DNA of 64,000 nt from NCBI GenBank assembly GCA_016784025.1, contig JADHVL010000013.1:1-64000 (forward strand). Direction: 5' to 3'. Shown piece by piece: positions 1 to 64,000 of this stretch (position 1 is the stretch's first letter; every line of letters begins with the position of its first letter). Made by a program: the position numbers and the translations under genes. The notes beneath the pieces are model-generated. The model did no database searches. It worked only from the letters and a program-made list of their open reading frames with translations, and was not told the DNA's origin. Origin of the DNA: Fidelibacterota bacterium (lineage in GTDB: Bacteria; Fidelibacterota; UBA8477; JABMPR01).

Positions 1-2
1 AA

Positions 3-53
3 GAAGCTGGATACCTCTTTTTCACGGATTATTACCGAAATGTTAAGGTGTAA
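3..53 (+). CDS. C-terminal end of a protein cut by the window edge
   Basis: An open frame enters from the left edge and stops with TAA at 51-53, giving the tail EAGYLFFTDYYRNVKV. It ends only eight bases before a group II intron domain V-like hairpin. By position it could be the end of the intron-encoded reverse transcriptase/maturase, because such ORFs sit in domain IV just upstream of domain V. Sixteen residues are too few to recognise a family, so this is a positional inference only. Confidence 0.3.
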   Translation, partial: EAGYLFFTDYYRNVKV

Positions 54-60
54 ATTAAGG

Positions 61-137
61 AACCGCCCTGTACGGAACCGTACGCAGGGTGGTGTGAGAG
101 GACGGATAGGGAATTAATCCCTATCCTCCTACTCGAT
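61..137 (+). mobile_element. 3' end of a group II intron (domains V and VI)
   Basis: Bases 62-92 fold into a stem of about 14 pairs (ACCGCCCTG..TACGG with CCGTACG..CAGGGTGGT), a small apical loop and a two-base bulge in the 3' strand, as in domain V. A second hairpin follows (GGATAGGG pairs with CCCTATCC, 104-126), matching domain VI. The block ends CCTACTCGAT at 137, resembling the 3' boundary of many bacterial group II introns. The rest of the intron lies outside the window. The identification rests on remembered family features, not on a covariance-model search. Confidence 0.6.
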
Positions 138-280
138 TACCCAACTATCAGTTTGAATAAATAGGTCGTTCAACTATTATATCACCAACCAGGAATCAAA
201 CTATTGAAGTTGATAATCTTAGACGAATAGAAACTGTTGTTTGACTTGATTCCTTAGAGAACAGAGGAGATAAATAGATC

Positions 281-964
281 ATGGCTGAAAAAACCAAATT
301 ATGGTATTTGCAGAATTTTAATATGTTTGAGGGTATGAGTCCCAAGATGATGATGGAACTTGCACAGAATACAAGTATGCAAAACAATTCCAAAAAGGAA
401 ATCATTTATTTTCCCGAGGATGCATCCAATACCATTTATTTTCTTAAAGCCGGAAAAATTAAGATTTACAGACTATCCGAAGATGGTAAAACCACCACGC
501 TTCAACTTTTAGGACCAGGTGAAATATTCGGGGAGAGTGCCATCCTTGGACAGGATACCCATGATAACATCGCTGAAGTTGTTGAAGATGCAGTGGTATG
601 TGCAATGGACAAACGAGATTTTCAGGACCTCATGGAGAAAAGCCCTAATCTGACATTAAGTGTGAATAAGTTTATTGGATGGCGTTTGCGTAAGATTCAA
701 GCCCATGTAGAGGATTTAGTTTTCAAGAATGCCAGCCAGAGGATTACTTCATTCCTGCACCGCTATGTGGAAACTTTTGGGAAAAAGATGGTGGATGGTT
801 GGATGGTGCGACCATTTCTTACTCATCAGGAGATTGCTGATCTTACTGCCACGGCCAGACAGACCGTAAATCAGGTCTTAAACGAATTGGCTGAGCAGGA
901 TGTTATTAAGTTCTCCCGCAGATTTCTTCAGCTTAAGGGTGATCTTGACCAGCTTGAAACCTGA
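281..964 (+). CDS. CRP/FNR-family transcriptional regulator
   Basis: A 227-residue protein of normal length for the family. An N-terminal cyclic-nucleotide-binding beta-roll (about residues 15-130, containing GPGEIFGESAILG) joins a long dimerisation helix and a C-terminal winged helix-turn-helix (about 165-220; HQEIADLTATARQTVNQVL). This is the FNR/CRP layout, but there are no clustered N-terminal cysteines that would suggest an iron-sulfur FNR. AGAGGAGA lies about 10 bases before the ATG. An inverted repeat (AGGAATCAA 191-199 with TTGATTCCT 246-254) lies upstream and could be a regulatory dyad. The ligand and targets cannot be told from sequence. Confidence 0.9.
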   Translation: MAEKTKLWYLQNFNMFEGMSPKMMMELAQNTSMQNNSKKEIIYFPEDASNTIYFLKAGKIKIYRLSEDGKTTTLQLLGPGEIFGESAILGQDTHDNIAEVVEDAVVCAMDKRDFQDLMEKSPNLTLSVNKFIGWRLRKIQAHVEDLVFKNASQRITSFLHRYVETFGKKMVDGWMVRPFLTHQEIADLTATARQTVNQVLNELAEQDVIKFSRRFLQLKGDLDQLET

Positions 965-1035
965 GTTGTAACTCTCTTCCACATACATGTCTGCAATATG
1001 ACAGTCCCACTTCCAGAGGCTGTCTAGATTCAGCC

Positions 1036-1332
1036 ATGGAAAACATCAAAACCGAGTCAGATCGAATCAAAGTAGAAATCATTATCCGTGATGGGTGTAA
1101 CTTCAGTTATGAAACCTTAAGATCCTTACTACAAAGTCGCGCACAATATCCTGAAATGGTTCTCAGCGTAGTGGATATTGCAGATAGTGGCGACAGCCGT
1201 CAAACCATTGGGGGGATTACCCCTTCCATATGGGTCAATAACAAGCTTTGGTTTCTGGGATCCTTCTCTGAAGAAACCTTTCATTCTCGTTTAGCCCTAA
1301 TGTCTTCATCTCGAGCAATAAACCAGGTGTAA
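1036..1332 (+). CDS. small thioredoxin-fold protein with a single cysteine
   Basis: A 98-residue protein. The pattern VEIIIRDGCNFSYETLRSLL followed by VLSVVDI and then GGITPSIWVNNKLWFLGSF fits the beta-alpha-beta plus cis-proline (TP) layout of glutaredoxin/thioredoxin-like domains. The usual CxxC is absent: only one Cys (in RDGCNF) remains, so classical dithiol chemistry is unlikely. It lies 71 bp after the CRP-family gene in the same direction and may be co-transcribed. No close family is recognised and the function is unknown. Confidence 0.6.
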   Translation: MENIKTESDRIKVEIIIRDGCNFSYETLRSLLQSRAQYPEMVLSVVDIADSGDSRQTIGGITPSIWVNNKLWFLGSFSEETFHSRLALMSSSRAINQV

Positions 1333-1436
1333 AGCCCTGCTGCTGGGGGAAAAAGATACTACTCAATCATTTCGAGATTAGATTAAACCTGTGAATTAAT
1401 CTCAACTTTCTGTTCTGAATTATGGGAGAATATTTG

Positions 1437-2285
1437 ATGCTGGGAATAATCGGTGGTACAGGTCTGTACCAGGTGAATTGGATGGAAGTACTTGATACCA
1501 GGATTGTGGGAACTCCCTTTGGAGAACCATCTGCTAAACTTTCATTAGGGAAGGTCGGTGAGGAGGAGATTGTATTTTTACCACGCCATGGTGAATCTCA
1601 TCAGTTTTTACCCTCTGAAGTCAATTATCGTGCGAATATGTGGGCTCTCAAATCAGTTGGAGTCAAAAGAGTTATCTCTTTTTCAGCAACAGGCAGCCTT
1701 CGGGAAGAAATAAAACCAGGCGAGTTTGCTTTACCCTCACAATATTTTGATTTTGTCAAAGACGGACGTCCAAAGAGTTTCTTTGGAGATGGACTGGTAG
1801 CTCACATAACTTCTGCAGAACCGGTTTGCAGCTCACTTCGCAATCAGATATTTAGTTCTGGACAGCAACTAAAATTACCTGTTCATAATAATTTGACCTA
1901 TGGCTGTGTGGATGGTCCCCGACTGGGAACACGGGCTGAAAGTTTCTTTTTACGAGATGCAGCAGGATGTGATTTAGTAGGTATGACCAATATCCCTGAA
2001 GCCTTCCTGGCCAGGGAAGCACAGATGTGTTACTCCACGGTGGCCATACCCACAGATTACGATTGCTGGATGGATGACCCAAACCAGCATGTTACTGTAC
2101 CTCAGTTACTTAAGCGATATAGTGAAAGTCTGGAAAGTGCTTTGGAACTACTCAAACACACCATTCAAAACCATGACCATCAGCAAAAATGTGAATGTCA
2201 TTCCAGTCTGGATGGAGCGCTAATGTTTGATCCTACTCTCCTTGTTGGTGGACACAAAATTATGATGGATGTTCTACTGAAATAA
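1437..2285 (+). CDS. mtnP: S-methyl-5'-thioadenosine phosphorylase
   Basis: A 282-residue purine-nucleoside-phosphorylase-family enzyme that cleaves methylthioadenosine to adenine and methylthioribose-1-phosphate in methionine salvage. It begins MLGIIGGTGLY and carries LPRHGESHQFLPSEVNYRAN, SATGSLREEIKPGEF and GMTNIPEAFLAREAQMCYS, all typical of MtnP. An in-frame ATG at 1422 would add five residues. The GGGAG at 1424-1428 is well placed for the ATG at 1437, which also matches the usual N-terminus, so 1437 is preferred. The family also contains 5'-methylthioinosine and purine nucleoside phosphorylases, so substrate choice is inferred. Confidence 0.88.
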   Translation: MLGIIGGTGLYQVNWMEVLDTRIVGTPFGEPSAKLSLGKVGEEEIVFLPRHGESHQFLPSEVNYRANMWALKSVGVKRVISFSATGSLREEIKPGEFALPSQYFDFVKDGRPKSFFGDGLVAHITSAEPVCSSLRNQIFSSGQQLKLPVHNNLTYGCVDGPRLGTRAESFFLRDAAGCDLVGMTNIPEAFLAREAQMCYSTVAIPTDYDCWMDDPNQHVTVPQLLKRYSESLESALELLKHTIQNHDHQQKCECHSSLDGALMFDPTLLVGGHKIMMDVLLK

Positions 2286-2299
2286 GTGAATTCAACCAA

Positions 2300-3112
2300 T
2301 TGAACCGGAGACCTCGTATCAATTCTCAAATAAGAATATTGCTTATCTTTTGTGTCATACTCTTGCAGATCAATCGAAATTATGGTCAAGAGATTTCAAC
2401 CAGAGACTGGCTCATTTCAGGTTCAGAGATGGGGATAGCGCTAGGTCTTGAGCTTTACGGGAAACCACATTTTATTCCAGAGACTCCTCGATTTAGTTCT
2501 CCAAATTCCATTGACAGATACATGCGTGATCAATTATGGCTTGGCGTCAACAAACAGGATGAGGCCAGAACCTGGAGCGATAGACTTATTTATGGTGTCA
2601 GCCTGACAAGTCTCCTCTGGGGATCTGTACTGGCAGAGGATACTGAGCTCGCATTACTGATTAATGTCCGCGTGTTTGCTACAAATAGTATCATGACCAA
2701 TCTGGCGAAAATCGCTACTGCCAGGGAACGGCCTTACCATCATTACGGGACACGTGCATCAGAGGGCTCCAAAGATTTTACGTCCTTTTTCAGTGGTCAT
2801 AGTAGTGTTGCATTTTCACAGGCTGTGGCAAATTCTATGATTTTAAGTCGCAGCTACCCCCAACACGAATCTGTGATATGGTCAACTCTCCTGGGAGTGG
2901 CAGGTCTCACCGCGTATTTGAGGGTTGCAGGGGATATGCACTACTTTACCGACATACTGACCGGGGCGATATCAGGATCATTGATTGCGTGGACAATCAC
3001 TCGATCAGAGCTGAAACGATTCGAAACAGTCGACAATGAGAGTGGTGTCGTGCTTCAAAGCAAGGGGAATGGTTCAAATTTTGTCATTTCACTTAAAATA
3101 CCGTTGGGCTAA
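2300..3112 (+). CDS. exported PAP2-superfamily phosphatase
   Basis: A 270-residue protein starting at TTG, 14 bp after mtnP. A hydrophobic N-terminus (IRILLIFCVILLQINRNYGQ) looks like a signal peptide. The three phosphatase motifs are present: K-x6-RP (KIATARERP), the SGH motif (FFSGHSS) and R-x5-H-x3-D (RVAGDMHYFTD). These residues form the vanadium-haloperoxidase/PAP2 active site, so acid phosphatase or lipid-phosphate phosphatase activity in the periplasm or membrane is expected. The substrate is unknown. Confidence 0.82.
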   Translation: MNRRPRINSQIRILLIFCVILLQINRNYGQEISTRDWLISGSEMGIALGLELYGKPHFIPETPRFSSPNSIDRYMRDQLWLGVNKQDEARTWSDRLIYGVSLTSLLWGSVLAEDTELALLINVRVFATNSIMTNLAKIATARERPYHHYGTRASEGSKDFTSFFSGHSSVAFSQAVANSMILSRSYPQHESVIWSTLLGVAGLTAYLRVAGDMHYFTDILTGAISGSLIAWTITRSELKRFETVDNESGVVLQSKGNGSNFVISLKIPLG

Positions 3113-3169
3113 AACAGGTTTTGAACGTATTATTACTAATCAAATGTTTGAATATAGGAGTTGAATAAA

Positions 3170-3862
3170 ATGACTGAACAGTTACCCGGAAAAAGTAACC
3201 AGCAATCATGGATTGCCATTGTTATCATCGCCATCGGTGCCATCTTTCTTTTACAAAGCCTGAATATTATGCATCTCGGTCATTTTTTGAGCGAGTGGTG
3301 GCCCGTCATTCTCATCGTAGCGGGGTTTTTAAAGTTAAAGAGTGACGATCGTCGCAACGGATCAATTCTCTTTATAATTGGTCTCGTCCTGCTATCTGCA
3401 ACTCTAGATTTTATCAATTGGGGTAGCATCTTTAAACTCTGGCCATTGGCAATTCTTTATGTTGGTGTCTCCATGCTGCTGAAATCAAAAGGGAAACCCG
3501 GTTTATCCTTTTCAACAGTTACATCAGAAGATGATGATTTTATAAATGCCACTGCCATATTTGGTGGAGTAGAAAAGAAAATTCATAGCCAGGCTTTTAA
3601 AGGCGCAAATGTCATGGCCCTTTTTGGTGGGGTTGAGATTGATCTGACGGATGCAAAAGCCATTGACACTGGGTGTGTTGTAAATGTTACCGCTTTGTTT
3701 GGCGGAGCAGAGATTCGAGTACCTGAAGACTGGAATGTCATTGTCACAGGAACTCCCATTTTTGGCGGGGTTGAGGACAAATCTAAGGGTGGAGCAGAGG
3801 GTGCCGTGAACATTACATTGAACTGCACAGTCGCTTTTGGAGGTTTAGAGATCAGAACCTGA
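3170..3862 (+). CDS. LiaF-like membrane protein (cell-envelope stress type)
   Basis: A 230-residue protein. The N-terminal third has several hydrophobic segments (SWIAIVIIAIGAIFLLQSL, WWPVILIVAGFLKL, ILFIIGLVLLSATLDFINWG, LWPLAILYVGVSML). The C-terminal half repeats an AxFGGVE-type beta motif four times (ATAIFGGVEKK, MALFGGVEID, TALFGGAEIR, TVAFGGLEI), typical of the LiaF-type beta-helix found with envelope-stress sensors. TAGGAG at 3155-3160 supports the ATG at 3170 rather than the TTG at 3161. No partner kinase gene is adjacent, so its role is inferred from family only. Confidence 0.75.
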   Translation: MTEQLPGKSNQQSWIAIVIIAIGAIFLLQSLNIMHLGHFLSEWWPVILIVAGFLKLKSDDRRNGSILFIIGLVLLSATLDFINWGSIFKLWPLAILYVGVSMLLKSKGKPGLSFSTVTSEDDDFINATAIFGGVEKKIHSQAFKGANVMALFGGVEIDLTDAKAIDTGCVVNVTALFGGAEIRVPEDWNVIVTGTPIFGGVEDKSKGGAEGAVNITLNCTVAFGGLEIRT

Positions 3863-3888
3863 TCACCGCAGCTCAGATACAATTTTAA

Positions 3889-3920
3889 TAAAAGGCCGGT
3901 TTTTACTGGTCTTTTGTTTA
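3889..3920 (+). terminator. rho-independent terminator
   Basis: AAAGGCCGG (3891-3899) pairs with CTGGTCTTT (3906-3914), allowing G-U pairs, and is followed by TTGTTTATT. It lies 27 bp after the LiaF-like stop codon and would end the upstream transcript. Confidence 0.7.
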
Positions 3921-4184
3921 TTCTGGACTGTTTAATCTTTACTAGTAAATCCCTTTTGTGCCCCTGTATGCTCGTTTATATTGGCGTGCTTTTTTATCCG
4001 CCTTCGCAGAATAAACTGGGTTAAACCAGAAATGATTGCGAATGTTCTCCTTCGTTGCGATATCACCCCTGAAAAATTGGCGGATAACCACGACGAAGAG
4101 GCTTTTGCCACGCAGGCGGGTTATAGATGGGACCACAGTACTAAATGCCTGCCAGAAGCAGGTGCTTGTGTACCTTTTGACAAT
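3921..4184. other. intergenic stretch, no gene seen
   Basis: Together with the terminator, about 320 bp separate the LiaF-like gene from tRNA-Arg. Open frames on both strands lack a ribosome binding site, and one of them runs through the tRNA, so none is called. A short GC-rich hairpin (TGCCTGCCAGAAGCAGGTGC) lies about 35 bp before the tRNA. Nothing else is recognisable. Confidence 0.5.
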
Positions 4185-4258
4185 GCCCCTGTAGCTCAGC
4201 AGGATAGAGCAACGCTTTCCTAAAGCGTAGGTCAGGTGTTCGAATCACCTCAGGGGTA
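4185..4258 (+). tRNA. tRNA-Arg (anticodon CCT)
   Basis: The cloverleaf is complete: acceptor GCCCCTG pairs with CAGGGGT (one terminal G-T), D-arm GCTC..GAGC, anticodon stem ACGCT/AGCGT with loop TTCCTAA giving anticodon CCT, and T-arm GGTGTTCGAATCACC. Discriminator A is at 4258. CCA is not encoded. Confidence 0.93.
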
Positions 4259-4329
4259 CGAAGAAACCCATGAGGCGGGAGCCGGGGTTCATTATTGACA
4301 ATAGTAATTTTGAAGGGATATGATATCCG

Positions 4330-4998
4330 ATGTTGACGCCAAAAAAGAAACTAACTAAAAAAGAATTAAAGCGTGATCCATTGCTGGATACCATTGAAAA
4401 AGGACAGCAGTTCTACGAGAAAAATAGCAAACAGATCTTAACTGGAGTTGTAGCTGTAGTTGTTATTATTGTACTGGCATGGGGTTGGATGAATAATCTC
4501 GAAACCACACGTAGCGAAGCCATGTTGGCCAGCACAAAAGCTACCATTGCTGCTGTAGTTGGTATGGATGATAATGTCCTCGCTGAACTTGAACGTGTCG
4601 TCGATGAATATGGTGATAATTCAGCTATATCTCAGGCTACCTACCAACTGGGAGTTGCCAGACTACAGGCAAATGATTTAGATGGTGCCAGAGAATCGTT
4701 TACAACATTGGCAAATAGTTCAGATAAACAGCTCAAGCTCGCTGGAACACTGAAGTTGGCATATATCTTTGAAAAAGAAGCTAATTATGCCGATGCAGCC
4801 TCACTTTATAGCCAGGTTGGCGCCTTAAAGGAAAGTGTCGTTTCTGAGTATGCCATGCTCCAGGCAGGTTATGCATATATCGCTGATGGAAATGTCGCCA
4901 GCGCCGATAAAATTGTGAAAGAACTTTTAGATGAAAAACCGACAGGAAAATTCCTGGAACAGGTGAAATATTTAGAAGGCAAAGTGTTGGAGAAATAA
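4330..4998 (+). CDS. YfgM-like TPR protein with one membrane anchor
   Basis: A 222-residue protein. A charged cytoplasmic N-terminus (about 35 residues) precedes one transmembrane helix (ILTGVVAVVVIIVLAWGW) and a soluble TPR-like region with repeats such as ISQATYQLGVARLQANDLDG and TLKLAYIFEKEANYADAASL. This is the layout of the YfgM/TPR_21 family, an ancillary SecYEG or periplasmic-chaperone-network subunit in proteobacteria. Here that role is inferred only from architecture. It ends at a strong terminator before rimP, so it is transcriptionally separate from the nusA operon. Confidence 0.7.
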   Translation: MLTPKKKLTKKELKRDPLLDTIEKGQQFYEKNSKQILTGVVAVVVIIVLAWGWMNNLETTRSEAMLASTKATIAAVVGMDDNVLAELERVVDEYGDNSAISQATYQLGVARLQANDLDGARESFTTLANSSDKQLKLAGTLKLAYIFEKEANYADAASLYSQVGALKESVVSEYAMLQAGYAYIADGNVASADKIVKELLDEKPTGKFLEQVKYLEGKVLEK

Positions 4999-5049
4999 TT
5001 GCAATTATTGAACTTGCAATCAGGGCTCTCCCCGAATATATTTCGCCCG

Positions 5050-5080
5050 CAAAGTGGGTTGAATGACCCACTTTGTTTAT
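5050..5080 (+). terminator. rho-independent terminator
   Basis: A perfect 10-bp stem, CAAAGTGGGT (5050-5059) with ACCCACTTTG (5066-5075), has a six-base loop and is followed by TTTATTTG. It separates the TPR gene from the rimP-nusA-infB operon. Confidence 0.88.
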
Positions 5081-5104
5081 TTGTAAAGGGTATGAAGACG
5101 CGAA

Positions 5105-5560
5105 GTGAATTGGACCGATGAAGAAATAAAAGCCGGAATAGAGCATTGCTTTGAAGGTGCTGAGGACATTTTCCTCGTTGATGTAACATTGAATGCATCA
5201 CGGGGCGGGTTCCAGCTCATTGCAAAGTGTGACAGTGATTCCGGTATCACCATCGACCAATTGGCTCGTATTAATCGATCCATTCATAATAATCTTGTAC
5301 TCCCCGGTTTAGATATTGAGAAGGTTTCAGTCGAAGTCACCTCACCCGGTGCGAGTTTCCCAGTAAAATTGGCCCGTCATTTTAATAGATTGTCAGGGCA
5401 CTCTATGAAAATTGAACATCGCTCTGAAGCGATGCAAAACCCCCTGGATGGCGAGATCGTATCGGCCTCTGACGATTCACTTACAGTCAAAGTAGATGAT
5501 GAAGAGATGGTCTTGAATATGGTTGATGTGATTCAAGGCAAAGTAAATATGCGATGGTAG
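5105..5560 (+). CDS. rimP: ribosome maturation factor RimP
   Basis: A 151-residue protein needed for 30S subunit maturation. It carries the RimP N-terminal alpha/beta domain with VTSPGASFPVKLARHFNRLSG at the domain junction (family pattern SPGxxxPL) and a C-terminal SH3-like barrel. The start is GTG with no strong Shine-Dalgarno. It is placed directly before nusA, the conserved order in bacteria, with 16 bp between the genes. It is the first gene of the nusA-infB operon. Confidence 0.9.
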   Translation: MNWTDEEIKAGIEHCFEGAEDIFLVDVTLNASRGGFQLIAKCDSDSGITIDQLARINRSIHNNLVLPGLDIEKVSVEVTSPGASFPVKLARHFNRLSGHSMKIEHRSEAMQNPLDGEIVSASDDSLTVKVDDEEMVLNMVDVIQGKVNMRW

Positions 5561-5576
5561 AAGGAGGATTGACCCC

Positions 5577-6869
5577 TTGATCAGTAAAATTATCATTGAA
5601 TCGTTTATCCAGCTGGCAAAGGATAAAGATATCGACCGCAAAGAGTTGGCTGATATTATAAAAGAAATCTTTGAAGCTTTGATTCAGAAGAAATACGGAA
5701 ACGTTGACAACTTTGACGTCATCGTCAACATGGATAAGGGTGAGATTGAAATCTACCAGGAAAAAGAGGTCGTTGAAGTCGTTGATGATCCCGATTTTGA
5801 AGTGGATGTCAAGACTGCCCAGGAAATCGCTCCCGATCTTGAAATTGGCGATCCCTTTATCGATGTTGTGGATCCTGCCACCTTTGGACGCCGGCTGATT
5901 ACCTTTGCCCGTCATGTGATGGCCCAGAAAATTCAGGAATTTGAACGCGATCAGATCTATCGTGACTACTCTAGTCGCGTCGGTGAAATCATCATTGGTG
6001 AAATTCACCAGATTCGTCGCGATGCACTCTTTGTTAATATTGACAAAGCTGAGCTCAAGATGCCCCGTGAAGAGCAGATCTACAGTGAACGCTATCGTCG
6101 TGGTGACAGCGTCCGGGCTATCATTAAAGAAGTTCGCTCTGATAAACGCGGTCCAGAAATTATTATTTCACGTGCTGACCCAAGTTTCCTTCACAAATTA
6201 TTTAAGAATGAAGTACCGGAGATTGAAGATGGTATCATTGATATCCGCACGCTCTTCAGAGAACCAGGTGATCGTACCAAGATTATCGTTGAATCTCACG
6301 ACAAGCGTATTGATGCTGTGGGTGCTTGTGTAGGTATGAAGGGTAGCCGAATCCAGGTTATTGTTCGCGAATTGAACGGCGAAAAAATTGATATCATTAA
6401 TTATACGTCTGAACCTCAATTGCTGGTGACTCGTGCACTGTCTCCTGCGAAGCCTTATCGCGTAACCATTGATTATGAAAAGCATAGAGCTTTAGCCTTG
6501 TTTGAGGCTGAAGACATTTCCATTGCTATTGGCAAGAACGGGCAGAATGTCCGGCTTGCATCAAAAGTGACTGGATTTGAGATTGACGCAAAATCTCGTA
6601 GTGAGGTTGAAGGTCCAGTAGTTGTTGAAGTGTTTCTCGAAGAGGTCGAGGGTCTTCCCAAACGTGTTGTCTCAATTCTTGCTGAAAATGGCATTGACAC
6701 TGTGAATGAAGTTGTGAACACCAGCAAGGAAGCATTGCTAAGCCTGAAGGGTCTGGGAGAAAAATCACTGGATGAATTCATGACCGCATTGATGGAAAAA
6801 GTTGAGGTAAAAGTTGAAGTCATCGAGGAAGTCGTTGAAATAGACGACTCCGATGAGGAAAACGCTTAG
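5577..6869 (+). CDS. nusA: transcription termination/antitermination factor NusA
   Basis: A 430-residue protein. The NusA N-terminal RNA-polymerase-binding domain (1-125) is followed by an S1 domain (about 135-200, GEIIIGEIHQIRRDALFVNI), two KH domains (about 230-345, VGACVGMKGSRIQVIVREL and AIGKNGQNVRLASKVTGFEI) and a single helix-hairpin-helix (LKGLGEKSLDEF). It ends in a short acidic tail. The start is TTG, with AAGGAGG at 5562-5568 eight bases upstream. Length and domain order fit non-proteobacterial NusA. Confidence 0.96.
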   Translation: MISKIIIESFIQLAKDKDIDRKELADIIKEIFEALIQKKYGNVDNFDVIVNMDKGEIEIYQEKEVVEVVDDPDFEVDVKTAQEIAPDLEIGDPFIDVVDPATFGRRLITFARHVMAQKIQEFERDQIYRDYSSRVGEIIIGEIHQIRRDALFVNIDKAELKMPREEQIYSERYRRGDSVRAIIKEVRSDKRGPEIIISRADPSFLHKLFKNEVPEIEDGIIDIRTLFREPGDRTKIIVESHDKRIDAVGACVGMKGSRIQVIVRELNGEKIDIINYTSEPQLLVTRALSPAKPYRVTIDYEKHRALALFEAEDISIAIGKNGQNVRLASKVTGFEIDAKSRSEVEGPVVVEVFLEEVEGLPKRVVSILAENGIDTVNEVVNTSKEALLSLKGLGEKSLDEFMTALMEKVEVKVEVIEEVVEIDDSDEENA

Positions 6870-6940
6870 GTAACTGCCACTGGAAACAGTTTTAGAATGT
6901 CTCCGGTTTTGCAGGGCTGAGGTGTGTCTGCTTAAAAGGG

Positions 6941-9493
6941 ATGAGGAAAGAGGAACGATTGGATAAACCAAAACGAATATACCAAATTGCAAAGCAGATT
7001 AATATCTCTCATAGCGAGATAGTGACCTTTCTTAAGGATCAAGGACTTGATGTAACCAATCATATGAGTCCTGTTGATGAAGAAACTCACAATCTCATTC
7101 TCAAAAACTTTGCTTCTGATCTTTATCAAATTGAGCTGGATCAGAAAGAAGTTGATCGCCGAGCCCTTGAAGAGCAGCGTCGTGTAGAAGAAGAAGAACG
7201 CATCCGCAAAGCTGAGGAAGAAAAATTAGCCCGAGAAAATGAAGATCGTTCAAGACGGGATGCTGAAGATCAGCGTCGTCAAGAGATTGAAGATGCCAAG
7301 CGAAAAGCAGAAGAAGATCGTAAAGAAGCAATCGCCAAAGCCAAGCGAGACATCGAAGAAGAAGAAAATCGCAAACTTGCTGAAGCACAGGCTGCCAAAG
7401 AGCGTGAAGATCTGGATAGACAGAAGAGCGCTAAGAAGGCTGCCAAGCCTACGATTCTTCGTCCTGGTGAAGATCCAAATAAAAAGACTGAAGAATCCAC
7501 CAAAGACAAAATTATCGCCAAGAAAATTGAGCGCAAGATTAAGCATGTTGTGAAAGCCACCAGCCCTAAGGGTAAAGGCAAGCCTGTTAAAAAACGCCGC
7601 GCCTTTGATCAGAAGGAAGTAGATGCCTCTATTAAGAAGGTAATGACCTCCCTTGATACTGGTAAAAAGCGTAAGCGTCGCAGAGATGGAAAACAGGAAG
7701 AATTGGCAGCGGATGAAGCCTATCGCGTCTCTGAGTTTGTCTCTGTACACGATTTTGCTGATCTCATAGAAATCGATGTGGCTGACATTATCAGCAAGTG
7801 TATGGATATGGGTATGATGGTGACCATCAATCAGAGAATTGATAAGGACACTATTGAACTCCTCGCTGAAGAATTTGAAATTGCTGTTGTCTTTGAAGAC
7901 AACACTGTTACCACCATGGATGAAGAGATTGCCCTCGAAGAAGTTGATGAGGCTGATCTCAAGCCTCGTCCACCAGTGGTAACCATTATGGGTCATGTTG
8001 ACCATGGAAAAACTTCCTTACTTGATTATATCCGTGAAGCCAATGTCATCTCCGGTGAAGCCGGTGGTATTACCCAGCATATTGGTGCTTATTCAGTATC
8101 AGTTGGTGAGGATAAGCTGATCACCTTCCTGGATACTCCTGGTCACGAAGCCTTTACCGCTATGCGTGCTCGTGGAGCTCAGGTTACTGATATCGTTATT
8201 ATTATCATTGCTGCTGATGATTCGGTGATGCCTCAAACTATTGAAGCCATTGATCATGCTAAAGCTGCCGGTGTCCCAATTGTGTTTGCCATTAACAAAA
8301 TGGATGTCCAGGGTGCCGATGCCGAACGAGTTCGACGTGAACTTTCAGAACGTGACCTGCTGGTTGAAAGTTGGGGAGGAAAAATCCCTGATGTAGAGAT
8401 TTCTGCTAAGATGGGAACCAACATTGATGAATTGCTTGAGACCGTTGCTCTTGAGGCTGAAGTTCTTGATTTAAAGGCTAATCCCTCAGGTAAGGCTCGT
8501 GGAATTGTGGTTGAATCCAAACTTGATAAGGGTGTTGGAGCACTTGCTACCGTTCTGGTGAGCAGAGGAACCATCAAAATTGGTGATCCCTTTGTTTGTG
8601 GAGATTACTCCGGTCGTGTTCGTGCCCTAAAAGATGATCACGGTAACAGGATTAAGAGTGCAGGACCTTCTACACCAGTAGAAATCCTCGGTTTTAGCGA
8701 TGTACCCCGTGCAGGTGATAACCTGATTGTCATGAAAAATGATAAAGAAGCACGTGATGTGAGTACCCAGCGTCGCTCCCTGCGTAGAGAACAAGACTTC
8801 AAACGTATGCGCCATTTGACTCTGGATCAGATCTCTCTCCAGATATCTGAAGGAAAGGTGAGAGAAGTGCCTCTCCTGATCAAAGGTGACGTTGATGGAT
8901 CCATTGAAGCGCTGGCAGATTCATTCATGAAAATGTCCACCACCGAAGTAGCAGTTCGCATCATTCACCGCGGTATTGGTATGATCAAAGAATCCGATGT
9001 GTTACTGGCAGCTGCCTCAGAAGCCATTATTGTTGGTTTTAATGTGACTGCTGATAGCAATGCCAAACTCCTGGCCAAGGCTGATGATGTTGAAATTCGC
9101 TACTATGACGTGATCTATGCAGCAGTTGATGATGTCTTTCAAGCCCTTGAAGGCTTACTGGAACCTGATGTGGTTGAGAATGAACTCGGAAAAGCAGAAG
9201 TCACTGACCTTTTCAAAATTCCTAAAATTGGTATCATTGCCGGATCAATGGTCACAGAAGGTGTTGTTCGCCGAAATGCCAAGGTAAGACTCATCCGTGA
9301 AGGGGAAACGCTGTTCAACGGTGAGTTGAATGCTCTCAAACGTTTCAAGGATGAAGTCAAGGAAGTCATGGAAGGTAATGAATGTGGAATTTCATTGAAG
9401 GACTTTAGTAAAATAAAAGTCGGTGATGTGATGGAATTCTATTCAGAAGAAATTATCAAGCGAAAATTGGAATCTTCTTCGAAGAAAAAGTGA
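6941..9493 (+). CDS. infB: translation initiation factor IF-2
   Basis: An 850-residue GTPase that places initiator tRNA on the 30S subunit. The N-terminal IF2_N module (KPKRIYQIAKQINISHSEIV) precedes a long charged linker rich in Glu, Arg and Lys (about 70-240), a second IF2_N-like segment, and the G domain with GHVDHGKT, DTPGHEAF and NKMD. Domains II-IV complete it. The ATG at 6941 is listed. A TTG at 6959 with AGAGGAA upstream would give the common MDKPKRIYQIA start and is an equally good choice. Confidence 0.96.
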   Translation: MRKEERLDKPKRIYQIAKQINISHSEIVTFLKDQGLDVTNHMSPVDEETHNLILKNFASDLYQIELDQKEVDRRALEEQRRVEEEERIRKAEEEKLARENEDRSRRDAEDQRRQEIEDAKRKAEEDRKEAIAKAKRDIEEEENRKLAEAQAAKEREDLDRQKSAKKAAKPTILRPGEDPNKKTEESTKDKIIAKKIERKIKHVVKATSPKGKGKPVKKRRAFDQKEVDASIKKVMTSLDTGKKRKRRRDGKQEELAADEAYRVSEFVSVHDFADLIEIDVADIISKCMDMGMMVTINQRIDKDTIELLAEEFEIAVVFEDNTVTTMDEEIALEEVDEADLKPRPPVVTIMGHVDHGKTSLLDYIREANVISGEAGGITQHIGAYSVSVGEDKLITFLDTPGHEAFTAMRARGAQVTDIVIIIIAADDSVMPQTIEAIDHAKAAGVPIVFAINKMDVQGADAERVRRELSERDLLVESWGGKIPDVEISAKMGTNIDELLETVALEAEVLDLKANPSGKARGIVVESKLDKGVGALATVLVSRGTIKIGDPFVCGDYSGRVRALKDDHGNRIKSAGPSTPVEILGFSDVPRAGDNLIVMKNDKEARDVSTQRRSLRREQDFKRMRHLTLDQISLQISEGKVREVPLLIKGDVDGSIEALADSFMKMSTTEVAVRIIHRGIGMIKESDVLLAAASEAIIVGFNVTADSNAKLLAKADDVEIRYYDVIYAAVDDVFQALEGLLEPDVVENELGKAEVTDLFKIPKIGIIAGSMVTEGVVRRNAKVRLIREGETLFNGELNALKRFKDEVKEVMEGNECGISLKDFSKIKVGDVMEFYSEEIIKRKLESSSKKK

Positions 9494-9515
9494 CCCCGCA
9501 GATAAAGTATAGAAA

Positions 9516-9851
9516 ATGGGTATAGCAAGACAAAAACGGGTCGCAGAGGCCATCAAAGCAGCTGTAGCTGAATATCTGATCTTAAACCTGGCCAATGCTA
9601 CACCGGGTTTTGTCTCTGTCACCAATGCAAAAATGACCCCGGATTTGAAAATATCATATGTCTACTTCTCCATATATGGAAGCGAAGAGGATGTTGCCTT
9701 TACGTTTAAAACTTTAGAGCAACACAATGGTCGTGTCCGCTTTCATGTTGGCAAGGAAGTCCCACTCAAATATGTGCCTGAGCTCAGATTCTTTATTGAC
9801 GACTCATTAGGTTATGCTGATAAAATGAATCGGGTGATGAAAGATCTATGA
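9516..9851 (+). CDS. rbfA: 30S ribosome-binding factor RbfA
   Basis: A 111-residue KH-type cold-shock and 16S-maturation factor. It begins MGIARQKRVAEAIKAAVAEYL and contains SVTNAKMTPDLKISYVYFSI and the closing VPELRFFIDDSLGYADKMNR, the family signature region. It overlaps truB by four bases (ATGA), so the two are translationally coupled. Its position after infB is the conserved bacterial order. Confidence 0.94.
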   Translation: MGIARQKRVAEAIKAAVAEYLILNLANATPGFVSVTNAKMTPDLKISYVYFSIYGSEEDVAFTFKTLEQHNGRVRFHVGKEVPLKYVPELRFFIDDSLGYADKMNRVMKDL

Positions 9852-10516
9852 TCACCCATGAGCATATCATCAATATTGACAAACCCATGGATTGGACCAG
9901 TTTTGACGTCGTGCGAAAAGTACGCTACACAACAAAGATTAAGAAGGTCGGTCATGCCGGCACTCTGGATCCCTTTGCCACAGGTGTACTTATCGTTTTA
10001 ACCGGTAAAAATACCAAGCGCCAAAATGAATTCATGGATATGCCCAAGACCTATGATGCTGAGATCCTTCTGGGAAACCAGACTGATACTGGCGATAGAA
10101 CTGGAACTGTTATTGAAACAGCACCCATCCCAGAATTATCTGAAGCGATGATTCTTCAGAGTCTGGCTGACTTCAAAGGTGAAATCCAACAGATTCCACC
10201 CATGTATTCAGCAAAAAAGGTTGATGGTCAGAAACTCTACAAGTTGGCCCGAAAGGGTAAGGTTGTGGAGCGTAAGCCATCCATGGTAGTGATCTATGAT
10301 ATTGAACTTAAATCATGGACAAGCGATCAAATAAATATTTGTGTCAGATGCGGACGGGGAACCTATATCAGGGTGTTGGCTGAAGATATTGCTCAAAAGC
10401 TGGGTACGCTGGCACATGTAAAAGAATTGAAAAGAACGGCGATAGGTGACTATCGCGTAGAGGATGCCTTGAGCATACCAGAGTTTATTGAAAAATGGAA
10501 ATCGTCCGCTGCTTAG
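9848..10516 (+). CDS. truB: tRNA pseudouridine-55 synthase
   Basis: A 222-residue enzyme that makes pseudouridine 55 in the T-loop of tRNAs. The catalytic aspartate sits in GHAGTLDPFATGVL. The IDKPMDWTSFDVVRKVR start and PPMYSAKKVDGQKLYKLAR motif are also typical. It is somewhat short: the C-terminal PUA-like extension seen in some bacteria is absent, which is common outside Proteobacteria. It overlaps ribF by 22 bp. Confidence 0.95.
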   Translation: MITHEHIINIDKPMDWTSFDVVRKVRYTTKIKKVGHAGTLDPFATGVLIVLTGKNTKRQNEFMDMPKTYDAEILLGNQTDTGDRTGTVIETAPIPELSEAMILQSLADFKGEIQQIPPMYSAKKVDGQKLYKLARKGKVVERKPSMVVIYDIELKSWTSDQINICVRCGRGTYIRVLAEDIAQKLGTLAHVKELKRTAIGDYRVEDALSIPEFIEKWKSSAA

Positions 10517-11454
10517 AAGACTTTCCTGAGCTGAATGGTTGCGTGGCTACCATCGGAAGTTTTGATGGTATTCACCGTGGTCATCAGTCCTTGATTGAAA
10601 GATGCATTTCTGAAGCACAGGAACGCGGATTACCCTCAGTAGTTATCACTTTTCATCCTCATCCACAGGAATTGTTGAGGGATAGTGATCTTCGACCTAT
10701 TCGCTTATTGACAGGTATTGAGGAAAGAGCATCTCTCATTGAGCGTTATGCTCCAGTTGATTTTCTCCTCGTACTTGATTTCAATCGAGGATTTTCAAGC
10801 ATGATTGCTGATGAGTTCGCCAAGACTGTCCTCGAAGATACCCTTGGGGTCAAGCATGTAGTAGTTGGCTATGATCATCGCTTTGGTCATAACCGCGCAG
10901 GAGATGCTCAATGGCTTGGGCAACGAGGTGAGGACAAAGGATACAACGTCAGCGTAGTTGGTCCCATCAACAATGAGAATCTGCCTGTAAGCAGTACACT
11001 CATCAGGGATCACATCCAATCTGATCGATTGGATCTCGCCAATGCCATGTTAGGGCACGCCTACACAATATTTGGCACTGTTGTGCATGGAGATGAGAGG
11101 GGACAGAGTCTTAATTTCCCCACGGCGAACATTGATCCCCATGCGGAAAATAAGTTGATACCAAACAAGGGCGTGTATCTTGCTCGGGTCCAGACGGATG
11201 AATTTTCCAGTTTTGGAATGTGTAATGTTGGGGTTCGCCCCACCTTCAAGAATGGCAAGGAGATCACCATTGAAGTGAATCTCTTTACTATTCCAGAGGG
11301 GAAAGAAAATTTGTATGATCAAGATGTGATTCTTGAGTTTTTACAAAAATTAAGAGATGAAAAGAAATTTTCCAGTGTGGATGATTTAATAAAACAATTA
11401 GAAAATGATAAAAAAACGTGTATAGCGATAATCGAAAATTATCGGGATGTCTGA
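10495..11454 (+). CDS. ribF: bifunctional riboflavin kinase / FAD synthetase
   Basis: A 319-residue enzyme converting riboflavin to FMN and then FAD. The N-terminal nucleotidyltransferase part has [17 protein letters not shown] and TFHPHP, plus [13 protein letters not shown] and the SSTLIRD motif. The C-terminal flavokinase part has [15 protein letters not shown] and VGVRPTFKN. It starts inside the end of truB, which suggests translational coupling. A truB-ribF-rpsO order is widespread. Confidence 0.95.
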
Positions 11455-11464
11455 AGGAGGACAC

Positions 11465-11734
11465 ATGTCAATAACAAAAGAAGAAAAGGCTGCTCTCGTC
11501 AAAGAATATGGCGAAAATGAGAAGGATACTGGATCAACAAGTGTTCAGGTTGCCATTCTCACGACTCAGATTAGAAATCTGACCGAGCACTTGAAAGCCT
11601 ACAAGAAAGACCACCACAGCCGCCGCGGCTTGCTCAAAATGGTTGGGCAACGTCGCCGCCTGCTACGCTACATCCAGAAAAGTGATGCAGCTGAATACAA
11701 AGCTTTAATTACGAAGCTTGGTATACGTAAATAG
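11465..11734 (+). CDS. rpsO: 30S ribosomal protein S15
   Basis: An 89-residue protein, the standard S15 length. It carries [20 protein letters not shown] and [20 protein letters not shown], the rRNA-binding signature. The frame is open from 11447, but AAGGAGG at 11454-11460 places the start at the ATG at 11465, which also gives the normal N-terminus. Confidence 0.97.
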
Positions 11735-11748
11735 GAATTGGAGATATT

Positions 11749-13944
11749 TTGATTAAAAAAGAAATGATGCTGGGCGGACGTACGCTTAGTCTAGAAACAG
11801 GTCGCATGGCCAGACAAGCTGGTGGCTCCGTGCTCGCCATGTATGGTGAGACTGCTGTCCTGGTGGCAGCTACTGCATCAAAACACGAAGACAATAGCAG
11901 GGATTATTTCCCACTGCAAGTCGAATATAGAGAAAAAGCTTATGCTGGTGGAAAAATTCCCGGTGGCTTTTTCAAAAGGGAAGCAAGACCTTCTGAGAAA
12001 GAGATTCTCAGTTCTCGCATGACGGATAGACCTATTCGTCCACTTTTCCCAGATAGTTTTAATAATGAAACTCAGGTTATGATAACTGTGGTTTCAAGTG
12101 ATGGTGAGAATACAGCTGACTCATTGGGTACTATTGGTGCCTCATTTGCCCTGTCGATCTCAGATATCCCTTGGAATGGCCCAGTTGCCTCAGTTCATGT
12201 AGGTCGTATCGATGGCGAACTCATTCTTAACCCAACCTATGCCCAGGCTGAAGAATCAGAAATGGATGTTACCATTACTGGCACTGCAACTGATGTGGTT
12301 ATGGTTGAAGGTTCAGCAAATGAAGTTTCTGAAGAGGTCATGGTTGAAGCCCTGGTCTTTGCCCAGAAAGCCATTTCAGAAGTCGTAGCTTTCCAACAGA
12401 GTATCATTGATGAGATCAAACCCGTAAAACGTGAGATCAAAGTAGATGAGACCAAAGCAGCCATCGTTGCTGATGTGGACGCATCAATTGATGAGGTCGT
12501 CCTTACTGAATTGAACTCAATTGTATTGAAGTCAGAACGACAAGATGCCCGTGGTGTTGCCAAAGACGAATTCGTTGCCAAGTACGAAGAAACATATCCT
12601 GATCACCTCAAAGTGGTTGGAGAAGTTTTTGACAACCGTCTCAAAGCCAATATTCGTGAAAGAATTATGGCCAAAGGCAGCCGTGTGGATGGTCGTGGAT
12701 TGAAAGAAATCCGTCAAATCACCGCCGAAGTTGGTGTCTTGCCTCGTGTCCATGGATCAGCTCTCTTTACCAGGGGTGAAACCCAGGCATTGGTAGTCAC
12801 AACCTTGGGTACCAAGTTAGATGAGCAAATCATTGACAATGTGGATCAGGACTATAAAAAGTCATTCTATCTCCATTATAACTTCCCACCCTATTGTGTG
12901 GGTGAGACCGGCCGTGTTGGTTTTACCGGTCGTCGTGAAATTGGTCACGGAAACCTGGCAGAGCGAAGTCTCAAACCTTTCCTGCCTGGTAAGGAAGATT
13001 TCCCTTATACAGTGCGTCTCGTATCTGAGATTCTTGAGTCTAACGGTTCATCTTCAATGGCAAGTGTTTGCGGTGGCTCATTAGCTCTTATGGATGCTGG
13101 TGTTCCCATCAATAAAACAGTTGCAGGAATCGCCATGGGACTCATCAGTGACGGAAAACGCTTTTCTGTCCTTTCTGATATCCTTGGAGATGAAGATCAC
13201 TATGGTGATATGGATTTCAAGGTCACGGGAACAAAAGATGGTATCAATGCTATCCAGATGGACCTCAAGATCGAGGGTATCAGTGCTAAACTCATGACCG
13301 AAGCCTTGATTCAGGCAAAAGAAGGTCGCGAGCACATCATTGACATCATGGAAGCTGCCATGCCAACTGCACGTGAAGAACTTTCCCCACATGCTCCCAG
13401 ATTCATTACCATCAGAATCAAACCTGATCAGATTGGTGATGTCATTGGGCCACAGGGTAAAATCATCAAAGCCATCCAGGCTGATACCGGCGCAACTGTC
13501 GAGATCGACCAGGAAGGTATTGTGTTTGTCTTTGCAGAAACTGCTGAAGGCGCCGAAGCCGCTGCTGAGCGCATCAATGGAATTGTCCGTGTGCCTGTAG
13601 CTGGTGAAGAGTTTGATGCCAAAGTTGTACGCTTAATGTCATTTGGTGCTTTTTGTGAATTTCTACCTGGCAAACAGGGACTGGTTCATATCAGTGATCT
13701 CGAATATGCCCGCGTGGAAAAGGTTGAAGATGTTCTCAATGTTGGTGATACTGTCAGAGTAAAATTGATGGAAGTTGACGACAGTGGACGCTACAACTTG
13801 AGTCGCAAAGCACTTCTCGAAATGCCAGAAGGTTACGTAGAACCACCAAAAAGACCTCGTCCACAGCGTGATAACAATCGCGGTGGTGGAAGAGATCGTG
13901 GCGGTAGAGATCGCGGACCTCGTCGGGATAACAATCGTCGGTAA
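11749..13944 (+). CDS. pnp: polynucleotide phosphorylase
   Basis: A 731-residue 3'-5' exoribonuclease using phosphate. Two RNase-PH domains (about 10-230 and 300-530, with RREIGHGNLAERSL in the second) are followed by a KH domain (IGDVIGPQGKIIKAIQ) and an S1 domain (FDAKVVRLMSFGAFCEFL). The tail is rich in Arg and Gly (RGGGRDRGGRDRG). It starts at TTG, 14 bp after rpsO, the conserved rpsO-pnp pair. Confidence 0.97.
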   Translation: MIKKEMMLGGRTLSLETGRMARQAGGSVLAMYGETAVLVAATASKHEDNSRDYFPLQVEYREKAYAGGKIPGGFFKREARPSEKEILSSRMTDRPIRPLFPDSFNNETQVMITVVSSDGENTADSLGTIGASFALSISDIPWNGPVASVHVGRIDGELILNPTYAQAEESEMDVTITGTATDVVMVEGSANEVSEEVMVEALVFAQKAISEVVAFQQSIIDEIKPVKREIKVDETKAAIVADVDASIDEVVLTELNSIVLKSERQDARGVAKDEFVAKYEETYPDHLKVVGEVFDNRLKANIRERIMAKGSRVDGRGLKEIRQITAEVGVLPRVHGSALFTRGETQALVVTTLGTKLDEQIIDNVDQDYKKSFYLHYNFPPYCVGETGRVGFTGRREIGHGNLAERSLKPFLPGKEDFPYTVRLVSEILESNGSSSMASVCGGSLALMDAGVPINKTVAGIAMGLISDGKRFSVLSDILGDEDHYGDMDFKVTGTKDGINAIQMDLKIEGISAKLMTEALIQAKEGREHIIDIMEAAMPTAREELSPHAPRFITIRIKPDQIGDVIGPQGKIIKAIQADTGATVEIDQEGIVFVFAETAEGAEAAAERINGIVRVPVAGEEFDAKVVRLMSFGAFCEFLPGKQGLVHISDLEYARVEKVEDVLNVGDTVRVKLMEVDDSGRYNLSRKALLEMPEGYVEPPKRPRPQRDNNRGGGRDRGGRDRGPRRDNNRR

Positions 13945-13953
13945 ATTACTGAA

Positions 13954-15195
13954 GTGACCTCACTTCGTAAGCAAACGACACTATCGAACGGACTGACCAT
14001 CGTTACTGAAACGGTGGACACAGTCCGTTCGGTGGCTTTAGGCATCTGGGTGCGGGCAGGGAGTCGGTATGAACCTGAACCCCTGGCTGGCATCTCACAT
14101 TTTCTCGAGCATACGGTTTTTAAAGGTACCAAAAATCGGTCTACCTTCGAAATTGCTTCTTCTCTTGAGAGTGTGGGGGGCCACCTCAATGCCTTTACCA
14201 CCAAAGAGTATACCTGTTATCATGCCAGATTTCTCAGTGAGTATCTGGAAGAGGCAGTCGATGTGCTCTCAGATTTATTACTTCATCCTACTTTCCCTTC
14301 AGCCGAAATAGAACGTGAAAAATCCGTGGTTCTGGATGAATTGCGGGATAGCAAAGATGTTCCAGAAGAATTGGCCTTTGATACCTTTGAACAATTCCTC
14401 TATCCTGATAATTCTATTGGGAAACCCATTCTGGGAAATGAGACGTCCATCAATGGTTTCACGCCTGAAGCCTTGACTGCATATCTGGACAAGAACTATA
14501 GTCCGGAAAATACAATTATCGTTGCAGCAGGTTTTGTGGACCACGAAGCACTGGTAAAGCTGATCGAAGAGAGGTATGATCGTCCTGGATCAGGTGCCAA
14601 TGATTTTGAGGCTATTGAAGCATCAAGTTATGTCCCTGGTAAGGAAATTAGAACCAAGGATATTCAACAAAGTCATCTCATCACTGGCTTACCTATATTT
14701 TCAGTATTTGATGAACGGCGTTATGATATTGCAGTACTTAATTCCATCCTCAGTGGTGGAATGAGCTCCAGATTATTTCAAAATATTAGAGAGGCCCATG
14801 GTGTTGCCTATCAAATATTTTCTTTTGTTAACCTGTACCGTGATACAGGTTCTTTTGGTGTATATCTAGCTACGGACCCAACAAAGCGGGATCTTGCTGT
14901 TGAGCTAACCCTTACTGAGCTTGAAAAGATGGTCAAAGACCCTGTGAGTGCTGCTGAACTTGAAATGGTAAAAGCACAGTACAAATCGGGCATTGTCATG
15001 GGTGATGAATCCATGGAGAGACGTATGATGCGTCTGGGTCGCCAGCAGATATATTATGGTGAGAATATCGGTCTAGATAAATTTCTTAAAAAGATTGAAG
15101 CGATTGATGTGGAAAGAATTCAAGTCTTGGCACGAGAATTGTTCAATCCTGATAAGTTTTTTACTAGCATTTTGGAACCGGCTAACGCAGTCTAG
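13954..15195 (+). CDS. M16-family zinc peptidase (processing-peptidase type)
   Basis: A 413-residue protein with the inverted zinc motif HFLEH (HxxEH) near residue 48, followed by GTKNRSTFEIASSLESVGGH and a downstream glutamate (VVLDELRD). It also has the M16 C-terminal region (GGMSSRLFQNIREAHGVAYQ). The family includes mitochondrial processing peptidase beta and the bacterial PepR/YmxG proteins, often found right after pnp as here. It starts with GTG nine bases after the pnp stop. The substrate is unknown. Confidence 0.92.
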   Translation: MTSLRKQTTLSNGLTIVTETVDTVRSVALGIWVRAGSRYEPEPLAGISHFLEHTVFKGTKNRSTFEIASSLESVGGHLNAFTTKEYTCYHARFLSEYLEEAVDVLSDLLLHPTFPSAEIEREKSVVLDELRDSKDVPEELAFDTFEQFLYPDNSIGKPILGNETSINGFTPEALTAYLDKNYSPENTIIVAAGFVDHEALVKLIEERYDRPGSGANDFEAIEASSYVPGKEIRTKDIQQSHLITGLPIFSVFDERRYDIAVLNSILSGGMSSRLFQNIREAHGVAYQIFSFVNLYRDTGSFGVYLATDPTKRDLAVELTLTELEKMVKDPVSAAELEMVKAQYKSGIVMGDESMERRMMRLGRQQIYYGENIGLDKFLKKIEAIDVERIQVLARELFNPDKFFTSILEPANAV

Positions 15196-15279
15196 AGGAC
15201 CGTCCCCAGGGGAGTTCGAGTTCGAGGTTTTCGAGCGTGGACATGCACTACCGTCCAAGTATTATCATAGGAGGCGAAT

Positions 15280-16395
15280 ATGATCGTCGGAGTACCCGCA
15301 GAAATTAAAACAAATGAGAATCGAATTGCAATGACTCCAGGTGGCGTTGAATCGTTGGTCGCCAATGGTCACAAAGTCATCGTTGAGGACCATGGTGGTA
15401 TCAACAGTGGATTCACTAATGAGATGTATTTAGCAGCTGGTGCTACTATCGAGCCTGATGTTGATAAAATCTGGGCTGATGCTGACATGATTGTGAAGGT
15501 CAAGGAGCCACAGGCAGTGGAAATCGCTCGAACCAGACCTGGTCAGATCGTCTTCACTTACTTTCACTTTGCTGCAGATGAGGCACTCACAAGAGGTTTT
15601 CTTGCCACCAATGCCTGGGCTGTCGCTTACGAAACAGTTGAGAACAAGACCAAAACACTTCCGCTTCTGGAGCCCATGAGTGAAGTAGCTGGTCGTATGG
15701 CCACTCAAGAAGGGGCACGTTTTTTAGAGCATAGGAGTGGCGGCAGGGGCGTCCTCTTAGGTGGTGTACCCGGTGTTAAACCAGGTACAGTTCTGGTTCT
15801 TGGTGGTGGCACTGTTGGAACCCACGCCACTAAAATAGCTGCCGGTATGGGCGCCAATGTTTATATCATGGATATCAATCTGGATCGACTTAGAGATCTT
15901 GATGATTTTATGCCAAAGAATGTTACCACGCTTTATAGCACACCTGCAAATATTCGTGAATTATTGCCAACTGTTGATCTGGTTGTCGGTGCAGTGCTTC
16001 TGCCTGGAGCAAAAGCTCCAAGGCTCATCACTCGCGATATGCTCAGTCTCATGAAAAAAGGCTCGGTTATCGTTGATGTTGCAGTTGACCAGGGTGGGTG
16101 TGTTGAAACCTGCAAACCAACAACACACGAAGATCCAACTTTCGTTGTAGATGGTGTGGTTCACTATTGTGTTGCCAATATGCCTGGGGCCGTTCCATAT
16201 ACTTCAACAATTGCATTAACAAATGCAACCCTGCCATATGTTATCAAATTGGCCAATAATGGTGTGGAAGCTGCCCTTAAGGTTGATGATGGTTTTGCCT
16301 TAGGTCTGAATATGATTGATGGCAAGGTTACCTGTGAAGCCGTTGCCGAAGCTTTTGGTCTGGAGTATACTCCTTTAGATCAGGTCTTGAGCTAA
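15280..16395 (+). CDS. ald: alanine dehydrogenase
   Basis: A 371-residue NAD-dependent enzyme interconverting L-alanine and pyruvate plus ammonia. It has the typical N-terminus (MIVGVPAEIKTNENRIAMTP), KVKEPQ with the substrate-binding Lys, YFHFAAD with the conserved His, and a Rossmann motif (VLVLGGGTVGTHATKIAAG). NMPGAVPYTSTIALTNATLP is also a family hallmark. AGGAGG lies seven bases before ATG. It may be expressed separately from the M16 gene because 84 bp intervene. Confidence 0.95.
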   Translation: MIVGVPAEIKTNENRIAMTPGGVESLVANGHKVIVEDHGGINSGFTNEMYLAAGATIEPDVDKIWADADMIVKVKEPQAVEIARTRPGQIVFTYFHFAADEALTRGFLATNAWAVAYETVENKTKTLPLLEPMSEVAGRMATQEGARFLEHRSGGRGVLLGGVPGVKPGTVLVLGGGTVGTHATKIAAGMGANVYIMDINLDRLRDLDDFMPKNVTTLYSTPANIRELLPTVDLVVGAVLLPGAKAPRLITRDMLSLMKKGSVIVDVAVDQGGCVETCKPTTHEDPTFVVDGVVHYCVANMPGAVPYTSTIALTNATLPYVIKLANNGVEAALKVDDGFALGLNMIDGKVTCEAVAEAFGLEYTPLDQVLS

Positions 16396-16398
16396 ATT

Positions 16399-17181
16399 TT
16401 GTCATTCCCTATTTATAACAGGGGCCTGGTGTATCACAAGGTCTCTGAACAATTTGAGTGGGGAGTAACAACAACTACACCGCAACAATTTAGAACCCAG
16501 ATGCTGGAACTCCGGCGTCTGGGTTTTTCATTTGCCCGCATAAAGGATTACGATCCATCACTGAATCAGATATTGATCACCTTCGATGACGGGTATTCCT
16601 GCATAAATGAATATGCTGCACCCATTCTGGATGAGGTTGGTGGCCGTGCTACCGTATTTGCCATTACAGACTACGTGGGTAAGAAGAACAGTTGGGATTA
16701 TTTTCCTGAAAGTAAACAGGTCAGTCATATGAGCTGGTCTGAACTTCGAAGCCTCCATGAGAAAGGGTGGGAGATTGGCTCTCATGGCAAAACCCATAGA
16801 CGTCTCATCGCCATGGATCATAAGAAAATTCAGGATGAATTGGTGAGTTCGAAGAAACACATTGAAGATCAGCTAGGTACTGAAGTGACAACGTTTTGCC
16901 CACCCTTTAATGCCTGGAATTCAGATCTCTTGATTCAGATTGAAGAAGCTGGCTATACCGAAGTAGCTATTTCCTATCCGCTTAATGGATTACCCAAATG
17001 GGGGGGGAGCTTCATTCCTCGTCTCGGTGTTTATCTCCATGATAGCAAACCTTTGTTCCTTGGAAAAATATTTGCCAATCCATTGGCACCCCTGGAGATT
17101 CTCCAACAACAGTTGATTAATATTGCTGGGGATGGGAAGATTTTGGAGAGTTGGTTAAAGCCTGTAGCATCTTCTTACTAA
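16399..17181 (+). CDS. polysaccharide deacetylase (NodB-like) family protein
   Basis: A 260-residue protein starting at TTG, three bases after the ald stop. The NodB catalytic pattern is visible: ITFDDGYSCINEYAAPIL supplies the DD metal/base pair, and EIGSHGKTHRRLIAMD supplies the second H-x3-H motif. FCPPFNAWNSDLLIQIEEAG fits the motif 3 region. It probably removes acetyl groups from a cell-wall or exopolysaccharide. No signal peptide is evident, so location is uncertain. Confidence 0.8.
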   Translation: MSFPIYNRGLVYHKVSEQFEWGVTTTTPQQFRTQMLELRRLGFSFARIKDYDPSLNQILITFDDGYSCINEYAAPILDEVGGRATVFAITDYVGKKNSWDYFPESKQVSHMSWSELRSLHEKGWEIGSHGKTHRRLIAMDHKKIQDELVSSKKHIEDQLGTEVTTFCPPFNAWNSDLLIQIEEAGYTEVAISYPLNGLPKWGGSFIPRLGVYLHDSKPLFLGKIFANPLAPLEILQQQLINIAGDGKILESWLKPVASSY

Positions 17182-17205
17182 ACACCCGACTTAAGTCGGG
17201 TGTTT
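17181..17205 (+). terminator. rho-independent terminator
   Basis: A perfect palindrome, AACACCCGACTT / AAGTCGGGTGTT, with a short T-run lies directly behind the deacetylase stop. Being symmetrical it could also stop transcripts arriving from the other strand, such as the tRNA-Ser transcript. Confidence 0.8.
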
Positions 17206-17214
17206 AAAATAGTG

Positions 17215-17299
17215 CGGAGAGAGTGAGATTCGAACTCACGGTACGTTGCCGCACACACGCTTTCCAAGCGTGCGCCTTAAGCCACTCGGCCACCTCTCC
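17215..17299 (-). tRNA. tRNA-Ser (anticodon GGA)
   Basis: Read on the minus strand: acceptor GGAGAGG, a long variable arm and T-arm GAGTTCGAATCTC. Anticodon stem CACGC/GCGTG encloses loop TTGGAAA, so the anticodon is GGA. The class II variable arm is typical of serine tRNAs. CCA is not fully encoded. Confidence 0.93.
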
Positions 17300-17571
17300 A
17301 ATTATCAAATGCCTGATTTCCCAAGCAGCAGGCAATATATTTCCGTACTTTCCATTCACAAAAGCTTAAATCAAGCCCATTGAATGTTTATCAAATTATT
17401 AGAACGTCCATTCGTAAAATTCTCCTTGAACCAACCCCATATTATCGCTTGAAACCCAAGGTGTTTGCTAGATCACACCTCCACGTAAAGACTTGTTTCA
17501 AACATGAGTTATCATAAATTTCATGATTAATAAAAATGGTCTGCAGACCAATCAAAAGGGTACAGAGTATT

Positions 17572-18441
17572 ATGCTTTTGTATTTCAACAATTTTAGATG
17601 TCAGGCTCCAAGATTTCTGATGATCATATTGGGGCTACTGGTCCTCACTGTCTTATCACCGAATCTCTATGCACAGGAAGAAGACCTCTTTGGTGATTCT
17701 GAAGGTGATAGCCTCTTATTTGGTGATGAATTTGATCTTGGTGGCGATGACTTCTCATTTGAAACAGATGAAGAGACCAGCGATGAAACTGAAACTGGTG
17801 GGGAAGATGACTTTTTTGGTGATTTTGAGGATGAAGGAGAAACTGAAGTGGAAGCTGAACCAGATTCAGCCGAAGCGGACGAGTGGGGTATGGATACTGA
17901 TGAGGATTATGAGAGTCTCATTACTCGAACAGCCGATGGTGACATTTTAGAAGAGGTTCCAGATCACCCCCTGGAGCTCGGTAAGTATGTAAAGGGGACT
18001 TTTCTAGAGGACACGGGCTTCACCCTATCCTTTTATTCACCACAAGTTGTCCCAGAAGAATTGAATACCTGGTTCTCATACATGGATGTTTCGCTGACAA
18101 CAGAATTACCCTGGCACTTCACATTTGAGCCAGTAGAACTTTCCTTCTCAGTGGATATTTCCAGCTTCAACTTTGTTAATTCATTCCCAGTAGGGGGTGA
18201 ATTCAAGGGGTTTTCGATTATGCCCTTGGCCAGAGTTGAAATTTATGGTGCTGAACTCGAGCTAGGACTTGGTATGTACACGCCCACCTTTGGAGCCATG
18301 GCCGGGATCGGATATTCATATCAATTCCATTCATTATTTTTCTCTGCCGGATATCGCTGGAACTGGGCTTATGATATTGATCCCATCGGATCTAGCTGGT
18401 GGCTGGAACCAAGGTTCACTGCTGGTATAAAGTTTTGGTAA
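17572..18441 (+). CDS. exported protein with acidic linker and beta-barrel-like domain (paralogue 1)
   Basis: A 289-residue protein with a signal-peptide-like N-terminus (LMIILGLLVLTVLSPNLYAQ). A strongly acidic low-complexity linker (about residues 36-115) leads to a C-terminal domain of alternating beta segments ending WLEPRFTAGIKFW. Its last about 130 residues match those of the next gene (LNTWFSYMDVSL versus LESWYSYIDAGM; IDPIGSSWW versus IELIGSAWW), so the two are tandem paralogues. The aromatic end suggests an outer-membrane barrel. The frame extends upstream to an ATG at 17536. I do not recognise the family. Confidence 0.7.
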   Translation: MLLYFNNFRCQAPRFLMIILGLLVLTVLSPNLYAQEEDLFGDSEGDSLLFGDEFDLGGDDFSFETDEETSDETETGGEDDFFGDFEDEGETEVEAEPDSAEADEWGMDTDEDYESLITRTADGDILEEVPDHPLELGKYVKGTFLEDTGFTLSFYSPQVVPEELNTWFSYMDVSLTTELPWHFTFEPVELSFSVDISSFNFVNSFPVGGEFKGFSIMPLARVEIYGAELELGLGMYTPTFGAMAGIGYSYQFHSLFFSAGYRWNWAYDIDPIGSSWWLEPRFTAGIKFW

Positions 18442-18471
18442 CCAGGTAGACTGAGCTAGATAATATTTGTT

Positions 18472-19218
18472 ATGGTGAATTGGCTTAAAATAGGGATCCT
18501 CCTGGCGCTTGGTATCCTGATGATAATAACACCTCCTGTTTTGGCTCAAGATGCAGCTGACCAGAGTGAAGAAGGGGCACAGGACTCATCAATGGTTTTT
18601 GGTGATGGTCAAGATGGTTCTGGTAATACTGACTATGATTATGAAGCTCTGGTTAAAGAACTGTATGGAAGTGAAGATACAACTGAAATAGTGGCTGATG
18701 AAATTCCAGCAGAAGTCGAAAAAGCCAGAAATCGTAATGAGGTAAGAGGACCTGCACCAGGGATGTTTAAAAATAGCAGACTGAACGGGGCTTATCTCTC
18801 ATTCAACATGGCCTCTCCGTACACTGTTGCTGGTCAACTGGAATCCTGGTACTCATATATTGATGCTGGCATGGCCGTAAAGTTGCCCTACGAAGTTTAC
18901 GTGGAAAGCATTCCACTCTATTTTTTATTTGAGGTTTCAACCTTCAGTTTCGAGAATACATATCCTCAAGGTGGTACATTTGCCGGCCTTGCCTATATCC
19001 TTCAAGCCTCTGCCATAGGTGACCAATCCAGTGCAGCGCTGGGATTTGGTTTCTGGGACTCAGAAATCGGTAGCATGCTTGAACTTGGATATCGTTTCCG
19101 ACCGACCAAAAATACTTTTTTACGCGTGGGAACACGTGGTGTACTAATAACAGATATTGAATTAATTGGCTCCGCCTGGTGGGCTGAATTAAGACTTTCT
19201 ATGGGGTTTGAATTATGA
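18472..19218 (+). CDS. exported beta-barrel-like protein (paralogue 2)
   Basis: A 248-residue protein with a clear signal peptide (IGILLALGILMIITPPVLAQ). A short acidic linker follows, then a domain shared with the preceding gene (TFSFENTYPQGGTFAGLAY; LIGSAWWAELRLSMGFEL). It starts 30 bp after paralogue 1. An ATG at 19215 for the giant downstream gene overlaps its stop, but the better start of that gene is 19278. It probably acts in the outer membrane together with its paralogue; a link to exporting or anchoring the giant protein is inference from position only. Confidence 0.7.
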   Translation: MVNWLKIGILLALGILMIITPPVLAQDAADQSEEGAQDSSMVFGDGQDGSGNTDYDYEALVKELYGSEDTTEIVADEIPAEVEKARNRNEVRGPAPGMFKNSRLNGAYLSFNMASPYTVAGQLESWYSYIDAGMAVKLPYEVYVESIPLYFLFEVSTFSFENTYPQGGTFAGLAYILQASAIGDQSSAALGFGFWDSEIGSMLELGYRFRPTKNTFLRVGTRGVLITDIELIGSAWWAELRLSMGFEL

Positions 19219-19277
19219 TGTTAAGCCAAACTGACAATAGCTATTTCCAAAATATATTGGGAAAAATTGGAGTATTT

Positions 19278-22200
19278 ATGCGATTCCATAAATCATTTGT
19301 TACAGTAGTACTCGCATTGGTATCTATGTCCTCCGCCTTTGCTACAAATTCATTTACCGGAGCAGGTGATCCAGTTGTCTCAGGGTACTGGAATGCTTCA
19401 AATACTGGTGCTACAGTCCAGGCACAATCATGGGAAGTCGGTATTGTTAGTTTTAAAACATACATCAGTGTTGATGGTGCTGGCTATGTTCAATTTGGAT
19501 CTGTTTCAGCACAGGGTGGCGCCAGTACCGGCCAACAACTAAGCTTTTCGCTTACTGCAACTGATATTGAGACCACCGATCCACTTTCAGATAATGAAAC
19601 CTTTCAAATCTATGTTGAATTCAGAAATGGCTCAAACGTACCCGTCGACACAGTTACCTGTACTTCAACCGCTATTACAGTGGATCAAACAGCTCCCACA
19701 GTCCTTAGCCTTTCTTCAGATGCCGCAGCCGGCGATTATTCCATCGGCGAGAGCGTTGATATTATAACCACCTTTTCAGAACCGGTGAGTTCAACTGGAA
19801 ATATTCAAATCGTCGTCGAAACAGGTACTCCAGATCAAACTGTAACTATATCCAGTTTTACCACCAGCTCGACTGCCACTACCTCGTATACAGTAGTGGA
19901 GGGGGATGAAAGCTCAGACTTAAGTGTGAATAGCCTAACCAAATCATCTGGTGACCTGAGAGATGCAGCCGGAAACGATGCGGATCTAACCATTCCTGGA
20001 GGGGAAAACCTGGATGACAATGAAGCCATTGTAGTAGACGGTAATATTCCTGCAGCAGTCAATGTGGGTACTGTTGTTGCTGTTGGTGCACCAGTGGCAA
20101 CCGACTACTGGAATAGTTCAAACACAGCCTTAAGCGTGACCGTCCCCATTCCAAGCGATGCCAGTCTGGTGGATGGTTCATTACAACTAAAGGGTTATTG
20201 GGGTGCAGATGGGGGTACTGCGCAACCTTTAGGTGGTTCTGAGACCATTGGTGCTACAGGCAATATGGAAGTTCAGATTCTCAAAGCGATATTAGAAGCG
20301 TTTGGAGGATACACTGAAGCAGGTGTATTGAAAGTCGTAGCTATTGTCACTGATAAAGCTGGGAATACGAGTCCCGTCGGCACTGAGAGTAGCAATCAGA
20401 TCACCATTGATCAGACAGCACCAATCGTCACAAACATATCGTCGGATGTTGCCAATGGGACCTATGGCATATCTGATGTGATAGACGTGGACCTGACTTT
20501 TTCAGAATTGGTCACATTGGTTGGCGATAATCTTCAGATTGAGTTGGAGACAGATGCCACGGATGAGACATTTGTGGTGTCAGCATTCTCGAATAGTTCC
20601 ACAGCCTCGGCGAATTATACCGTAGCTGAAGGCAACGTGAGCGGTGATTTAACTGTCAAGAGTCTCAGTCCCTTAGGTGGAACCTTGCGTGATGCCGCTG
20701 GGAACGATGCTACATATGGATTACCCTCAAATTCAAATTTAGGAGACAATAAAGCCATCATTATTGATGGGGTCTATCCTACTATCACTTCAATTACATC
20801 CTCGCCATCTACGGGTGATCTCGCTATCGGTGAAGAAGTTGATATAACCATAAATTTCGATGAGTCACTCACCTTAAGTGCTGGTACTCTTGATCTGGTT
20901 TTAGATGTTGGCACTACAGTGCAAATTTCAAGTGTTAGCGGAACCTCAGCCATTGGTACTTATACTGTTGCAGATGGTGATGCCAGCTCAGACCTGACGG
21001 TTTCAGAAGTGAATGTAACAGGTGGAACTCTCTCAGATGGGGCGGGCAACAGTCTGAATGAAGCTTTACCAGGTGGTGAAAATCTTGGTGACAATAGCGC
21101 TCTGGTTATTGATGGAAATATACCAGCTGCGGTAAACGTAGGCACTATTGTAGCCCGTGTTGAAAATGTTGTTACGGATTATTGGAATAGTACCAATGAT
21201 TTTTTAGATGTGATTGTCCCCATCCCAGCTGACGCCAGCCTGATTAATGGGGGTGGAACCATTCAATTGAAGGGGTACTGGTCTGAAAATGTAAATGATG
21301 CTGTCGACCTGTGGACTGCTCAAACTATCAGCTCCTCCGGAAATCACACACTGGCTGTACCAGAAGCAACTCTAGAAACTTTTCCTGGGTACACAGAAGG
21401 TGGCGTATTAAAAATCGTGGCTCTCGTCACTGACAAGGCTGGTAATACCAGTACAGCCGGAACCGCCAGTGCCAATGAGATCACTGTCGATACTGTGGTG
21501 CCTACCATTCAAAGTTTGACATCAAGCTCAGGGAACGGTCCCTTCAAGCCAGCTGATAATATTGTTATAATTGCAACATTTTCTGAGGCCGTAAAATTAA
21601 TTGGTGATAATCTACAGCTTGAGGTGGAGACAGGTACACCGGATGAAACTTTCATCATTAGTGCCTTTGATTACAACACAACAGCCAGTGGGACCTATAC
21701 TGTTCAGGAGGATAATGAAAGTGCTGATCTCACAGTAAACAGCATAGCTCTTCTAGGAGGTAGTCTTAGGGATGCTGCAGGAAATGATGTAGATCGAACG
21801 GTTCCTTCTGATTCAAATTTAGATGATAATTCCAATATTGTGGTTGATGGTGTCGTTCCAACTATTGTTAGTATCACTTCAACTACATCAGCTGGCGATT
21901 ATGCCGTTGATGATGTCATTAATGTGACAGTAGAATTCAGCGAAGCAGTAACCCTCACCGGTGCCGATCTGGTGGTTACACTTGATGCAGGCGGAACAGC
22001 CAATATTGGTGTCTTCAGTAGCTCAACCACTGCTACAGCTAACTATACCGTTGGTTCAGGGGATGCAAGTTCAAGTTTGTCTGCAAATAGCCCCCTGACA
22101 ACAGGTGGGACCATTGTTGATGCAGCAGGTAATGCGGTAAATCTGGTAACCATTCCCACCAATATCAATAGTGATAGAACCATCGTAGTTGATGGGATTA

Positions 22201-25200
22201 TCCCGTCAGCAGTAAATGTGGGAACTGTTGTTGCCCGCGTTGAAAATGTTGTTACAGATTTTTGGAATGATACCAACGAATATTTAGATGTGATTGTTCC
22301 CATTCCAGCAGATGCCAGCTTAACGGGTGGCGGGGGAACGGTGCAGCTAAAGGGCTATTGGTCAGCGGATGTAAATGATGCTGCGGACTTATGGGAGGCA
22401 CAGGCAATCAGTTCCTCGGGTAACATGACCCTGGCTGTACCAGAAACAACGCTTGAAACTTTTCCAGGATACACAGAAGGTGCAGTATTAAAGGTCGTGG
22501 CTGTTGTTACGGATAAGGCTGGAAATACGAGCGCAGTCGGAACAGCCAGTGCCAATGAGATCACCATTGATACCACGGTTCCTACGATTCTAAGTTTTAC
22601 TTCAGATTCAGGAAATGGTCCTTTCATCCCTGCTGATGATATTAACGTGATTACAACATTCTCTGAGGCTGTAAAATTAATTGGAGACAATCTTCAGCTG
22701 GAGTTAGAGACTGGTACTACAGATGAAACCTTTATAATCAGCGCCTTTGATTACAATACGACTGCCAGTGGGACATATACGGTTCAGACAGACAATGATA
22801 GTGATGATCTGGAAGTGATAAGCGTATCACTCCTGGGCGGTAGCCTCCGTGATGCTGCAGGAAACGATGTAGACCGGACTCTTCCTTCAACTTCAAATCT
22901 AGATGACAATAGCAATATCGTAGTCGATGGTATCGTGCCCACTATAGTAAGCATTACTTCCACCACAGCGGCAGGTGATTACGCCATAGATGATGTCATA
23001 AACGTGACAGTTGAGTTCAGCGAAGCTGTAACCCTGGCAGGTGCTGACCTGGTTGTTGCTCTGGATGGAGGTGGAACCGCAAATATTAGTGCTTTTTCAA
23101 GCTCGACCACAGCTACTGCAGGCTATACAGTTGGTTCCGGGGATGCCAGCTCTGCGTTATTGGCTGAAAGTCCACTCACGACTACAGGCACCATTCAAGA
23201 CGCTGCTGGCAATAGTGTCAATCTGGTTACCATTCCCACCAATATTAATAGTGATAGAACCATCGTAGTAGATGGAAATATTCCAGCATCAGTTGATGTT
23301 GGAACTGTTGTAGCTCGAGTTGAAAATGTTGTTACAGATTATTGGAATAGTACCAATGACTTTTTGGATGTGATTGTCCCCATCCCGGCCGATGCCAGTT
23401 TGATCAATGGTGGAGGAACCATCCAATTAAAAGGGTATTGGTCTGCAAATGTAAATGATGCCGTAGACCTGTGGACTGCACAATCTATCCTCTCCTCTGG
23501 AAATCACACTTTGGCAGTGCCAGAAGCAATTCTGGAAGCTCTTCCAGGATACACAGAGGGTGCAGTATTAAAGGTTGTCGCCGTTGTCACAGACAAGGCC
23601 GGCAATACCAGTATCGTTGGGACTGCAAGTTCCAATGAGATCACCATAGATACAGCTGTACCTACCATTCTGAGCTTTACTTCGGACTCAGGAAATGGAC
23701 CTTTCATTCCGGCAGATGATATCAATGTGATTGCTACCTTTTCTGAAGCAGTAAAATTAATTGGAGATAACCTGCAAATTGAGTTCGAGACAGGTACAAC
23801 AGATGAAACCCTTGTTATCAGTGCTTTCGACTATAACACGACAGCCAATGGGACATACACGGTTCAGGAGGATAATGAGAGCGATGATCTGTCAGTGATT
23901 GGTGTAACGCTTCTGGGTGGTAGTCTTAGTGATGCTGCTGGAAATGATGTGGATCGTACGATACCGTCAAATTCAAATTTAGATGATAATAGCACTATCG
24001 TGGTCGATGGCATCATCCCCACCATTGAAAGTATAACTTCTGGTACCCCGGATTCATCTCCAATTGGCAAGGATGGCACCGTTGGTCTCATCGTGACCTT
24101 TAGTGAGGAAGTCACTCTCTCAGTAGGAGAGACCCTCGTTCTGGATATCAACTCCAGCCCAACTGATTTAAATATCACCAGTATTTCCAACTCGCGTACT
24201 GCAACTTTGGATTATACCGTTTTAGCAGGTGATGAGGCATCTGACTTGAGTATAACTGCCATCTCCTTATTGGGGGCTGGATCACTCCAGGATGCGGCTG
24301 GAAATGATGTATCCAACCTGGCTACAATGGCTGGAATGACCAATCTTGCTGATGACTATGCTTTTGTAATTGATGGAATTGATCCGCTAGCCTTTACCAT
24401 GGCTTCTGCCACCCCAACCACAACAAGTGGAAACGTTGTTGCTGGATATTGGAATGAAGACAACGAGGGGATGACTGTTATTGTGAATATCCCCGATGAT
24501 GCCAGTCTCACAGAGGGTGGGACACTTCAAATCCAGGGTAGAGTCGCCTCAAATGACCTGGTAAATCTAGGCGCTGCTTCAGACATAGATGCAAGAAATA
24601 CCCCCAAACCTATCCTCATAGATGATACCGATATTGAGGGTATGACAGGATATGATGACGATCAGACTTTTTCAATTACCGCCCTTATTACTGATCGAGC
24701 CGGCAACACTACTTTAGCCACGCTGCCATATCTTGATTTTGTCATCGATGAGGTTGATCCAACCATTACGGAGATTACTTCCACAACCAATGATGGTTCA
24801 TATAGTGTGGGTCAGAATGTCAACGTAACTATCAATTTGTCTGAAGAAGTAAGCTTAGAAAGCGGTGTGATGTCCGTTACGCTGAACACAGTTGCTGAAG
24901 AAATATTAACTGATAATACAATTACAGATGAGCAGGTCCTGCCATTTACATTGAGTATCACTGAGGGCGTAACTGCCAATCCCCTGACCGTTGTTTCTGT
25001 AACAGCAACATCCGGTCAGCTGGTGGATGCTGCAGGTAATGAAGTCGATTTTTCTCTACCTTTTGGTGAGAATCTCGCAGACAATGGTAGTATCGTGATT
25101 GATGGCGAGTTTCCCACAATCGTTGGTATTAGCGCAACCATTGTAACAGATACACTGGGTCTCGGGGAGGCAGTTGATGTTGAGATTGAATTCAATGAGG

Positions 25201-28200
25201 CACTAACACTTTCAGCATTAGGCTCATTAGATGTTCTTTTTGACACTGGACAAACCGTTTCAATTACCTCAATCTCAGCCTCTAGCACTGCCGTAGCTAC
25301 TTATACGGTTGGTGTTGGGGAAGAAAGCACAGATCTGACGGTTCAATCTATCACTTTATCAGCAGGTACACTTGAGGATATTGCTGGAAACGGATTAGAT
25401 ACGGCTCTTCCCCTTGGTCAAAACCTTGGTAACAATAATGAAATTCTGGTTGATGGCATTGTTCCATTAGTAGATGACACAGGAGATATTCTCACAGTTG
25501 GAGCGCCCGTTGTAACGGGTTATTGGAACTTAGACAATACTGGTGTACAGGTTATCCTGCCCAATGATGGTAGCGATCCATCCCTGAATGGTGGAAGGGC
25601 TCACCTGGAAGCCAGGTTAAACCTAAATGAGTTCGTCACTATTGGCACATCTGAAGCTTTGGCAACTGATCCAGTAACGCTAAGCCTCACGCGATCTGAC
25701 TTAGAGGGTATTGCTGGATATGGCTCAGGTGGAACGATTCAAATCCGCGGTGTCCTGACTGACCGTGCTGGCAACTCGACGAATCTTAATACCAGCAATG
25801 AAGAACTCATTATGGATCAAAACCTTCCAACTGCTCCTGTAACTGGCACGCTTACTGTGACAGGTGGTAATACTTACGAGGATTACTGGAATGATACGAA
25901 TTTAGAACTTGAAGTGTCCATTCCCCTTGATGAAGATCTTACCCTCGTCGGAGGTAGGATCCAGCTGGAGTCAGATTTAAATAGTGCCAGTAGTTTTGCA
26001 GTGATTGGTGCTGATTCAACCATTATTTCTGATGATGGCATACATGTCATGACAATGAGTGCCGCAGACATTGCTGCCTATGGTGCCGACGATGGTGACG
26101 TCATGACATTCAGGGCGATAGTTACGGACAAAGCTGGGAATGAAGCGACTGGAACCATAGGACTCAATACGATTACAGTGGATTACACTTATCCAACAGT
26201 ATTAACAGTGGGGACAGTCACTGCAGTTGACAATTCTGTTGTTGATGGATATTTCAATTTAAGCAATAGTGGCGCAGAAGTTACCATCCCTCTTGAAGAT
26301 GCAGATGGAACGCTTGTTGGTGGTCAAATACAACTCAGGGCAACAGTAGATACTTTTGATCCTGAGAACATATTAGTACCACCTCCTCATGACATCGTTG
26401 ATCTGGATGATGTCACGATAACAATTGATAGAGCAGATCTTATAACTCTGGGATTTTACGGTGAAGGAAGAGTGATCACATTTGATGCCATCGTAACTGA
26501 TGTTGCCGGGAATGCCACTCAATTCAATTATAGCACAGATCAATTAGAAGTTGATGAGGTTGTCCCTGTGGCAAGTGACTTTACAGAATTGATTCCACTG
26601 GGAGACTATTCAAATGCAGGATATTGGAATGCAGATAATTCAGCCCTCGAAATAACCATTCCCATTGACACAGACGATCCGTCCCTCATCGATGGACACA
26701 TAAAGATGGCTGGAAATATTGCTCCAGGAGATGGACTCTTTGAAATATATCCATCAGAGTTGGCCATTGGATCTCTTGTGGCTACCCAGACTTTTACACT
26801 CCTAAATGCGGAACTGGAAACCGTGACAGGCTTTACCGATGGTTTGACCATGGAATTCCGATACATAATTTCAGATATTGCCGGAAACGAAACAGTTTCA
26901 AATACAAGTGTTACCACTTTTATCATAGATCAAACCTTGCCCGCAGCACCAGATATTACTGAATTCACCATAAAGGGTGAGAATATTACCCCTCTCAAAT
27001 GGAATGCCACATCTGATAGCCTTTTATTGACTATTCCTGTCAATACAGATGCTGACCCTACGTTGGTAGGTGGTTTTTTCCAGGTTCAAATGTCTGTAGG
27101 AGCTAATCCATATTCTGCGGTCCTTATCGATTCATTTTCTATTCCCACATTTGATGATACGATTCGCATTGGACTTGATGATATTGAAGCACTCCCAGGT
27201 TATGAAGACGAAAATCTATTCACAAGGATTCTCATCCAGGATCGCGCTGGGAATGAAACTGTTGGCGCAACTGAAACAGAAGTTATTGTCATAGATACAG
27301 AAGGTCCGGCACCTTTCACCTGCGGTCCATTGATTGCAACAGGTGGTGTTTTCGCTGATGATGCCTACAATAATTCCAATACTGGGATCTCAGTCAAAAT
27401 TCCCATTGTTAATGATACCAGCCTACTGAACGGTAGCGCAATTCTACGTGTGAGCATGATCGACCCCATTACCGTCCCACCCATACCTGTATTTGAGAAT
27501 ATTGATACCCTAGGCATTGATGGTACAGGTGATTCTCTCACAATGACCATTGATCATGCAACTCTGAGTACGATAACTGGTTTTATTCAGGATAATCGTA
27601 TCATGGTGACTGCAGATTTACTGGACAATTCAGGAAACCAGGTTGTGGGTGCAGCCAGTCCGGACACACTGACAATTGATTTTGTAGGTCCCGAACTTCC
27701 TGTGGTAACTGATACGACCGTAGTGGGAGGGACTGTTGTTGAGGATTACTGGAACTCCACAAATGAAGGCATTGATCTGACCATCCTTACTCCTGTTGTT
27801 GCTGACCCATCTCTTCTGGGTGGGTACATCCAAGTGGAAGGACGTATTGGTGGTGATCCAGTCGGTACACTTGTGGATACTATTCGCATTGAATCAATCA
27901 ATATCACGGAAATCGTTGTCAGTATAGATTCCGTCGATCTGGAGGCACTCTCAATTAGTTCTGAGGGTCAGCCAATCGATTTAAGGGTAACCTTGGTTGA
28001 TGGGCGGGGGAATGATACCACAGGTGCCTGGATGGAAGACATTCTGATCATGGATCAAATAGCACCTGCGCTGAGTGCTTTCAATCCTGATGGTACAACC
28101 ATGGATGCCTACATAGCCGCGATTGACACATTAAAAGCGGATTGGCAGGTTTTTACCGATGATGTCTCTGATGTTGCCTATTATGACTATTCTATTGGAC

Positions 28201-30530
28201 ATACCGCAGGAGCTGATGATTTTCTGGCCTGGGATACACTGCTTACGACGTCTGTAGACACATTGATGACCTACACCCATGAGGATGAATACTATCTGAA
28301 CGTCCGTGCCATGGATGTCGCCGGAAACATGTCTGATATTCTCAGCAATTCAGTCATAATAGCTGATCTCGTTCTGCCAACAACAACAAGTGCCATGGAT
28401 CCCTACTATTTCATTGATGCCTGGCCCGGTGCTTTGAGTGGAACCTTCAGCGATGATTTATCTGGCATGCACTCTATTGAACTCATGCTCCAACGTGATT
28501 CTGATAGTTTCTATTGGGATGGAACTGAATGGAATAGCGTAGACACGACTCGTTTTGATCTGGTGCTTGGTCCTGGTACATGGGAATTTGACTTATCATC
28601 AGATTCTCTCGGAAATAGGGAAAATTACATCATCACCCTCTTGGGTTATGATGTTGCAGGTAATTATCAATGGCCATACGAAAATCCATTGTTTACCGCA
28701 AGCCTGGATACATTTCAATTTGTTATCAATACAGCACCTGTATTTGTGGATGATTCCACCTATGCAGATTCATCTGCCGAGGATTCAGAATATTCTAGAT
28801 TCTTCCTGGTAGACGATCCTGATGTAGGTTCTATTAGTGCAGACACGCTTTATTGGAGTTTGTCAGAAAATGTTCCCGCAGGTGTATCCATTGATTCACT
28901 TACAGGAGAGTTAACCTGGTTACCTGTTGATTCTGCAGTTGGCGATCATTCATTTACTGCATATGTTCAGGATTACTATGATGAGATCGACTCCATTCTC
29001 ATCTCGCATCGAGTTCTTGAAACAAATGATGCTCCTGAACCTGTGACCCTGCTATTACCGGCTGATTCCACTCAATTAGTTCCTACTGATGGACTCGATT
29101 TAGTATTTAAGTGGACCTCGGCGTTTGATATCGAGGATGACTCGCTTACCTATATAGTCAGCTTTGAGGGAACGGATTATGATACGACTCTGCTGCCTAC
29201 TGCAGATACGACCATCTCTTTGGATGTGTCTGTCATGGACTTCCCGTCAAGTACCATCGAATGGTTTGTACGAGCTTTGGATCAGGCAGATACTTCTGCA
29301 ATTGTAGATACCTTCCATGTGACGACATCCTCTGCCTTTGCATCGCTTAATTCAGATAGCATCGCAGTGGATATCGAGCGGATGACAAATATTGACACGT
29401 CTTTCACTATGGGTAATCTTGGTTTGACTGATTTACGATGGTCACTGTTAGATGCACCAGCCTGGATAAGTTTACCTGCTGAAACAGGGACTATAGAATA
29501 TGACACCAGTGCTGTCATCGCTTTCAATATCAATCCATCTGCATTCACAGTTGGTGGTTATGGTGGTCAGTTCCGTATTCTGACCAACGATCCATTGCAG
29601 GATACGATTACTGTCAAGGTGAGTATGGATATATTTGATGTTCCCACACCCGTCATTGCATTCTATAAAAACAGGGCATACCCCTCGTATTACGAAATGA
29701 TGATTGTGGATAGCTTGGGTATGATTGATTCGCTTTCTGTGACTCATTCAGGACTGGAAATTGAGCTTACTACTGTTGACACTTTCAGCTTTGTCGCTGT
29801 AGTAGAAGTTTCTGCAGAAGGTCTCAACGCTTTTGAGGTATATGCTTCGAACTGGGTTGGAGACACAACCATTACTGTTAACGTCACAGTAAGCCTGATT
29901 AAACGCGGAGCCCCATGGTTGGCTCGCAGTCCCGATGAACAATTCGAGATAAAGGGTAGCTCAAACAGTGCCGCTAAATCAACCCGAATTGCAGTTTTGG
30001 ACTCAATGCTAAGTGCTATCGATGATGCGAGCTACAAAGTGCTCACAGATGGTGTGGTTCTCGCTGAGCCGGTTTTAGTGAGTATGCCTGCACTGACGAA
30101 TGATCAAGCCATATACATCCAGGATACAGCTGGTGACTATGTTGAATTGGCGTCTGTATCAGATGGTGAACGGGTCAGAGCCTGGGCTGCCACAATGGGT
30201 GCTTTCAAATTAGGACCAAGGACCATTATTGTTCCTGAGAAGAGCCAATTATCGCAGAACTACCCAAATCCGTTTAATCCCACGACTACAATTGATTTTG
30301 ATATTGGTTTCCTGGATGGTTTAAATCAGGATATTAGATTTAGTGTCTACAATATCAGGGGTCAGGAAGTACAGAATCTCATGGAAACACAAATGCAGCC
30401 TGGCAGTTACTCCATTATCTGGAATGGCCTGGATGATCAGGGCAAACAGGTAAGTAGTGGTATTTACTTTGCTCGACTCATGACGGGTAAGGGTTATGCG
30501 AAAACTGTCAAAATGCTGGTTCTAAGGTAG
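19278..30530 (+). CDS. giant secreted repeat protein with C-terminal type IX-style sorting domain
   Basis: A 3750-residue protein. A signal peptide (FVTVVLALVSMSSAFA) follows the ATG at 19278, which has GGAG six bases upstream; the frame is also open from 19215. At least 13 Ig-like modules share a GYWN/DYWNSTN motif and end in VTDKAGN-type sequences. These alternate with modules built on FSEAV...GGSLRDAAGND. Residues around 3180-3260 look like a cadherin/He_PIG Ig domain (WSLSENVPAGVSIDSLTGEL), then a BACON-like domain. The last about 90 residues carry NYPNPFNPTTTIDFDI and GIYFARLMTGKGYAKTVKM, the FlgD-like/type IX sorting signal. It is a likely surface adhesin or matrix protein. Asp and Asn in the modules suggest calcium binding, which is inferred. 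Confidence 0.88.
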   Translation: MRFHKSFVTVVLALVSMSSAFATNSFTGAGDPVVSGYWNASNTGATVQAQSWEVGIVSFKTYISVDGAGYVQFGSVSAQGGASTGQQLSFSLTATDIETTDPLSDNETFQIYVEFRNGSNVPVDTVTCTSTAITVDQTAPTVLSLSSDAAAGDYSIGESVDIITTFSEPVSSTGNIQIVVETGTPDQTVTISSFTTSSTATTSYTVVEGDESSDLSVNSLTKSSGDLRDAAGNDADLTIPGGENLDDNEAIVVDGNIPAAVNVGTVVAVGAPVATDYWNSSNTALSVTVPIPSDASLVDGSLQLKGYWGADGGTAQPLGGSETIGATGNMEVQILKAILEAFGGYTEAGVLKVVAIVTDKAGNTSPVGTESSNQITIDQTAPIVTNISSDVANGTYGISDVIDVDLTFSELVTLVGDNLQIELETDATDETFVVSAFSNSSTASANYTVAEGNVSGDLTVKSLSPLGGTLRDAAGNDATYGLPSNSNLGDNKAIIIDGVYPTITSITSSPSTGDLAIGEEVDITINFDESLTLSAGTLDLVLDVGTTVQISSVSGTSAIGTYTVADGDASSDLTVSEVNVTGGTLSDGAGNSLNEALPGGENLGDNSALVIDGNIPAAVNVGTIVARVENVVTDYWNSTNDFLDVIVPIPADASLINGGGTIQLKGYWSENVNDAVDLWTAQTISSSGNHTLAVPEATLETFPGYTEGGVLKIVALVTDKAGNTSTAGTASANEITVDTVVPTIQSLTSSSGNGPFKPADNIVIIATFSEAVKLIGDNLQLEVETGTPDETFIISAFDYNTTASGTYTVQEDNESADLTVNSIALLGGSLRDAAGNDVDRTVPSDSNLDDNSNIVVDGVVPTIVSITSTTSAGDYAVDDVINVTVEFSEAVTLTGADLVVTLDAGGTANIGVFSSSTTATANYTVGSGDASSSLSANSPLTTGGTIVDAAGNAVNLVTIPTNINSDRTIVVDGIIPSAVNVGTVVARVENVVTDFWNDTNEYLDVIVPIPADASLTGGGGTVQLKGYWSADVNDAADLWEAQAISSSGNMTLAVPETTLETFPGYTEGAVLKVVAVVTDKAGNTSAVGTASANEITIDTTVPTILSFTSDSGNGPFIPADDINVITTFSEAVKLIGDNLQLELETGTTDETFIISAFDYNTTASGTYTVQTDNDSDDLEVISVSLLGGSLRDAAGNDVDRTLPSTSNLDDNSNIVVDGIVPTIVSITSTTAAGDYAIDDVINVTVEFSEAVTLAGADLVVALDGGGTANISAFSSSTTATAGYTVGSGDASSALLAESPLTTTGTIQDAAGNSVNLVTIPTNINSDRTIVVDGNIPASVDVGTVVARVENVVTDYWNSTNDFLDVIVPIPADASLINGGGTIQLKGYWSANVNDAVDLWTAQSILSSGNHTLAVPEAILEALPGYTEGAVLKVVAVVTDKAGNTSIVGTASSNEITIDTAVPTILSFTSDSGNGPFIPADDINVIATFSEAVKLIGDNLQIEFETGTTDETLVISAFDYNTTANGTYTVQEDNESDDLSVIGVTLLGGSLSDAAGNDVDRTIPSNSNLDDNSTIVVDGIIPTIESITSGTPDSSPIGKDGTVGLIVTFSEEVTLSVGETLVLDINSSPTDLNITSISNSRTATLDYTVLAGDEASDLSITAISLLGAGSLQDAAGNDVSNLATMAGMTNLADDYAFVIDGIDPLAFTMASATPTTTSGNVVAGYWNEDNEGMTVIVNIPDDASLTEGGTLQIQGRVASNDLVNLGAASDIDARNTPKPILIDDTDIEGMTGYDDDQTFSITALITDRAGNTTLATLPYLDFVIDEVDPTITEITSTTNDGSYSVGQNVNVTINLSEEVSLESGVMSVTLNTVAEEILTDNTITDEQVLPFTLSITEGVTANPLTVVSVTATSGQLVDAAGNEVDFSLPFGENLADNGSIVIDGEFPTIVGISATIVTDTLGLGEAVDVEIEFNEALTLSALGSLDVLFDTGQTVSITSISASSTAVATYTVGVGEESTDLTVQSITLSAGTLEDIAGNGLDTALPLGQNLGNNNEILVDGIVPLVDDTGDILTVGAPVVTGYWNLDNTGVQVILPNDGSDPSLNGGRAHLEARLNLNEFVTIGTSEALATDPVTLSLTRSDLEGIAGYGSGGTIQIRGVLTDRAGNSTNLNTSNEELIMDQNLPTAPVTGTLTVTGGNTYEDYWNDTNLELEVSIPLDEDLTLVGGRIQLESDLNSASSFAVIGADSTIISDDGIHVMTMSAADIAAYGADDGDVMTFRAIVTDKAGNEATGTIGLNTITVDYTYPTVLTVGTVTAVDNSVVDGYFNLSNSGAEVTIPLEDADGTLVGGQIQLRATVDTFDPENILVPPPHDIVDLDDVTITIDRADLITLGFYGEGRVITFDAIVTDVAGNATQFNYSTDQLEVDEVVPVASDFTELIPLGDYSNAGYWNADNSALEITIPIDTDDPSLIDGHIKMAGNIAPGDGLFEIYPSELAIGSLVATQTFTLLNAELETVTGFTDGLTMEFRYIISDIAGNETVSNTSVTTFIIDQTLPAAPDITEFTIKGENITPLKWNATSDSLLLTIPVNTDADPTLVGGFFQVQMSVGANPYSAVLIDSFSIPTFDDTIRIGLDDIEALPGYEDENLFTRILIQDRAGNETVGATETEVIVIDTEGPAPFTCGPLIATGGVFADDAYNNSNTGISVKIPIVNDTSLLNGSAILRVSMIDPITVPPIPVFENIDTLGIDGTGDSLTMTIDHATLSTITGFIQDNRIMVTADLLDNSGNQVVGAASPDTLTIDFVGPELPVVTDTTVVGGTVVEDYWNSTNEGIDLTILTPVVADPSLLGGYIQVEGRIGGDPVGTLVDTIRIESINITEIVVSIDSVDLEALSISSEGQPIDLRVTLVDGRGNDTTGAWMEDILIMDQIAPALSAFNPDGTTMDAYIAAIDTLKADWQVFTDDVSDVAYYDYSIGHTAGADDFLAWDTLLTTSVDTLMTYTHEDEYYLNVRAMDVAGNMSDILSNSVIIADLVLPTTTSAMDPYYFIDAWPGALSGTFSDDLSGMHSIELMLQRDSDSFYWDGTEWNSVDTTRFDLVLGPGTWEFDLSSDSLGNRENYIITLLGYDVAGNYQWPYENPLFTASLDTFQFVINTAPVFVDDSTYADSSAEDSEYSRFFLVDDPDVGSISADTLYWSLSENVPAGVSIDSLTGELTWLPVDSAVGDHSFTAYVQDYYDEIDSILISHRVLETNDAPEPVTLLLPADSTQLVPTDGLDLVFKWTSAFDIEDDSLTYIVSFEGTDYDTTLLPTADTTISLDVSVMDFPSSTIEWFVRALDQADTSAIVDTFHVTTSSAFASLNSDSIAVDIERMTNIDTSFTMGNLGLTDLRWSLLDAPAWISLPAETGTIEYDTSAVIAFNINPSAFTVGGYGGQFRILTNDPLQDTITVKVSMDIFDVPTPVIAFYKNRAYPSYYEMMIVDSLGMIDSLSVTHSGLEIELTTVDTFSFVAVVEVSAEGLNAFEVYASNWVGDTTITVNVTVSLIKRGAPWLARSPDEQFEIKGSSNSAAKSTRIAVLDSMLSAIDDASYKVLTDGVVLAEPVLVSMPALTNDQAIYIQDTAGDYVELASVSDGERVRAWAATMGAFKLGPRTIIVPEKSQLSQNYPNPFNPTTTIDFDIGFLDGLNQDIRFSVYNIRGQEVQNLMETQMQPGSYSIIWNGLDDQGKQVSSGIYFARLMTGKGYAKTVKMLVLR
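20043..24377 (+). repeat. four tandem ~1.08-kb coding super-repeats
   Basis: Within the giant gene, a three-module unit repeats in frame from 20043, 21117, 22197 and 23277 to 24377 (358, 360, 360 and 367 codons). Each unit starts with NIPAAVNVGTVVA or a close variant, has one YWN module and then two FSE(A/L)V modules. Copies 2-4 are very alike at DNA level (for example GTTGAAAATGTTGTTAC followed by a TGGAATxxTACCAA stretch). Copy 1 is more diverged. Later parts of the gene (after 25.4 kb) contain YWN modules only, at about 110-130 residue spacing. Confidence 0.85.
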
Positions 30531-30541
30531 GAGGTGTGAAG

Positions 30542-31135
30542 ATGAATAAAATGAAATGGTTGTTTGCGCTGATCCTACTCATAGGCCTGTTTGGATGCCG
30601 TGAGAAAATTGAACCTGAAGTTGACGATTTTGTGGAATATGGCTGGACCTTATATGCAGAACGCGAGTTCGTGAGCGCGCTGGCTCATTTCCAGGAAGGC
30701 CTGGATATGGACACTCAGTACATCGATGGCTATAATGGTGCTGGATGGTGCTATATCGAATTTAACAGCCCAGATACGGCCATTATCTTCTTTAATAGTG
30801 GTCTTGATCTAATCACCATAGATAGCAGTCAGGTCCGCTTTGAAATGTTAGCTGGTATTGCTTTGAGTTATCATGTAACTGGTGACTATGTCAGGGCTAT
30901 TTCAAGGGGAGAAGAGCTCATCGAGTTTCGACCTGTATTTGAATTCACCCACAACTGGCGCATTGATTATGCTGAAATCACTATCATGCTGGCTGCTGCC
31001 AATTTTGCAGCCGGAGATTTTGCTGCTGCTCTGGAATGGGTCCAGAATCTGGATGAGGACTTTATTGTTGATGTCTCTACCAATGAGGGGCGGGCAGAAC
31101 TCATTAAAAAAATCGAGGCATTACAGGATTTATAG
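30542..31135 (+). CDS. TPR-containing lipoprotein
   Basis: A 197-residue protein with a lipoprotein signal (MKWLFALILLIGLFGCRE, lipobox LFGC). TPR-like helices follow (EYGWTLYAEREFVSALAHF; GAGWCYIEFNSPDTAIIFF). TAGGAGG ends at 30534, so the ATG at 30542 is preferred over the GTG at 30536. It lies 11 bp after the giant gene and is almost certainly co-transcribed with it. A scaffold role at the outer or inner membrane is plausible but not shown. Confidence 0.78.
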   Translation: MNKMKWLFALILLIGLFGCREKIEPEVDDFVEYGWTLYAEREFVSALAHFQEGLDMDTQYIDGYNGAGWCYIEFNSPDTAIIFFNSGLDLITIDSSQVRFEMLAGIALSYHVTGDYVRAISRGEELIEFRPVFEFTHNWRIDYAEITIMLAAANFAAGDFAAALEWVQNLDEDFIVDVSTNEGRAELIKKIEALQDL

Positions 31136-31176
31136 CTATTTTGGTTTAGCCAGCCAGAGTTAATGCATTCATTAAG

Positions 31177-31767
31177 ATGGGAAAAATGATGAAGTCACTG
31201 AAAATATTATTAACACTTACTATGGTTTCGATGTTTGTATGGAATTGTTCATCCAATGCCGCCAACACAGAAGTGGATCAAAAGCTTAAAACGCTATTTG
31301 ATAAGAATGAAAAATTCCAGAAGATGGCCATCTCAAAGATTAAAGCGCTTGAAAAGGATGTTGCCACCCTCAAGAAAAATCAGGGTAAGCTGGGTAAGCA
31401 GATTCCTGTCATCGTGAAACAGATCAAGATCCTGAAAAAAGCCGTTGATTCCAGTGGAAAAGGTATGCCGCCCGGTATGATAGCTCAACTGGACTCTATT
31501 GTCCTCAATCTGGAAGCTATGGAACAGGAACTGGCTATGGTGAAAGAATATGGGCTTGCGACTAATGGTGACAATGATAACAATGGTAGCAACGACACTG
31601 CGCCACCCATTTTGATCAAAGGCTCTGATCAGGAACGTATCTATCGCCAGTATGGTGATCCCATTGAGAGATATATTGTGGATGAAACCAACCAGGTATG
31701 GCTCTATGACAATGGTGTTGCTGTATTTGATATGAATGGACGGATTGTTTCTATCGAATTTCAATAA
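31177..31767 (+). CDS. coiled-coil lipoprotein of unknown function
   Basis: A 196-residue protein. The N-terminus (LKILLTLTMVSMFVWNCSS) ends in a lipobox-like VWNC. A long Lys-rich coiled-coil region (about 35-130) follows, then a short Asn/Asp-rich linker and a C-terminal domain (RIYRQYGDPIERYIVDETNQ, then VWLYDNGVAVFDMNGRIVSI) reminiscent of small BamE-like or YD-type folds. The family is not recognised. It is the last gene before a terminator and probably ends the surface-protein operon. Confidence 0.65.
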   Translation: MGKMMKSLKILLTLTMVSMFVWNCSSNAANTEVDQKLKTLFDKNEKFQKMAISKIKALEKDVATLKKNQGKLGKQIPVIVKQIKILKKAVDSSGKGMPPGMIAQLDSIVLNLEAMEQELAMVKEYGLATNGDNDNNGSNDTAPPILIKGSDQERIYRQYGDPIERYIVDETNQVWLYDNGVAVFDMNGRIVSIEFQ

Positions 31768-31874
31768 GCCTTTATTCTATAAAGGGGTCTTGGCTCGTCA
31801 TCTTGAGCGGAGTCGAGAGATATGATTAATACATTATATGCGGTGACCCTATGGAACCCTTAACTTGATTTACT

Positions 31875-31905
31875 TAAACCCTGCACCCTTTGCAGGGTTT
31901 TTATT
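31875..31905 (+). terminator. rho-independent terminator
   Basis: AACCCTGCA (31877-31885) pairs with TGCAGGGTT (31891-31899) and is followed by TTTATTAT. It closes the surface-protein gene cluster. Confidence 0.85.
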
Positions 31906-32034
31906 ATCTGAAAAAATCCGATAATAATCACGGCGAAACTACGAACCCGCCCCCTACGGTGGGTGAGGTGAAGCCGTATAAGATCATTCCCTCCTCCTGA
32001 AACCTAATCTGATGCCCGATGAACGAATTATTTG
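31906..32034. other. intergenic stretch before the SOS cassette
   Basis: From the lipoprotein stop to the small ORF before lexA there are about 356 bp without a gene. They contain the terminator at 31875, a GC-rich patch around 31945-31975, and the lexA promoter region with its palindrome. No other feature is supported. Confidence 0.5.
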
Positions 32035-32050
32035 TGATATAATTATATCA
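32035..32050. promoter_or_regulatory. perfect palindrome, candidate LexA operator
   Basis: TGATATAATTATATCA is a perfect 16-bp palindrome ending five bases before the -35 box of the lexA promoter. LexA normally represses its own gene, and operator sequences differ widely between phyla, so this is a reasonable autoregulatory site. A near-identical half-site pair occurs at 52820 in the integrated element. Binding is inferred. Confidence 0.5.
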
Positions 32051-32055
32051 TTTAC

Positions 32056-32084
32056 TTGATATACACCTTTTGTACACCTATATT
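32056..32084 (+). promoter_or_regulatory. sigma-70-type promoter of the lexA operon
   Basis: TTGATA (32056-32061) and TATATT (32079-32084) are separated by 17 bp. Between them is a direct repeat (ATACACC / GTACACC). The promoter would drive the small ORF at 32124 and lexA. Confidence 0.6.
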
Positions 32085-32123
32085 AAAACCATGAAGAATA
32101 GTGAATCAAGAAGTGGAGGATAT

Positions 32124-32342
32124 ATGAATCGAGGTTATGGAAAATCTAAACATGCGGAACGATTGATCCAGCATGCCATAGAAGTTTTTGATCTTGAGGA
32201 CATAACTCCTGCGACAACGGAAGAGAAAGCTATCAATCATAGATTTCTCCAATCTGATGCTTTGGCTACTGCTGCACGATATAGTGAGACACAAAGCACT
32301 GGCCTATATGTCGATGTCACCCATGGGGCGAGAGCATGCTAA
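32124..32342 (+). CDS. small protein overlapping the start of lexA
   Basis: A 72-residue ORF with GTGGAGGA seven bases before its ATG. Its last seven bases overlap the lexA start, so translational coupling is likely. The sequence (AERLIQHAIEVFDLEDITPA and so on) looks helical and soluble, with no recognised motif. It sits directly behind the lexA promoter, so it should be SOS-controlled. An upstream in-frame start at 32070 lacks a binding site and lies too close to the promoter. Confidence 0.55.
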   Translation: MNRGYGKSKHAERLIQHAIEVFDLEDITPATTEEKAINHRFLQSDALATAARYSETQSTGLYVDVTHGARAC

Positions 32343-32944
32343 CCAAAAAACAACGCGAACTTTACGAATATATCTCACGGTTCATTCAGAGCCATCAGAT
32401 GGCGCCAACTATCGCCGAGATACGGGAGTTCTTTGGTTTGAATTCCAATTTCTCCATCCAGAAGAAACTGAATATTCTACGTGAAAGGGGTTACATCTCT
32501 TTTGATAAGAGCAATGCTGCCCGCAATATTCGGCTGACTGGTCTGGTAGGAGAGACGGTTGTTCTGGATATCCTGGGACAGGTCACTGCTGGTATCCCCA
32601 TTGAGGCCATTGAAATTCCTGAACCTGTGGAAGTGCCACGCTACCTTCTCAAGGGAACCAATAATTTTGCATTGCGGGTTCGTGGAGATTCCATGATGGA
32701 TGCCAATATTGAAGATGGTGATGTCATCATTGTAAAACCCCAACCCAAAGCTGAAAGCGGTCAGATTGTAGTCGCCACCATCAATGGAGAGGCCACAGTC
32801 AAAAAGCTGGACCTGCATCCTGGTGGAGTCACACTACGTCCCTGCAACAGTTCCGGCCAGTATCAGCCCATCCAGGTGGAAGAAGATGATGACTTTGCCC
32901 TCAAGGGTGTTGTCGTCGGCCTGCTCCGGCAGTATCAGGCATGA
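32336..32944 (+). CDS. lexA: LexA repressor
   Basis: A 202-residue SOS repressor. The N-terminal winged helix (LYEYISRFIQSHQMAPTIAE, then IREFFGLNS and IQKKLNILRERGYI) is followed by a peptidase S24 domain. The autocleavage site Ala85-Gly86 (VTAGIP), nucleophile Ser119 (GDSMMD) and Lys156 (EATVKK) are all present, with the catalytic pair numbered as in E. coli LexA. It heads an SOS cassette with imuB and dnaE2. The recognition helix differs from E. coli, consistent with a different operator. Confidence 0.95.
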   Translation: MLTKKQRELYEYISRFIQSHQMAPTIAEIREFFGLNSNFSIQKKLNILRERGYISFDKSNAARNIRLTGLVGETVVLDILGQVTAGIPIEAIEIPEPVEVPRYLLKGTNNFALRVRGDSMMDANIEDGDVIIVKPQPKAESGQIVVATINGEATVKKLDLHPGGVTLRPCNSSGQYQPIQVEEDDDFALKGVVVGLLRQYQA

Positions 32945-32949
32945 GGTTT

Positions 32950-33110
32950 GGGCTAAAGCCCAGGTTTCTGGCCTGTATTCATACCCCCGCCCTAAAGGAC
33001 GGGGTAAGTATTTATTGCACAATTACCCGGCCTCTTAAGGCTGAAATCAATTACCCCGGCATTTATGCCGGGGGTTTAAAAAAACATAAATGAAAAGGGG
33101 CTTTAGCCCC
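32950..33110. repeat. cluster of short GC-rich palindromes
   Basis: Several hairpins occur in 160 bp: GGGCTAAAGCCC (32950-32961), CCCCG..CGGGG with an inner CCT/AGG (32985-33004), CCGGCCTCTTAAGGCTG (near 33027), ACCCCGGCAT/ATGCCGGGGT with a following A-run (33053-33075) and GGGGCTTTAGCCCC (33097-33110). They all centre on a TTTA/TAAA-type loop. The one at 33053 can work as a terminator after lexA. They resemble REP-like or miniature palindromic elements. Confidence 0.65.
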
Positions 33111-33127
33111 AACGAGAAGGATCACAT

Positions 33128-33334
33128 ATGCGATACAATTCAATAGCTCAGCCCGTCTCCAGCCTCTTTCGTGGTCCCCGGGGAAGAACCAGAGCTGTAT
33201 TGTCTTCAGTATCCCATGGAGTAGCTGGACTTTCGGCCACTGTCCCTGCACCGAAGAAAAAAACCAGGCCTGTTCGTCCAGCAGCTCCTGTGATTCACTA
33301 TGAGATCGCCACTACCAGCCGCCTCGCCGGTTAG
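33128..33334 (+). CDS. small basic, proline-rich protein in the SOS cassette
   Basis: A 68-residue ORF with AGAAGGA nine bases before its ATG. It is rich in Arg, Lys and Pro (VPAPKKKTRPVRPAAPVIHY) with no recognised domain. It occupies the place of imuA between lexA and imuB, but at 68 residues with no RecA-like motif it is not ImuA. The good binding site favours a real gene; the low-complexity sequence argues for caution. Confidence 0.45.
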   Translation: MRYNSIAQPVSSLFRGPRGRTRAVLSSVSHGVAGLSATVPAPKKKTRPVRPAAPVIHYEIATTSRLAG

Positions 33335-33426
33335 ATTTGCTACAAGGAAGTGTTATTCGCTTCCTGTTTTCTGATCCCTGATTCCTGCTGTTTATCCTTT
33401 GACCTTCAACTTTGGGACTTTTGACC

Positions 33427-34617
33427 ATGAAAGATGTTCTACACATAGAAGTTCCATCATTTCCGGCCACAGTAGAGCAGGCTGTTCACAGTAGTTATCG
33501 TGATCGACCTGTAGTGGTGGCATCTGGATCTGGGGGACGGGCAATCATATTGTCGGCTTCTGGAGAAGCCCGTCAGGAAGGCATCCACCGGGGTATGCTT
33601 CTTGGACAGGCACTCAAACTGGAGCATCGTCTTATCGTGGTGGATTCCAACCCTGAGCTATACCAGCGCGCAATGAACGCCATTACCGATCAGGTTTCTC
33701 GTTATTCACCCTATGTTGAGCCCATCCGCTATGGACAGGTTGCCATTGATATGACGGGTACCACACGGCTGTTGGGACGCATCAAGGACAGTGCCTATCG
33801 CATTCATAAGGACATTCGTGAATCATTTCGGCTGACTTCAAGTATTGGTATTTCTGTAAATAAGCTGGTTTCATCGGTGGCGGCACGCTACATCCGCCAA
33901 TATGCCGAACTCTTTGATGTTTTGCCTGGCAACGAACGCACTTTTCTGGATCCCCTGGAACTCAAGATGCTGCCAGGTATTGGTCACAGCACCGATCAGG
34001 TACTTCTGGAAGAGTTGAACCTCACCAGTATCGGTATGCTGGCAGCAGTTCCCATCAATAAGTTGATTCTGGTCATTGGCAAGAATGCTCTGACCTTGCA
34101 TCAGAAGGCTCTGGGCATTGACCTGAGTCCTGTAATGCCCCCTGAGCAGCGTCTAGAGATAAAAGAGGAGTATACCTTCAGTGAGGATAGCAACGATGAT
34201 AATTTGATTATGGGGGTTGTCTATTATCTCATTGAGAGCGGCTGCACCCGTTTGCGTCAGAAGAATATGAAGGTCAACAGCTTTCGTATCTTTTGCCGCT
34301 ATTCCGACAGCAAAATTGCCACACGTACCGTTCGACTACCTGAAGCAACCAACAAAGAATACCTCATGTTCTATTATACCCAGAAAATCTTTGAGCTACT
34401 CTTTGAACGACGCACTCGAGTTCGCTATCTATCCATCGGTTTTGAGAATCTCATACAGGCCGCCCAACAGATCAGTCTTTTTTCCAAGGTGATTGATCCT
34501 GATGCGGCCAAACATGGCGATTTGCACCAGGCCATGGACAAATTGCGTGCCCGACATGGTTACCCTGTCATACGGTTTGGACTCACTGGTCCAGTCATGT
34601 TAGGGGTTGGGAGTTAG
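33427..34617 (+). CDS. imuB: ImuB-like Y-family polymerase homologue lacking catalytic acids
   Basis: A 396-residue DinB/UmuC-fold protein. The first metal-binding motif reads HIEVPSFPATVE where active polymerases have an Asp. The S-x-D-E motif reads IRYGQVAID, with Asp and Glu replaced by Gly and Gln, while flanking VEPI and DMTGTTRLLG are conserved. Loss of these acids is the mark of ImuB, a non-catalytic partner of DnaE2. A clamp-binding motif (QQISLF) lies near the C-terminus. An HhH region (LPGIGHSTDQVL) is retained. It is placed with dnaE2 as expected for the mutasome. A TTG at 33412 is an alternative start. Confidence 0.88.
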   Translation: MKDVLHIEVPSFPATVEQAVHSSYRDRPVVVASGSGGRAIILSASGEARQEGIHRGMLLGQALKLEHRLIVVDSNPELYQRAMNAITDQVSRYSPYVEPIRYGQVAIDMTGTTRLLGRIKDSAYRIHKDIRESFRLTSSIGISVNKLVSSVAARYIRQYAELFDVLPGNERTFLDPLELKMLPGIGHSTDQVLLEELNLTSIGMLAAVPINKLILVIGKNALTLHQKALGIDLSPVMPPEQRLEIKEEYTFSEDSNDDNLIMGVVYYLIESGCTRLRQKNMKVNSFRIFCRYSDSKIATRTVRLPEATNKEYLMFYYTQKIFELLFERRTRVRYLSIGFENLIQAAQQISLFSKVIDPDAAKHGDLHQAMDKLRARHGYPVIRFGLTGPVMLGVGS

Positions 34618-34627
34618 GGGTTGGGAG
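34600..34627 (+). repeat. 14-bp direct repeat at the left edge of a gene insertion
   Basis: TTAGGGGTTGGGAG occurs twice back to back across the imuB stop codon. A related inverted sequence (CCTAACCCCTAACG) lies at 35007-35020 after the four-helix-bundle gene. The pair brackets that gene and looks like the ends of an inserted cassette. Confidence 0.6.
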
Positions 34628-34652
34628 GAAATATGCAAAGAAAGGATAAGTT

Positions 34653-35018
34653 ATGGCCTCTTTCAAGGAATTAGACGTTTTTCAACGTTCAGTGCTTATG
34701 GTGAAATATATCTATAGCGTTACCAAGGCATTCCCAGAGGAAGAAAGATTTGGGATTGTATCTCAACTGAGACGTGCTGCCATTAGTATTCCATCAAACA
34801 TTGCAGAAGGCGTCTCTCGACGAACAATCAAAGATCGACAGCATTTTGTCGATATTGCTTTGGGGTCATTGAATGAGGTCTACGCTCAGTTTCTTGTCGC
34901 AGAAGTATTGGAGTACTTGCCCAAATCAGAAGTTAAGCGTTTTGAGAAGGGCTATAACACATTACGTCCGAAGTTAATTGCTTACCAAAGATCCATCCAA
35001 GCCCGTCCTAACCCCTAA
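34653..35018 (+). CDS. four-helix-bundle protein (23S rRNA intervening-sequence/Avd-like family)
   Basis: A 121-residue protein with the family hallmarks LDVFQRSVLMVKYIYSVTKA, QLRRAAISIPSNIAEGVSRR and the closing FLVAEVLEYLPKSEVKRF. These bundles occur in rRNA intervening sequences, as loose genomic cassettes, and as the Avd accessory protein of diversity-generating retroelements. Here it sits between imuB and dnaE2, flanked by GGGGTT-type repeats. No reverse transcriptase is near, so a retroelement role is unlikely. Confidence 0.85.
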   Translation: MASFKELDVFQRSVLMVKYIYSVTKAFPEEERFGIVSQLRRAAISIPSNIAEGVSRRTIKDRQHFVDIALGSLNEVYAQFLVAEVLEYLPKSEVKRFEKGYNTLRPKLIAYQRSIQARPNP

Positions 35019-35042
35019 CGCCTGACTTCTAACGCCTACTCA

Positions 35043-38000
35043 ATGATCCCCCTCGAAGTCCACAGCCACTACTCTCTACTCAGGGGAACCCTTTCTCCAA
35101 AGCATCTGTGTGATTTCATGATCAAGAAGGGCTATACCCAATTTGCCATCGCTGATACCAACAATCTCTACGGTATGATCTTCCTCTATCAGACAGCTCT
35201 GGAGCGTGGTCTGGATATGATCATTGGGGCAACATTGGATGATGCCCAGAAGCGCAAGGCTGTTCTGCTGGTCAAAGACAACACAGGTTACTCCAACCTT
35301 TGTCGCCTGATCAGCCAGCGTCATGCTGGAGAAAGCTTCGATTTGCTCAAACATCTCACAGGACGGTTGGAGGGATTGGTCATGCTGACCCAGGACCGTG
35401 ATTTACTGGAGGCTTACCAGTCCGAAGACGTATATGTATCCCTGCAATCAGGCAGCTACAGCTTGTACCATTGGGCTCGTGAGAAGGACTTCCCATCTGT
35501 GGCCAATATCCCCGCATACATGGGCTCACCAAAGGGACATCAGCTCCATCGCATCATGCGCGCCATCAATTTGAATACCAAACTGTCACGCCTGCCTGAA
35601 GAAGAACTGATCCCCATTGACAATTATCTCCATAGTCGCGCAGAAACCCTTGATGTCCTGCCTTTTGCTGAAGAAGCCCTGGAACGTACCATGGAGATTG
35701 CTGCGAAATGCCAGTGGCGACCTCCATTAGACAGCTTCATTTTTCCTGACTCCAATGATAACAGGGACTACCAGGAATTAAAGAATCGTGTCTACCTGGG
35801 TGCTCAGGAGCGTTATGGCAATATGACCGATCGCATTAGAGACCGTATTGAGCATGAGTTAAAGACAGTCAAAGAGAAACGCTTTTCTAATTACTTCCTC
35901 ACGGTTCAGGATATCGTCAAACAATCACCCATCACCTGTGGACGGGGGAGTGCGGCAGCCAGCATTGTTGCCTATACATTAAAAATCACCCATGTTGATC
36001 CCATCCGCCACAATCTCTTCTTTGAACGTTTCTTGTCTCCCGGACGCAAGGATCCGCCAGATATTGATGTGGATTTCCCCTGGGATACCCGTGACGAAAT
36101 TCTCCAGTATACCTTTGACACCTATGGTGACTCCCATTCAGCCATGATCTGTAACCATGTCACCTTCAAGGCGCGTGCAGCAATTCGTGAAGTGGCCAAG
36201 GTCTTTGGGTTGACCGAGAGTGAGATTGGTATTGTAACCAAGCGTCTGTCCCATCTCTGGTATGTCAGTGACCCATTTGAGGAGTTAGCCAACAATCCCT
36301 TGCTTAGCGATCTCGACCTTAAGGATCCCTGGCCAGAGATAATTCGCAATGGCTTCTATCTTGCCGGATTTCCTCGGCACCTGAGTGTACATCCCGGGGG
36401 AGTTGTTCTGACACCCCAGGAAATCCGCAACTATGTACCCATCCAGCGTGCACCTAAGGGAGTTCAGATCATCCAGTGGGAGAAAGATCAGGCAGAGGAC
36501 TTTGGGCTGATCAAGATTGACCTCCTGGGAAATCGCTCGCTCGCTGTCATTCGGGATATTCTGGCCGATGTTCACGAGCATTATGGTGTGGACATCCCGT
36601 ATTGGAAACTAAACCCCCTTGAGGATCTGCGAACCCAGGAGCTGATCCGTACTGCCCGCACCATGGGCTGCTTTTATGTGGAGTCGCCGGCGACTCGGCA
36701 GCTGCTGAGCAAGATGCAAACCGGTGACTATGAAAATCTGGTCATTGCCTCCAGTATCATCCGGCCAGCAGCCAATAAATGGATCAGAGAATTCGTCCGT
36801 CGTCTCCATGGTGGTGATTACGATCCGCTTCACCCCTTACTTGATGAAACTCTCAAAGAGACCTATGGCATAATGGTTTACCAGGAAGATGTCACCAGGG
36901 TTGCTATGCGTCTTGCCGGTTTTGATGCCGATGAGGGCAACGAATTGCGTAAGGTCATGTCCAAGAAACACAAAGAGGCCAAACTCCGTGATTATTGTGA
37001 AAAATTTGTTAGCGGAGCGCGTAAAAATGGCGTAGAAGACAGCATCATCGAGACCCTTTGGGAAATGATCATGTCCTTTTCAGGATATTCCTTTTGTAAG
37101 CCCCATTCTGCCTCATATGCTTTGGTTTCATTTAAATCAGCCTATTTGAAAGCCCACTATCCTGCGGAGTTTATCGCATCCGTCATGACCAACCTGGGTG
37201 GTTACTACTCTACCTTTGGCTATTACTCTGAGGCGCGTCGTCTTGGACTGAAAGTCTTGCTCCCCAGCATCAATAACTCAGAGATTCGACATACTGGCCT
37301 GAATGATTGGGTGCAGATTGGATTTATGCAACTGAAGGGAATTAAACGGACCGCGCTGGAGTACATCGTTGCTGAGCGGGAATCCAATGGCCGCTTTCTG
37401 TCATTTGAGAGTTTCTTGAGACGTATGCCTGAGTTGGATCAGTCAGATGTTCGCATCCTTATAAAAGCAGGCTCCTTTGATGGTGTAGAGGGAATAGAAG
37501 CGCGTCCCAGCCTCATGTGGCAGCTGTATCAGTCCAGAGCAAATCAACAACGACGGGATAAACCAGTATCTCTGCTGGATCTGAATGAACGGGACAGCTA
37601 CTACATTCCAGATACAGGGGCATATTCTGAAAAGACAATGCTCATCCATGAAGCTGATGTATTGGGTTTCCTTATCTCTCGCCACCCCTTGAGTCTATAT
37701 GCGAAGTTACTGCAGCATTTGACCTATGTGCGGGCCTGCGATCTGCGGAGGCATGTTGGGAAGGAGATTCCCGTTATTGGGTGGCTCATCACTGGGAAAG
37801 TTGTTCATACAAAAAATGATGAACCCATGGAGTTTATCAGCTTTGAAGACACTACAGCCATATATGAAACCGTCTTCTTTCCAAAAGTCTATCGCAAGTT
37901 TTGCCGCATGCTCAGCAATGCCCGGCCCTATCTTTTGCGTGGACTCGTAGAGGAAGACTTCGGCGCCATCTCACTGACAGTCAGACATATAGAGTTCCTT

Positions 38001-38093
38001 GATAAAGTGAAAGTGTCCCCTCAAATCGGTCGTCCTCAAGCGAAAATGCTACCAAAAGGAAACCAAAGAACTCTACCACCACCAAACTCGTGA
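35043..38093 (+). CDS. dnaE2: error-prone DNA polymerase III alpha subunit, DnaE2 type
   Basis: A 1016-residue C-family polymerase, shorter than replicative DnaE (about 1160) as DnaE2 usually is. The N-terminal PHP domain starts MIPLEVHSHYSLLRG with the HxH pair kept. The palm motif PDIDVDFPWDTRDEI supplies the catalytic aspartates, and IKIDLLGNRSL fits the third acid. KPHSASYALVSFKSAYLKAH is also typical. Clustering with lexA and imuB supports translesion synthesis under SOS control. It starts 24 bp after the four-helix-bundle insertion. Confidence 0.92.
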   Translation: MIPLEVHSHYSLLRGTLSPKHLCDFMIKKGYTQFAIADTNNLYGMIFLYQTALERGLDMIIGATLDDAQKRKAVLLVKDNTGYSNLCRLISQRHAGESFDLLKHLTGRLEGLVMLTQDRDLLEAYQSEDVYVSLQSGSYSLYHWAREKDFPSVANIPAYMGSPKGHQLHRIMRAINLNTKLSRLPEEELIPIDNYLHSRAETLDVLPFAEEALERTMEIAAKCQWRPPLDSFIFPDSNDNRDYQELKNRVYLGAQERYGNMTDRIRDRIEHELKTVKEKRFSNYFLTVQDIVKQSPITCGRGSAAASIVAYTLKITHVDPIRHNLFFERFLSPGRKDPPDIDVDFPWDTRDEILQYTFDTYGDSHSAMICNHVTFKARAAIREVAKVFGLTESEIGIVTKRLSHLWYVSDPFEELANNPLLSDLDLKDPWPEIIRNGFYLAGFPRHLSVHPGGVVLTPQEIRNYVPIQRAPKGVQIIQWEKDQAEDFGLIKIDLLGNRSLAVIRDILADVHEHYGVDIPYWKLNPLEDLRTQELIRTARTMGCFYVESPATRQLLSKMQTGDYENLVIASSIIRPAANKWIREFVRRLHGGDYDPLHPLLDETLKETYGIMVYQEDVTRVAMRLAGFDADEGNELRKVMSKKHKEAKLRDYCEKFVSGARKNGVEDSIIETLWEMIMSFSGYSFCKPHSASYALVSFKSAYLKAHYPAEFIASVMTNLGGYYSTFGYYSEARRLGLKVLLPSINNSEIRHTGLNDWVQIGFMQLKGIKRTALEYIVAERESNGRFLSFESFLRRMPELDQSDVRILIKAGSFDGVEGIEARPSLMWQLYQSRANQQRRDKPVSLLDLNERDSYYIPDTGAYSEKTMLIHEADVLGFLISRHPLSLYAKLLQHLTYVRACDLRRHVGKEIPVIGWLITGKVVHTKNDEPMEFISFEDTTAIYETVFFPKVYRKFCRMLSNARPYLLRGLVEEDFGAISLTVRHIEFLDKVKVSPQIGRPQAKMLPKGNQRTLPPPNS

Positions 38094-38133
38094 ATCCTTA
38101 AATCCATTGAACCCATTGGACTCAATAACTCAC

Positions 38134-38616
38134 CTACGCCATCCACAACTGTCTATCCAGAGTACGGTACTGAATAGCTTCTGATATATGTTCCGCTCGA
38201 ATTTCAGAACACTCTGATAGATCAGCAATGGTTCGGGAGACCTTGAGGATACGATCGTAGGCTCGAGCACTCAATCCCAGGTTGGTGATAGCAGTCTTGA
38301 GGAGGGCAGCGGAATCACCATCAACCTTGCAGAGCCCTCGAATCATTTTAGGCGGCATATCAGCATTTGAATGGATATGGGGCTCATTGACAAAGCGTTT
38401 GATTTGAGTATCTCTGGCTAATTGAACCCGCTTTCTAACCTCATATGAAGTTTCTCCGTCTTGTTTACTGGATAACTCTTCAAAGGGAATGGCAGGGACC
38501 TCTATATGCAGATCAATCCGATCTAGAAGTGGTCCAGAAATTTTAGCCATGTATTTTTGAATCCCAATACTACTGCAGGTGCACTCATGCCGGGGATCGC
38601 TGCTATAGCCACAGGG
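38134..38616 (-). pseudogene. comM: C-terminal fragment of comM (YifB family), severed by the element
   Basis: On the minus strand the reading frame from 38616 gives PCGYSSDPRHECTCSS and then KISGPLLDRIDLHIEVP, which is the C-terminal part of the Mg-chelatase-like ATPase ComM. It ends with the usual NLGLSARAYDRILKVSRTIA region. The 5' part of the gene lies at 55289-56343. There is no start of its own until a Met at 38550. ComM is a helicase aiding branch migration during natural transformation in other bacteria. Confidence 0.92.
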
Positions 38617-38628
38617 CTACGGGTAGAC
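38605..38628. other. left attachment site of the integrated element
   Basis: comM sequence (ATAGCCACAG) meets element sequence (CTACGGGTAG) at a GG core, 38615-38616. The core was deduced by comparing this junction with 55289-55290: rejoining the comM halves through a single GG gives CACAGGGGCAGG and restores one reading frame of 1536 bases. Confidence 0.8.
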
Positions 38629-38732
38629 ATTTTGTCGACGCACCACCAAAACCTGATCCTTACGAAGTCTACATAGACATATCACATCTTATTATTAACG
38701 AATATAAATATGATGTTCATAGTTGTTGACCA

Positions 38733-39788
38733 ATGGATAACATCAAGACAATTACGAACATACACGATCAATTACTCATTGAAAAGTTTTGTAACCAACC
38801 AGATGCCAAACCATTCTCTACTAAGGGCCATTGTGCTGATTGGCCTTATGCTATAAAATATCGTCGGATTGATAAGATTTACGGTCTTCATCATTATCTA
38901 TATGTTTCTTATGAAGCAGATCGACATGCTGAGTACAGAATGACTATATCATCGCCTTCTATGCTACTGGGTGTAGATAATCTGTATTTTCCTACGCCTG
39001 CTGCGTTCAATGTCTGTGTTGAACGAGTGCATGAAGCGATGGCTGATGTTGGTATTTTTGTGTCAAATGAAGGGCTTTGGGTGAGAGGTATAGATATTGA
39101 TACTAATGTCTGGCTTGGATACCAATTTGACGCCTATATGCTTGCTGCTAAGGAGTTGCCAGTGGGAGATAAAGTATACAAGAAGAGACGGTATGATGGT
39201 AATGATGGCAATGGTGTGAGTAATCGTAGTTGCCATTCAAAAACAGGGTACATGATCTATGATAAGGAGTTAAGGTGCAGGTTGAAGGGATGTGACGCAG
39301 AAACTATAGCAATGGCAGAAGACGTTATGAGACTTGGCCTTAGGATCAATGGTGACAGTTCCATGATTACAACATTTGGTAGTAAGGTGATACCACTAAA
39401 TTCTTTATACACTGACTGGTTTAACCGTTGTGCCCTCTCTGCTACACACAGGCACCTTGAACGGATCGGTATTTTCAAGAATAGTATTGTGGATACTCAT
39501 TACAGCCACAAAAAGGCAATTAGAGAGGTGAGCAAGATTCGTAAAGGAGTATATCCTGATTGTGAACGGTTGGACATATTGAGAGATTACGGTAGAAGAA
39601 GAGGCGAAAGACTTAGACCATTGACACCAAACCAATGGAAGGATTTGAAAAAAAAGAGTCAAGACATAAATAGATCACTGATGTGGATACGAAACCACAA
39701 TGATGGACCACTCAACTTCTATGACAAGGTGTATTTCTCTCTTCTTGATATCCTTGAAGGTAAATCAGAATACAGTATCGGCGCATAA
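38733..39788 (+). CDS. putative replication initiator (phage gene II / RstA-like)
   Basis: A 351-residue protein. The pattern VRGIDIDTNVWLGYQFDAYM, a spacer, SKTGYMIYDKELRCRL, and then MRLGLRIN matches the layout of filamentous-phage and plasmid replication proteins (R-x-D-x-x-x-N; iYdKexE; R-x-E-x-R-like). In those families the protein nicks and initiates rolling-circle replication. I cannot place a nicking tyrosine with certainty. It is the first gene at the left end and is followed by palindromes at 39830 and 39856. Confidence 0.5.
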   Translation: MDNIKTITNIHDQLLIEKFCNQPDAKPFSTKGHCADWPYAIKYRRIDKIYGLHHYLYVSYEADRHAEYRMTISSPSMLLGVDNLYFPTPAAFNVCVERVHEAMADVGIFVSNEGLWVRGIDIDTNVWLGYQFDAYMLAAKELPVGDKVYKKRRYDGNDGNGVSNRSCHSKTGYMIYDKELRCRLKGCDAETIAMAEDVMRLGLRINGDSSMITTFGSKVIPLNSLYTDWFNRCALSATHRHLERIGIFKNSIVDTHYSHKKAIREVSKIRKGVYPDCERLDILRDYGRRRGERLRPLTPNQWKDLKKKSQDINRSLMWIRNHNDGPLNFYDKVYFSLLDILEGKSEYSIGA

Positions 39789-40199
39789 TTCATTGTAAAA
39801 TATGTTGCTATTGTAGCCAATATCCATATTTTAACAATACATTGTATTGTTAAAGTGCAACCCGGTTGCAAAACAGCGTGTACTCATTGTCAACAGCAAG
39901 GACTTGGGTTAAACCACGAAACATCACTTAATCTTAACAAACAATAGCTCAAAATACCCGTTCTATGCTCTTGAATCTCACTATCCATAATCAGCACACC
40001 CACAAATCGTGAATCTGCTCATTCAGCTAGCAATAGACTAACCCGTAACCAACTGTCGTTATCACAAACCGAGGTACCCCCCTTAGATAAGAGAATGAGC
40101 TAAATACCATCTCTCACATCGGGAGAAGTCAATCCTGTCTCTACACTCAACCTCAAGCTATGAAATGCTACTAAAAGGGGCTATATTTGGCTGTAAACG
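39789..40199. other. 410-bp non-coding region, possible replication origin
   Basis: No credible gene is seen. Two strong palindromes sit close together at the start (39830-39870), followed by AT-rich sequence. The position just after a replication-initiator-like gene suggests an origin or a terminator with regulatory sites. No iteron array is visible here. Confidence 0.4.
39830..39870. repeat. pair of adjacent palindromes
   Basis: TTTAACAATACA (39830-39841) is perfectly inverted at 39843-39854 around a single T. One base later TGCAACCCGGTTGCA (39856-39870) forms a 15-bp palindrome. The first has no T-tract behind it, so it is more likely a protein site or cruciform than a simple terminator. 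Confidence 0.7.
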
Positions 40200-40625
40200 A
40201 TGAATTTAGCCCACACCCATATCAATACTCCACCAAGGCACTCAGAAGGCTTAAATGGCGATTCCCAGTTCACCAGCCCATGGGATCCAATGCATAATGA
40301 TATGGATATCGTGGTACTGGCAGGGTATGGAACATTGAATGCGACCGAGAAATGGACATACGCTTTGATAATGTCTCTTGTCAGGGCTGGTGTAGAACGA
40401 ATTACGATCCAAAGATTGACAGATATTCAAGGACATTCACGCCGAACTACGTGGAATGCCATAAGAAGTTTACAAGATGCAAGATTAATAGTAATCGATG
40501 ATGTTGGTGAGATTGCACTGATCGAGCCGGATGCAAGAAATGAAGACTTTGTACAGGCCATTGTGATACCTGAAATAAAGGAGAACCAACATCATGTTAA
40601 ACGAAACAAGCATCATAGTCGATAA
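40200..40625 (+). CDS. small winged-helix-like protein A
   Basis: A 141-residue protein. The middle (LNATEKWTYALIMSLVRAG, then ITIQRLTDIQGHSRRTTWNA and IRSLQDARLIVI) has the helix-turn-helix plus wing pattern of replication or partition regulators. The C-terminus is basic and histidine-rich. The next gene starts inside its end (32-bp overlap) and has a related fold, so the two may be coupled regulators of the neighbouring replication gene. Confidence 0.55.
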   Translation: MNLAHTHINTPPRHSEGLNGDSQFTSPWDPMHNDMDIVVLAGYGTLNATEKWTYALIMSLVRAGVERITIQRLTDIQGHSRRTTWNAIRSLQDARLIVIDDVGEIALIEPDARNEDFVQAIVIPEIKENQHHVKRNKHHSR

Positions 40626-40875
40626 GTCTCTTACCCCTACAGTACGAAATACATACATGGTCGCTATTACACTCGATAAGGGGAGGGGCGTATCTATTAA
40701 ACGCCTTCAATCAACTACAGGTGTGAGCCGAAAATCCCTGCAGAATGCGATATCTGTACTGAAGGCGAAGAAGCTGATCCGAATTTTTAATAAGCGAGCT
40801 TTCGTGAATAAGAAATCTATCCTGCCTGCAAGCAGCGATGTTCTCGATACAATCATCAAGCAGTTGACGAAATAA
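40594..40875 (+). CDS. small winged-helix-like protein B
   Basis: A 93-residue protein with SIKRLQSTTGVSRKSLQNAI and SVLKAKKLIRIF forming a helix-turn-helix with a short wing. AAGGAGAA lies upstream of the ATG, inside the preceding gene. It resembles protein A in layout (LTDIQGHSRRTTWNAI versus LQSTTGVSRKSLQNAI), suggesting a duplication. Function is unknown; DNA binding is likely. Confidence 0.55.
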   Translation: MLNETSIIVDKSLTPTVRNTYMVAITLDKGRGVSIKRLQSTTGVSRKSLQNAISVLKAKKLIRIFNKRAFVNKKSILPASSDVLDTIIKQLTK

Positions 40876-41122
40876 ACCTTCCTCACAGATGAAATAAATT
40901 TCATAAACTCACACTACCCTGTGCGTGGTACGGATTCAACACGTAGTCGGGTGCACCTTGAAATATATAAGTATGGAATCATTCTAAGTCACTACGTAAT
41001 AATACTTTGTCGTATGTTGACAGTTTCTTAAGTTCTACAAAAACCACCAACCACAATGAAAAATATTACCACACTGCAAGCCCCAAAAACATCCAAAACC
41101 AAAACATTGAACAGGGAGACAC

Positions 41123-42025
41123 TTGAGCGAGATTTATCCATTCAAAGTCCGTAAAGGCCATTACCTGACAAACAAGTCGCTCCTGATTTCAAACTTACAA
41201 AAATGCATTAGACGCTCTCTCCCAGATAAAGCCATAAGAACTGCCATGGTTCTCATGGAATACCACCTGCTGGCTTTTGTCCGCCGACTTCCAATTATCG
41301 TCATGGAGGATGTTATCCTGCATCCTGTGATGCCGAGGCTTGTCTCAATTATGGAGCGAGTCACCAAGAAGGAAGATATCTCAAAAGAGGAAGTGACGTT
41401 AATGCTCCAGGTAATTGTAGATCTCTGTAAATGTCCTCAGAGGGACAGCTTGGATACTGATCTTTTAAATCAGTACACAGGCAGGGAACAATTATCAGCA
41501 ACAGCAGACAAGCTCATTAACTCTCTAAGGTTGAGAGCACAATTTGGCGGGATGGCTTGGGACGTTGAAATGTTGGAAAAATATGCTCGTCAATGGACGG
41601 TGAGGTTTAATGAAAATGAATCCCGATGGAGACAATTTCTCCATGACCGTTTCCCAAATGTGATTTCGGTTAATCCAGTTACCATCAGGACCTTGCAAGA
41701 AGAGGATATCCTGCTTGAAGCCATTGATTTTCATAGCTCACCGATTACCAACATCTTGGCAAGAAAAACTGAGTTTCAGCATCTGATTTATAGATTATTT
41801 GGTAGGGTGGATGTAAAGGATAAAATCAATGACATTATCTGGGAACTCCGCTCCTCTGTCAATAAGCGCAAAGTGTTTTGGGATCCTACTCTACCTACTG
41901 ATGTAATCGAGCGAAACAGTATTGAGAACCGTGAGAAACACCTGAGGCTATACCATGCCATGTCTCAACAGATCGAGAGCGTCTCACGGTGGTATGTCAA
42001 CAAAATCAAGGAGGACAAGAAATGA
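41123..42025 (+). CDS. unknown protein with clamp-loader-collar-like segment
   Basis: A 300-residue protein starting at TTG with CAGGGAGA upstream. Residues 20-65 (NLQKCIRRSLPDKAIRTAMV, then FVRRLPIIVMEDVILHP) resemble the helical region of MgsA/clamp-loader proteins, where a paired basic motif is followed by RRL-x4-EDV. No ATPase motifs are present. The rest is mostly helical and unassigned. Its stop overlaps the start of the tyrosine recombinase by four bases, so the two proteins are made together and may act together. Confidence 0.5.
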   Translation: MSEIYPFKVRKGHYLTNKSLLISNLQKCIRRSLPDKAIRTAMVLMEYHLLAFVRRLPIIVMEDVILHPVMPRLVSIMERVTKKEDISKEEVTLMLQVIVDLCKCPQRDSLDTDLLNQYTGREQLSATADKLINSLRLRAQFGGMAWDVEMLEKYARQWTVRFNENESRWRQFLHDRFPNVISVNPVTIRTLQEEDILLEAIDFHSSPITNILARKTEFQHLIYRLFGRVDVKDKINDIIWELRSSVNKRKVFWDPTLPTDVIERNSIENREKHLRLYHAMSQQIESVSRWYVNKIKEDKK

Positions 42026-42633
42026 ATCCGAACTGGGTGATTACACCAAAGAAGTTCATGAATCCGGAGGAAGTAAGAAGTTTACGCCGTGTAGCTGAAG
42101 ATGCAGCTATAGTTGCAGAACGAAGAGGTCGCATGCTGGCTATCAGAGACTGGATGATTCTTGATTTGGCTCTGCAATCTGGATTGAGGGTGAGTGAGCT
42201 GGCTGCACTAAAAGAGGAAGATTTGTTCCTGCGAGGCGAGGCTGCGATGCTAACGGTGGTACAGGGGAAGGGAGGAAAAACCAGAAACGTCAGACTCACC
42301 CCTGACTTGAGAAGCCACCTCAGAAAATACCTTCATTGGAAGCATGGGATTGGTAAAACAGGCAAACACGTGTTCTTCAGCGACCGTCGAGATCAGATGA
42401 GTATTAAAACGATTGAAAATGTGTTCAAAAAATATAGCCGGTTAGCAGGAATTATCGGTAAAACGATACACAGCACACGCCATACATTCGCAACTCAACT
42501 CCTGAGGAAGACCAAAAATCTCAAGCTTGTCCAACAGATGCTTGGCCATGCTTCTCTTCAGACCACTCAGGTCTATCTGGGAGTGGTCGATTCTGATCTT
42601 GATAAAGCCTTTTCTTCAAATCTTTGGGATTAA
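42022..42633 (+). CDS. short tyrosine recombinase (catalytic domain)
   Basis: A 203-residue protein. All catalytic residues are visible: Arg in SGLRVSELAAL, Lys in VVQGKGGKTRNV, HSTRHTFATQLL (H-x-x-R), LGHASLQTT (His) and the nucleophile in QVYLGVV. The N-terminal core-binding domain is almost absent, which is unusual for XerC/D or phage integrases. AAGGAGG precedes the ATG. It is distinct from the serine recombinase that appears to drive integration, and may resolve multimers of a circular form. Confidence 0.85.
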   Translation: MNPNWVITPKKFMNPEEVRSLRRVAEDAAIVAERRGRMLAIRDWMILDLALQSGLRVSELAALKEEDLFLRGEAAMLTVVQGKGGKTRNVRLTPDLRSHLRKYLHWKHGIGKTGKHVFFSDRRDQMSIKTIENVFKKYSRLAGIIGKTIHSTRHTFATQLLRKTKNLKLVQQMLGHASLQTTQVYLGVVDSDLDKAFSSNLWD

Positions 42634-42899
42634 TATCCAATCCACCATCCACCTCAACCATAACATCCATCAAATGATCGCTAAGCAAAGTAAATGACTG
42701 CAACTTGTCATATACATTAACTATATTAATGCGGGGGATAGATAGAAAACCGCCTGTAAAACCTTCGTCTATCCCTTTGTCTGCAATAAAATGTTGTCAA
42801 AAAGCGAAGTGGAATCAGACATGGTCCCTGAGATATGCGAATTATCAGGGACTGAGATTAGACCTCTGTTTGTTTCCTGCAGCAGGAATGAGAATAGTT
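42634..42899. other. gap before the restriction-modification gene
   Basis: The R-M reading frame is open back to 42705, but the protein family begins MPLSWNEIxDR, encoded at 42900. The stretch holds a dyad (GGGGATAGATAG with CTATCCC) around 42733-42776 and no other gene. It probably contains the promoter of the R-M gene. Confidence 0.4.
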
Positions 42900-45611
42900 A
42901 TGCCCCTTTCATGGAATGAGATAAAAGACCGTTCTCTTGCTTTCTCTAAGGAATGGGCAGATGAGTCATCTGAAGCTGCAGAAGCAAAATCGTTTTTGGA
43001 TGATTTCTTCCATGTCTTCGGTGTACATAGGCGTCGAGTAGCTACCTTCGAAACAAAATCTAAAAAGATTGATGGCAAGGATGGCTACATAGATTTGCTC
43101 TGGAGAAGTAAAATCCTCATCGAGATGAAATCTCTAGGAAAGGACCTTGACCGTGCGCATAAGCAAGCTCTTGGATACTTCCCGGGCTTGAAAGACCGTG
43201 ATCTGCCACGCTATGTTTTGGTCTGTGATTTTCAGCATTTCCGGCTATACGATCTTGATGATGACACTCATGTACAATTTCACCTTAAAGACCTCCACAC
43301 CCATGTACATCTATTTGGGTTCATTGCTGGATACCAATCTCGCTCATTCGGCGAAGAAGACCCTGTAAATGTAAAAGCTGCCGAACACCTTGGTCACCTG
43401 CATGATTTACTACTAGAATCAGGTTATGAGGGTCATGAACTTGAATTGCTCCTGGTGCGATTGCTGTTTTGCCTTTTCGCTGAGGATACGGGGATTTTTC
43501 AACCAAGACAGTTCATCGATTACTTGGAACAACGCACAGCGGAAGATGGCTCAGGTTTGGGTTCCATGTTATCACAGTTCTTTCAAGTGTTAAATACCCC
43601 ACCGGAAAAACGACAGAAGGCCCTAGATGAGCAACTAGATGAATTTCCGTATGTCAATGGCAGGCTGTTTGAAGAGAGTATTCCTATCGCAGCGTTTAAT
43701 AGTACAATGCGGGAAACCTTGCTTGACAGTTGCGCTCTTGATTGGAGTAGAATTTCACCTGCCATATTTGGATCACTGTTTCAATCAATAATGGATACTA
43801 AGAAACGTAGAAATCTTGGTGCCCATTACACGACGGAAACAAACATCCTTAAAGCTCTCAATCCATTATTCCTTGATGATCTACGCACTGAGCTTGATGT
43901 CACGCTATCAATGAAGCAGAGGAAAAAACGGATAGCGGCTCTTCGTGAGTTCCAAAAGAAGCTTGCGAACATCCAAATATTAGACCCAGCTTGCGGTTGT
44001 GGAAATTTTCTGGTTATAGCCTACAGAGAGTTGCGGTTGCTTGAGGTCAAGGTCCTTGGAGCCTTACTCGGATCAAGAGTTATAGATATTTCAGAACAGA
44101 TTTTACTGGATGTCCACCATTTTCACGGTATTGAGATCGAGGAGTTTCCTGCCCAGATAGCCCAAGTTGCAATGTGGCTCATGGATCACCAGATGAACAA
44201 TCTGGTATCAGAAGAATTCGGTCAATACTTTGTTCGTTTGCCTATCCGAAAATCACCGAACATTATACATCAGAATGCATTGGAAATCGAATGGGAAGAG
44301 GTCGTGACTCCTCAAAACCTAACCTATATAGTGGGCAATCCACCCTTTGTTGGTGCCAAACAAATGAATGCCCAGCAGCGAGTAGAAGTAAGAGATGTTT
44401 TTGCGGGAGTTAAAAGTGCTGGACTCTTGGATTATGTTACCTGCTGGTACAAGAAAGCCACAGAAATTATGGTGGCTAACCCGAAAATTCACACTGCCTT
44501 CGTGTCTACCAACTCCATCACACAAGGGGAGCAAGTAGGTGTACTTTGGCCGGAACTTTTTGAACACAATGTGCACATCAACTTTGCACACCGTACTTTC
44601 CAGTGGAGCAGTGAAGCCCGAGGCAAAGCAACAGTACATTGCGTGATCATCGGCATTTCCTTAGAGGATGTAGCACAGAAATGGCTTTACGAGTATGAAA
44701 CTGTGAAGTCTGAACCTCAGGAATTACAAGTCGACTACATAAATGCCTACTTGGTTAATGGACCTAATGTGCTGATGGCTCGACGCTCAGTTCCGATATG
44801 CGATGTTCCTGTACCTAAGATTGGTAATAAACCTATTGATAATGGTGAATACCTTTTCAAGCCCTCCGAGAAGGAAGAATTTCTCATAACTGAGCCTCAA
44901 GCTGAACCATATATGCGGAGGTGGATCGGGGGGCGTGAATTTATTAACAGTGTTGACAGATGGTGTTTGTGGTTGGGTGATTGTGAACCCCGTCAACTCA
45001 AACAAATGCCAAATGCCTTACAGAGAGTGAAGAGTGTAAGAGCTTATCGTCAGCAAAGTAAGTCGAAACCAACACAAGCGTTGGCAGAAACGCCAACAAG
45101 GTTTCATGTAGAAAATATTCCGAATAAGGATTGTATAGTCATCCCAGAAGTGTCTTCAGAAAACAGACATTACATACCCATGGGAATTCTTTCGTCAGAT
45201 TGTTTGGCTAGTAATAAATTAAAAGTGCTACCTGAAAACAACTTGTACTTATTAGGGGTTCTAACCTCGACCATGCACATGGCTTGGACACGGGCTGTAT
45301 CTGGACGGCTAGAGAGCCGATATCAATATTCGATTACAATAGTGTACAATAACTACCCCTGGCCGGAGCCAAATAAAACCCAACAGCAGCGAATAGAAGC
45401 AACAACCCAAGCCGTACTGGATGAGCGGGGCAAACACCCCGATTCCTCTTTGGCTGACCTCTATGATCCCCATACGATGCCACCAGGGCTGTTGAAGGCT
45501 CATAAAGCATTGGATCGTGCTGTAGACAAAGCCTATCGGGGTACAAAGTTTGAGACCGAGGCTGAACGTGTGGCTTTCCTCATGGAACGTTATTTGGACA
45601 TAGCGGAATAG
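42900..45611 (+). CDS. MmeI-like single-chain restriction-modification enzyme (type IIG/IIL)
   Basis: A 903-residue protein, close to MmeI (about 919). The N-terminal PD-(D/E)xK nuclease reads GYIDLLWRSKILIEMKS. A helical connector leads to the N6-adenine methyltransferase with motif I (ILDPACGCGNFLVIAYREL) and motif IV (NPPFVGAKQM). The C-terminal half holds the target-recognition domain, ending YRGTKFETEAERVAFL. One polypeptide cuts foreign DNA and methylates one strand of its own sites. The specificity cannot be read by eye. An ATG at 42888 and an open frame from 42705 are alternatives. Confidence 0.88.
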   Translation: MPLSWNEIKDRSLAFSKEWADESSEAAEAKSFLDDFFHVFGVHRRRVATFETKSKKIDGKDGYIDLLWRSKILIEMKSLGKDLDRAHKQALGYFPGLKDRDLPRYVLVCDFQHFRLYDLDDDTHVQFHLKDLHTHVHLFGFIAGYQSRSFGEEDPVNVKAAEHLGHLHDLLLESGYEGHELELLLVRLLFCLFAEDTGIFQPRQFIDYLEQRTAEDGSGLGSMLSQFFQVLNTPPEKRQKALDEQLDEFPYVNGRLFEESIPIAAFNSTMRETLLDSCALDWSRISPAIFGSLFQSIMDTKKRRNLGAHYTTETNILKALNPLFLDDLRTELDVTLSMKQRKKRIAALREFQKKLANIQILDPACGCGNFLVIAYRELRLLEVKVLGALLGSRVIDISEQILLDVHHFHGIEIEEFPAQIAQVAMWLMDHQMNNLVSEEFGQYFVRLPIRKSPNIIHQNALEIEWEEVVTPQNLTYIVGNPPFVGAKQMNAQQRVEVRDVFAGVKSAGLLDYVTCWYKKATEIMVANPKIHTAFVSTNSITQGEQVGVLWPELFEHNVHINFAHRTFQWSSEARGKATVHCVIIGISLEDVAQKWLYEYETVKSEPQELQVDYINAYLVNGPNVLMARRSVPICDVPVPKIGNKPIDNGEYLFKPSEKEEFLITEPQAEPYMRRWIGGREFINSVDRWCLWLGDCEPRQLKQMPNALQRVKSVRAYRQQSKSKPTQALAETPTRFHVENIPNKDCIVIPEVSSENRHYIPMGILSSDCLASNKLKVLPENNLYLLGVLTSTMHMAWTRAVSGRLESRYQYSITIVYNNYPWPEPNKTQQQRIEATTQAVLDERGKHPDSSLADLYDPHTMPPGLLKAHKALDRAVDKAYRGTKFETEAERVAFLMERYLDIAE

Positions 45612-45657
45612 TTTAGTTAGTGATGAAGGATAAAATATCACTGGGGAGGAAGTAAGG

Positions 45658-46665
45658 ATGGGGGGAGAGTTCAAAATTACAGAATGCATGATATGCCAAA
45701 GACCTGACTCGATCACTGATGGACCCAGACCCACAGGCGATAGTGATGCATTTTGGTTTACGTGTAGGCGTTGTGGAACATATCAAGCTACCGGTACGCT
45801 GACGACGATGGGCGTCAATGGGATAAATAGAAGACTTCAGGACGAGCATGGTAATATTCTGTTCACTCCAGCACAGTTTGCGGGTTGGGTAAGAGGGATT
45901 AGTGATAGAGGTGAAGATCCACCACTCTTGGGTAGTAATTTCATTATACAGCTACAACAAGCCTTTATACCAAGGAAGCTGGATGATCGTATCTCACATT
46001 TTATTGATGTGATAGCTCGAAGATCAACCACCATGGGTGAACTAATAAAGTTTAACCCTTCTATAGACTACCCATTGGCTTTTGCAGAGAACGAACGAGA
46101 GTTCATCTTTTTAATGAATATGCTTGTCAGCGAGTATGGGTATCTGACCCTGGGTAGCCAGGAAGCTGGATACACCAATTATCTCGTAACCTCCAAGGCA
46201 TGGAGATATTTCGAGCAACTACGGTCAGAAAAAAAAATGAGAGGAACTCAGGCTTTTGTGGCAATGTGGTTTAACGACATCGTAAGTCCAGCATTCACTG
46301 CTGGAATTAAACCAGCACTTGAAGAAGTAGGATATACCCCAATCCGAATCGACATGGTGGAGCATAATGAAAAGATCGATGATGAGATTATTGCCCAGAT
46401 TCGTCAAAGCGGATTACTCATAGCTGACATGACTGGCCAGAGAGGTGGAGTGTATTTTGAAGCAGGGTTTGCTAAAGGTTTAAATATACCAGTCATTTGG
46501 ACCATCCAGGATCGAGAGGTTGAGACTGAAGATGGATCCAAGCATGAAATAGAGCTGATACATTTTGATACAAGGCAGTACAATTTCATCGTTTGGAAGG
46601 ATGCTGAAGATTTAAGGCAAAGACTCATAAATCGGATTCAAGCAACAAATTTGGCTATCCAATGA
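45658..46665 (+). CDS. zinc-ribbon plus nucleoside-deoxyribosyltransferase-like protein
   Basis: A 335-residue protein. Near the N-terminus, C-x2-C (ECMICQ) and a second C-x2-C (TCRRCG) form a zinc ribbon. The C-terminal about 130 residues (TQAFVAMWFNDIVSPAFTAG, then DDEIIAQIRQSGLLIADMTG and GVYFEAGFAKGLNIPVIWT) are the deoxyribosyltransferase/TIR-like fold found in several anti-phage proteins. GGGGAGGA precedes the ATG, 46 bp after the R-M gene, so co-expression is likely. A nucleotide- or NAD-directed activity is inferred only. Confidence 0.72.
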   Translation: MGGEFKITECMICQRPDSITDGPRPTGDSDAFWFTCRRCGTYQATGTLTTMGVNGINRRLQDEHGNILFTPAQFAGWVRGISDRGEDPPLLGSNFIIQLQQAFIPRKLDDRISHFIDVIARRSTTMGELIKFNPSIDYPLAFAENEREFIFLMNMLVSEYGYLTLGSQEAGYTNYLVTSKAWRYFEQLRSEKKMRGTQAFVAMWFNDIVSPAFTAGIKPALEEVGYTPIRIDMVEHNEKIDDEIIAQIRQSGLLIADMTGQRGGVYFEAGFAKGLNIPVIWTIQDREVETEDGSKHEIELIHFDTRQYNFIVWKDAEDLRQRLINRIQATNLAIQ

Positions 46666-46800
46666 CACAATTTATACTACCACTATCATATCAAAATGGT
46701 ACTATAAACCTCAAATATGAGCCAATAGTTATAGAAAATGCAGTCATTATGGTATTATAACGAGGGCAATTCATGGCTCCATTGTAGCGTATAATGACAG

Positions 46801-47640
46801 ATGAGTATGAGCATAGTATCCTCTAATAACGTTACCTATCTCTTGCTGAATGGGATAGAAACACCTATAAGCTTCGAATTGGGTGAGGGAATCACGTTTG
46901 CACCTGCCGACACATCACATCTTGATCTGACGACAGCTTTGTCAACGGTTACAACACCCGATGATATCCCAGTTGTGACAGCTTTTATCCCACTTATTAG
47001 ATCGCAATTTATCATCACCGGAGACACGGCAAAAGAAACTGCTGGACTTGCTTGGAATGCTCAATGGGATGCCCTCCTCTTAAGTGCAATATTCCTCACG
47101 GAAGTGGGGTTTAACCTTCAATCCAACGTCAGTGCGGAGAGGATAAATGAGGATTCTACCCTTCGAGCTACGAACTACCAGATGTATGGTTTCACAAACC
47201 AACCTCCCTATAGTCTCTCTGATGAAGATGTTGAGTGGTTGAAGAAATCATTTCTAAAGGCGAGGAACCTATTATCCTCTGAACAATTCATGACTGCCGT
47301 TCATTCTCTGGCAACGTTCCGGTGGCATTCTCACCCGAGAATACGCATTGCAGTTCTCTGGGCAGGTATTGAAAGTTTGTTTAATATTTCAGCGGAATTG
47401 AGGTTCAGGCTGAGTCAGTACGCAGCTCGTTTCCTTTATCCAGAATCCTCTGATAAAATGAAGGATTGCTATCGAGAAACCTTGAAACTTTATGATCTTC
47501 GGTCAAAGGCGGTGCATGGGAGCAAAATGAAGGGGGACGTGCAGAAAATCGTGGAGGACTCCTTCACGCTGCTCAGGATGTTGATTAGATCATGCATTGA
47601 CCAAGAACGCATTCCAGACCCAAAGCTATTAGCACCTTGA
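46801..47640 (+). CDS. ApeA-like HEPN-domain protein
   Basis: A 279-residue protein. The C-terminal half (RIRIAVLWAGIESLFN, then RLSQYAARFLYP and YDLRSKAVHGSK) is the Apea-like HEPN domain, whose R-x4-H motif (RSKAVH) is the RNase active site. The N-terminal half is beta-rich and unassigned, perhaps the sensing part. HEPN proteins of this kind defend against phage by cleaving RNA. It leads a block of four genes in the same direction. Confidence 0.72.
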   Translation: MSMSIVSSNNVTYLLLNGIETPISFELGEGITFAPADTSHLDLTTALSTVTTPDDIPVVTAFIPLIRSQFIITGDTAKETAGLAWNAQWDALLLSAIFLTEVGFNLQSNVSAERINEDSTLRATNYQMYGFTNQPPYSLSDEDVEWLKKSFLKARNLLSSEQFMTAVHSLATFRWHSHPRIRIAVLWAGIESLFNISAELRFRLSQYAARFLYPESSDKMKDCYRETLKLYDLRSKAVHGSKMKGDVQKIVEDSFTLLRMLIRSCIDQERIPDPKLLAP

Positions 47641-47798
47641 TGCAGTATTAAACACCAGTTGTAGACTGGGACCGATAGATTAGATGAATGAGCATGTGAA
47701 CAATATTAAGCGATCATTAAAATTCAGGAACCAGTGCTCATGTGGCTCAGCTACTGAAGCGCAATTCCAGTGTATAGCCGTCAGGGAGGGATAGCATC

Positions 47799-48287
47799 AT
47801 GATCTGGATAATTATTTATGAAGTTGCATGGTTAATTGGAGTTGTAATAGCGTCACTATCACATCATTTGTGGGAGATACCATGCTGGTATACCAACAAT
47901 CTTGTCGCCTTTCAAGCCGTGTACATAGGTGCGTTAGGTGGGATTATATATTGTCTTCGTGGTGTGTACCTGAACAGTGCTGTGAAAAAGAAATGGTCAA
48001 AGGATTGGTACGTTTGGTATTACCTAAGGCCCCTTACAAGCGCCATTAGTGGTTATGTGAGCTACGTGTTTCTACGAGCAGGGTTGTTAGTCTTGGATGC
48101 GAAGGGCATGGAAGGCGACACGTACTATGGCTACTTGGCATTTGCCTTCATAGCAGGATACAATGTCGACAACTTTATGAAGAAGTTGGAAGAAGTCGCT
48201 CGAACGATATGGGGAATCTCAAAGACAAGAGCTGGCAAAAGCGGTGAAGATGAATCAAAAGGTCAGCAAGAACAGAATAAAGACTAA
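47799..48287 (+). CDS. four-helix membrane protein of unknown function
   Basis: A 162-residue protein. Four hydrophobic segments are visible (MIWIIIYEVAWLIGVVIASL; VAFQAVYIGALGGIIYCL; LTSAISGYVSYVFLRAGLLV; YYGYLAFAFIAGYNVDNFM). A charged, Gln/Lys-rich cytoplasmic tail follows. AGGGAGGGAT precedes the ATG. The family is not recognised. Its place between a HEPN protein and a metallo-beta-lactamase-fold protein suggests a membrane sensor or effector of a defence system. Confidence 0.6.
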   Translation: MIWIIIYEVAWLIGVVIASLSHHLWEIPCWYTNNLVAFQAVYIGALGGIIYCLRGVYLNSAVKKKWSKDWYVWYYLRPLTSAISGYVSYVFLRAGLLVLDAKGMEGDTYYGYLAFAFIAGYNVDNFMKKLEEVARTIWGISKTRAGKSGEDESKGQQEQNKD

Positions 48288-48307
48288 TAGCTGAACATGG
48301 GTGGACA

Positions 48308-49171
48308 ATGAGTTTAACAAGATTTCGAGCATATCAATTAGGAATTGCAGGTAGTTCCTTTAGCTATTCACACAACGGTGATTTTACTCTTATTGAAGCA
48401 AGGCTAACTGACCTAAGCGCTGCCAACATTGATGATGAGATCAACGATATTGGGGGTGGCACCCTCAATGTCTTGCACATAACCAGTTGGGACAAGGATC
48501 ACTGCGACCCAACCGATCTTGGTACAATACTTAAGGTATTAGATCCACCAGTCGTTCAAGCCCCCGGGTATGCACCAACCTCAGATTCAGGTAAGCTTGC
48601 TGTTAAAATGTTGCAGGCACGGAAAAAATCAGGAGGGACTGTTCAATTCATTGGCCCAAATTATATCGGGGGTCTCTCAAACGCTTCAGCGCTTAAAACT
48701 TCTAATATTCTCCTATGGCCAAGGGAACTTCATGCTACGAATCATAATGACAATTCAGTAGCAAAATTCTTTCGATCCGGGCATTTCACAGTATTGAGTT
48801 TGGGAGATATTGAATCGGCCGACATCGCTGACCAGATTACGGCTGGAAGCATTGTCACTGATGAAGTAGATATCCTCATCTTACCACACCATGGAGCCGA
48901 TAATGGATTTACATCTAAGGAATTCCTCGAAGCCGTCAGTCCCAGAGCAGCGATTTGCTCATCCAACTATGACAGCCAGTATGAACACCCGAAACAATCA
49001 ATCAGAGACTTACTTTACGAGCAGGATATAAGGTTGTTCACGACGAAAACAGGTGATGTAATTATTGAGAGTGATGGCACAAATGGAGAGTTTCATATCT
49101 ACAACACTATAGGTAATTCCACAAAGTTATCCTCTGCATGGGTGGGCAAATCAAAGCACCCCCTTCAATAA
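48308..49171 (+). CDS. metallo-beta-lactamase-fold protein (ComEC-type hydrolase domain)
   Basis: A 287-residue protein. HITSWDKDHCD supplies the H-x-x-x-D-x-DH-x-D-like metal motif. NDNSVAKFFRSGHFTVLSLG, ILPHHGADNG and AICSSNYDSQYEHP match the soluble MBL domain of the ComEC family, which acts on DNA. No membrane segments are present. It starts 21 bp after the membrane protein, so they are probably one operon. Nuclease or phosphodiesterase activity is inferred. Confidence 0.75.
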   Translation: MSLTRFRAYQLGIAGSSFSYSHNGDFTLIEARLTDLSAANIDDEINDIGGGTLNVLHITSWDKDHCDPTDLGTILKVLDPPVVQAPGYAPTSDSGKLAVKMLQARKKSGGTVQFIGPNYIGGLSNASALKTSNILLWPRELHATNHNDNSVAKFFRSGHFTVLSLGDIESADIADQITAGSIVTDEVDILILPHHGADNGFTSKEFLEAVSPRAAICSSNYDSQYEHPKQSIRDLLYEQDIRLFTTKTGDVIIESDGTNGEFHIYNTIGNSTKLSSAWVGKSKHPLQ

Positions 49172-49232
49172 GCAGGGATTGCAAAGCGAAAACTTCTATG
49201 GAAGCAGATCAAGTCAAGAACGTTAGGTACAT

Positions 49233-50837
49233 GTGCCACTAAACATAAATAAATATTTAGTGAATCCGGTAATGAGCGGTACCAACGGTCTTGATAGGCA
49301 AAATATTGCTCAAATGTTTCCAATAATCGATTCTCCAAGCTATTCAGAGTGTACATTATCTCTTAGACCTTATCTATATAGCAGCCCAGAAAAATATTAT
49401 CAGCACAGTGTATTTGAAAATGTGCTCCAAATCTTGTTAGAATATTCAAATGATCAGGAGACCTTAAGAGAGGTTCTTAAAGAAACCAATACCGATATTA
49501 GTCGAGCTTTCTTATTTCTGAATGAAGCAAATCGGGATATGATCCATGAAGAAAATTCAAGGGATGATATGGATGAACTTCGCTTTATCGATCAATCGAT
49601 TCATCCTTCATATTTGAGAATGACGGAAGGCGTGCTGCGTCCATTTTTGAAACCATTTGCATACGTTTCCAGGATTCAACGTGATAAAAGTGTTGAGGGT
49701 CTGGATATTCATAATATTATGGATGAAATCTCTCGGACACCTTTGGCTGACATATCCTCAATTTATAGGTCCGTTTTGCGCAATGGGATTGCGCATGGCG
49801 GGATATCTTATTTGGATAAGGAGATTCGATACCACGATAAAAAGGGGAACGAGGAAAAATACAGTCATTCAGAAGTAATAAATATTTTTGATGAACTTAT
49901 CGACTTATGTAATGGTATAGCGTGTGCTTATAGGATATTCTACTTAACTAAACAACCCAAAGGATGGATTACTCCTCACCAGATTAGCATCGATGTGTTA
50001 CATCAAGAAACTAGCTGCGCTTGGTGGAGTATAGAGGCTTGCGTCCCCTCTGAAAGAGCAGGATTGAACCAATTAGCGATATATGCAAAAGCCAATACAC
50101 ATGATTATTCAAAAGTTTTTGTCTCGGCAATTCAAACAGGTATACTTGCTGAATACTTCATTCCAGGATATGATCGATACTTCCTCAGTATTAAGGCAAA
50201 AATGGCAAATCAGGGCTGGGCTGGTTTTGACGGGAAAAGACTAAGGGAACTTCGTCAAGATGGGTGCGCTTCTATTGATGAGTATAAAGGAACTCTTGAA
50301 AACGACCTCGTATTTTATATCCCAAGACCAAAACTCCCTCTCAGATTGAGTAAAATTAATTCATGGCTGCATGCTTTTCGAGCAAATAAATCAATAGTGT
50401 ATCGTGAAGTACGTGAGCAATTAGATTTTCTATCTATTCAGATTCGAGATGCGCAAGTTCACAGAAATCTCTGGGGGGTTGTTCTTGAATCGTATGTGCA
50501 CGTATCCAATGATTTTGGAGAGCTCTCTCCAAGTATTGTACGGAAAAACGTTAGAAGAATATTAAAGAAATCACTAAAACACGCTCGGAACAAGCTGTTT
50601 ATGTTGAATCCTGTCAGATATTTACCAATAGGTCACGCCCGAGTTCACGTATTTCAGAATGACTATAGAATTAGAAGACTGCGGGGGTTTGGCCTTGGGG
50701 AGGATCTTATCGGCGTTATCCAGTCTAACTACATTTCACGAATAAAAACAATAAATATTAACGGTGGAATTGTTGATTCTGAGAAGCGTCAAAGAATTGT
50801 TTGGAATCGTGCATGGTATGAAAAGAATAGCACCTAA
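49233..50837 (+). CDS. large protein with HEPN-like region, unknown function
   Basis: A 534-residue protein starting at GTG (an ATG at 49272 is also possible). Residues about 150-235 (IYRSVLRNGIAHGGISY, then VINIFDELIDLCNGIACAYR) contain R-x4-H (RNGIAH) in a helical setting like HEPN/MiaE-type abortive-infection proteins. The rest, including a basic stretch (RKNVRRILKKSLKHARNKL), is not recognised. It is the last gene of the block that starts at 46801. The HEPN call is tentative. Confidence 0.55.
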   Translation: MPLNINKYLVNPVMSGTNGLDRQNIAQMFPIIDSPSYSECTLSLRPYLYSSPEKYYQHSVFENVLQILLEYSNDQETLREVLKETNTDISRAFLFLNEANRDMIHEENSRDDMDELRFIDQSIHPSYLRMTEGVLRPFLKPFAYVSRIQRDKSVEGLDIHNIMDEISRTPLADISSIYRSVLRNGIAHGGISYLDKEIRYHDKKGNEEKYSHSEVINIFDELIDLCNGIACAYRIFYLTKQPKGWITPHQISIDVLHQETSCAWWSIEACVPSERAGLNQLAIYAKANTHDYSKVFVSAIQTGILAEYFIPGYDRYFLSIKAKMANQGWAGFDGKRLRELRQDGCASIDEYKGTLENDLVFYIPRPKLPLRLSKINSWLHAFRANKSIVYREVREQLDFLSIQIRDAQVHRNLWGVVLESYVHVSNDFGELSPSIVRKNVRRILKKSLKHARNKLFMLNPVRYLPIGHARVHVFQNDYRIRRLRGFGLGEDLIGVIQSNYISRIKTININGGIVDSEKRQRIVWNRAWYEKNST

Positions 50838-50933
50838 TGAGGTCTTGAGCTGACTCACTTGCGTGTATCACCCAGTCATACTGCTTTGGGAAATATTGGA
50901 GTATTACATTTTCATAGAAGAAAGGGTTATTTA

Positions 50934-51125
50934 ATGTCGTTAGTGTTATCAGAATGCAATCAAAAAATAAATGCCTCGCTATATGGCCTGTATGACTTCC
51001 TCTCAGATCAAGAGCGGGAAGATAAGCTCGTTGAACTCCTTGCTGAGATACTCAGGAAGCAGGCAATAGCCAAAATCGCCGAGCAACAAAATAGTGATGG
51101 AAGGCAACATAAGGATGAAAAATAG
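50934..51125 (+). CDS. small helical protein
   Basis: A 63-residue ORF from the ATG at 50934 (AAGAAAGGG upstream). The frame is open from 50859 but lacks a binding site there. It has a helical, acidic-basic sequence (QEREDKLVELLAEILRKQ) and no known motif. It overlaps the next small gene by 32 bp, so they are likely coupled. Confidence 0.45.
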   Translation: MSLVLSECNQKINASLYGLYDFLSDQEREDKLVELLAEILRKQAIAKIAEQQNSDGRQHKDEK

Positions 51126-51381
51126 AGAGCTGAAGACCATAGATGAAGCTGAGGCTATGCTAATTCAGAATCAACGTGACTCCATGCTCCTGTCTTTACT
51201 ATATGTGACAAGACAGCTTGGAGAGATAGAAGGGATTATCTCAACACAATCCCAGCCAGATGAGAAACTTCTCAAGGTCCAGAAGGATTTTGAGCGTTTA
51301 TACGAGAGGATGATCGAAGATGCAGGGATTGAGCAATTACCTGAGTCAGATATAGGCGGCATTGGTAGAGATGCAAGTTGA
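51094..51381 (+). CDS. small coiled-coil protein
   Basis: A 95-residue ORF starting at GTG 51094, or at ATG 51115. Mostly helical (EAEAMLIQNQRDSMLLSLLY; EKLLKVQKDFERLYERMI). No family is recognised. Paired with the preceding small gene, it may form a two-subunit complex, but that is a guess from overlap alone. Confidence 0.45.
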   Translation: MMEGNIRMKNRELKTIDEAEAMLIQNQRDSMLLSLLYVTRQLGEIEGIISTQSQPDEKLLKVQKDFERLYERMIEDAGIEQLPESDIGGIGRDAS

Positions 51382-51731
51382 TGGCTCAACATTGTTCCAA
51401 TTTCAATCCAACAATCCTGTTTGGAATCGGGGTGGCCATTGAATAAATTTTCACCAGTATTTTATTAATCACTGTAGAAAGGGGCTTTGCGACTGAGCAA
51501 ACGACTGTAAAAATATAGAGTTACGCAATCTCTTGTAGATTTTTCTCTTTAAATCGCCAGAATTGAATAGTCAAATAAGATCAGCAAGAAGGTGGCGTCC
51601 AGTAAATGGGCGCTCCTTTGTGCATTTTATTTGAGGGTGTCTGGCGATACCCAAGGGAAGGATGTTATGAAGGTAGCGTCCTTTTTTTATTGCAGCACGT
51701 TGAACGTTTATAAACAATGGAGGGTTAGCAA
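51382..51731 (+). other. 350-bp non-coding stretch with hairpins
   Basis: No gene is seen. GGGTGTC (51635-51641) pairs with GATACCC (51646-51652). A 12-bp near-repeat (AAGGTGGCGTCC at 51589 and AAGGTAGCGTCC at 51670) surrounds it, and a run of seven T follows at 51682. The block ends just before the ribosome binding site of the next gene. It could be a small structured RNA ending in a weak terminator. Confidence 0.35.
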
Positions 51732-52562
51732 ATGAAGCTAAGAAATCTGATTTGTAGGATACTTGCCTGTACAAGCATTATGATATGGCACGGTATAGCA
51801 ATTTCTCAGGAGAATGGAGCAGATCCAATTATTAAGACAGCGGAAATTTATTCAGTTGATGAGGGGAAGGAGACCTTGGACGGAAGAAAAGTCTTCAATG
51901 AAAAGGGCAATCTGATCGAAGAAGTAAAGTACAAATGGGACGGTAGTATATCAGTTCAGACTATAAATGAATATGATGGGGACAGACTAATTATCGAGAC
52001 CCACCATAGAACTGATTATAAAGGGAATCCACAAATAGATAGCTACGAGCATGAATCAAACGCCCAAGGTTTGACTTTGGCTAAGCGTCATACCAGAAAC
52101 GGTGAATTGAAAGGAGTGTCTGACAGCTACACCTATACAACAGATGGATTAATTAGATACTGGTCAAGGTATAAATCGGATGGTAACGAATACCAGAAAT
52201 TCATATTCCATTATGATGAGTTGGGTCAGAAAGTGAAAAAGGAAGTGTACTATGGTACCGAATTATTTTCATGGACTACATATAAATACGATGCTTTAGG
52301 TAGAATTATTATTGAAACAAAATATGACCCGGAAGATGGTAAACGTTGGGTGCTGGAAAATAAATATGATGAACACGGTTCATGTATCGAGATACAATCG
52401 TATGAGGGCGAAGAAGAAAAACCCGCTGGTGGTACGAAATTATCTTACAGATATGATGATGCTGGTAACTGGGTCTATGAAGAGAGCAGATCAGTCCAAG
52501 AAGCGTTCGGTCGAACAGCTGTCACGGTTAAAGAGTCTAAAAGGAAAATCACATACTGGTAG
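51732..52562 (+). CDS. exported YD-repeat-like protein
   Basis: A 276-residue protein with a signal peptide (ILACTSIMIWHGIAISQ). The rest repeats a short beta pattern (NEKGNLIEEVKYKWDGS; YDALGRIIIETKYDPEDGK; YDEHGSCIEIQSYEG), like the YD/RHS-type or MORN-like repeats of surface proteins, but without an RHS core or toxin end. TGGAGGG precedes the ATG. The exact fold is uncertain. It is an unusual cargo because the other element genes look intracellular. Confidence 0.65.
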   Translation: MKLRNLICRILACTSIMIWHGIAISQENGADPIIKTAEIYSVDEGKETLDGRKVFNEKGNLIEEVKYKWDGSISVQTINEYDGDRLIIETHHRTDYKGNPQIDSYEHESNAQGLTLAKRHTRNGELKGVSDSYTYTTDGLIRYWSRYKSDGNEYQKFIFHYDELGQKVKKEVYYGTELFSWTTYKYDALGRIIIETKYDPEDGKRWVLENKYDEHGSCIEIQSYEGEEEKPAGGTKLSYRYDDAGNWVYEESRSVQEAFGRTAVTVKESKRKITYW

Positions 52563-52745
52563 ATGATGAAACTGATCTGTCCAAAGTGTAACGAAGGGCT
52601 TTTAAGGCACCGTTACGGCTACGTATCGGGCACATTCATCCTTATTGGGCTGCTCTGCTTCATCATCCCGGGTCTGATCATCGGATATATCCTCAAGGAC
52701 ACAGGGTATTACCATTGTAGACAATGTGGGCATGTACTTAGGTAA
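52563..52745 (+). CDS. small zinc-ribbon membrane protein
   Basis: A 60-residue protein starting directly after the preceding stop codon. It has CPKC near the N-terminus and CRQC near the C-terminus, flanking a hydrophobic helix (FILIGLLCFIIPGLIIGYIL). The two pairs can bind one zinc ion only if both ends lie on the same side of the membrane, or the helix may be a hairpin. The function is unknown. Confidence 0.6.
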   Translation: MMKLICPKCNEGLLRHRYGYVSGTFILIGLLCFIIPGLIIGYILKDTGYYHCRQCGHVLR

Positions 52746-52765
52746 AGCAAAAGTGTTGACATTGA

Positions 52766-52798
52766 GAATATGCACAGAATATGCATGCAATATGTACA
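52766..52798 (+). repeat. three 11-bp direct repeats (iteron-like)
   Basis: GAATATGCACA, GAATATGCATG and CAATATGTACA follow one another, about one helical turn each. They lie upstream of the excisionase-like gene and its promoter, so they may bind the excisionase or a repressor. Not long enough for a CRISPR or VNTR. Confidence 0.55.
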
Positions 52799-52819
52799 TT
52801 ATAAGTACCTGATAGACAG

Positions 52820-52836
52820 TGATATACAGTATATCA
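52820..52836. promoter_or_regulatory. perfect palindromic operator
   Basis: TGATATAC-A-GTATATCA is a perfect dyad around one base. It lies 14 bp before a -35 box. The half-site TGATATA is the same as in the palindrome before lexA at 32035, which suggests control of the integration genes by LexA or a LexA-like repressor. No repressor of this type is encoded in the element. Confidence 0.5.
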
Positions 52837-52850
52837 CATGAAAAAACACA

Positions 52851-52879
52851 TTGACATTAGATTTGACATTATTTATACT
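52851..52879 (+). promoter_or_regulatory. sigma-70-type promoter for the integration module
   Basis: TTGACA (52851-52856) and TATACT (52874-52879) are 17 bp apart. A second TTGACA occurs at 52863. The promoter reads toward the excisionase-like protein, a small ORF and the serine recombinase. Confidence 0.65.
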
Positions 52880-53005
52880 TAATTGTGTTCATTTGGCAAT
52901 TAATAATTCAACGAATCTATCAGATGATAGTTTGATTGATCGGGATGAAAAGGCTTGATCGTATGATGTTTACTGGATTCAAGAAAAAGAATGAAGGAAA
53001 CAGCC

Positions 53006-53314
53006 ATGCGCTCAAACCAAAAATCTCGGTCGGGAGACATGGATATTAATCCAAACCCTGCAGACCTGACAAATTCTGTAAAACCACAAGAACTACACAA
53101 CAGCAATAACACCTACAGCACGGTATCCGAATTCTCTGAAAGATTTAGTATTGGCTATCGAGTGACACTTAGCCTTATTGAAAACGGATCACTGGAAGCA
53201 CATCGTATTGGAGGCGAGTACCGTATCTCTGAAGAGCAGATAGAGAATTTTATGCTGGACACGCTTACAAAACGAACCGAAAAATCTAATGTTCAGGATG
53301 ACCCTGTTGCATAA
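53006..53314 (+). CDS. excisionase/MerR-type helix-turn-helix protein
   Basis: A 102-residue protein from the ATG at 53006 (AAGGAAA upstream; an ATG at 52991 is possible). The C-terminal half (YSTVSEFSERFSIGYRVTLS, then LIENGSLEAHRIGGEYRISE and EQIENFM) is the DNA-binding domain shared by excisionases and the helix-turn-helix 17 family. Its place before the serine recombinase suggests a recombination directionality factor or a regulator. Confidence 0.7.
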   Translation: MRSNQKSRSGDMDINPNPADLTNSVKPQELHNSNNTYSTVSEFSERFSIGYRVTLSLIENGSLEAHRIGGEYRISEEQIENFMLDTLTKRTEKSNVQDDPVA

Positions 53315-53475
53315 AGAAAGAAAGGGCTGTGTCCAACTTGCCCTTAATTGTAATGATCTGAAATGGCGGTACAGACCAGATCGCCTGAATGATGATAGAT
53401 GTGAAAGGTTTCATTCATATCAAATGATGATAGATAGAGTAGGACATCAGATCGTTCTTCAATATGGAGACACAA

Positions 53476-53754
53476 ATGAAGAACGAACAATCAACGAGAC
53501 ACTTTGTAAAGGCACAAATGCAAGAGGAGAATGCCTACACTGGGGATGAATCACTATTACCAATCGAGTTAGTTAAAGGTGACTATTTACCAAAGGATAT
53601 CTTTACTACTACGAATATCGAAGCTCTGCTTGGTATAGCAGAAAAGAGAATCGAAACACTCAAAAATTTATCATCCATGATCAATCAGGGTGATCTTGAA
53701 AATGCGTCCGCTCTGATAGATCAATTAATTAATAGTGAAAGTAAAGCTTCATAA
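53476..53754 (+). CDS. small protein coupled to the serine recombinase
   Basis: A 92-residue ORF with TGGAG six bases before its ATG at 53476. It is helical at its C-terminus (IEALLGIAEKRIETLKNLSS) with no known motif. Its stop codon shares a base with the recombinase start (TAATG), so the two are coupled. An accessory role in recombination is possible. Confidence 0.5.
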   Translation: MKNEQSTRHFVKAQMQEENAYTGDESLLPIELVKGDYLPKDIFTTTNIEALLGIAEKRIETLKNLSSMINQGDLENASALIDQLINSESKAS

Positions 53755-55319
53755 TGAAGGTCGAAAGAATGCGATGTGCGGAATTGATCCGTGTATCAAC
53801 TACTAAACAGAACTTACCCCGGCAACAAGCAATCGTGAGTGATATCGCTCGTCGGTTGAATGCAGAAATAGTGCATTCAATAAAACTGAAAGGCATTTCA
53901 GGGACTATCGTTCATGAAGAGCCTGAGTTCATTCGTCTTATGCAAGAACACGATAATGGTAACACGATTGATGCATTGATTGTGCCGGAGGATGACAGGC
54001 TTATAAGGTCGGATACCTATCTATTATTTGCATTAGAAGAATTACGACGACGAAATATAAAACTAATTAGTCAAGATGGTAATCCCAGAGACTTAGGTGA
54101 TTCAAGGCAACGATTACTTGTCCTGCTAAATGCCGGAATTGGTGGTATTGAACGTGAAGATATCCAAAAACGTTTTTTCTCAGGGAAGGAGAGGAAGAGA
54201 AAGCTTGGTATGCACGTCGGTGGTCCTAAAGCTCTAACAATGGGTATCATTTGGGATAAAGAGCTGGAGATGTATGGAACTAATGAGCTAATGGACATTG
54301 TCAGGAAAATGTTTATCGGATTCGATAATGGTAATACGAACTATAGTGACCACGCAAGAGCTGCAGGTATCACGCTACGTAGTGTTAGAAATATTCTTAC
54401 CAATGAGACGTATATTGGAATTAGAAATTACACAGAGAAGCGTGGATTGGAGAAACATAATCGACGGTGGGCACCTCAATATGATAGGAAAAAGATAAAA
54501 CGTACTCCAGAGGAAATAATTCGTGTAAAGATTAAGTTTAAAGAAGGTAAACCTCCCATTGATCGAGAATTGTTTGATCGAGTTCAGCTCAGGATCAAAA
54601 ACAAAAGCACTACCTATGAACAAGGTCATCAAAAGAGGGACTCTCGCTTCTTATTCCATGGGTTCATATACTGCCAGGATTGTCAAGTGCCTATGTATAC
54701 AGTATGTGGGAGACGGTCTGGGGAGAAATATCTACATGATTATTACAAGTGTAAGCTTCATAGAAGGAAACCGGTTTCGGTCAAACCTATTTGCATAGGT
54801 GACAACCCAAAACGGATCGAACTTGAGAATGAGGTCATGGACTTTTTATCGGCACTTACGTCATCAGAGCAGTTTAGAAAAAGATTGATCAAGGGTATTA
54901 AAAGTTACATAGCCCAGTCCACGAAACAAGGTGAAGGATTAAAACTCAACCAGGAAAAGATCAAAATACAGAATAAACTCAATCGCCTTGCAGATCTTTA
55001 TATTGATGGAAACATTCCCGCTGATCACCTTAAGAAAAAAGAGTTGGAGCTTACAAAAGATTTGAATCAGATTGACGCACAATTATCAATGTCTGACAAC
55101 AAATCGGTTAGCATGATTGAAAAATTTATTGAGATGATCTCAGAAACAGGGATGATCACATCAAAAATATGTATTCTGCCACGAAATGAGATCAGAGCGT
55201 TTGTGCAAAATTTGGGAATTTCTTTCTACGTTAAGGGCAAATCACTTTCTGCATTTAGTATAGCTGGCTATAAAATCGGTACCCCTATGGGCAGGGATTC
55301 ATGGCACTCAAAAGGATAA
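53754..55319 (+). CDS. large serine recombinase (integrase); 3' end crosses the attachment site
   Basis: A 521-residue protein. Resolvase domain with nucleophile Ser15 ([10 protein letters not shown]), a Recombinase domain (about 170-285, [20 protein letters not shown]), a zinc ribbon ([16 protein letters not shown] with later Cys) and a coiled coil ([20 protein letters not shown]). It drives strand exchange at a 2-bp core. The last nine codons (after ATG 55287) lie in comM DNA. In the excised circle the frame would instead run 37 codons into 38617-38726 and stop at 38727, giving about 549 residues. Confidence 0.92.
55280..55300. other. right attachment site of the integrated element
   Basis: Element sequence (GGTACCCCTAT) meets comM sequence (GCAGGGATTCAT) at GG, 55289-55290. 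Together with the left site at 38615 it defines a 2-bp core and an attP with arms TACCCCTAT and CTACGGGTA, which are partly inverted. Confidence 0.8.
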
Positions 55320-56343
55320 AATTAGCAGGATAGGTGAGACTCATACTGGCACGACTGATAGTGACTTCTGTATTTTCAAGAGGCTGACGCAATACCTCCA
55401 GTACATTTTTCTGAAACTCTGGTAATTCATCCAGGAATAATACACCGTGATGAGCCAGACTCACCTCTCCTGGACGTGGGATTCGACCACCACCTACTAA
55501 TGCGGCGTCTGAAATGGTATGATGAGGTGACCGGAAAGGTCGGGTGGCAACCAATCCTTCGGTCTTGACCATTCCTGCAATCGAATGAATCTTGGTGGTT
55601 TCTAAAGCTTCACCCAGAGTCATTTGAGGAAGAATAGTTGGAAATCGTTTAGCCAGCATGGTTTTACCTGATCCAGGTGGACCTATCATGAGGACATTGT
55701 GACCACCTGCTGCAGCTACTTCGAGAGCACGCTTCACATGGGCTTGTCCTCTCACATCAGCGAGATCAACGGGATAAGACTGTGCTTCGGAAAATAATTG
55801 ATCAGCATTTACCTCAACTGGCTCAATTATTTGCTCACCATTTAGAAAGCGGATGGCTTCCAGCAAGGTGTTCACAGGTATAACATCAATATTTCCAGTC
55901 ACGGCGGCCTCACGGGCATTCTGAGCAGGAAGAATGAGTCCCTTCATCTCATGCTCATGAACACCAACAGCTGATGGTAGAGCGCCTTTTACGCCTCGTA
56001 GAGTGCCATCCAAAGACAATTCACCCATAAGCACATAATCTTCCAGATCTTCATGGATAACGATCCCCAAAGCAGCCAGAATACCAATGGCGATGGGAAG
56101 ATCAAATGCTGAGCCCTCCTTTTTAATATCTGCAGGGGCTAGATTTATGGTGTATGCCTTAGGTGGGAATCTAAAACCACTATTCTTAATGGCTGAGATC
56201 ACCCTATCCTTACTTTCTCTCACTGCCAACTCCGGCAGTCCAACAGTTGAATAACGAAAGGCGTGGCCTTCGACATTCACCTCGACTTCAACCAGATAGG
56301 GATCTATTCCAATTAATGAACTGCTTAATACGCGTGCCAGCAT
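55289..56343 (-). pseudogene. comM: N-terminal fragment of comM (YifB family), severed by the element
   Basis: The minus-strand frame starts [20 protein letters not shown] at 56343, with AAGGAG upstream. It has the Lon-like N-terminal domain, Walker A ([10 protein letters not shown]) and Walker B (LFLDELPEF), then breaks at AMNPCP, just before the cysteine region, where the element begins. A stop in the element at 55285 would give a 352-residue truncated protein. Joined to 38134-38616 through the GG core it gives 1536 bases, an intact frame of 511 codons plus stop. The ATPase is thus disrupted. Confidence 0.95.
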
Positions 56344-56481
56344 AGCAAACTCCTTTTTGAAGAATGACAAAATTGAAAGGTCAGAAGACCTTCAAATGAT
56401 GATACAGTTATAGAGTGAAGCGGTGGAGAATGTACCTGGTTAGCTGGACATATTCTCTAGATCAAGATATGAAACAGGATC

Positions 56482-57345
56482 TTACATACAGTTCTGATCA
56501 AATGCCTGTTCGATAATGAGTTTATTCATGTATTTCCAGCGCTCACTATTAGACTGAGCGTTGGAAAATTTAAAATTGAACGCGGACATGCTCTCAAATC
56601 CATGTTTACGGGCGAGAGTTTCAAGTCTGACAGGATCCTGTAAGGCATCAGGCTGGTTCTTATTTAGACATTCAGTCTCAACTGCGAGCGCAATTATTCT
56701 CAGCTCTTCATCGGAAAGTACAAAAGCAGTGGTAGGCGACGCTCCTAAAGGCTTATATGCCATTGGGGGATCGATTTCCACCGCAGAGTCAACACTCTTT
56801 CTCGCTTCAGAAGCTGCGATTTTTCGCTCAATCGCCTTTTGTTCCAGCACTTCGTCTTTGGGGAGTCGGGAGTCAGGAGCTGTTTTTTTGCCCCAGAACA
56901 ATTCCAGGACAGATTTATCCTCAGATTTGATTTTCTGATGAGCATATTTTATGGCGTTTATAAAAGGAGTTGATTTGTTGGCATCTATCTCAAAATAGAG
57001 GTCTATCCAGCCCATGAATTCATCCATGGCAGCATCACCATTGTCTTCCATAACCAACAGGTTTTGCCAGATCATGAATAAATTATCAATTTCCTCATTA
57101 AACTGATGTGTATTCCGTGGAGAGGTTGCGATAGTTGAATTAACGAGTTTGCGCATTTCATAGGCGCTGGAAATATATGCGAACAGGAAAGTCTGTTTCT
57201 CAGATGGAGTGAGAGCTGACCAATAAATACTTTGAGCAAAAGCGACATGCTCTTCTGCAGTGTCAAGGTTTCTGGCTTCTTGAGCAAACGAGGGCTGGAA
57301 CAGGGATATTGTGAAAACTGCGACGCAAAAAAGAGTGTTCCTCAT
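56482..57345 (-). CDS. secreted protein of unknown function
   Basis: A 287-residue protein with a signal peptide (TLFCVAVFTISLFQPSFAQ). The mature part is helical (DTAEEHVAFAQSIYWSALTP; MDEFMGWIDLYFEIDANKS). It ends with two cysteines (VETECLNKN; AFDQNCM) that could pair. No family is recognised. It is separate from comM (138 bp) and from ispG (134 bp), so probably single. A periplasmic or secreted role is inferred from the signal peptide only. Confidence 0.6.
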   Translation of the reverse strand: MRNTLFCVAVFTISLFQPSFAQEARNLDTAEEHVAFAQSIYWSALTPSEKQTFLFAYISSAYEMRKLVNSTIATSPRNTHQFNEEIDNLFMIWQNLLVMEDNGDAAMDEFMGWIDLYFEIDANKSTPFINAIKYAHQKIKSEDKSVLELFWGKKTAPDSRLPKDEVLEQKAIERKIAASEARKSVDSAVEIDPPMAYKPLGASPTTAFVLSDEELRIIALAVETECLNKNQPDALQDPVRLETLARKHGFESMSAFNFKFSNAQSNSERWKYMNKLIIEQAFDQNCM

Positions 57346-57479
57346 AGAATTTCCTAGTGGTTTGTTAATAATACCCTAAATCTAAGCGCAGATTCAAATA
57401 CACCATACAAAAAAATATCCGAGAAGAATGACAACTTAATCAGGAAATACCCACGCCATTCTGCTTGATAATGAAGGAA

Positions 57480-59399
57480 TTAAGGGTCAACCCAGTAGCC
57501 TTCACTTTTTATCAGGTCAATCAAAGAGTCCACAGCCTCAGTTTGGGGGACATGAGGTCGAACCACCATCTGGCCACGATAGAGCGAAATCTTGCCTGGT
57601 CCTGTCCCGACATAGCCAAAATCAGCATCTGCCATTTCACCAGGCCCATTCACAATGCATCCCATGATCCCAATCTTCACACCTTTCAAATGACTGGTTC
57701 GTTCACGAATTTGAGCAGTCACTTCCTCCAGATCGAAAAGGGTTCTACCGCAGGAGGGGCAGGCGATGTATTCAGTTTTGGTCATACGGCTTCTGCTGGC
57801 CTGTAATACTCCAAATGCGATTTCATTTAACTCTTTGGCTTCAATCTGGGTTGACCTAAGCCATACTCCATCTGCTAGACCATCATTGAAAATGGAGCCG
57901 ATTTCAGCAGATGCAGAAAGTAAAAACTCGTGGCGCTCCTGATCTGTGAATTGATTTATTAGAATAACGGGTTGTTGGATTCCCTGGTTCATCAACTCAA
58001 GAATAAATCTGCGCAAATCCGCGATTTGATGCTCATTGTTTGAATCGAGAAGCCAGACAATATTCGATTCTCTGGGTAATTCATCGATTTTTGTTTTTGT
58101 ATTAATGTGGATGAAATTAGCAATATCATGCTTTACCAGAGCAGATACATAAGAACCCAGGGTGTACAATGGATAGCAATTATCTATGACCGCAAATTCA
58201 GGCCATATCTCTGAGTCATAGAGTCTTAGCGTATTATCTGAAAGTTGGATATCTGGATTGTTCCCACCGAAATAGAGTATATCTGCACCCTGATCACCAC
58301 TTTTCCAGGTATTGCTTAACAAATCAAAATAGTATCCTGCCGAGATCAGTAGATCATCATTGATTTCCTTCATAGTGGACAGGTCAGCAATGACGACTGG
58401 GACATTATCGGCACCTATTGATGCTGTCGCCTGGGTTTCTCTACGCCGGTATTCAAATAAATTGATTGGCAGATTGGATAGTGGCTCAATCTCTTGATGC
58501 AGCGGAAGCGTTTTAAGTGCTTTTACGATTGAAATGGCCACCGGAACTTCTGCCTCTGGAGCTTCTGTCAGTGAAACTCTGATAGTATCACCCAGCCCAT
58601 CACGAAGCAGGGAGCCAATTCCCAGCGATGATTTGATGCGTGCATCATCACCATCACCAGCTTCAGTCACTCCTAGATGGAGGGGATAGTTAAAGCCCTC
58701 CTGGTCCATCTGATACACCAACAGACGGTAGGCCTGTATCATGATCCTGGTATTGCTGGCCTTCATGGAGATGACCAGATCATGGAATTGATTTGCTGCA
58801 CAGATTCGCACAAATTCCATAGCCGATTCCACCATACCCTGGGGAGTATCACCATAGTGGCTTAGAATTCTGTCAGAAAGTGATCCATGGTTGGAACCTA
58901 TGCGCATGGCCGTTCCTTCTTCTCGACAGAGAGTCACCAGCGGTGTAAACCTCTTTTCAATGCGATCCAATTCGGCCTGGTACTCACTCTGATTGTATTC
59001 CAGCTCTTGAAATCTTTTTCGATCTACGTAATTCCCTGGATTCACTCGTACTTTCTCTACCAATTTGGCTGCTTCCTCAGCTGCTCGAGGAACAAAATGA
59101 ATATCTGCGATAAGCGGAACCGTATATCCCCGTTTCTTTAATTCAGCTTTTATTACGGCCAGGTTTTGGGCTTCTTTAACGCTGGGGGCAGTAATTCTCA
59201 CATATTCGCAACCGGCATCCACCAGACGAATCGTTTGTTCAACTGTGGCCTGAGTATCCATGGTATTGGTGTTGGTCATAGATTGTATACGGATGGGATT
59301 GTCGCCACCCATGGGAATGTCGCCAATGTTCACGACTCGACTTTGATAGCGATGATAGCGGGTTAGGGTTTCAAGTGACTCAGTGAAATGGGTGCTCAT
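57480..59399 (-). CDS. ispG: 4-hydroxy-3-methylbut-2-enyl diphosphate synthase, long form
   Basis: A 639-residue iron-sulfur enzyme of the MEP isoprenoid pathway. It is longer than E. coli IspG (about 370) because of a central insert, as in Bacteroidetes, Chlamydia and plants. The TIM-barrel start (IPMGGDNPIRIQSMTNTNTM) and LIADIHFVPRAA are clear. The 4Fe-4S ligands sit in ACPSCGRTLFDLEEV and GIMGCIVNGPGE. The gene lies alone on the minus strand. Confidence 0.96.
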   Translation of the reverse strand: MSTHFTESLETLTRYHRYQSRVVNIGDIPMGGDNPIRIQSMTNTNTMDTQATVEQTIRLVDAGCEYVRITAPSVKEAQNLAVIKAELKKRGYTVPLIADIHFVPRAAEEAAKLVEKVRVNPGNYVDRKRFQELEYNQSEYQAELDRIEKRFTPLVTLCREEGTAMRIGSNHGSLSDRILSHYGDTPQGMVESAMEFVRICAANQFHDLVISMKASNTRIMIQAYRLLVYQMDQEGFNYPLHLGVTEAGDGDDARIKSSLGIGSLLRDGLGDTIRVSLTEAPEAEVPVAISIVKALKTLPLHQEIEPLSNLPINLFEYRRRETQATASIGADNVPVVIADLSTMKEINDDLLISAGYYFDLLSNTWKSGDQGADILYFGGNNPDIQLSDNTLRLYDSEIWPEFAVIDNCYPLYTLGSYVSALVKHDIANFIHINTKTKIDELPRESNIVWLLDSNNEHQIADLRRFILELMNQGIQQPVILINQFTDQERHEFLLSASAEIGSIFNDGLADGVWLRSTQIEAKELNEIAFGVLQASRSRMTKTEYIACPSCGRTLFDLEEVTAQIRERTSHLKGVKIGIMGCIVNGPGEMADADFGYVGTGPGKISLYRGQMVVRPHVPQTEAVDSLIDLIKSEGYWVDP

Positions 59400-59596
59400 T
59401 TATATGAAAATTCCTTCGATTGGTGCGTTCATTAGTATTCAATCTAAAGAGGAGCAGGGGCGAAACCAATTGGAATAGCCTGTCTGTACACCTGAAATAC
59501 GCTCAGTAGTGAATCAGGAATTGATAAAGTTGTGCCTTGTTCAGGGAGGTCACTCAATTTATTTTCGTCGTCTTATAGAAGGAGCATTGAAATAAT

Positions 59597-60904
59597 ATGT
59601 TTAACAGTGACATTTACAATAGACGCAGACAAATTTTAATAAAGCTTATGGGTAAGGGTGTTGCTATCCTAAAAGGGGCACCAGAACAAATTCGGACAAA
59701 TGATACGGAATACCCCTATAGACAGGATTCAGACTTCTTTTATCTTACAGGATATACTGAGCCTGGTGCAGCTTGCATTATCGATCCCAACAATAAGGAC
59801 CATCCATTCACGTTATTTGTGCTTCCCCAGGATCCAAAAAAGGAAGTATGGACTGGTTGGAGACTCAGTTTTGAAGATACGGTTGATAAGTATAAAGCTG
59901 ATCAGGCATTGGATATTGCAGAATTTGAAACAAATGCATTAGCTGCCATGAAGACCTCGTCAAAAGTATACACCAATCTAAACCATGATAAGGTTCACCA
60001 GTACAAGATGCTGGACCATGTTGGTCAAGTGCGCAAAGAAGTGCAAAGGACCGGTGGAGGACCAGTAGGTTTAGAATCTGTGGGTTCGCTCACCCATGGC
60101 ATGCGACTCATAAAAGATGAACATGAGTTGGAGCTTATGCAAAAAGCTGCAGATATCTCTGCGACTGCTCATTCAAAAGCCATGGCGGCCTGTTCACCAG
60201 GCATGTATGAATATCAGCTCCAGGCTGTTCTTGAGAGTCATTTTGTCCATGAAGGCAGTGCTGGACCCGCTTATACATCAATCGTGGGGGCTGGAGACAA
60301 TGCCACCGTTTTACATTATATAAAAAATCGTGACCAGATTGTTGATGGTGACATGATACTTATAGATGCAGCCGCCGAATATGACATGTATGCTGCAGAC
60401 ATAACCAGGACGTTTCCTGCAAATGGCAAATTCTCTGCAGCCCAGGCAGCCATCTACGGAGTGGTTCTTAAAGCACAGAAGGCAGTCATCGCATCTTCTA
60501 AACCAGGAGTTACCTTTCAGGAACTACATGATATGGATTTGCGGCTCCTTGTTGAGGGCATGATAGAGATTGGATTGCTAGAGGGCACTGCCGACGAAGT
60601 TATTCAAAATGAGAGCTATCAAGACTATTTCATGCATAAAACCGGTCATTGGTTGGGTCTGGATGTACACGATATGGGTAACTACATGGCTGATGGTGCG
60701 TCCATCGTGCTTAAACCCGGCATGGCTTTCACAGTGGAGCCTGGCATTTATGTCAATTCAAAATCCAAGGCACCTGAAAAATTCAGAGGTATTGGAATAA
60801 GAATCGAGGACGATATTGTGATTACTGAGTCTGGGAACAAAAACCTCACCGCGGCTGTTCCTAAAGAGATATCTGAAATTGAAGCACTTATGAATGAAGG
60901 TTGA
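59597..60904 (+). CDS. pepP: Xaa-Pro aminopeptidase (M24B)
   Basis: A 435-residue enzyme removing N-terminal residues before proline. The aminopeptidase-P N-domain (AILKGAPEQIRTNDTEYPYR, then DSDFFYLTGYTEPGA) precedes the pita-bread domain. Metal ligands are in LIDAAAEYDMYAADITRTFP, KTGHWLGLDVHD, FTVEPGIY and GIRIEDD. It has GAAGGAG before its ATG. The downstream selenoprotein candidate starts 13 bp after its stop and is likely in the same transcript. Confidence 0.94.
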   Translation: MFNSDIYNRRRQILIKLMGKGVAILKGAPEQIRTNDTEYPYRQDSDFFYLTGYTEPGAACIIDPNNKDHPFTLFVLPQDPKKEVWTGWRLSFEDTVDKYKADQALDIAEFETNALAAMKTSSKVYTNLNHDKVHQYKMLDHVGQVRKEVQRTGGGPVGLESVGSLTHGMRLIKDEHELELMQKAADISATAHSKAMAACSPGMYEYQLQAVLESHFVHEGSAGPAYTSIVGAGDNATVLHYIKNRDQIVDGDMILIDAAAEYDMYAADITRTFPANGKFSAAQAAIYGVVLKAQKAVIASSKPGVTFQELHDMDLRLLVEGMIEIGLLEGTADEVIQNESYQDYFMHKTGHWLGLDVHDMGNYMADGASIVLKPGMAFTVEPGIYVNSKSKAPEKFRGIGIRIEDDIVITESGNKNLTAAVPKEISEIEALMNEG

Positions 60905-60917
60905 ATCAGGAAAAACA

Positions 60918-62069
60918 ATGAAAGTACTTCTTAAACGTTCAGGGTTGATGCTCCTGCTCATTGTCCTGGTGACAGTGGGCTGTAAAAGTGAGACGACAAA
61001 TCCCATATATAATGCCAATGAATTCACGCTCATGGTTGCAGCCAGTAACAATGGGGAAGTCGGTCCCTGCGGCTGACGATCTAATCCACTTGGCGGTCTT
61101 GCCAGGAAGCATACGATTATGAAGGGTCTTGCTGAAACAGAAGCACTCTATTTTGTTGATGCTGGAGATGCATTGTTCAAATACCCATATATTCCAGAGG
61201 ATCAACGTGATCGTTTAAAAGAAACGGCCGAGGCAATCATCTCATCCTACAATGTGATGGAATGTCAGGTTATGAATGTGGGTACCAACGACCTCGCTGC
61301 AGGTCTTGAATTTATAGTAGAATTGGAGAATACTGCTAATTTCCCCCTCATATCAGCAAATACTAAAGATGCCAGTACGGATAATTTTCTATTCGAACCC
61401 TATACACTGGTTGAAACCCATGACCAGATTCTGGGATTTATTGGTGTCACGAAAGGTGATAAACGAGTAAAGGATTTTGCTTTTTCAGATCCAATTGAAG
61501 CCGCTCAAAAAGCTATTGATGAAATCAAGGACAAAGTTGATCTAGTTTTTTTAATGGCCAATGGGGATGACAAATTTGAAAGAGCCTTGATGGCAGAGGT
61601 TAAAGGAATCGATTTTCTCATCCGGTCCAAGTCTGGATCCCTTCAAAGAAATCCGAAGCAGCAGGATGGTACCACCATCATTCGTATCGGCAAACAAGGT
61701 AAGTATGCAGGTGTTTTGAGGATCAGGAATGTTGACCCTATAAGTCAAATGAAGAATGTGAGCTCACAGTACACGCGCATCAAATTTGCAGATAATCGTC
61801 TCAATGCAATGGCCAAAGGGATTGAAGAGGGCAAGACCCTTGAAGAACACTTCGCCAATGATGAAAACAGATTAAAGTTAATCACACGCCTTCGGGATGA
61901 ACGCAAAACCAATGTAGATCTAATCAAGAAACTGAAGAATAGCTATTATCTTGAACCGATTCCACTAAACGAAAAAATCGAGGATACTCCCGAGATAGCG
62001 CTCATTGTAAAGGATTATATGCCTGAGGAAAAAAAGACCACCGAAAAGGATAATCACAAAGGGCATTAA
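60918..62069 (+). CDS. probable selenocysteine-containing lipoprotein, 5'-nucleotidase/metallophosphatase-like
   Basis: A 383-residue protein when the in-frame TGA at 61074 (codon 53) is read as selenocysteine. The signal (LMLLLIVLVTVGCKSE) ends in a lipobox, VTVGC. The segment reads GPCG-U-RSNPLGGLARKHT; in Cys relatives I recall PCGC-x4-GGLARR. After it come FVDAGDALF, MNVGTNDLAAGLEF and FLMANGDDKFERALM, which are degenerate forms of the UshA-like metallophosphatase motifs, so it may be a redox or metal protein rather than a phosphatase. AGGAAAAA precedes the ATG. Conventional calling would give a 52-residue stub and a separate gene at 61119. Confidence 0.85.
61074..61106 (+). promoter_or_regulatory. 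UGA codon and bacterial-type SECIS hairpin
   Basis: After TGA (61074-61076), CUUGGC (61089-61094) pairs with GCCAGG (61101-61106) around the loop GGUCUU. Eighteen bases separate UGA from the loop GG, the same as I count in E. coli fdhF, whose SECIS loop is also GGUCU. This hairpin would recruit SelB for selenocysteine insertion. Counted by eye, without folding software. Confidence 0.8.
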
Positions 62070-62090
62070 CTAATATTTAAAATTGATGAT

Positions 62091-62124
62091 AAAAAAAGAG
62101 GCTGAAATATTCAGCCTCTTTTTG
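62091..62124 (+). terminator. rho-independent terminator
   Basis: AAAGAGGCTGAA and TTCAGCCTCTTT form a 12-bp stem with a 3-base loop and a T-run. It ends the pepP-selenoprotein transcript and, being symmetrical, may also end transcripts from the tRNA-Gly side. Confidence 0.88.
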
Positions 62125-62130
62125 GTTGTG

Positions 62131-62203
62131 AGCGAGAGACCGGACTCGAACCGGCGACAACCACGTTGGCAACGTGGAGCTCTACCAACTGAGCTACTCT
62201 CGC
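62131..62203 (-). tRNA. tRNA-Gly (anticodon GCC)
   Basis: On the minus strand: acceptor GCGAGAG / CTCTCGC, D-arm GCTC..GAGC, anticodon stem CCACG/CGTGG with loop TTGCCAA (anticodon GCC), and T-arm CCGGTTCGAGTCCGG. Discriminator is T. CCA is not fully encoded. Confidence 0.95.
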
Positions 62204-62535
62204 ATGAGCTGTCTGCCATCAGAGATGGCTTAAAAGCGGCGTGAATATAAATCTCGTCAATGGCGGGGCAAACTATTTTTCAGGCTAAATATTTCCCTCA
62301 GAGTTGTTTACTGATAATTTGCTACCTCAGGTTGTTAAAATATTTAAATAACCATATCATATCGATATGGTGTCAGATCATATGATTATAGATCTTTTCT
62401 TCAAATTGTAATCTGGACAATACCCTTAATGTAATATATACAGTATGATATAATCCCTTTAGCGAAATTGGCATGTCCCTTGTGATAGAGGAGTCTATGG
62501 TAAATGACACAATAACAATAGACGGGGAGAATATC
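62204..62535. other. regulatory region before the TonB-domain gene
   Basis: About 330 bp without a gene. An inverted repeat CCATATC (62352-62358) / GATATGG (62364-62370) and the palindrome ATCATATGAT (62377-62386) lie in AT-rich DNA. A TATAAT box (62449-62454) is placed for a transcript of the next gene, but no good -35 is visible. The dyads could be operator sites. Confidence 0.4.
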
Positions 62536-62904
62536 ATGAGCAAAACAAAACTAACCTTAGCTGCATTGGTTCTGTTACTGGGCGCTACACAATTACTGGC
62601 CGAGCCAAAATCTGATGCGAAATGTTGCCAACCTATGCCTGCTGGAGGAATGTCTGAATTAGAGCGAAATATCATCTACCCAAGTTTTGGTCGCATGGTA
62701 GGGATCAATGCTGATGTGATCTTGAATTTTCACGTAGATGTGAGTGGTAATGTCTCGAGAATTGTGGTCGCCAGGAGTGGTGGAGCCGCTTTTGACGATT
62801 CGGCTGTCAGGGCAGTGATGAATACACAGTGGAAACCTGCTATGCAAAACGGATTTCCAGTAGCATCAACTTTTGCATTACCATTTGAGTATCGTTACAA
62901 ATAG
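62536..62904 (+). CDS. exported TonB C-terminal-domain protein
   Basis: A 122-residue protein. A signal peptide (LTLAALVLLLGATQLLAE) precedes a short region with two adjacent Cys (DAKCCQP) and a TonB C-terminal domain (INADVILNFHVDVSGNVSRI, then VARSGGAAFDDSAVRAVMNT and QWKPAMQNG). GGGGAGA seven bases before the ATG at 62536 decides the start; the frame is open from 62473. It lacks the long Pro-rich spacer and a membrane anchor of true TonB, so it is a stand-alone periplasmic domain of unknown partner. Confidence 0.8.
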   Translation: MSKTKLTLAALVLLLGATQLLAEPKSDAKCCQPMPAGGMSELERNIIYPSFGRMVGINADVILNFHVDVSGNVSRIVVARSGGAAFDDSAVRAVMNTQWKPAMQNGFPVASTFALPFEYRYK

Positions 62905-62949
62905 TTTGCTGCAATGCCTTTATTTGACAAACCTGTACTGAAGACATAC

Positions 62950-62982
62950 AAAAAGGTAGGCTGCTGGCCTACCTTTTTTTTA
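62950..62982. terminator. bidirectional terminator
   Basis: AAAAAGGTAGGC pairs with GCCTACCTTTTT around TGCTG, followed by more T. It lies between two convergent genes and can stop both the TonB-domain transcript and the XRE transcript. Confidence 0.88.
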
Positions 62983-63276
62983 TAGCGGCTTAATATTTAT
63001 CTCAACATTTACCATGTTGTATTTGAGCGTTTTCAGGGCATCAAGGGCTGCATCTATATCCAGACTGAATGTTTCCTCACTCCCATAATTGAGCAAGTGG
63101 GCAACCGAAAGATTGTAGGCCTTTGAAATTTTTGATAGGGTCGAAAAGGTGGGGTCTGCTAAACCACGCTCAAGTTTGCTGATATAGCTTTTGTCTAGAC
63201 CAGCACTCGCAGCGAGATCTTTTTGCAGAATCTGATGCCCCTCGCGTACAAGTCGTAATTGTTTTCCAATCTCCAT
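62980..63276 (-). CDS. XRE-family transcriptional regulator
   Basis: A 98-residue protein. The Cro/C1 helix-turn-helix fills residues 5-65 (LRLVREGHQILQKDLAASAG, then LDKSYISKLERGLADPTFST). The C-terminal 30 residues have no domain. GGGGAG precedes the ATG. It could control itself or the divergent pcm gene, 145 bp away. No phage or toxin gene is adjacent. Confidence 0.88.
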   Translation of the reverse strand: MEIGKQLRLVREGHQILQKDLAASAGLDKSYISKLERGLADPTFSTLSKISKAYNLSVAHLLNYGSEETFSLDIDAALDALKTLKYNMVNVEINIKPL

Positions 63277-63421
63277 GTGTAAAATCTCCCCATATTAAAT
63301 GGTACTGATCCGCTTTATCCCTGACGTTGGAAATATGTCAAAATATAATTGAACCATGACCAGAAATTAATGTTTTTCGATAAGTTAATGCTTGGCTAAG
63401 GAAAACGATTAAATTGGGACC

Positions 63422-64000
63422 ATGGGAAACACAGAGAGTGGAGACACACTAGATCTCCGGCACGAAATGGTATCAGACCAGCTCATGAATAGAGGTATTC
63501 TTCATCCTGCTATTCTGGATGCTTTCAACGATATTCCCAGACATCGGTTTGTTCCCCACATTGCACCAGACCATGCCTATGAGGATCAACCACTTCCCAT
63601 AAAATCTGGACAGACCATTAGCCAACCATATGTGGTGGCACTGATGTTGAGCTATCTTGATCTTCAACACAATCATCATGTCCTTGAAATTGGGAGCGGA
63701 AGTGGCTATGCCACGGCAATCATGTCCAAACTATGCCATCACGTGACTGCCATGGAAGTATATGGAGAACTACTTGAAGATTCCAGGGTGGTTCTAAAGG
63801 ATCTGGCATTATCCAATTTTGATCTGCTGCATGGGAGCGCCTGGGAACATTTAAAGGAAGGCATAGTTTATGATCGTATCATTCTATGGGCCAGCCCTCC
63901 AAGGATACCCGAACATATCTTTGACAGTTTGAAAGAAGGGGGTATTCTGGTTGCACCTGAGGGAAAAGCAGATCAATATGTGTGGATTTGCACAAAAAAA
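63422..64000 (+). CDS. pcm: protein-L-isoaspartate O-methyltransferase, 3' end outside the window
   Basis: A frame from ATG 63422 runs open to the window end (193 codons). It contains MVSDQLMNRGILHPAILDAF, VPRHRFVP-like PRHRFVPH, GQTISQPYVVALM and the SAM-binding motif VLEIGSGSGYATAIM, all PCMT hallmarks. The enzyme repairs isoaspartyl residues in aged proteins. About 15-25 residues are probably missing at the C-terminus. Not complete, so the stop is unseen. Confidence 0.93.
   Translation, partial: MGNTESGDTLDLRHEMVSDQLMNRGILHPAILDAFNDIPRHRFVPHIAPDHAYEDQPLPIKSGQTISQPYVVALMLSYLDLQHNHHVLEIGSGSGYATAIMSKLCHHVTAMEVYGELLEDSRVVLKDLALSNFDLLHGSAWEHLKEGIVYDRIILWASPPRIPEHIFDSLKEGGILVAPEGKADQYVWICTKK

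Follow-up and report, generated by a model that had tools for sequence, protein, structure and literature searches.

An in-frame UGA in a short-form UshA-like gene very probably encodes selenocysteine

The 64,000-nucleotide stretch of DNA analyzed here (the window) contains a frame interrupted by a single TGA, raising the question of whether this codon separates two unrelated reading frames or is read as selenocysteine (Sec) within one protein, and what such a protein would do. Positions 60918–62069 of the plus strand form one 383-codon frame, with its lone internal TGA at 61074–61076 and a TAA at 62067–62069. The first-pass annotation had proposed a likely selenoprotein, with UGA in a Cys-Gly-UGA motif and a SECIS hairpin behind it, and had described one frame in which a lipoprotein-like signal and GPCG are joined by the TGA to RSNPLGGLARK. 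The translation bears out the latter description: it starts MKVLLKRSGLMLLLIVLVTVGC and runs to GEVGPCG-TGA-RSNPLGGLARK, and thus contains both the PCGU/PCGC motif and the GGLxRK that follows it. Features of the locus are collected in Table 1; the hairpin downstream of the gene was absent from a consensus terminator scan, probably because its stem includes the T run.

Table 1. Features in and around the UGA-containing gene, in window coordinates
Feature	Position	Strand	Basis
Short-form gene for a predicted UshA-like selenoprotein; product of 383 aa including predicted Sec53	60918..62069	+	NF041198, E = 1e-64, 219 bits
AGGA, ribosome-binding-site-like, 6 nt 5′ of ATG 60918	60908..60911	+	direct sequence reading
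Predicted signal peptide; lipobox-like VTVGC, with Cys22 (60981–60983) as candidate lipidation site	60918..60983	+	translation judged by eye
C51-G52-U53 (CxU) motif; TGA 61074–61076 = predicted selenocysteine	61068..61076	+	homologue comparison
Predicted SECIS hairpin, stem CUUGGC/GCCAGG, loop GGUCUU	61089..61106	+	fold, conservation, covariation
Intrinsic-terminator-like hairpin 3′ of the gene	62093..62123	+	−19.1 kcal/mol, z = −6.6
Xaa-Pro aminopeptidase (M24, pepP), 13-nt gap upstream of the gene	59597..60904	+	PF00557, PF05195; PRK10879 433 bits, cut-off 465

The family to which the read-through protein belongs is clear from profile searches. Although no family was matched in a Pfam search of this protein, NCBIfam NF041198 (UshA_like_PCGU), which combines the same PCG[U/C] motif with a UshA-like domain, was matched over profile positions 2–385 of 519. 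The window protein lacks positions 386–519, the tetraheme region, and this missing C-terminal part largely explains a score below the cut-off of 275 bits (the long form L099 reaches 618 bits). By score (219 < 275 bits), the window gene is a short-form relative of NF041198 rather than a strict member. Three alignments were built, of 24 (A1), 15 (A2) and 50 sequences (A4, the window protein plus 49 of 77 loci), and all 50 members of A4 match NF041198. Against solved structures, the family profile found the N-terminal domain of UshA-type nucleotidases (3ivd, 9.7e-31; 1ush, 4.5e-26), with a weaker match to SoxB (1.4e-15); ubiquitin matches in the PDB search, confined to residues ~266–361 and absent from the profile search, were rejected as spurious. 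UshA-like (seleno)protein family 2 (NF049981) belongs to the same superfamily and is weakly matched by the window protein (41.9 bits, cut-off 140); it is listed as CxxU, whereas the window protein and NF041198 are CxU (entries in PMC13188914). The phylum also contains paralogous UshA-like proteins (L056–L062) with NCxCP...EKR at the same place; three of them (L059, L060 and L062) have four CXXCH motifs, the ends of L059 and L062 weakly match a LysM protein, and L059 exceeds the NF041198 cut-off with Cys instead of Sec.

The family is already catalogued as a selenoprotein in lists from 2008, 2022 and 2026, as their entries on it state. In the 2008 marine GOS survey, “COG0737, UshA-like” appears among 51 previously described selenoprotein families, as a CxU protein represented by 76 selenoproteins (from 20 samples) and 92 homologues with Cys (PMC2398784); the tables of PMC9312934 likewise give COG0737 UshA-like as CxU, and the listing in PMC13188914 names NF041198 alongside family 2, NF049981. 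The first-pass annotation was thus right to see a metallophosphatase-like family, given the UshA-type profile match, but its remark that this was not known as a described selenoprotein does not hold. The passages on the UshA-like family in these papers say nothing of the metal site, of any fusion to heme domains or of a form from Neomarinimicrobiota.

If UGA-53 encodes Sec, relatives should carry Sec or Cys at the same position, and this was the case throughout. Among the best 80 of 86 relatives from the named-genome scan, which may not include the window's own record, codon 53 is TGA in 75 and a Cys codon in 5. Of its two search patterns, one lies upstream of the Sec codon and the other requires a codon for Cys at that position, so the scan was not biased towards TGA. 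About half of these best 80 come from Candidatus Neomarinimicrobiota, to which the window is assigned on the strength of its closest relatives (L064–L067 and L077; 81–91% protein identity), and the remainder are labeled Desulfobulbaceae, Desulfobacterales, Deltaproteobacteria, Proteobacteria, Chloroflexi and others. Two family genes (L139 and L141) lie in metagenome bins titled Klebsiella pneumoniae; these labels look wrong, and L141 clusters with deltaproteobacterial loci in a tree that did not include L139. Three PCG-TGA loci (L129, L133 and L139) are within the 75 of 80 and were left out of the 77-locus counts used below for neighbors, SECIS, hemes and tree. Across 40 genomes of the phylum, PCG-TGA was found in 32 (window genome included), PCGC in three (L053–L055) and other Cys motifs in two (CPTC in L050 and DCGC in L051); G008, G022 and G033 gave weaker matches and no full match to the gene. 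The statement in the earlier annotation that Cys relatives read PCGC is correct for L053–L055, L093, L106, L107 and others.

The hairpin downstream of the TGA has the form first described. A six-pair stem (61089–61094 with 61101–61106, one pair being G-U) opens onto GGUCUU (61095–61100), with the stem starting 12 nt and the loop 18 nt past the TGA; the first-pass annotation likened it to E. coli fdhF, in which a GGUCU loop lies at the same distance. The minimum-energy fold (−8.9 kcal/mol) closes one extra G-U pair to leave a GUCU loop. The bacterial SECIS model, as set out in the relevant section of PMC13188914, comprises a loop of 3–9 nt with G in its first two positions, a stem of 4–16 bp, a spacing of 16–37 nt and an MFE of ≤ −7.5. 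All of these bounds enclose the window hairpin, with its loop of 6 (or 4) nt, G first, its stem of 6 (or 7) bp, its spacing of 18 (or 19) nt and its MFE as above. Compared with dinucleotide shuffles, the folding energy was not beyond chance, either for 39 nt (z = −0.79; matched by 42 of 200 shuffles), for the 24-nt core (z = −1.56; 16/200) or for a 51-nt stretch (z = +0.22; 113/200). Because shuffles often match −8.9 kcal/mol, the evidence for a SECIS is its conservation at synonymous sites, not its energy.

That conservation was assessed in 112 rows, of which 92 are distinct by 250-nt context (84 TGA and 8 Cys loci) and 20 are duplicates between two genome collections. At least five of the six stem pairs, in either of two registers, are present in 83 of the 84 distinct TGA loci, and GGTCT in 80 (it is absent from L025, L048, L127 and L128). 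When synonymous codons were drawn according to each gene's own usage, with both registers permitted in data and null alike, 27.7% (stem) and 16.5% (loop) were expected; stem and loop occurred jointly in 80/84 (95.2%), against 4.5% under this shuffling. A stricter observed count, of at least four unbroken pairs from the loop, gave 74 of the 84. Covariation was assessed in the 58 TGA loci (55 distinct rows) whose pairing in the first register is no worse than in the second, a choice that favors pairing there; the better stem of the other 26 is offset by one base. Among the 58, 96.7% of cells were paired versus 89.1% in shuffles, and 20 cells were changed on both sides versus 4.7, each value being reached in 0 of 500 shuffles. 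The number of pair types was mildly unusual (32/500 shuffles), and the number of pairs with changes on both sides (two) was not unusual, being matched by 398/500. Sliding the partner strand by 1–3 columns reduced pairing to 19–53%. The commonest compensatory change, CTT..AGG to CTG..CGG, is synonymous on both sides. Judged from these substitution patterns, the SECIS is conserved as RNA, beyond the constraint on the protein.

The eight Cys loci differ in what they keep of this element. The hairpin is lost in L053–L055 and has a different loop in L115 and L134. L093 (509–1654), L106 and L107 (both 7980–9572) retain GGTCT and 5/6 pairs after TGC, and are probable relics of a recent change from Sec to Cys; two of the three lie in records of Candidatus Electronema aureum (L106) and Desulfobulbus sp. 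F5.

The machinery for Sec insertion is encoded in the window genome (3.52 Mb, 47 contigs, 86% complete). All four genes that the first annotation had named as a check were found above cut-off: selA (512 bits, cut-off 268) and selB (343, 242) on the same contig, selD (371, 125), and tRNA-Sec, selC (72, 47). Together, the Sec/Cys site, the conserved SECIS and selABCD support the original proposal, and the gene is very probably a real bacterial selenoprotein. SelB and Sec-tRNA would recognize the GGUCU-loop SECIS just past UGA-53, and translation would continue. The selD gene of the same genome (L016, G000:C42:55748–56671) has an in-frame TGA near its N-terminus, in AGUAGK, and is probably a selenoprotein gene too.

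What, then, might the protein do? The predicted product is a relative of the metallophosphoesterase-type domain found at the N-terminus of UshA and SoxB, with C-G-U in an insert after the former metal motif I. We take the UshA metal ligands to be D41, H43, D84, N116, H217, H252 and Q254 (UshA numbering). In the sequence alignment, the window residues at these positions are S, N, D, T, N, K and G, such that one of seven (D84) is kept. The insert, GExxPCG[U/C], directly follows metal motif I, and none of the 50 homologues of A4 departs from its C, G and U/C; its location beside the metal site is that given by profile and sequence alignment. Because a single ligand in seven is kept and the C-G-U insert follows the former metal motif, selenol/thiol redox chemistry is most likely, instead of phosphatase activity.

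The relatives outside the phylum suggest where electrons might go. Proteins there are mostly longer, their extra tetraheme region being the part of NF041198 that the window protein lacks. Heme motifs were counted in 77 loci, 40 from the phylum (including L074, labeled only “bacterium”) and 37 others: exactly four CXXCH motifs occur in 32 of the 37 scored loci outside the phylum and in none of the 40 within it, and the window protein has no CXXCH. Two of the five heme-free loci outside (L115 and L131) end at contig ends. Of six proteins scanned, five matched Cytochrome_C554 (PF13435), and the sixth, L086, is a short form. Given that a tetraheme cytochrome c is attached to the domain in most loci outside the phylum, electrons in the long forms most likely travel between c-type hemes and the CxU pair; in the short form they would go to a separate partner. 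In a quick tree, which excludes L115, L127 and L131 as well as L129, L133 and L139, the phylum loci fall on one side of a branch with moderate support (SH-aLRT 89), and heme content and Sec/Cys state each require at least three changes. Elsewhere in the window genome, L144 (G000:C26:66000–79000) holds three multiheme cytochrome genes (11, 12 and 4 CXXCH), and the 189-aa stand-alone tetraheme protein (C26:72113–72559) is similar to the C-terminal part that the long UshA-like forms carry. We considered this tetraheme protein as a dedicated partner, but its gene lies among other multiheme genes and it may be a general carrier, and we do not claim that role for it.

A redox role runs against one published grouping: in its passage on redox motifs, PMC2398784 names UshA-like, SelD and FdhA as exceptions among major families with conserved Cys-based redox motifs. 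The invariant C-G-U/C and the tetraheme fusion argue for redox despite this 2008 exception. We favor selenol/thiol redox linked to c-type hemes, perhaps in sulfur chemistry. A more specific proposal is that a SoxB-like scaffold turned redox handles periplasmic sulfur (sulfane or thiosulfate). The SoxB thiosulfohydrolase model (TIGR04486) matches 50/50 members, albeit far below its cut-off, which the window protein does not reach (47 bits versus 550). Rhodanese-like and MauE/DoxX-like ORFs lie just upstream in 15 of the 40 phylum loci, fused in L086 and separate in L105, with Pfam confirmation in both of these, the loci scanned. In the vicinity of the Candidatus Electronema Cys copy are genes for a DsbC-like protein and for a SorB-like cytochrome, the latter scoring 61 bits against a cut-off of 93. 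Against this, the neighbors of the window gene are pepP and a TonB-C protein, which give no redox indication of their own, and upstream neighbors are unrelated in other clades (type 2 IPP isomerase in 3 loci, rarA/mgsA in 12). On balance, the sulfur-handling role, as a refinement of the redox reading, is less likely than not.

The pepP gene itself is probably co-transcribed with the UshA-like gene, and is the same-strand upstream neighbor in 18 of 77 loci, namely the close relatives; as a functional clue it was dropped, since neighbors vary between clades. Elsewhere in the window, comM (Mg-chelatase-like) is split into an N-terminal part at 55279–56373 and a C-terminal part at 38140–38622, both on the minus strand and ~16.7 kb apart. 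The gene is one ORF of 511–522 aa in 10 of the 11 relatives listed, the eleventh ending at a contig edge, and a serine-recombinase-like ORF (identified by eye; 53754–55319) adjoins the break, which looks like an element inserted in comM. A group II intron match (Rfam RF00029; 43.3 bits, gathering threshold 40) occupies positions 61–137 of the plus strand.

A selenoprotein that is still a metal-dependent phosphoesterase, with Sec as a metal ligand or regulatory residue, is unlikely. Similarity to UshA and SoxB is significant, the N-terminal domain being shared by profile match with UshA/COG0737 5′-nucleotidases and cyclic phosphodiesterases, and some homologues do retain ligands: among the 50, D41 is kept in 8, H43 and D84 in 28 each, and H217 and H252 in 9 each, with five of seven in L119 and four in two others. 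Some family members may therefore still be metal-binding. However, N116 and Q254 are each kept in one of the 50, at most two of the seven ligands remain in 41 of 50, and the window protein differs from UshA/COG0737 in having six of seven ligands replaced, the PCGU insert, and no 5′-nucleotidase C-terminal domain. With C, G and U/C invariant and relatives fused to tetraheme domains, we regard a retained phosphoesterase function as improbable, and selenol/thiol redox chemistry as the better account.

There remain two readings in which Sec plays no part. An open frame alone cannot discriminate Sec from other decoding of UGA, by near-cognate read-through or a reassigned code. The alternative residue, though, is Cys in all five non-TGA loci among the best 80 of 86, and a conserved SECIS accompanies a full selABCD set. 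Furthermore, of the 32 phylum genomes whose gene has the TGA form, 30 have selA above its cut-off (G013 has no selA match, and in G014 the match is partial, lies at a contig end and stays under cut-off), compared with none of the five with a Cys-type form, although these five fall in three families and are not five independent cases. Within the window genome, TGA is not a general sense codon, because the selA and selB frames lack it while selD has one. Decoding as anything other than Sec is thus a very remote prospect. In all, selA marks 33 of 40 phylum genomes, which, with the full set in the window genome, indicates that the phylum at large uses Sec. We take SAR406 to be the same phylum as the window genome. 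Three SAR406 cells are listed as orphan-selD organisms in Table 1 of PMC5029168.

Equally hard to credit is a start-site artefact, in which the real protein would begin at ATG 61119, which opens a 316-aa ORF and is the likely pick of an ordinary gene caller, with the upstream frame a leftover: the 52 upstream codons hold the signal-like stretch and conserved GExxPCG, of the best 80 of 86 loci, 75 preserve both the frame and the TGA, and the Cys copies read straight through. In comparisons with three close relatives, dN/dS was 0.09–0.18 before the TGA and 0.04–0.14 after codon 66, and the SECIS-bearing codons 54–66 showed no non-synonymous and 0, 0 and 3 synonymous changes. Both flanks of the TGA are under purifying selection, and hence the gene does not begin after it, as it would if homologues started near 61119; as far as these rates tell, the two sides behave as one protein.

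Overall, we assign a probability of about 0.92 to an exported, probably lipid-anchored UshA-like selenoprotein, in which UGA-53 would be decoded through SelB and the SECIS, and whose role is most likely redox and not that of a phosphatase. Comparison establishes the family, the UGA at a Sec/Cys site, the conserved SECIS, the Sec machinery, the replacement of aligned ligands and the heme fusion of relatives; Sec insertion itself, export, redox activity, substrate and partner are inferences. A fuller picture, which we put forward tentatively and at somewhat less than even odds, is that of a metallophosphoesterase fold turned selenol/thiol electron-transfer enzyme: the metal site would have decayed, C-G-U would have taken over, and the domain would be mostly wired to tetraheme cytochromes outside the phylum, with the Neomarinimicrobiota form heme-free, lipid-anchored and reliant on a partner outside the protein, its probable setting being periplasmic sulfur chemistry.

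These results bear on how such genes are annotated and how the family might be understood. Since the NF041198 threshold lies above the short-form score, we infer that pipelines dependent on it may truncate the gene at UGA or start it at 61119. The Cys copies that keep a GGUCU hairpin (L093, L106 and L107) are natural comparisons for the contribution of Sec. For an uncharacterized family, ligand loss together with the tetraheme fusions yields a testable idea: that its chemistry would be redox, not hydrolysis.
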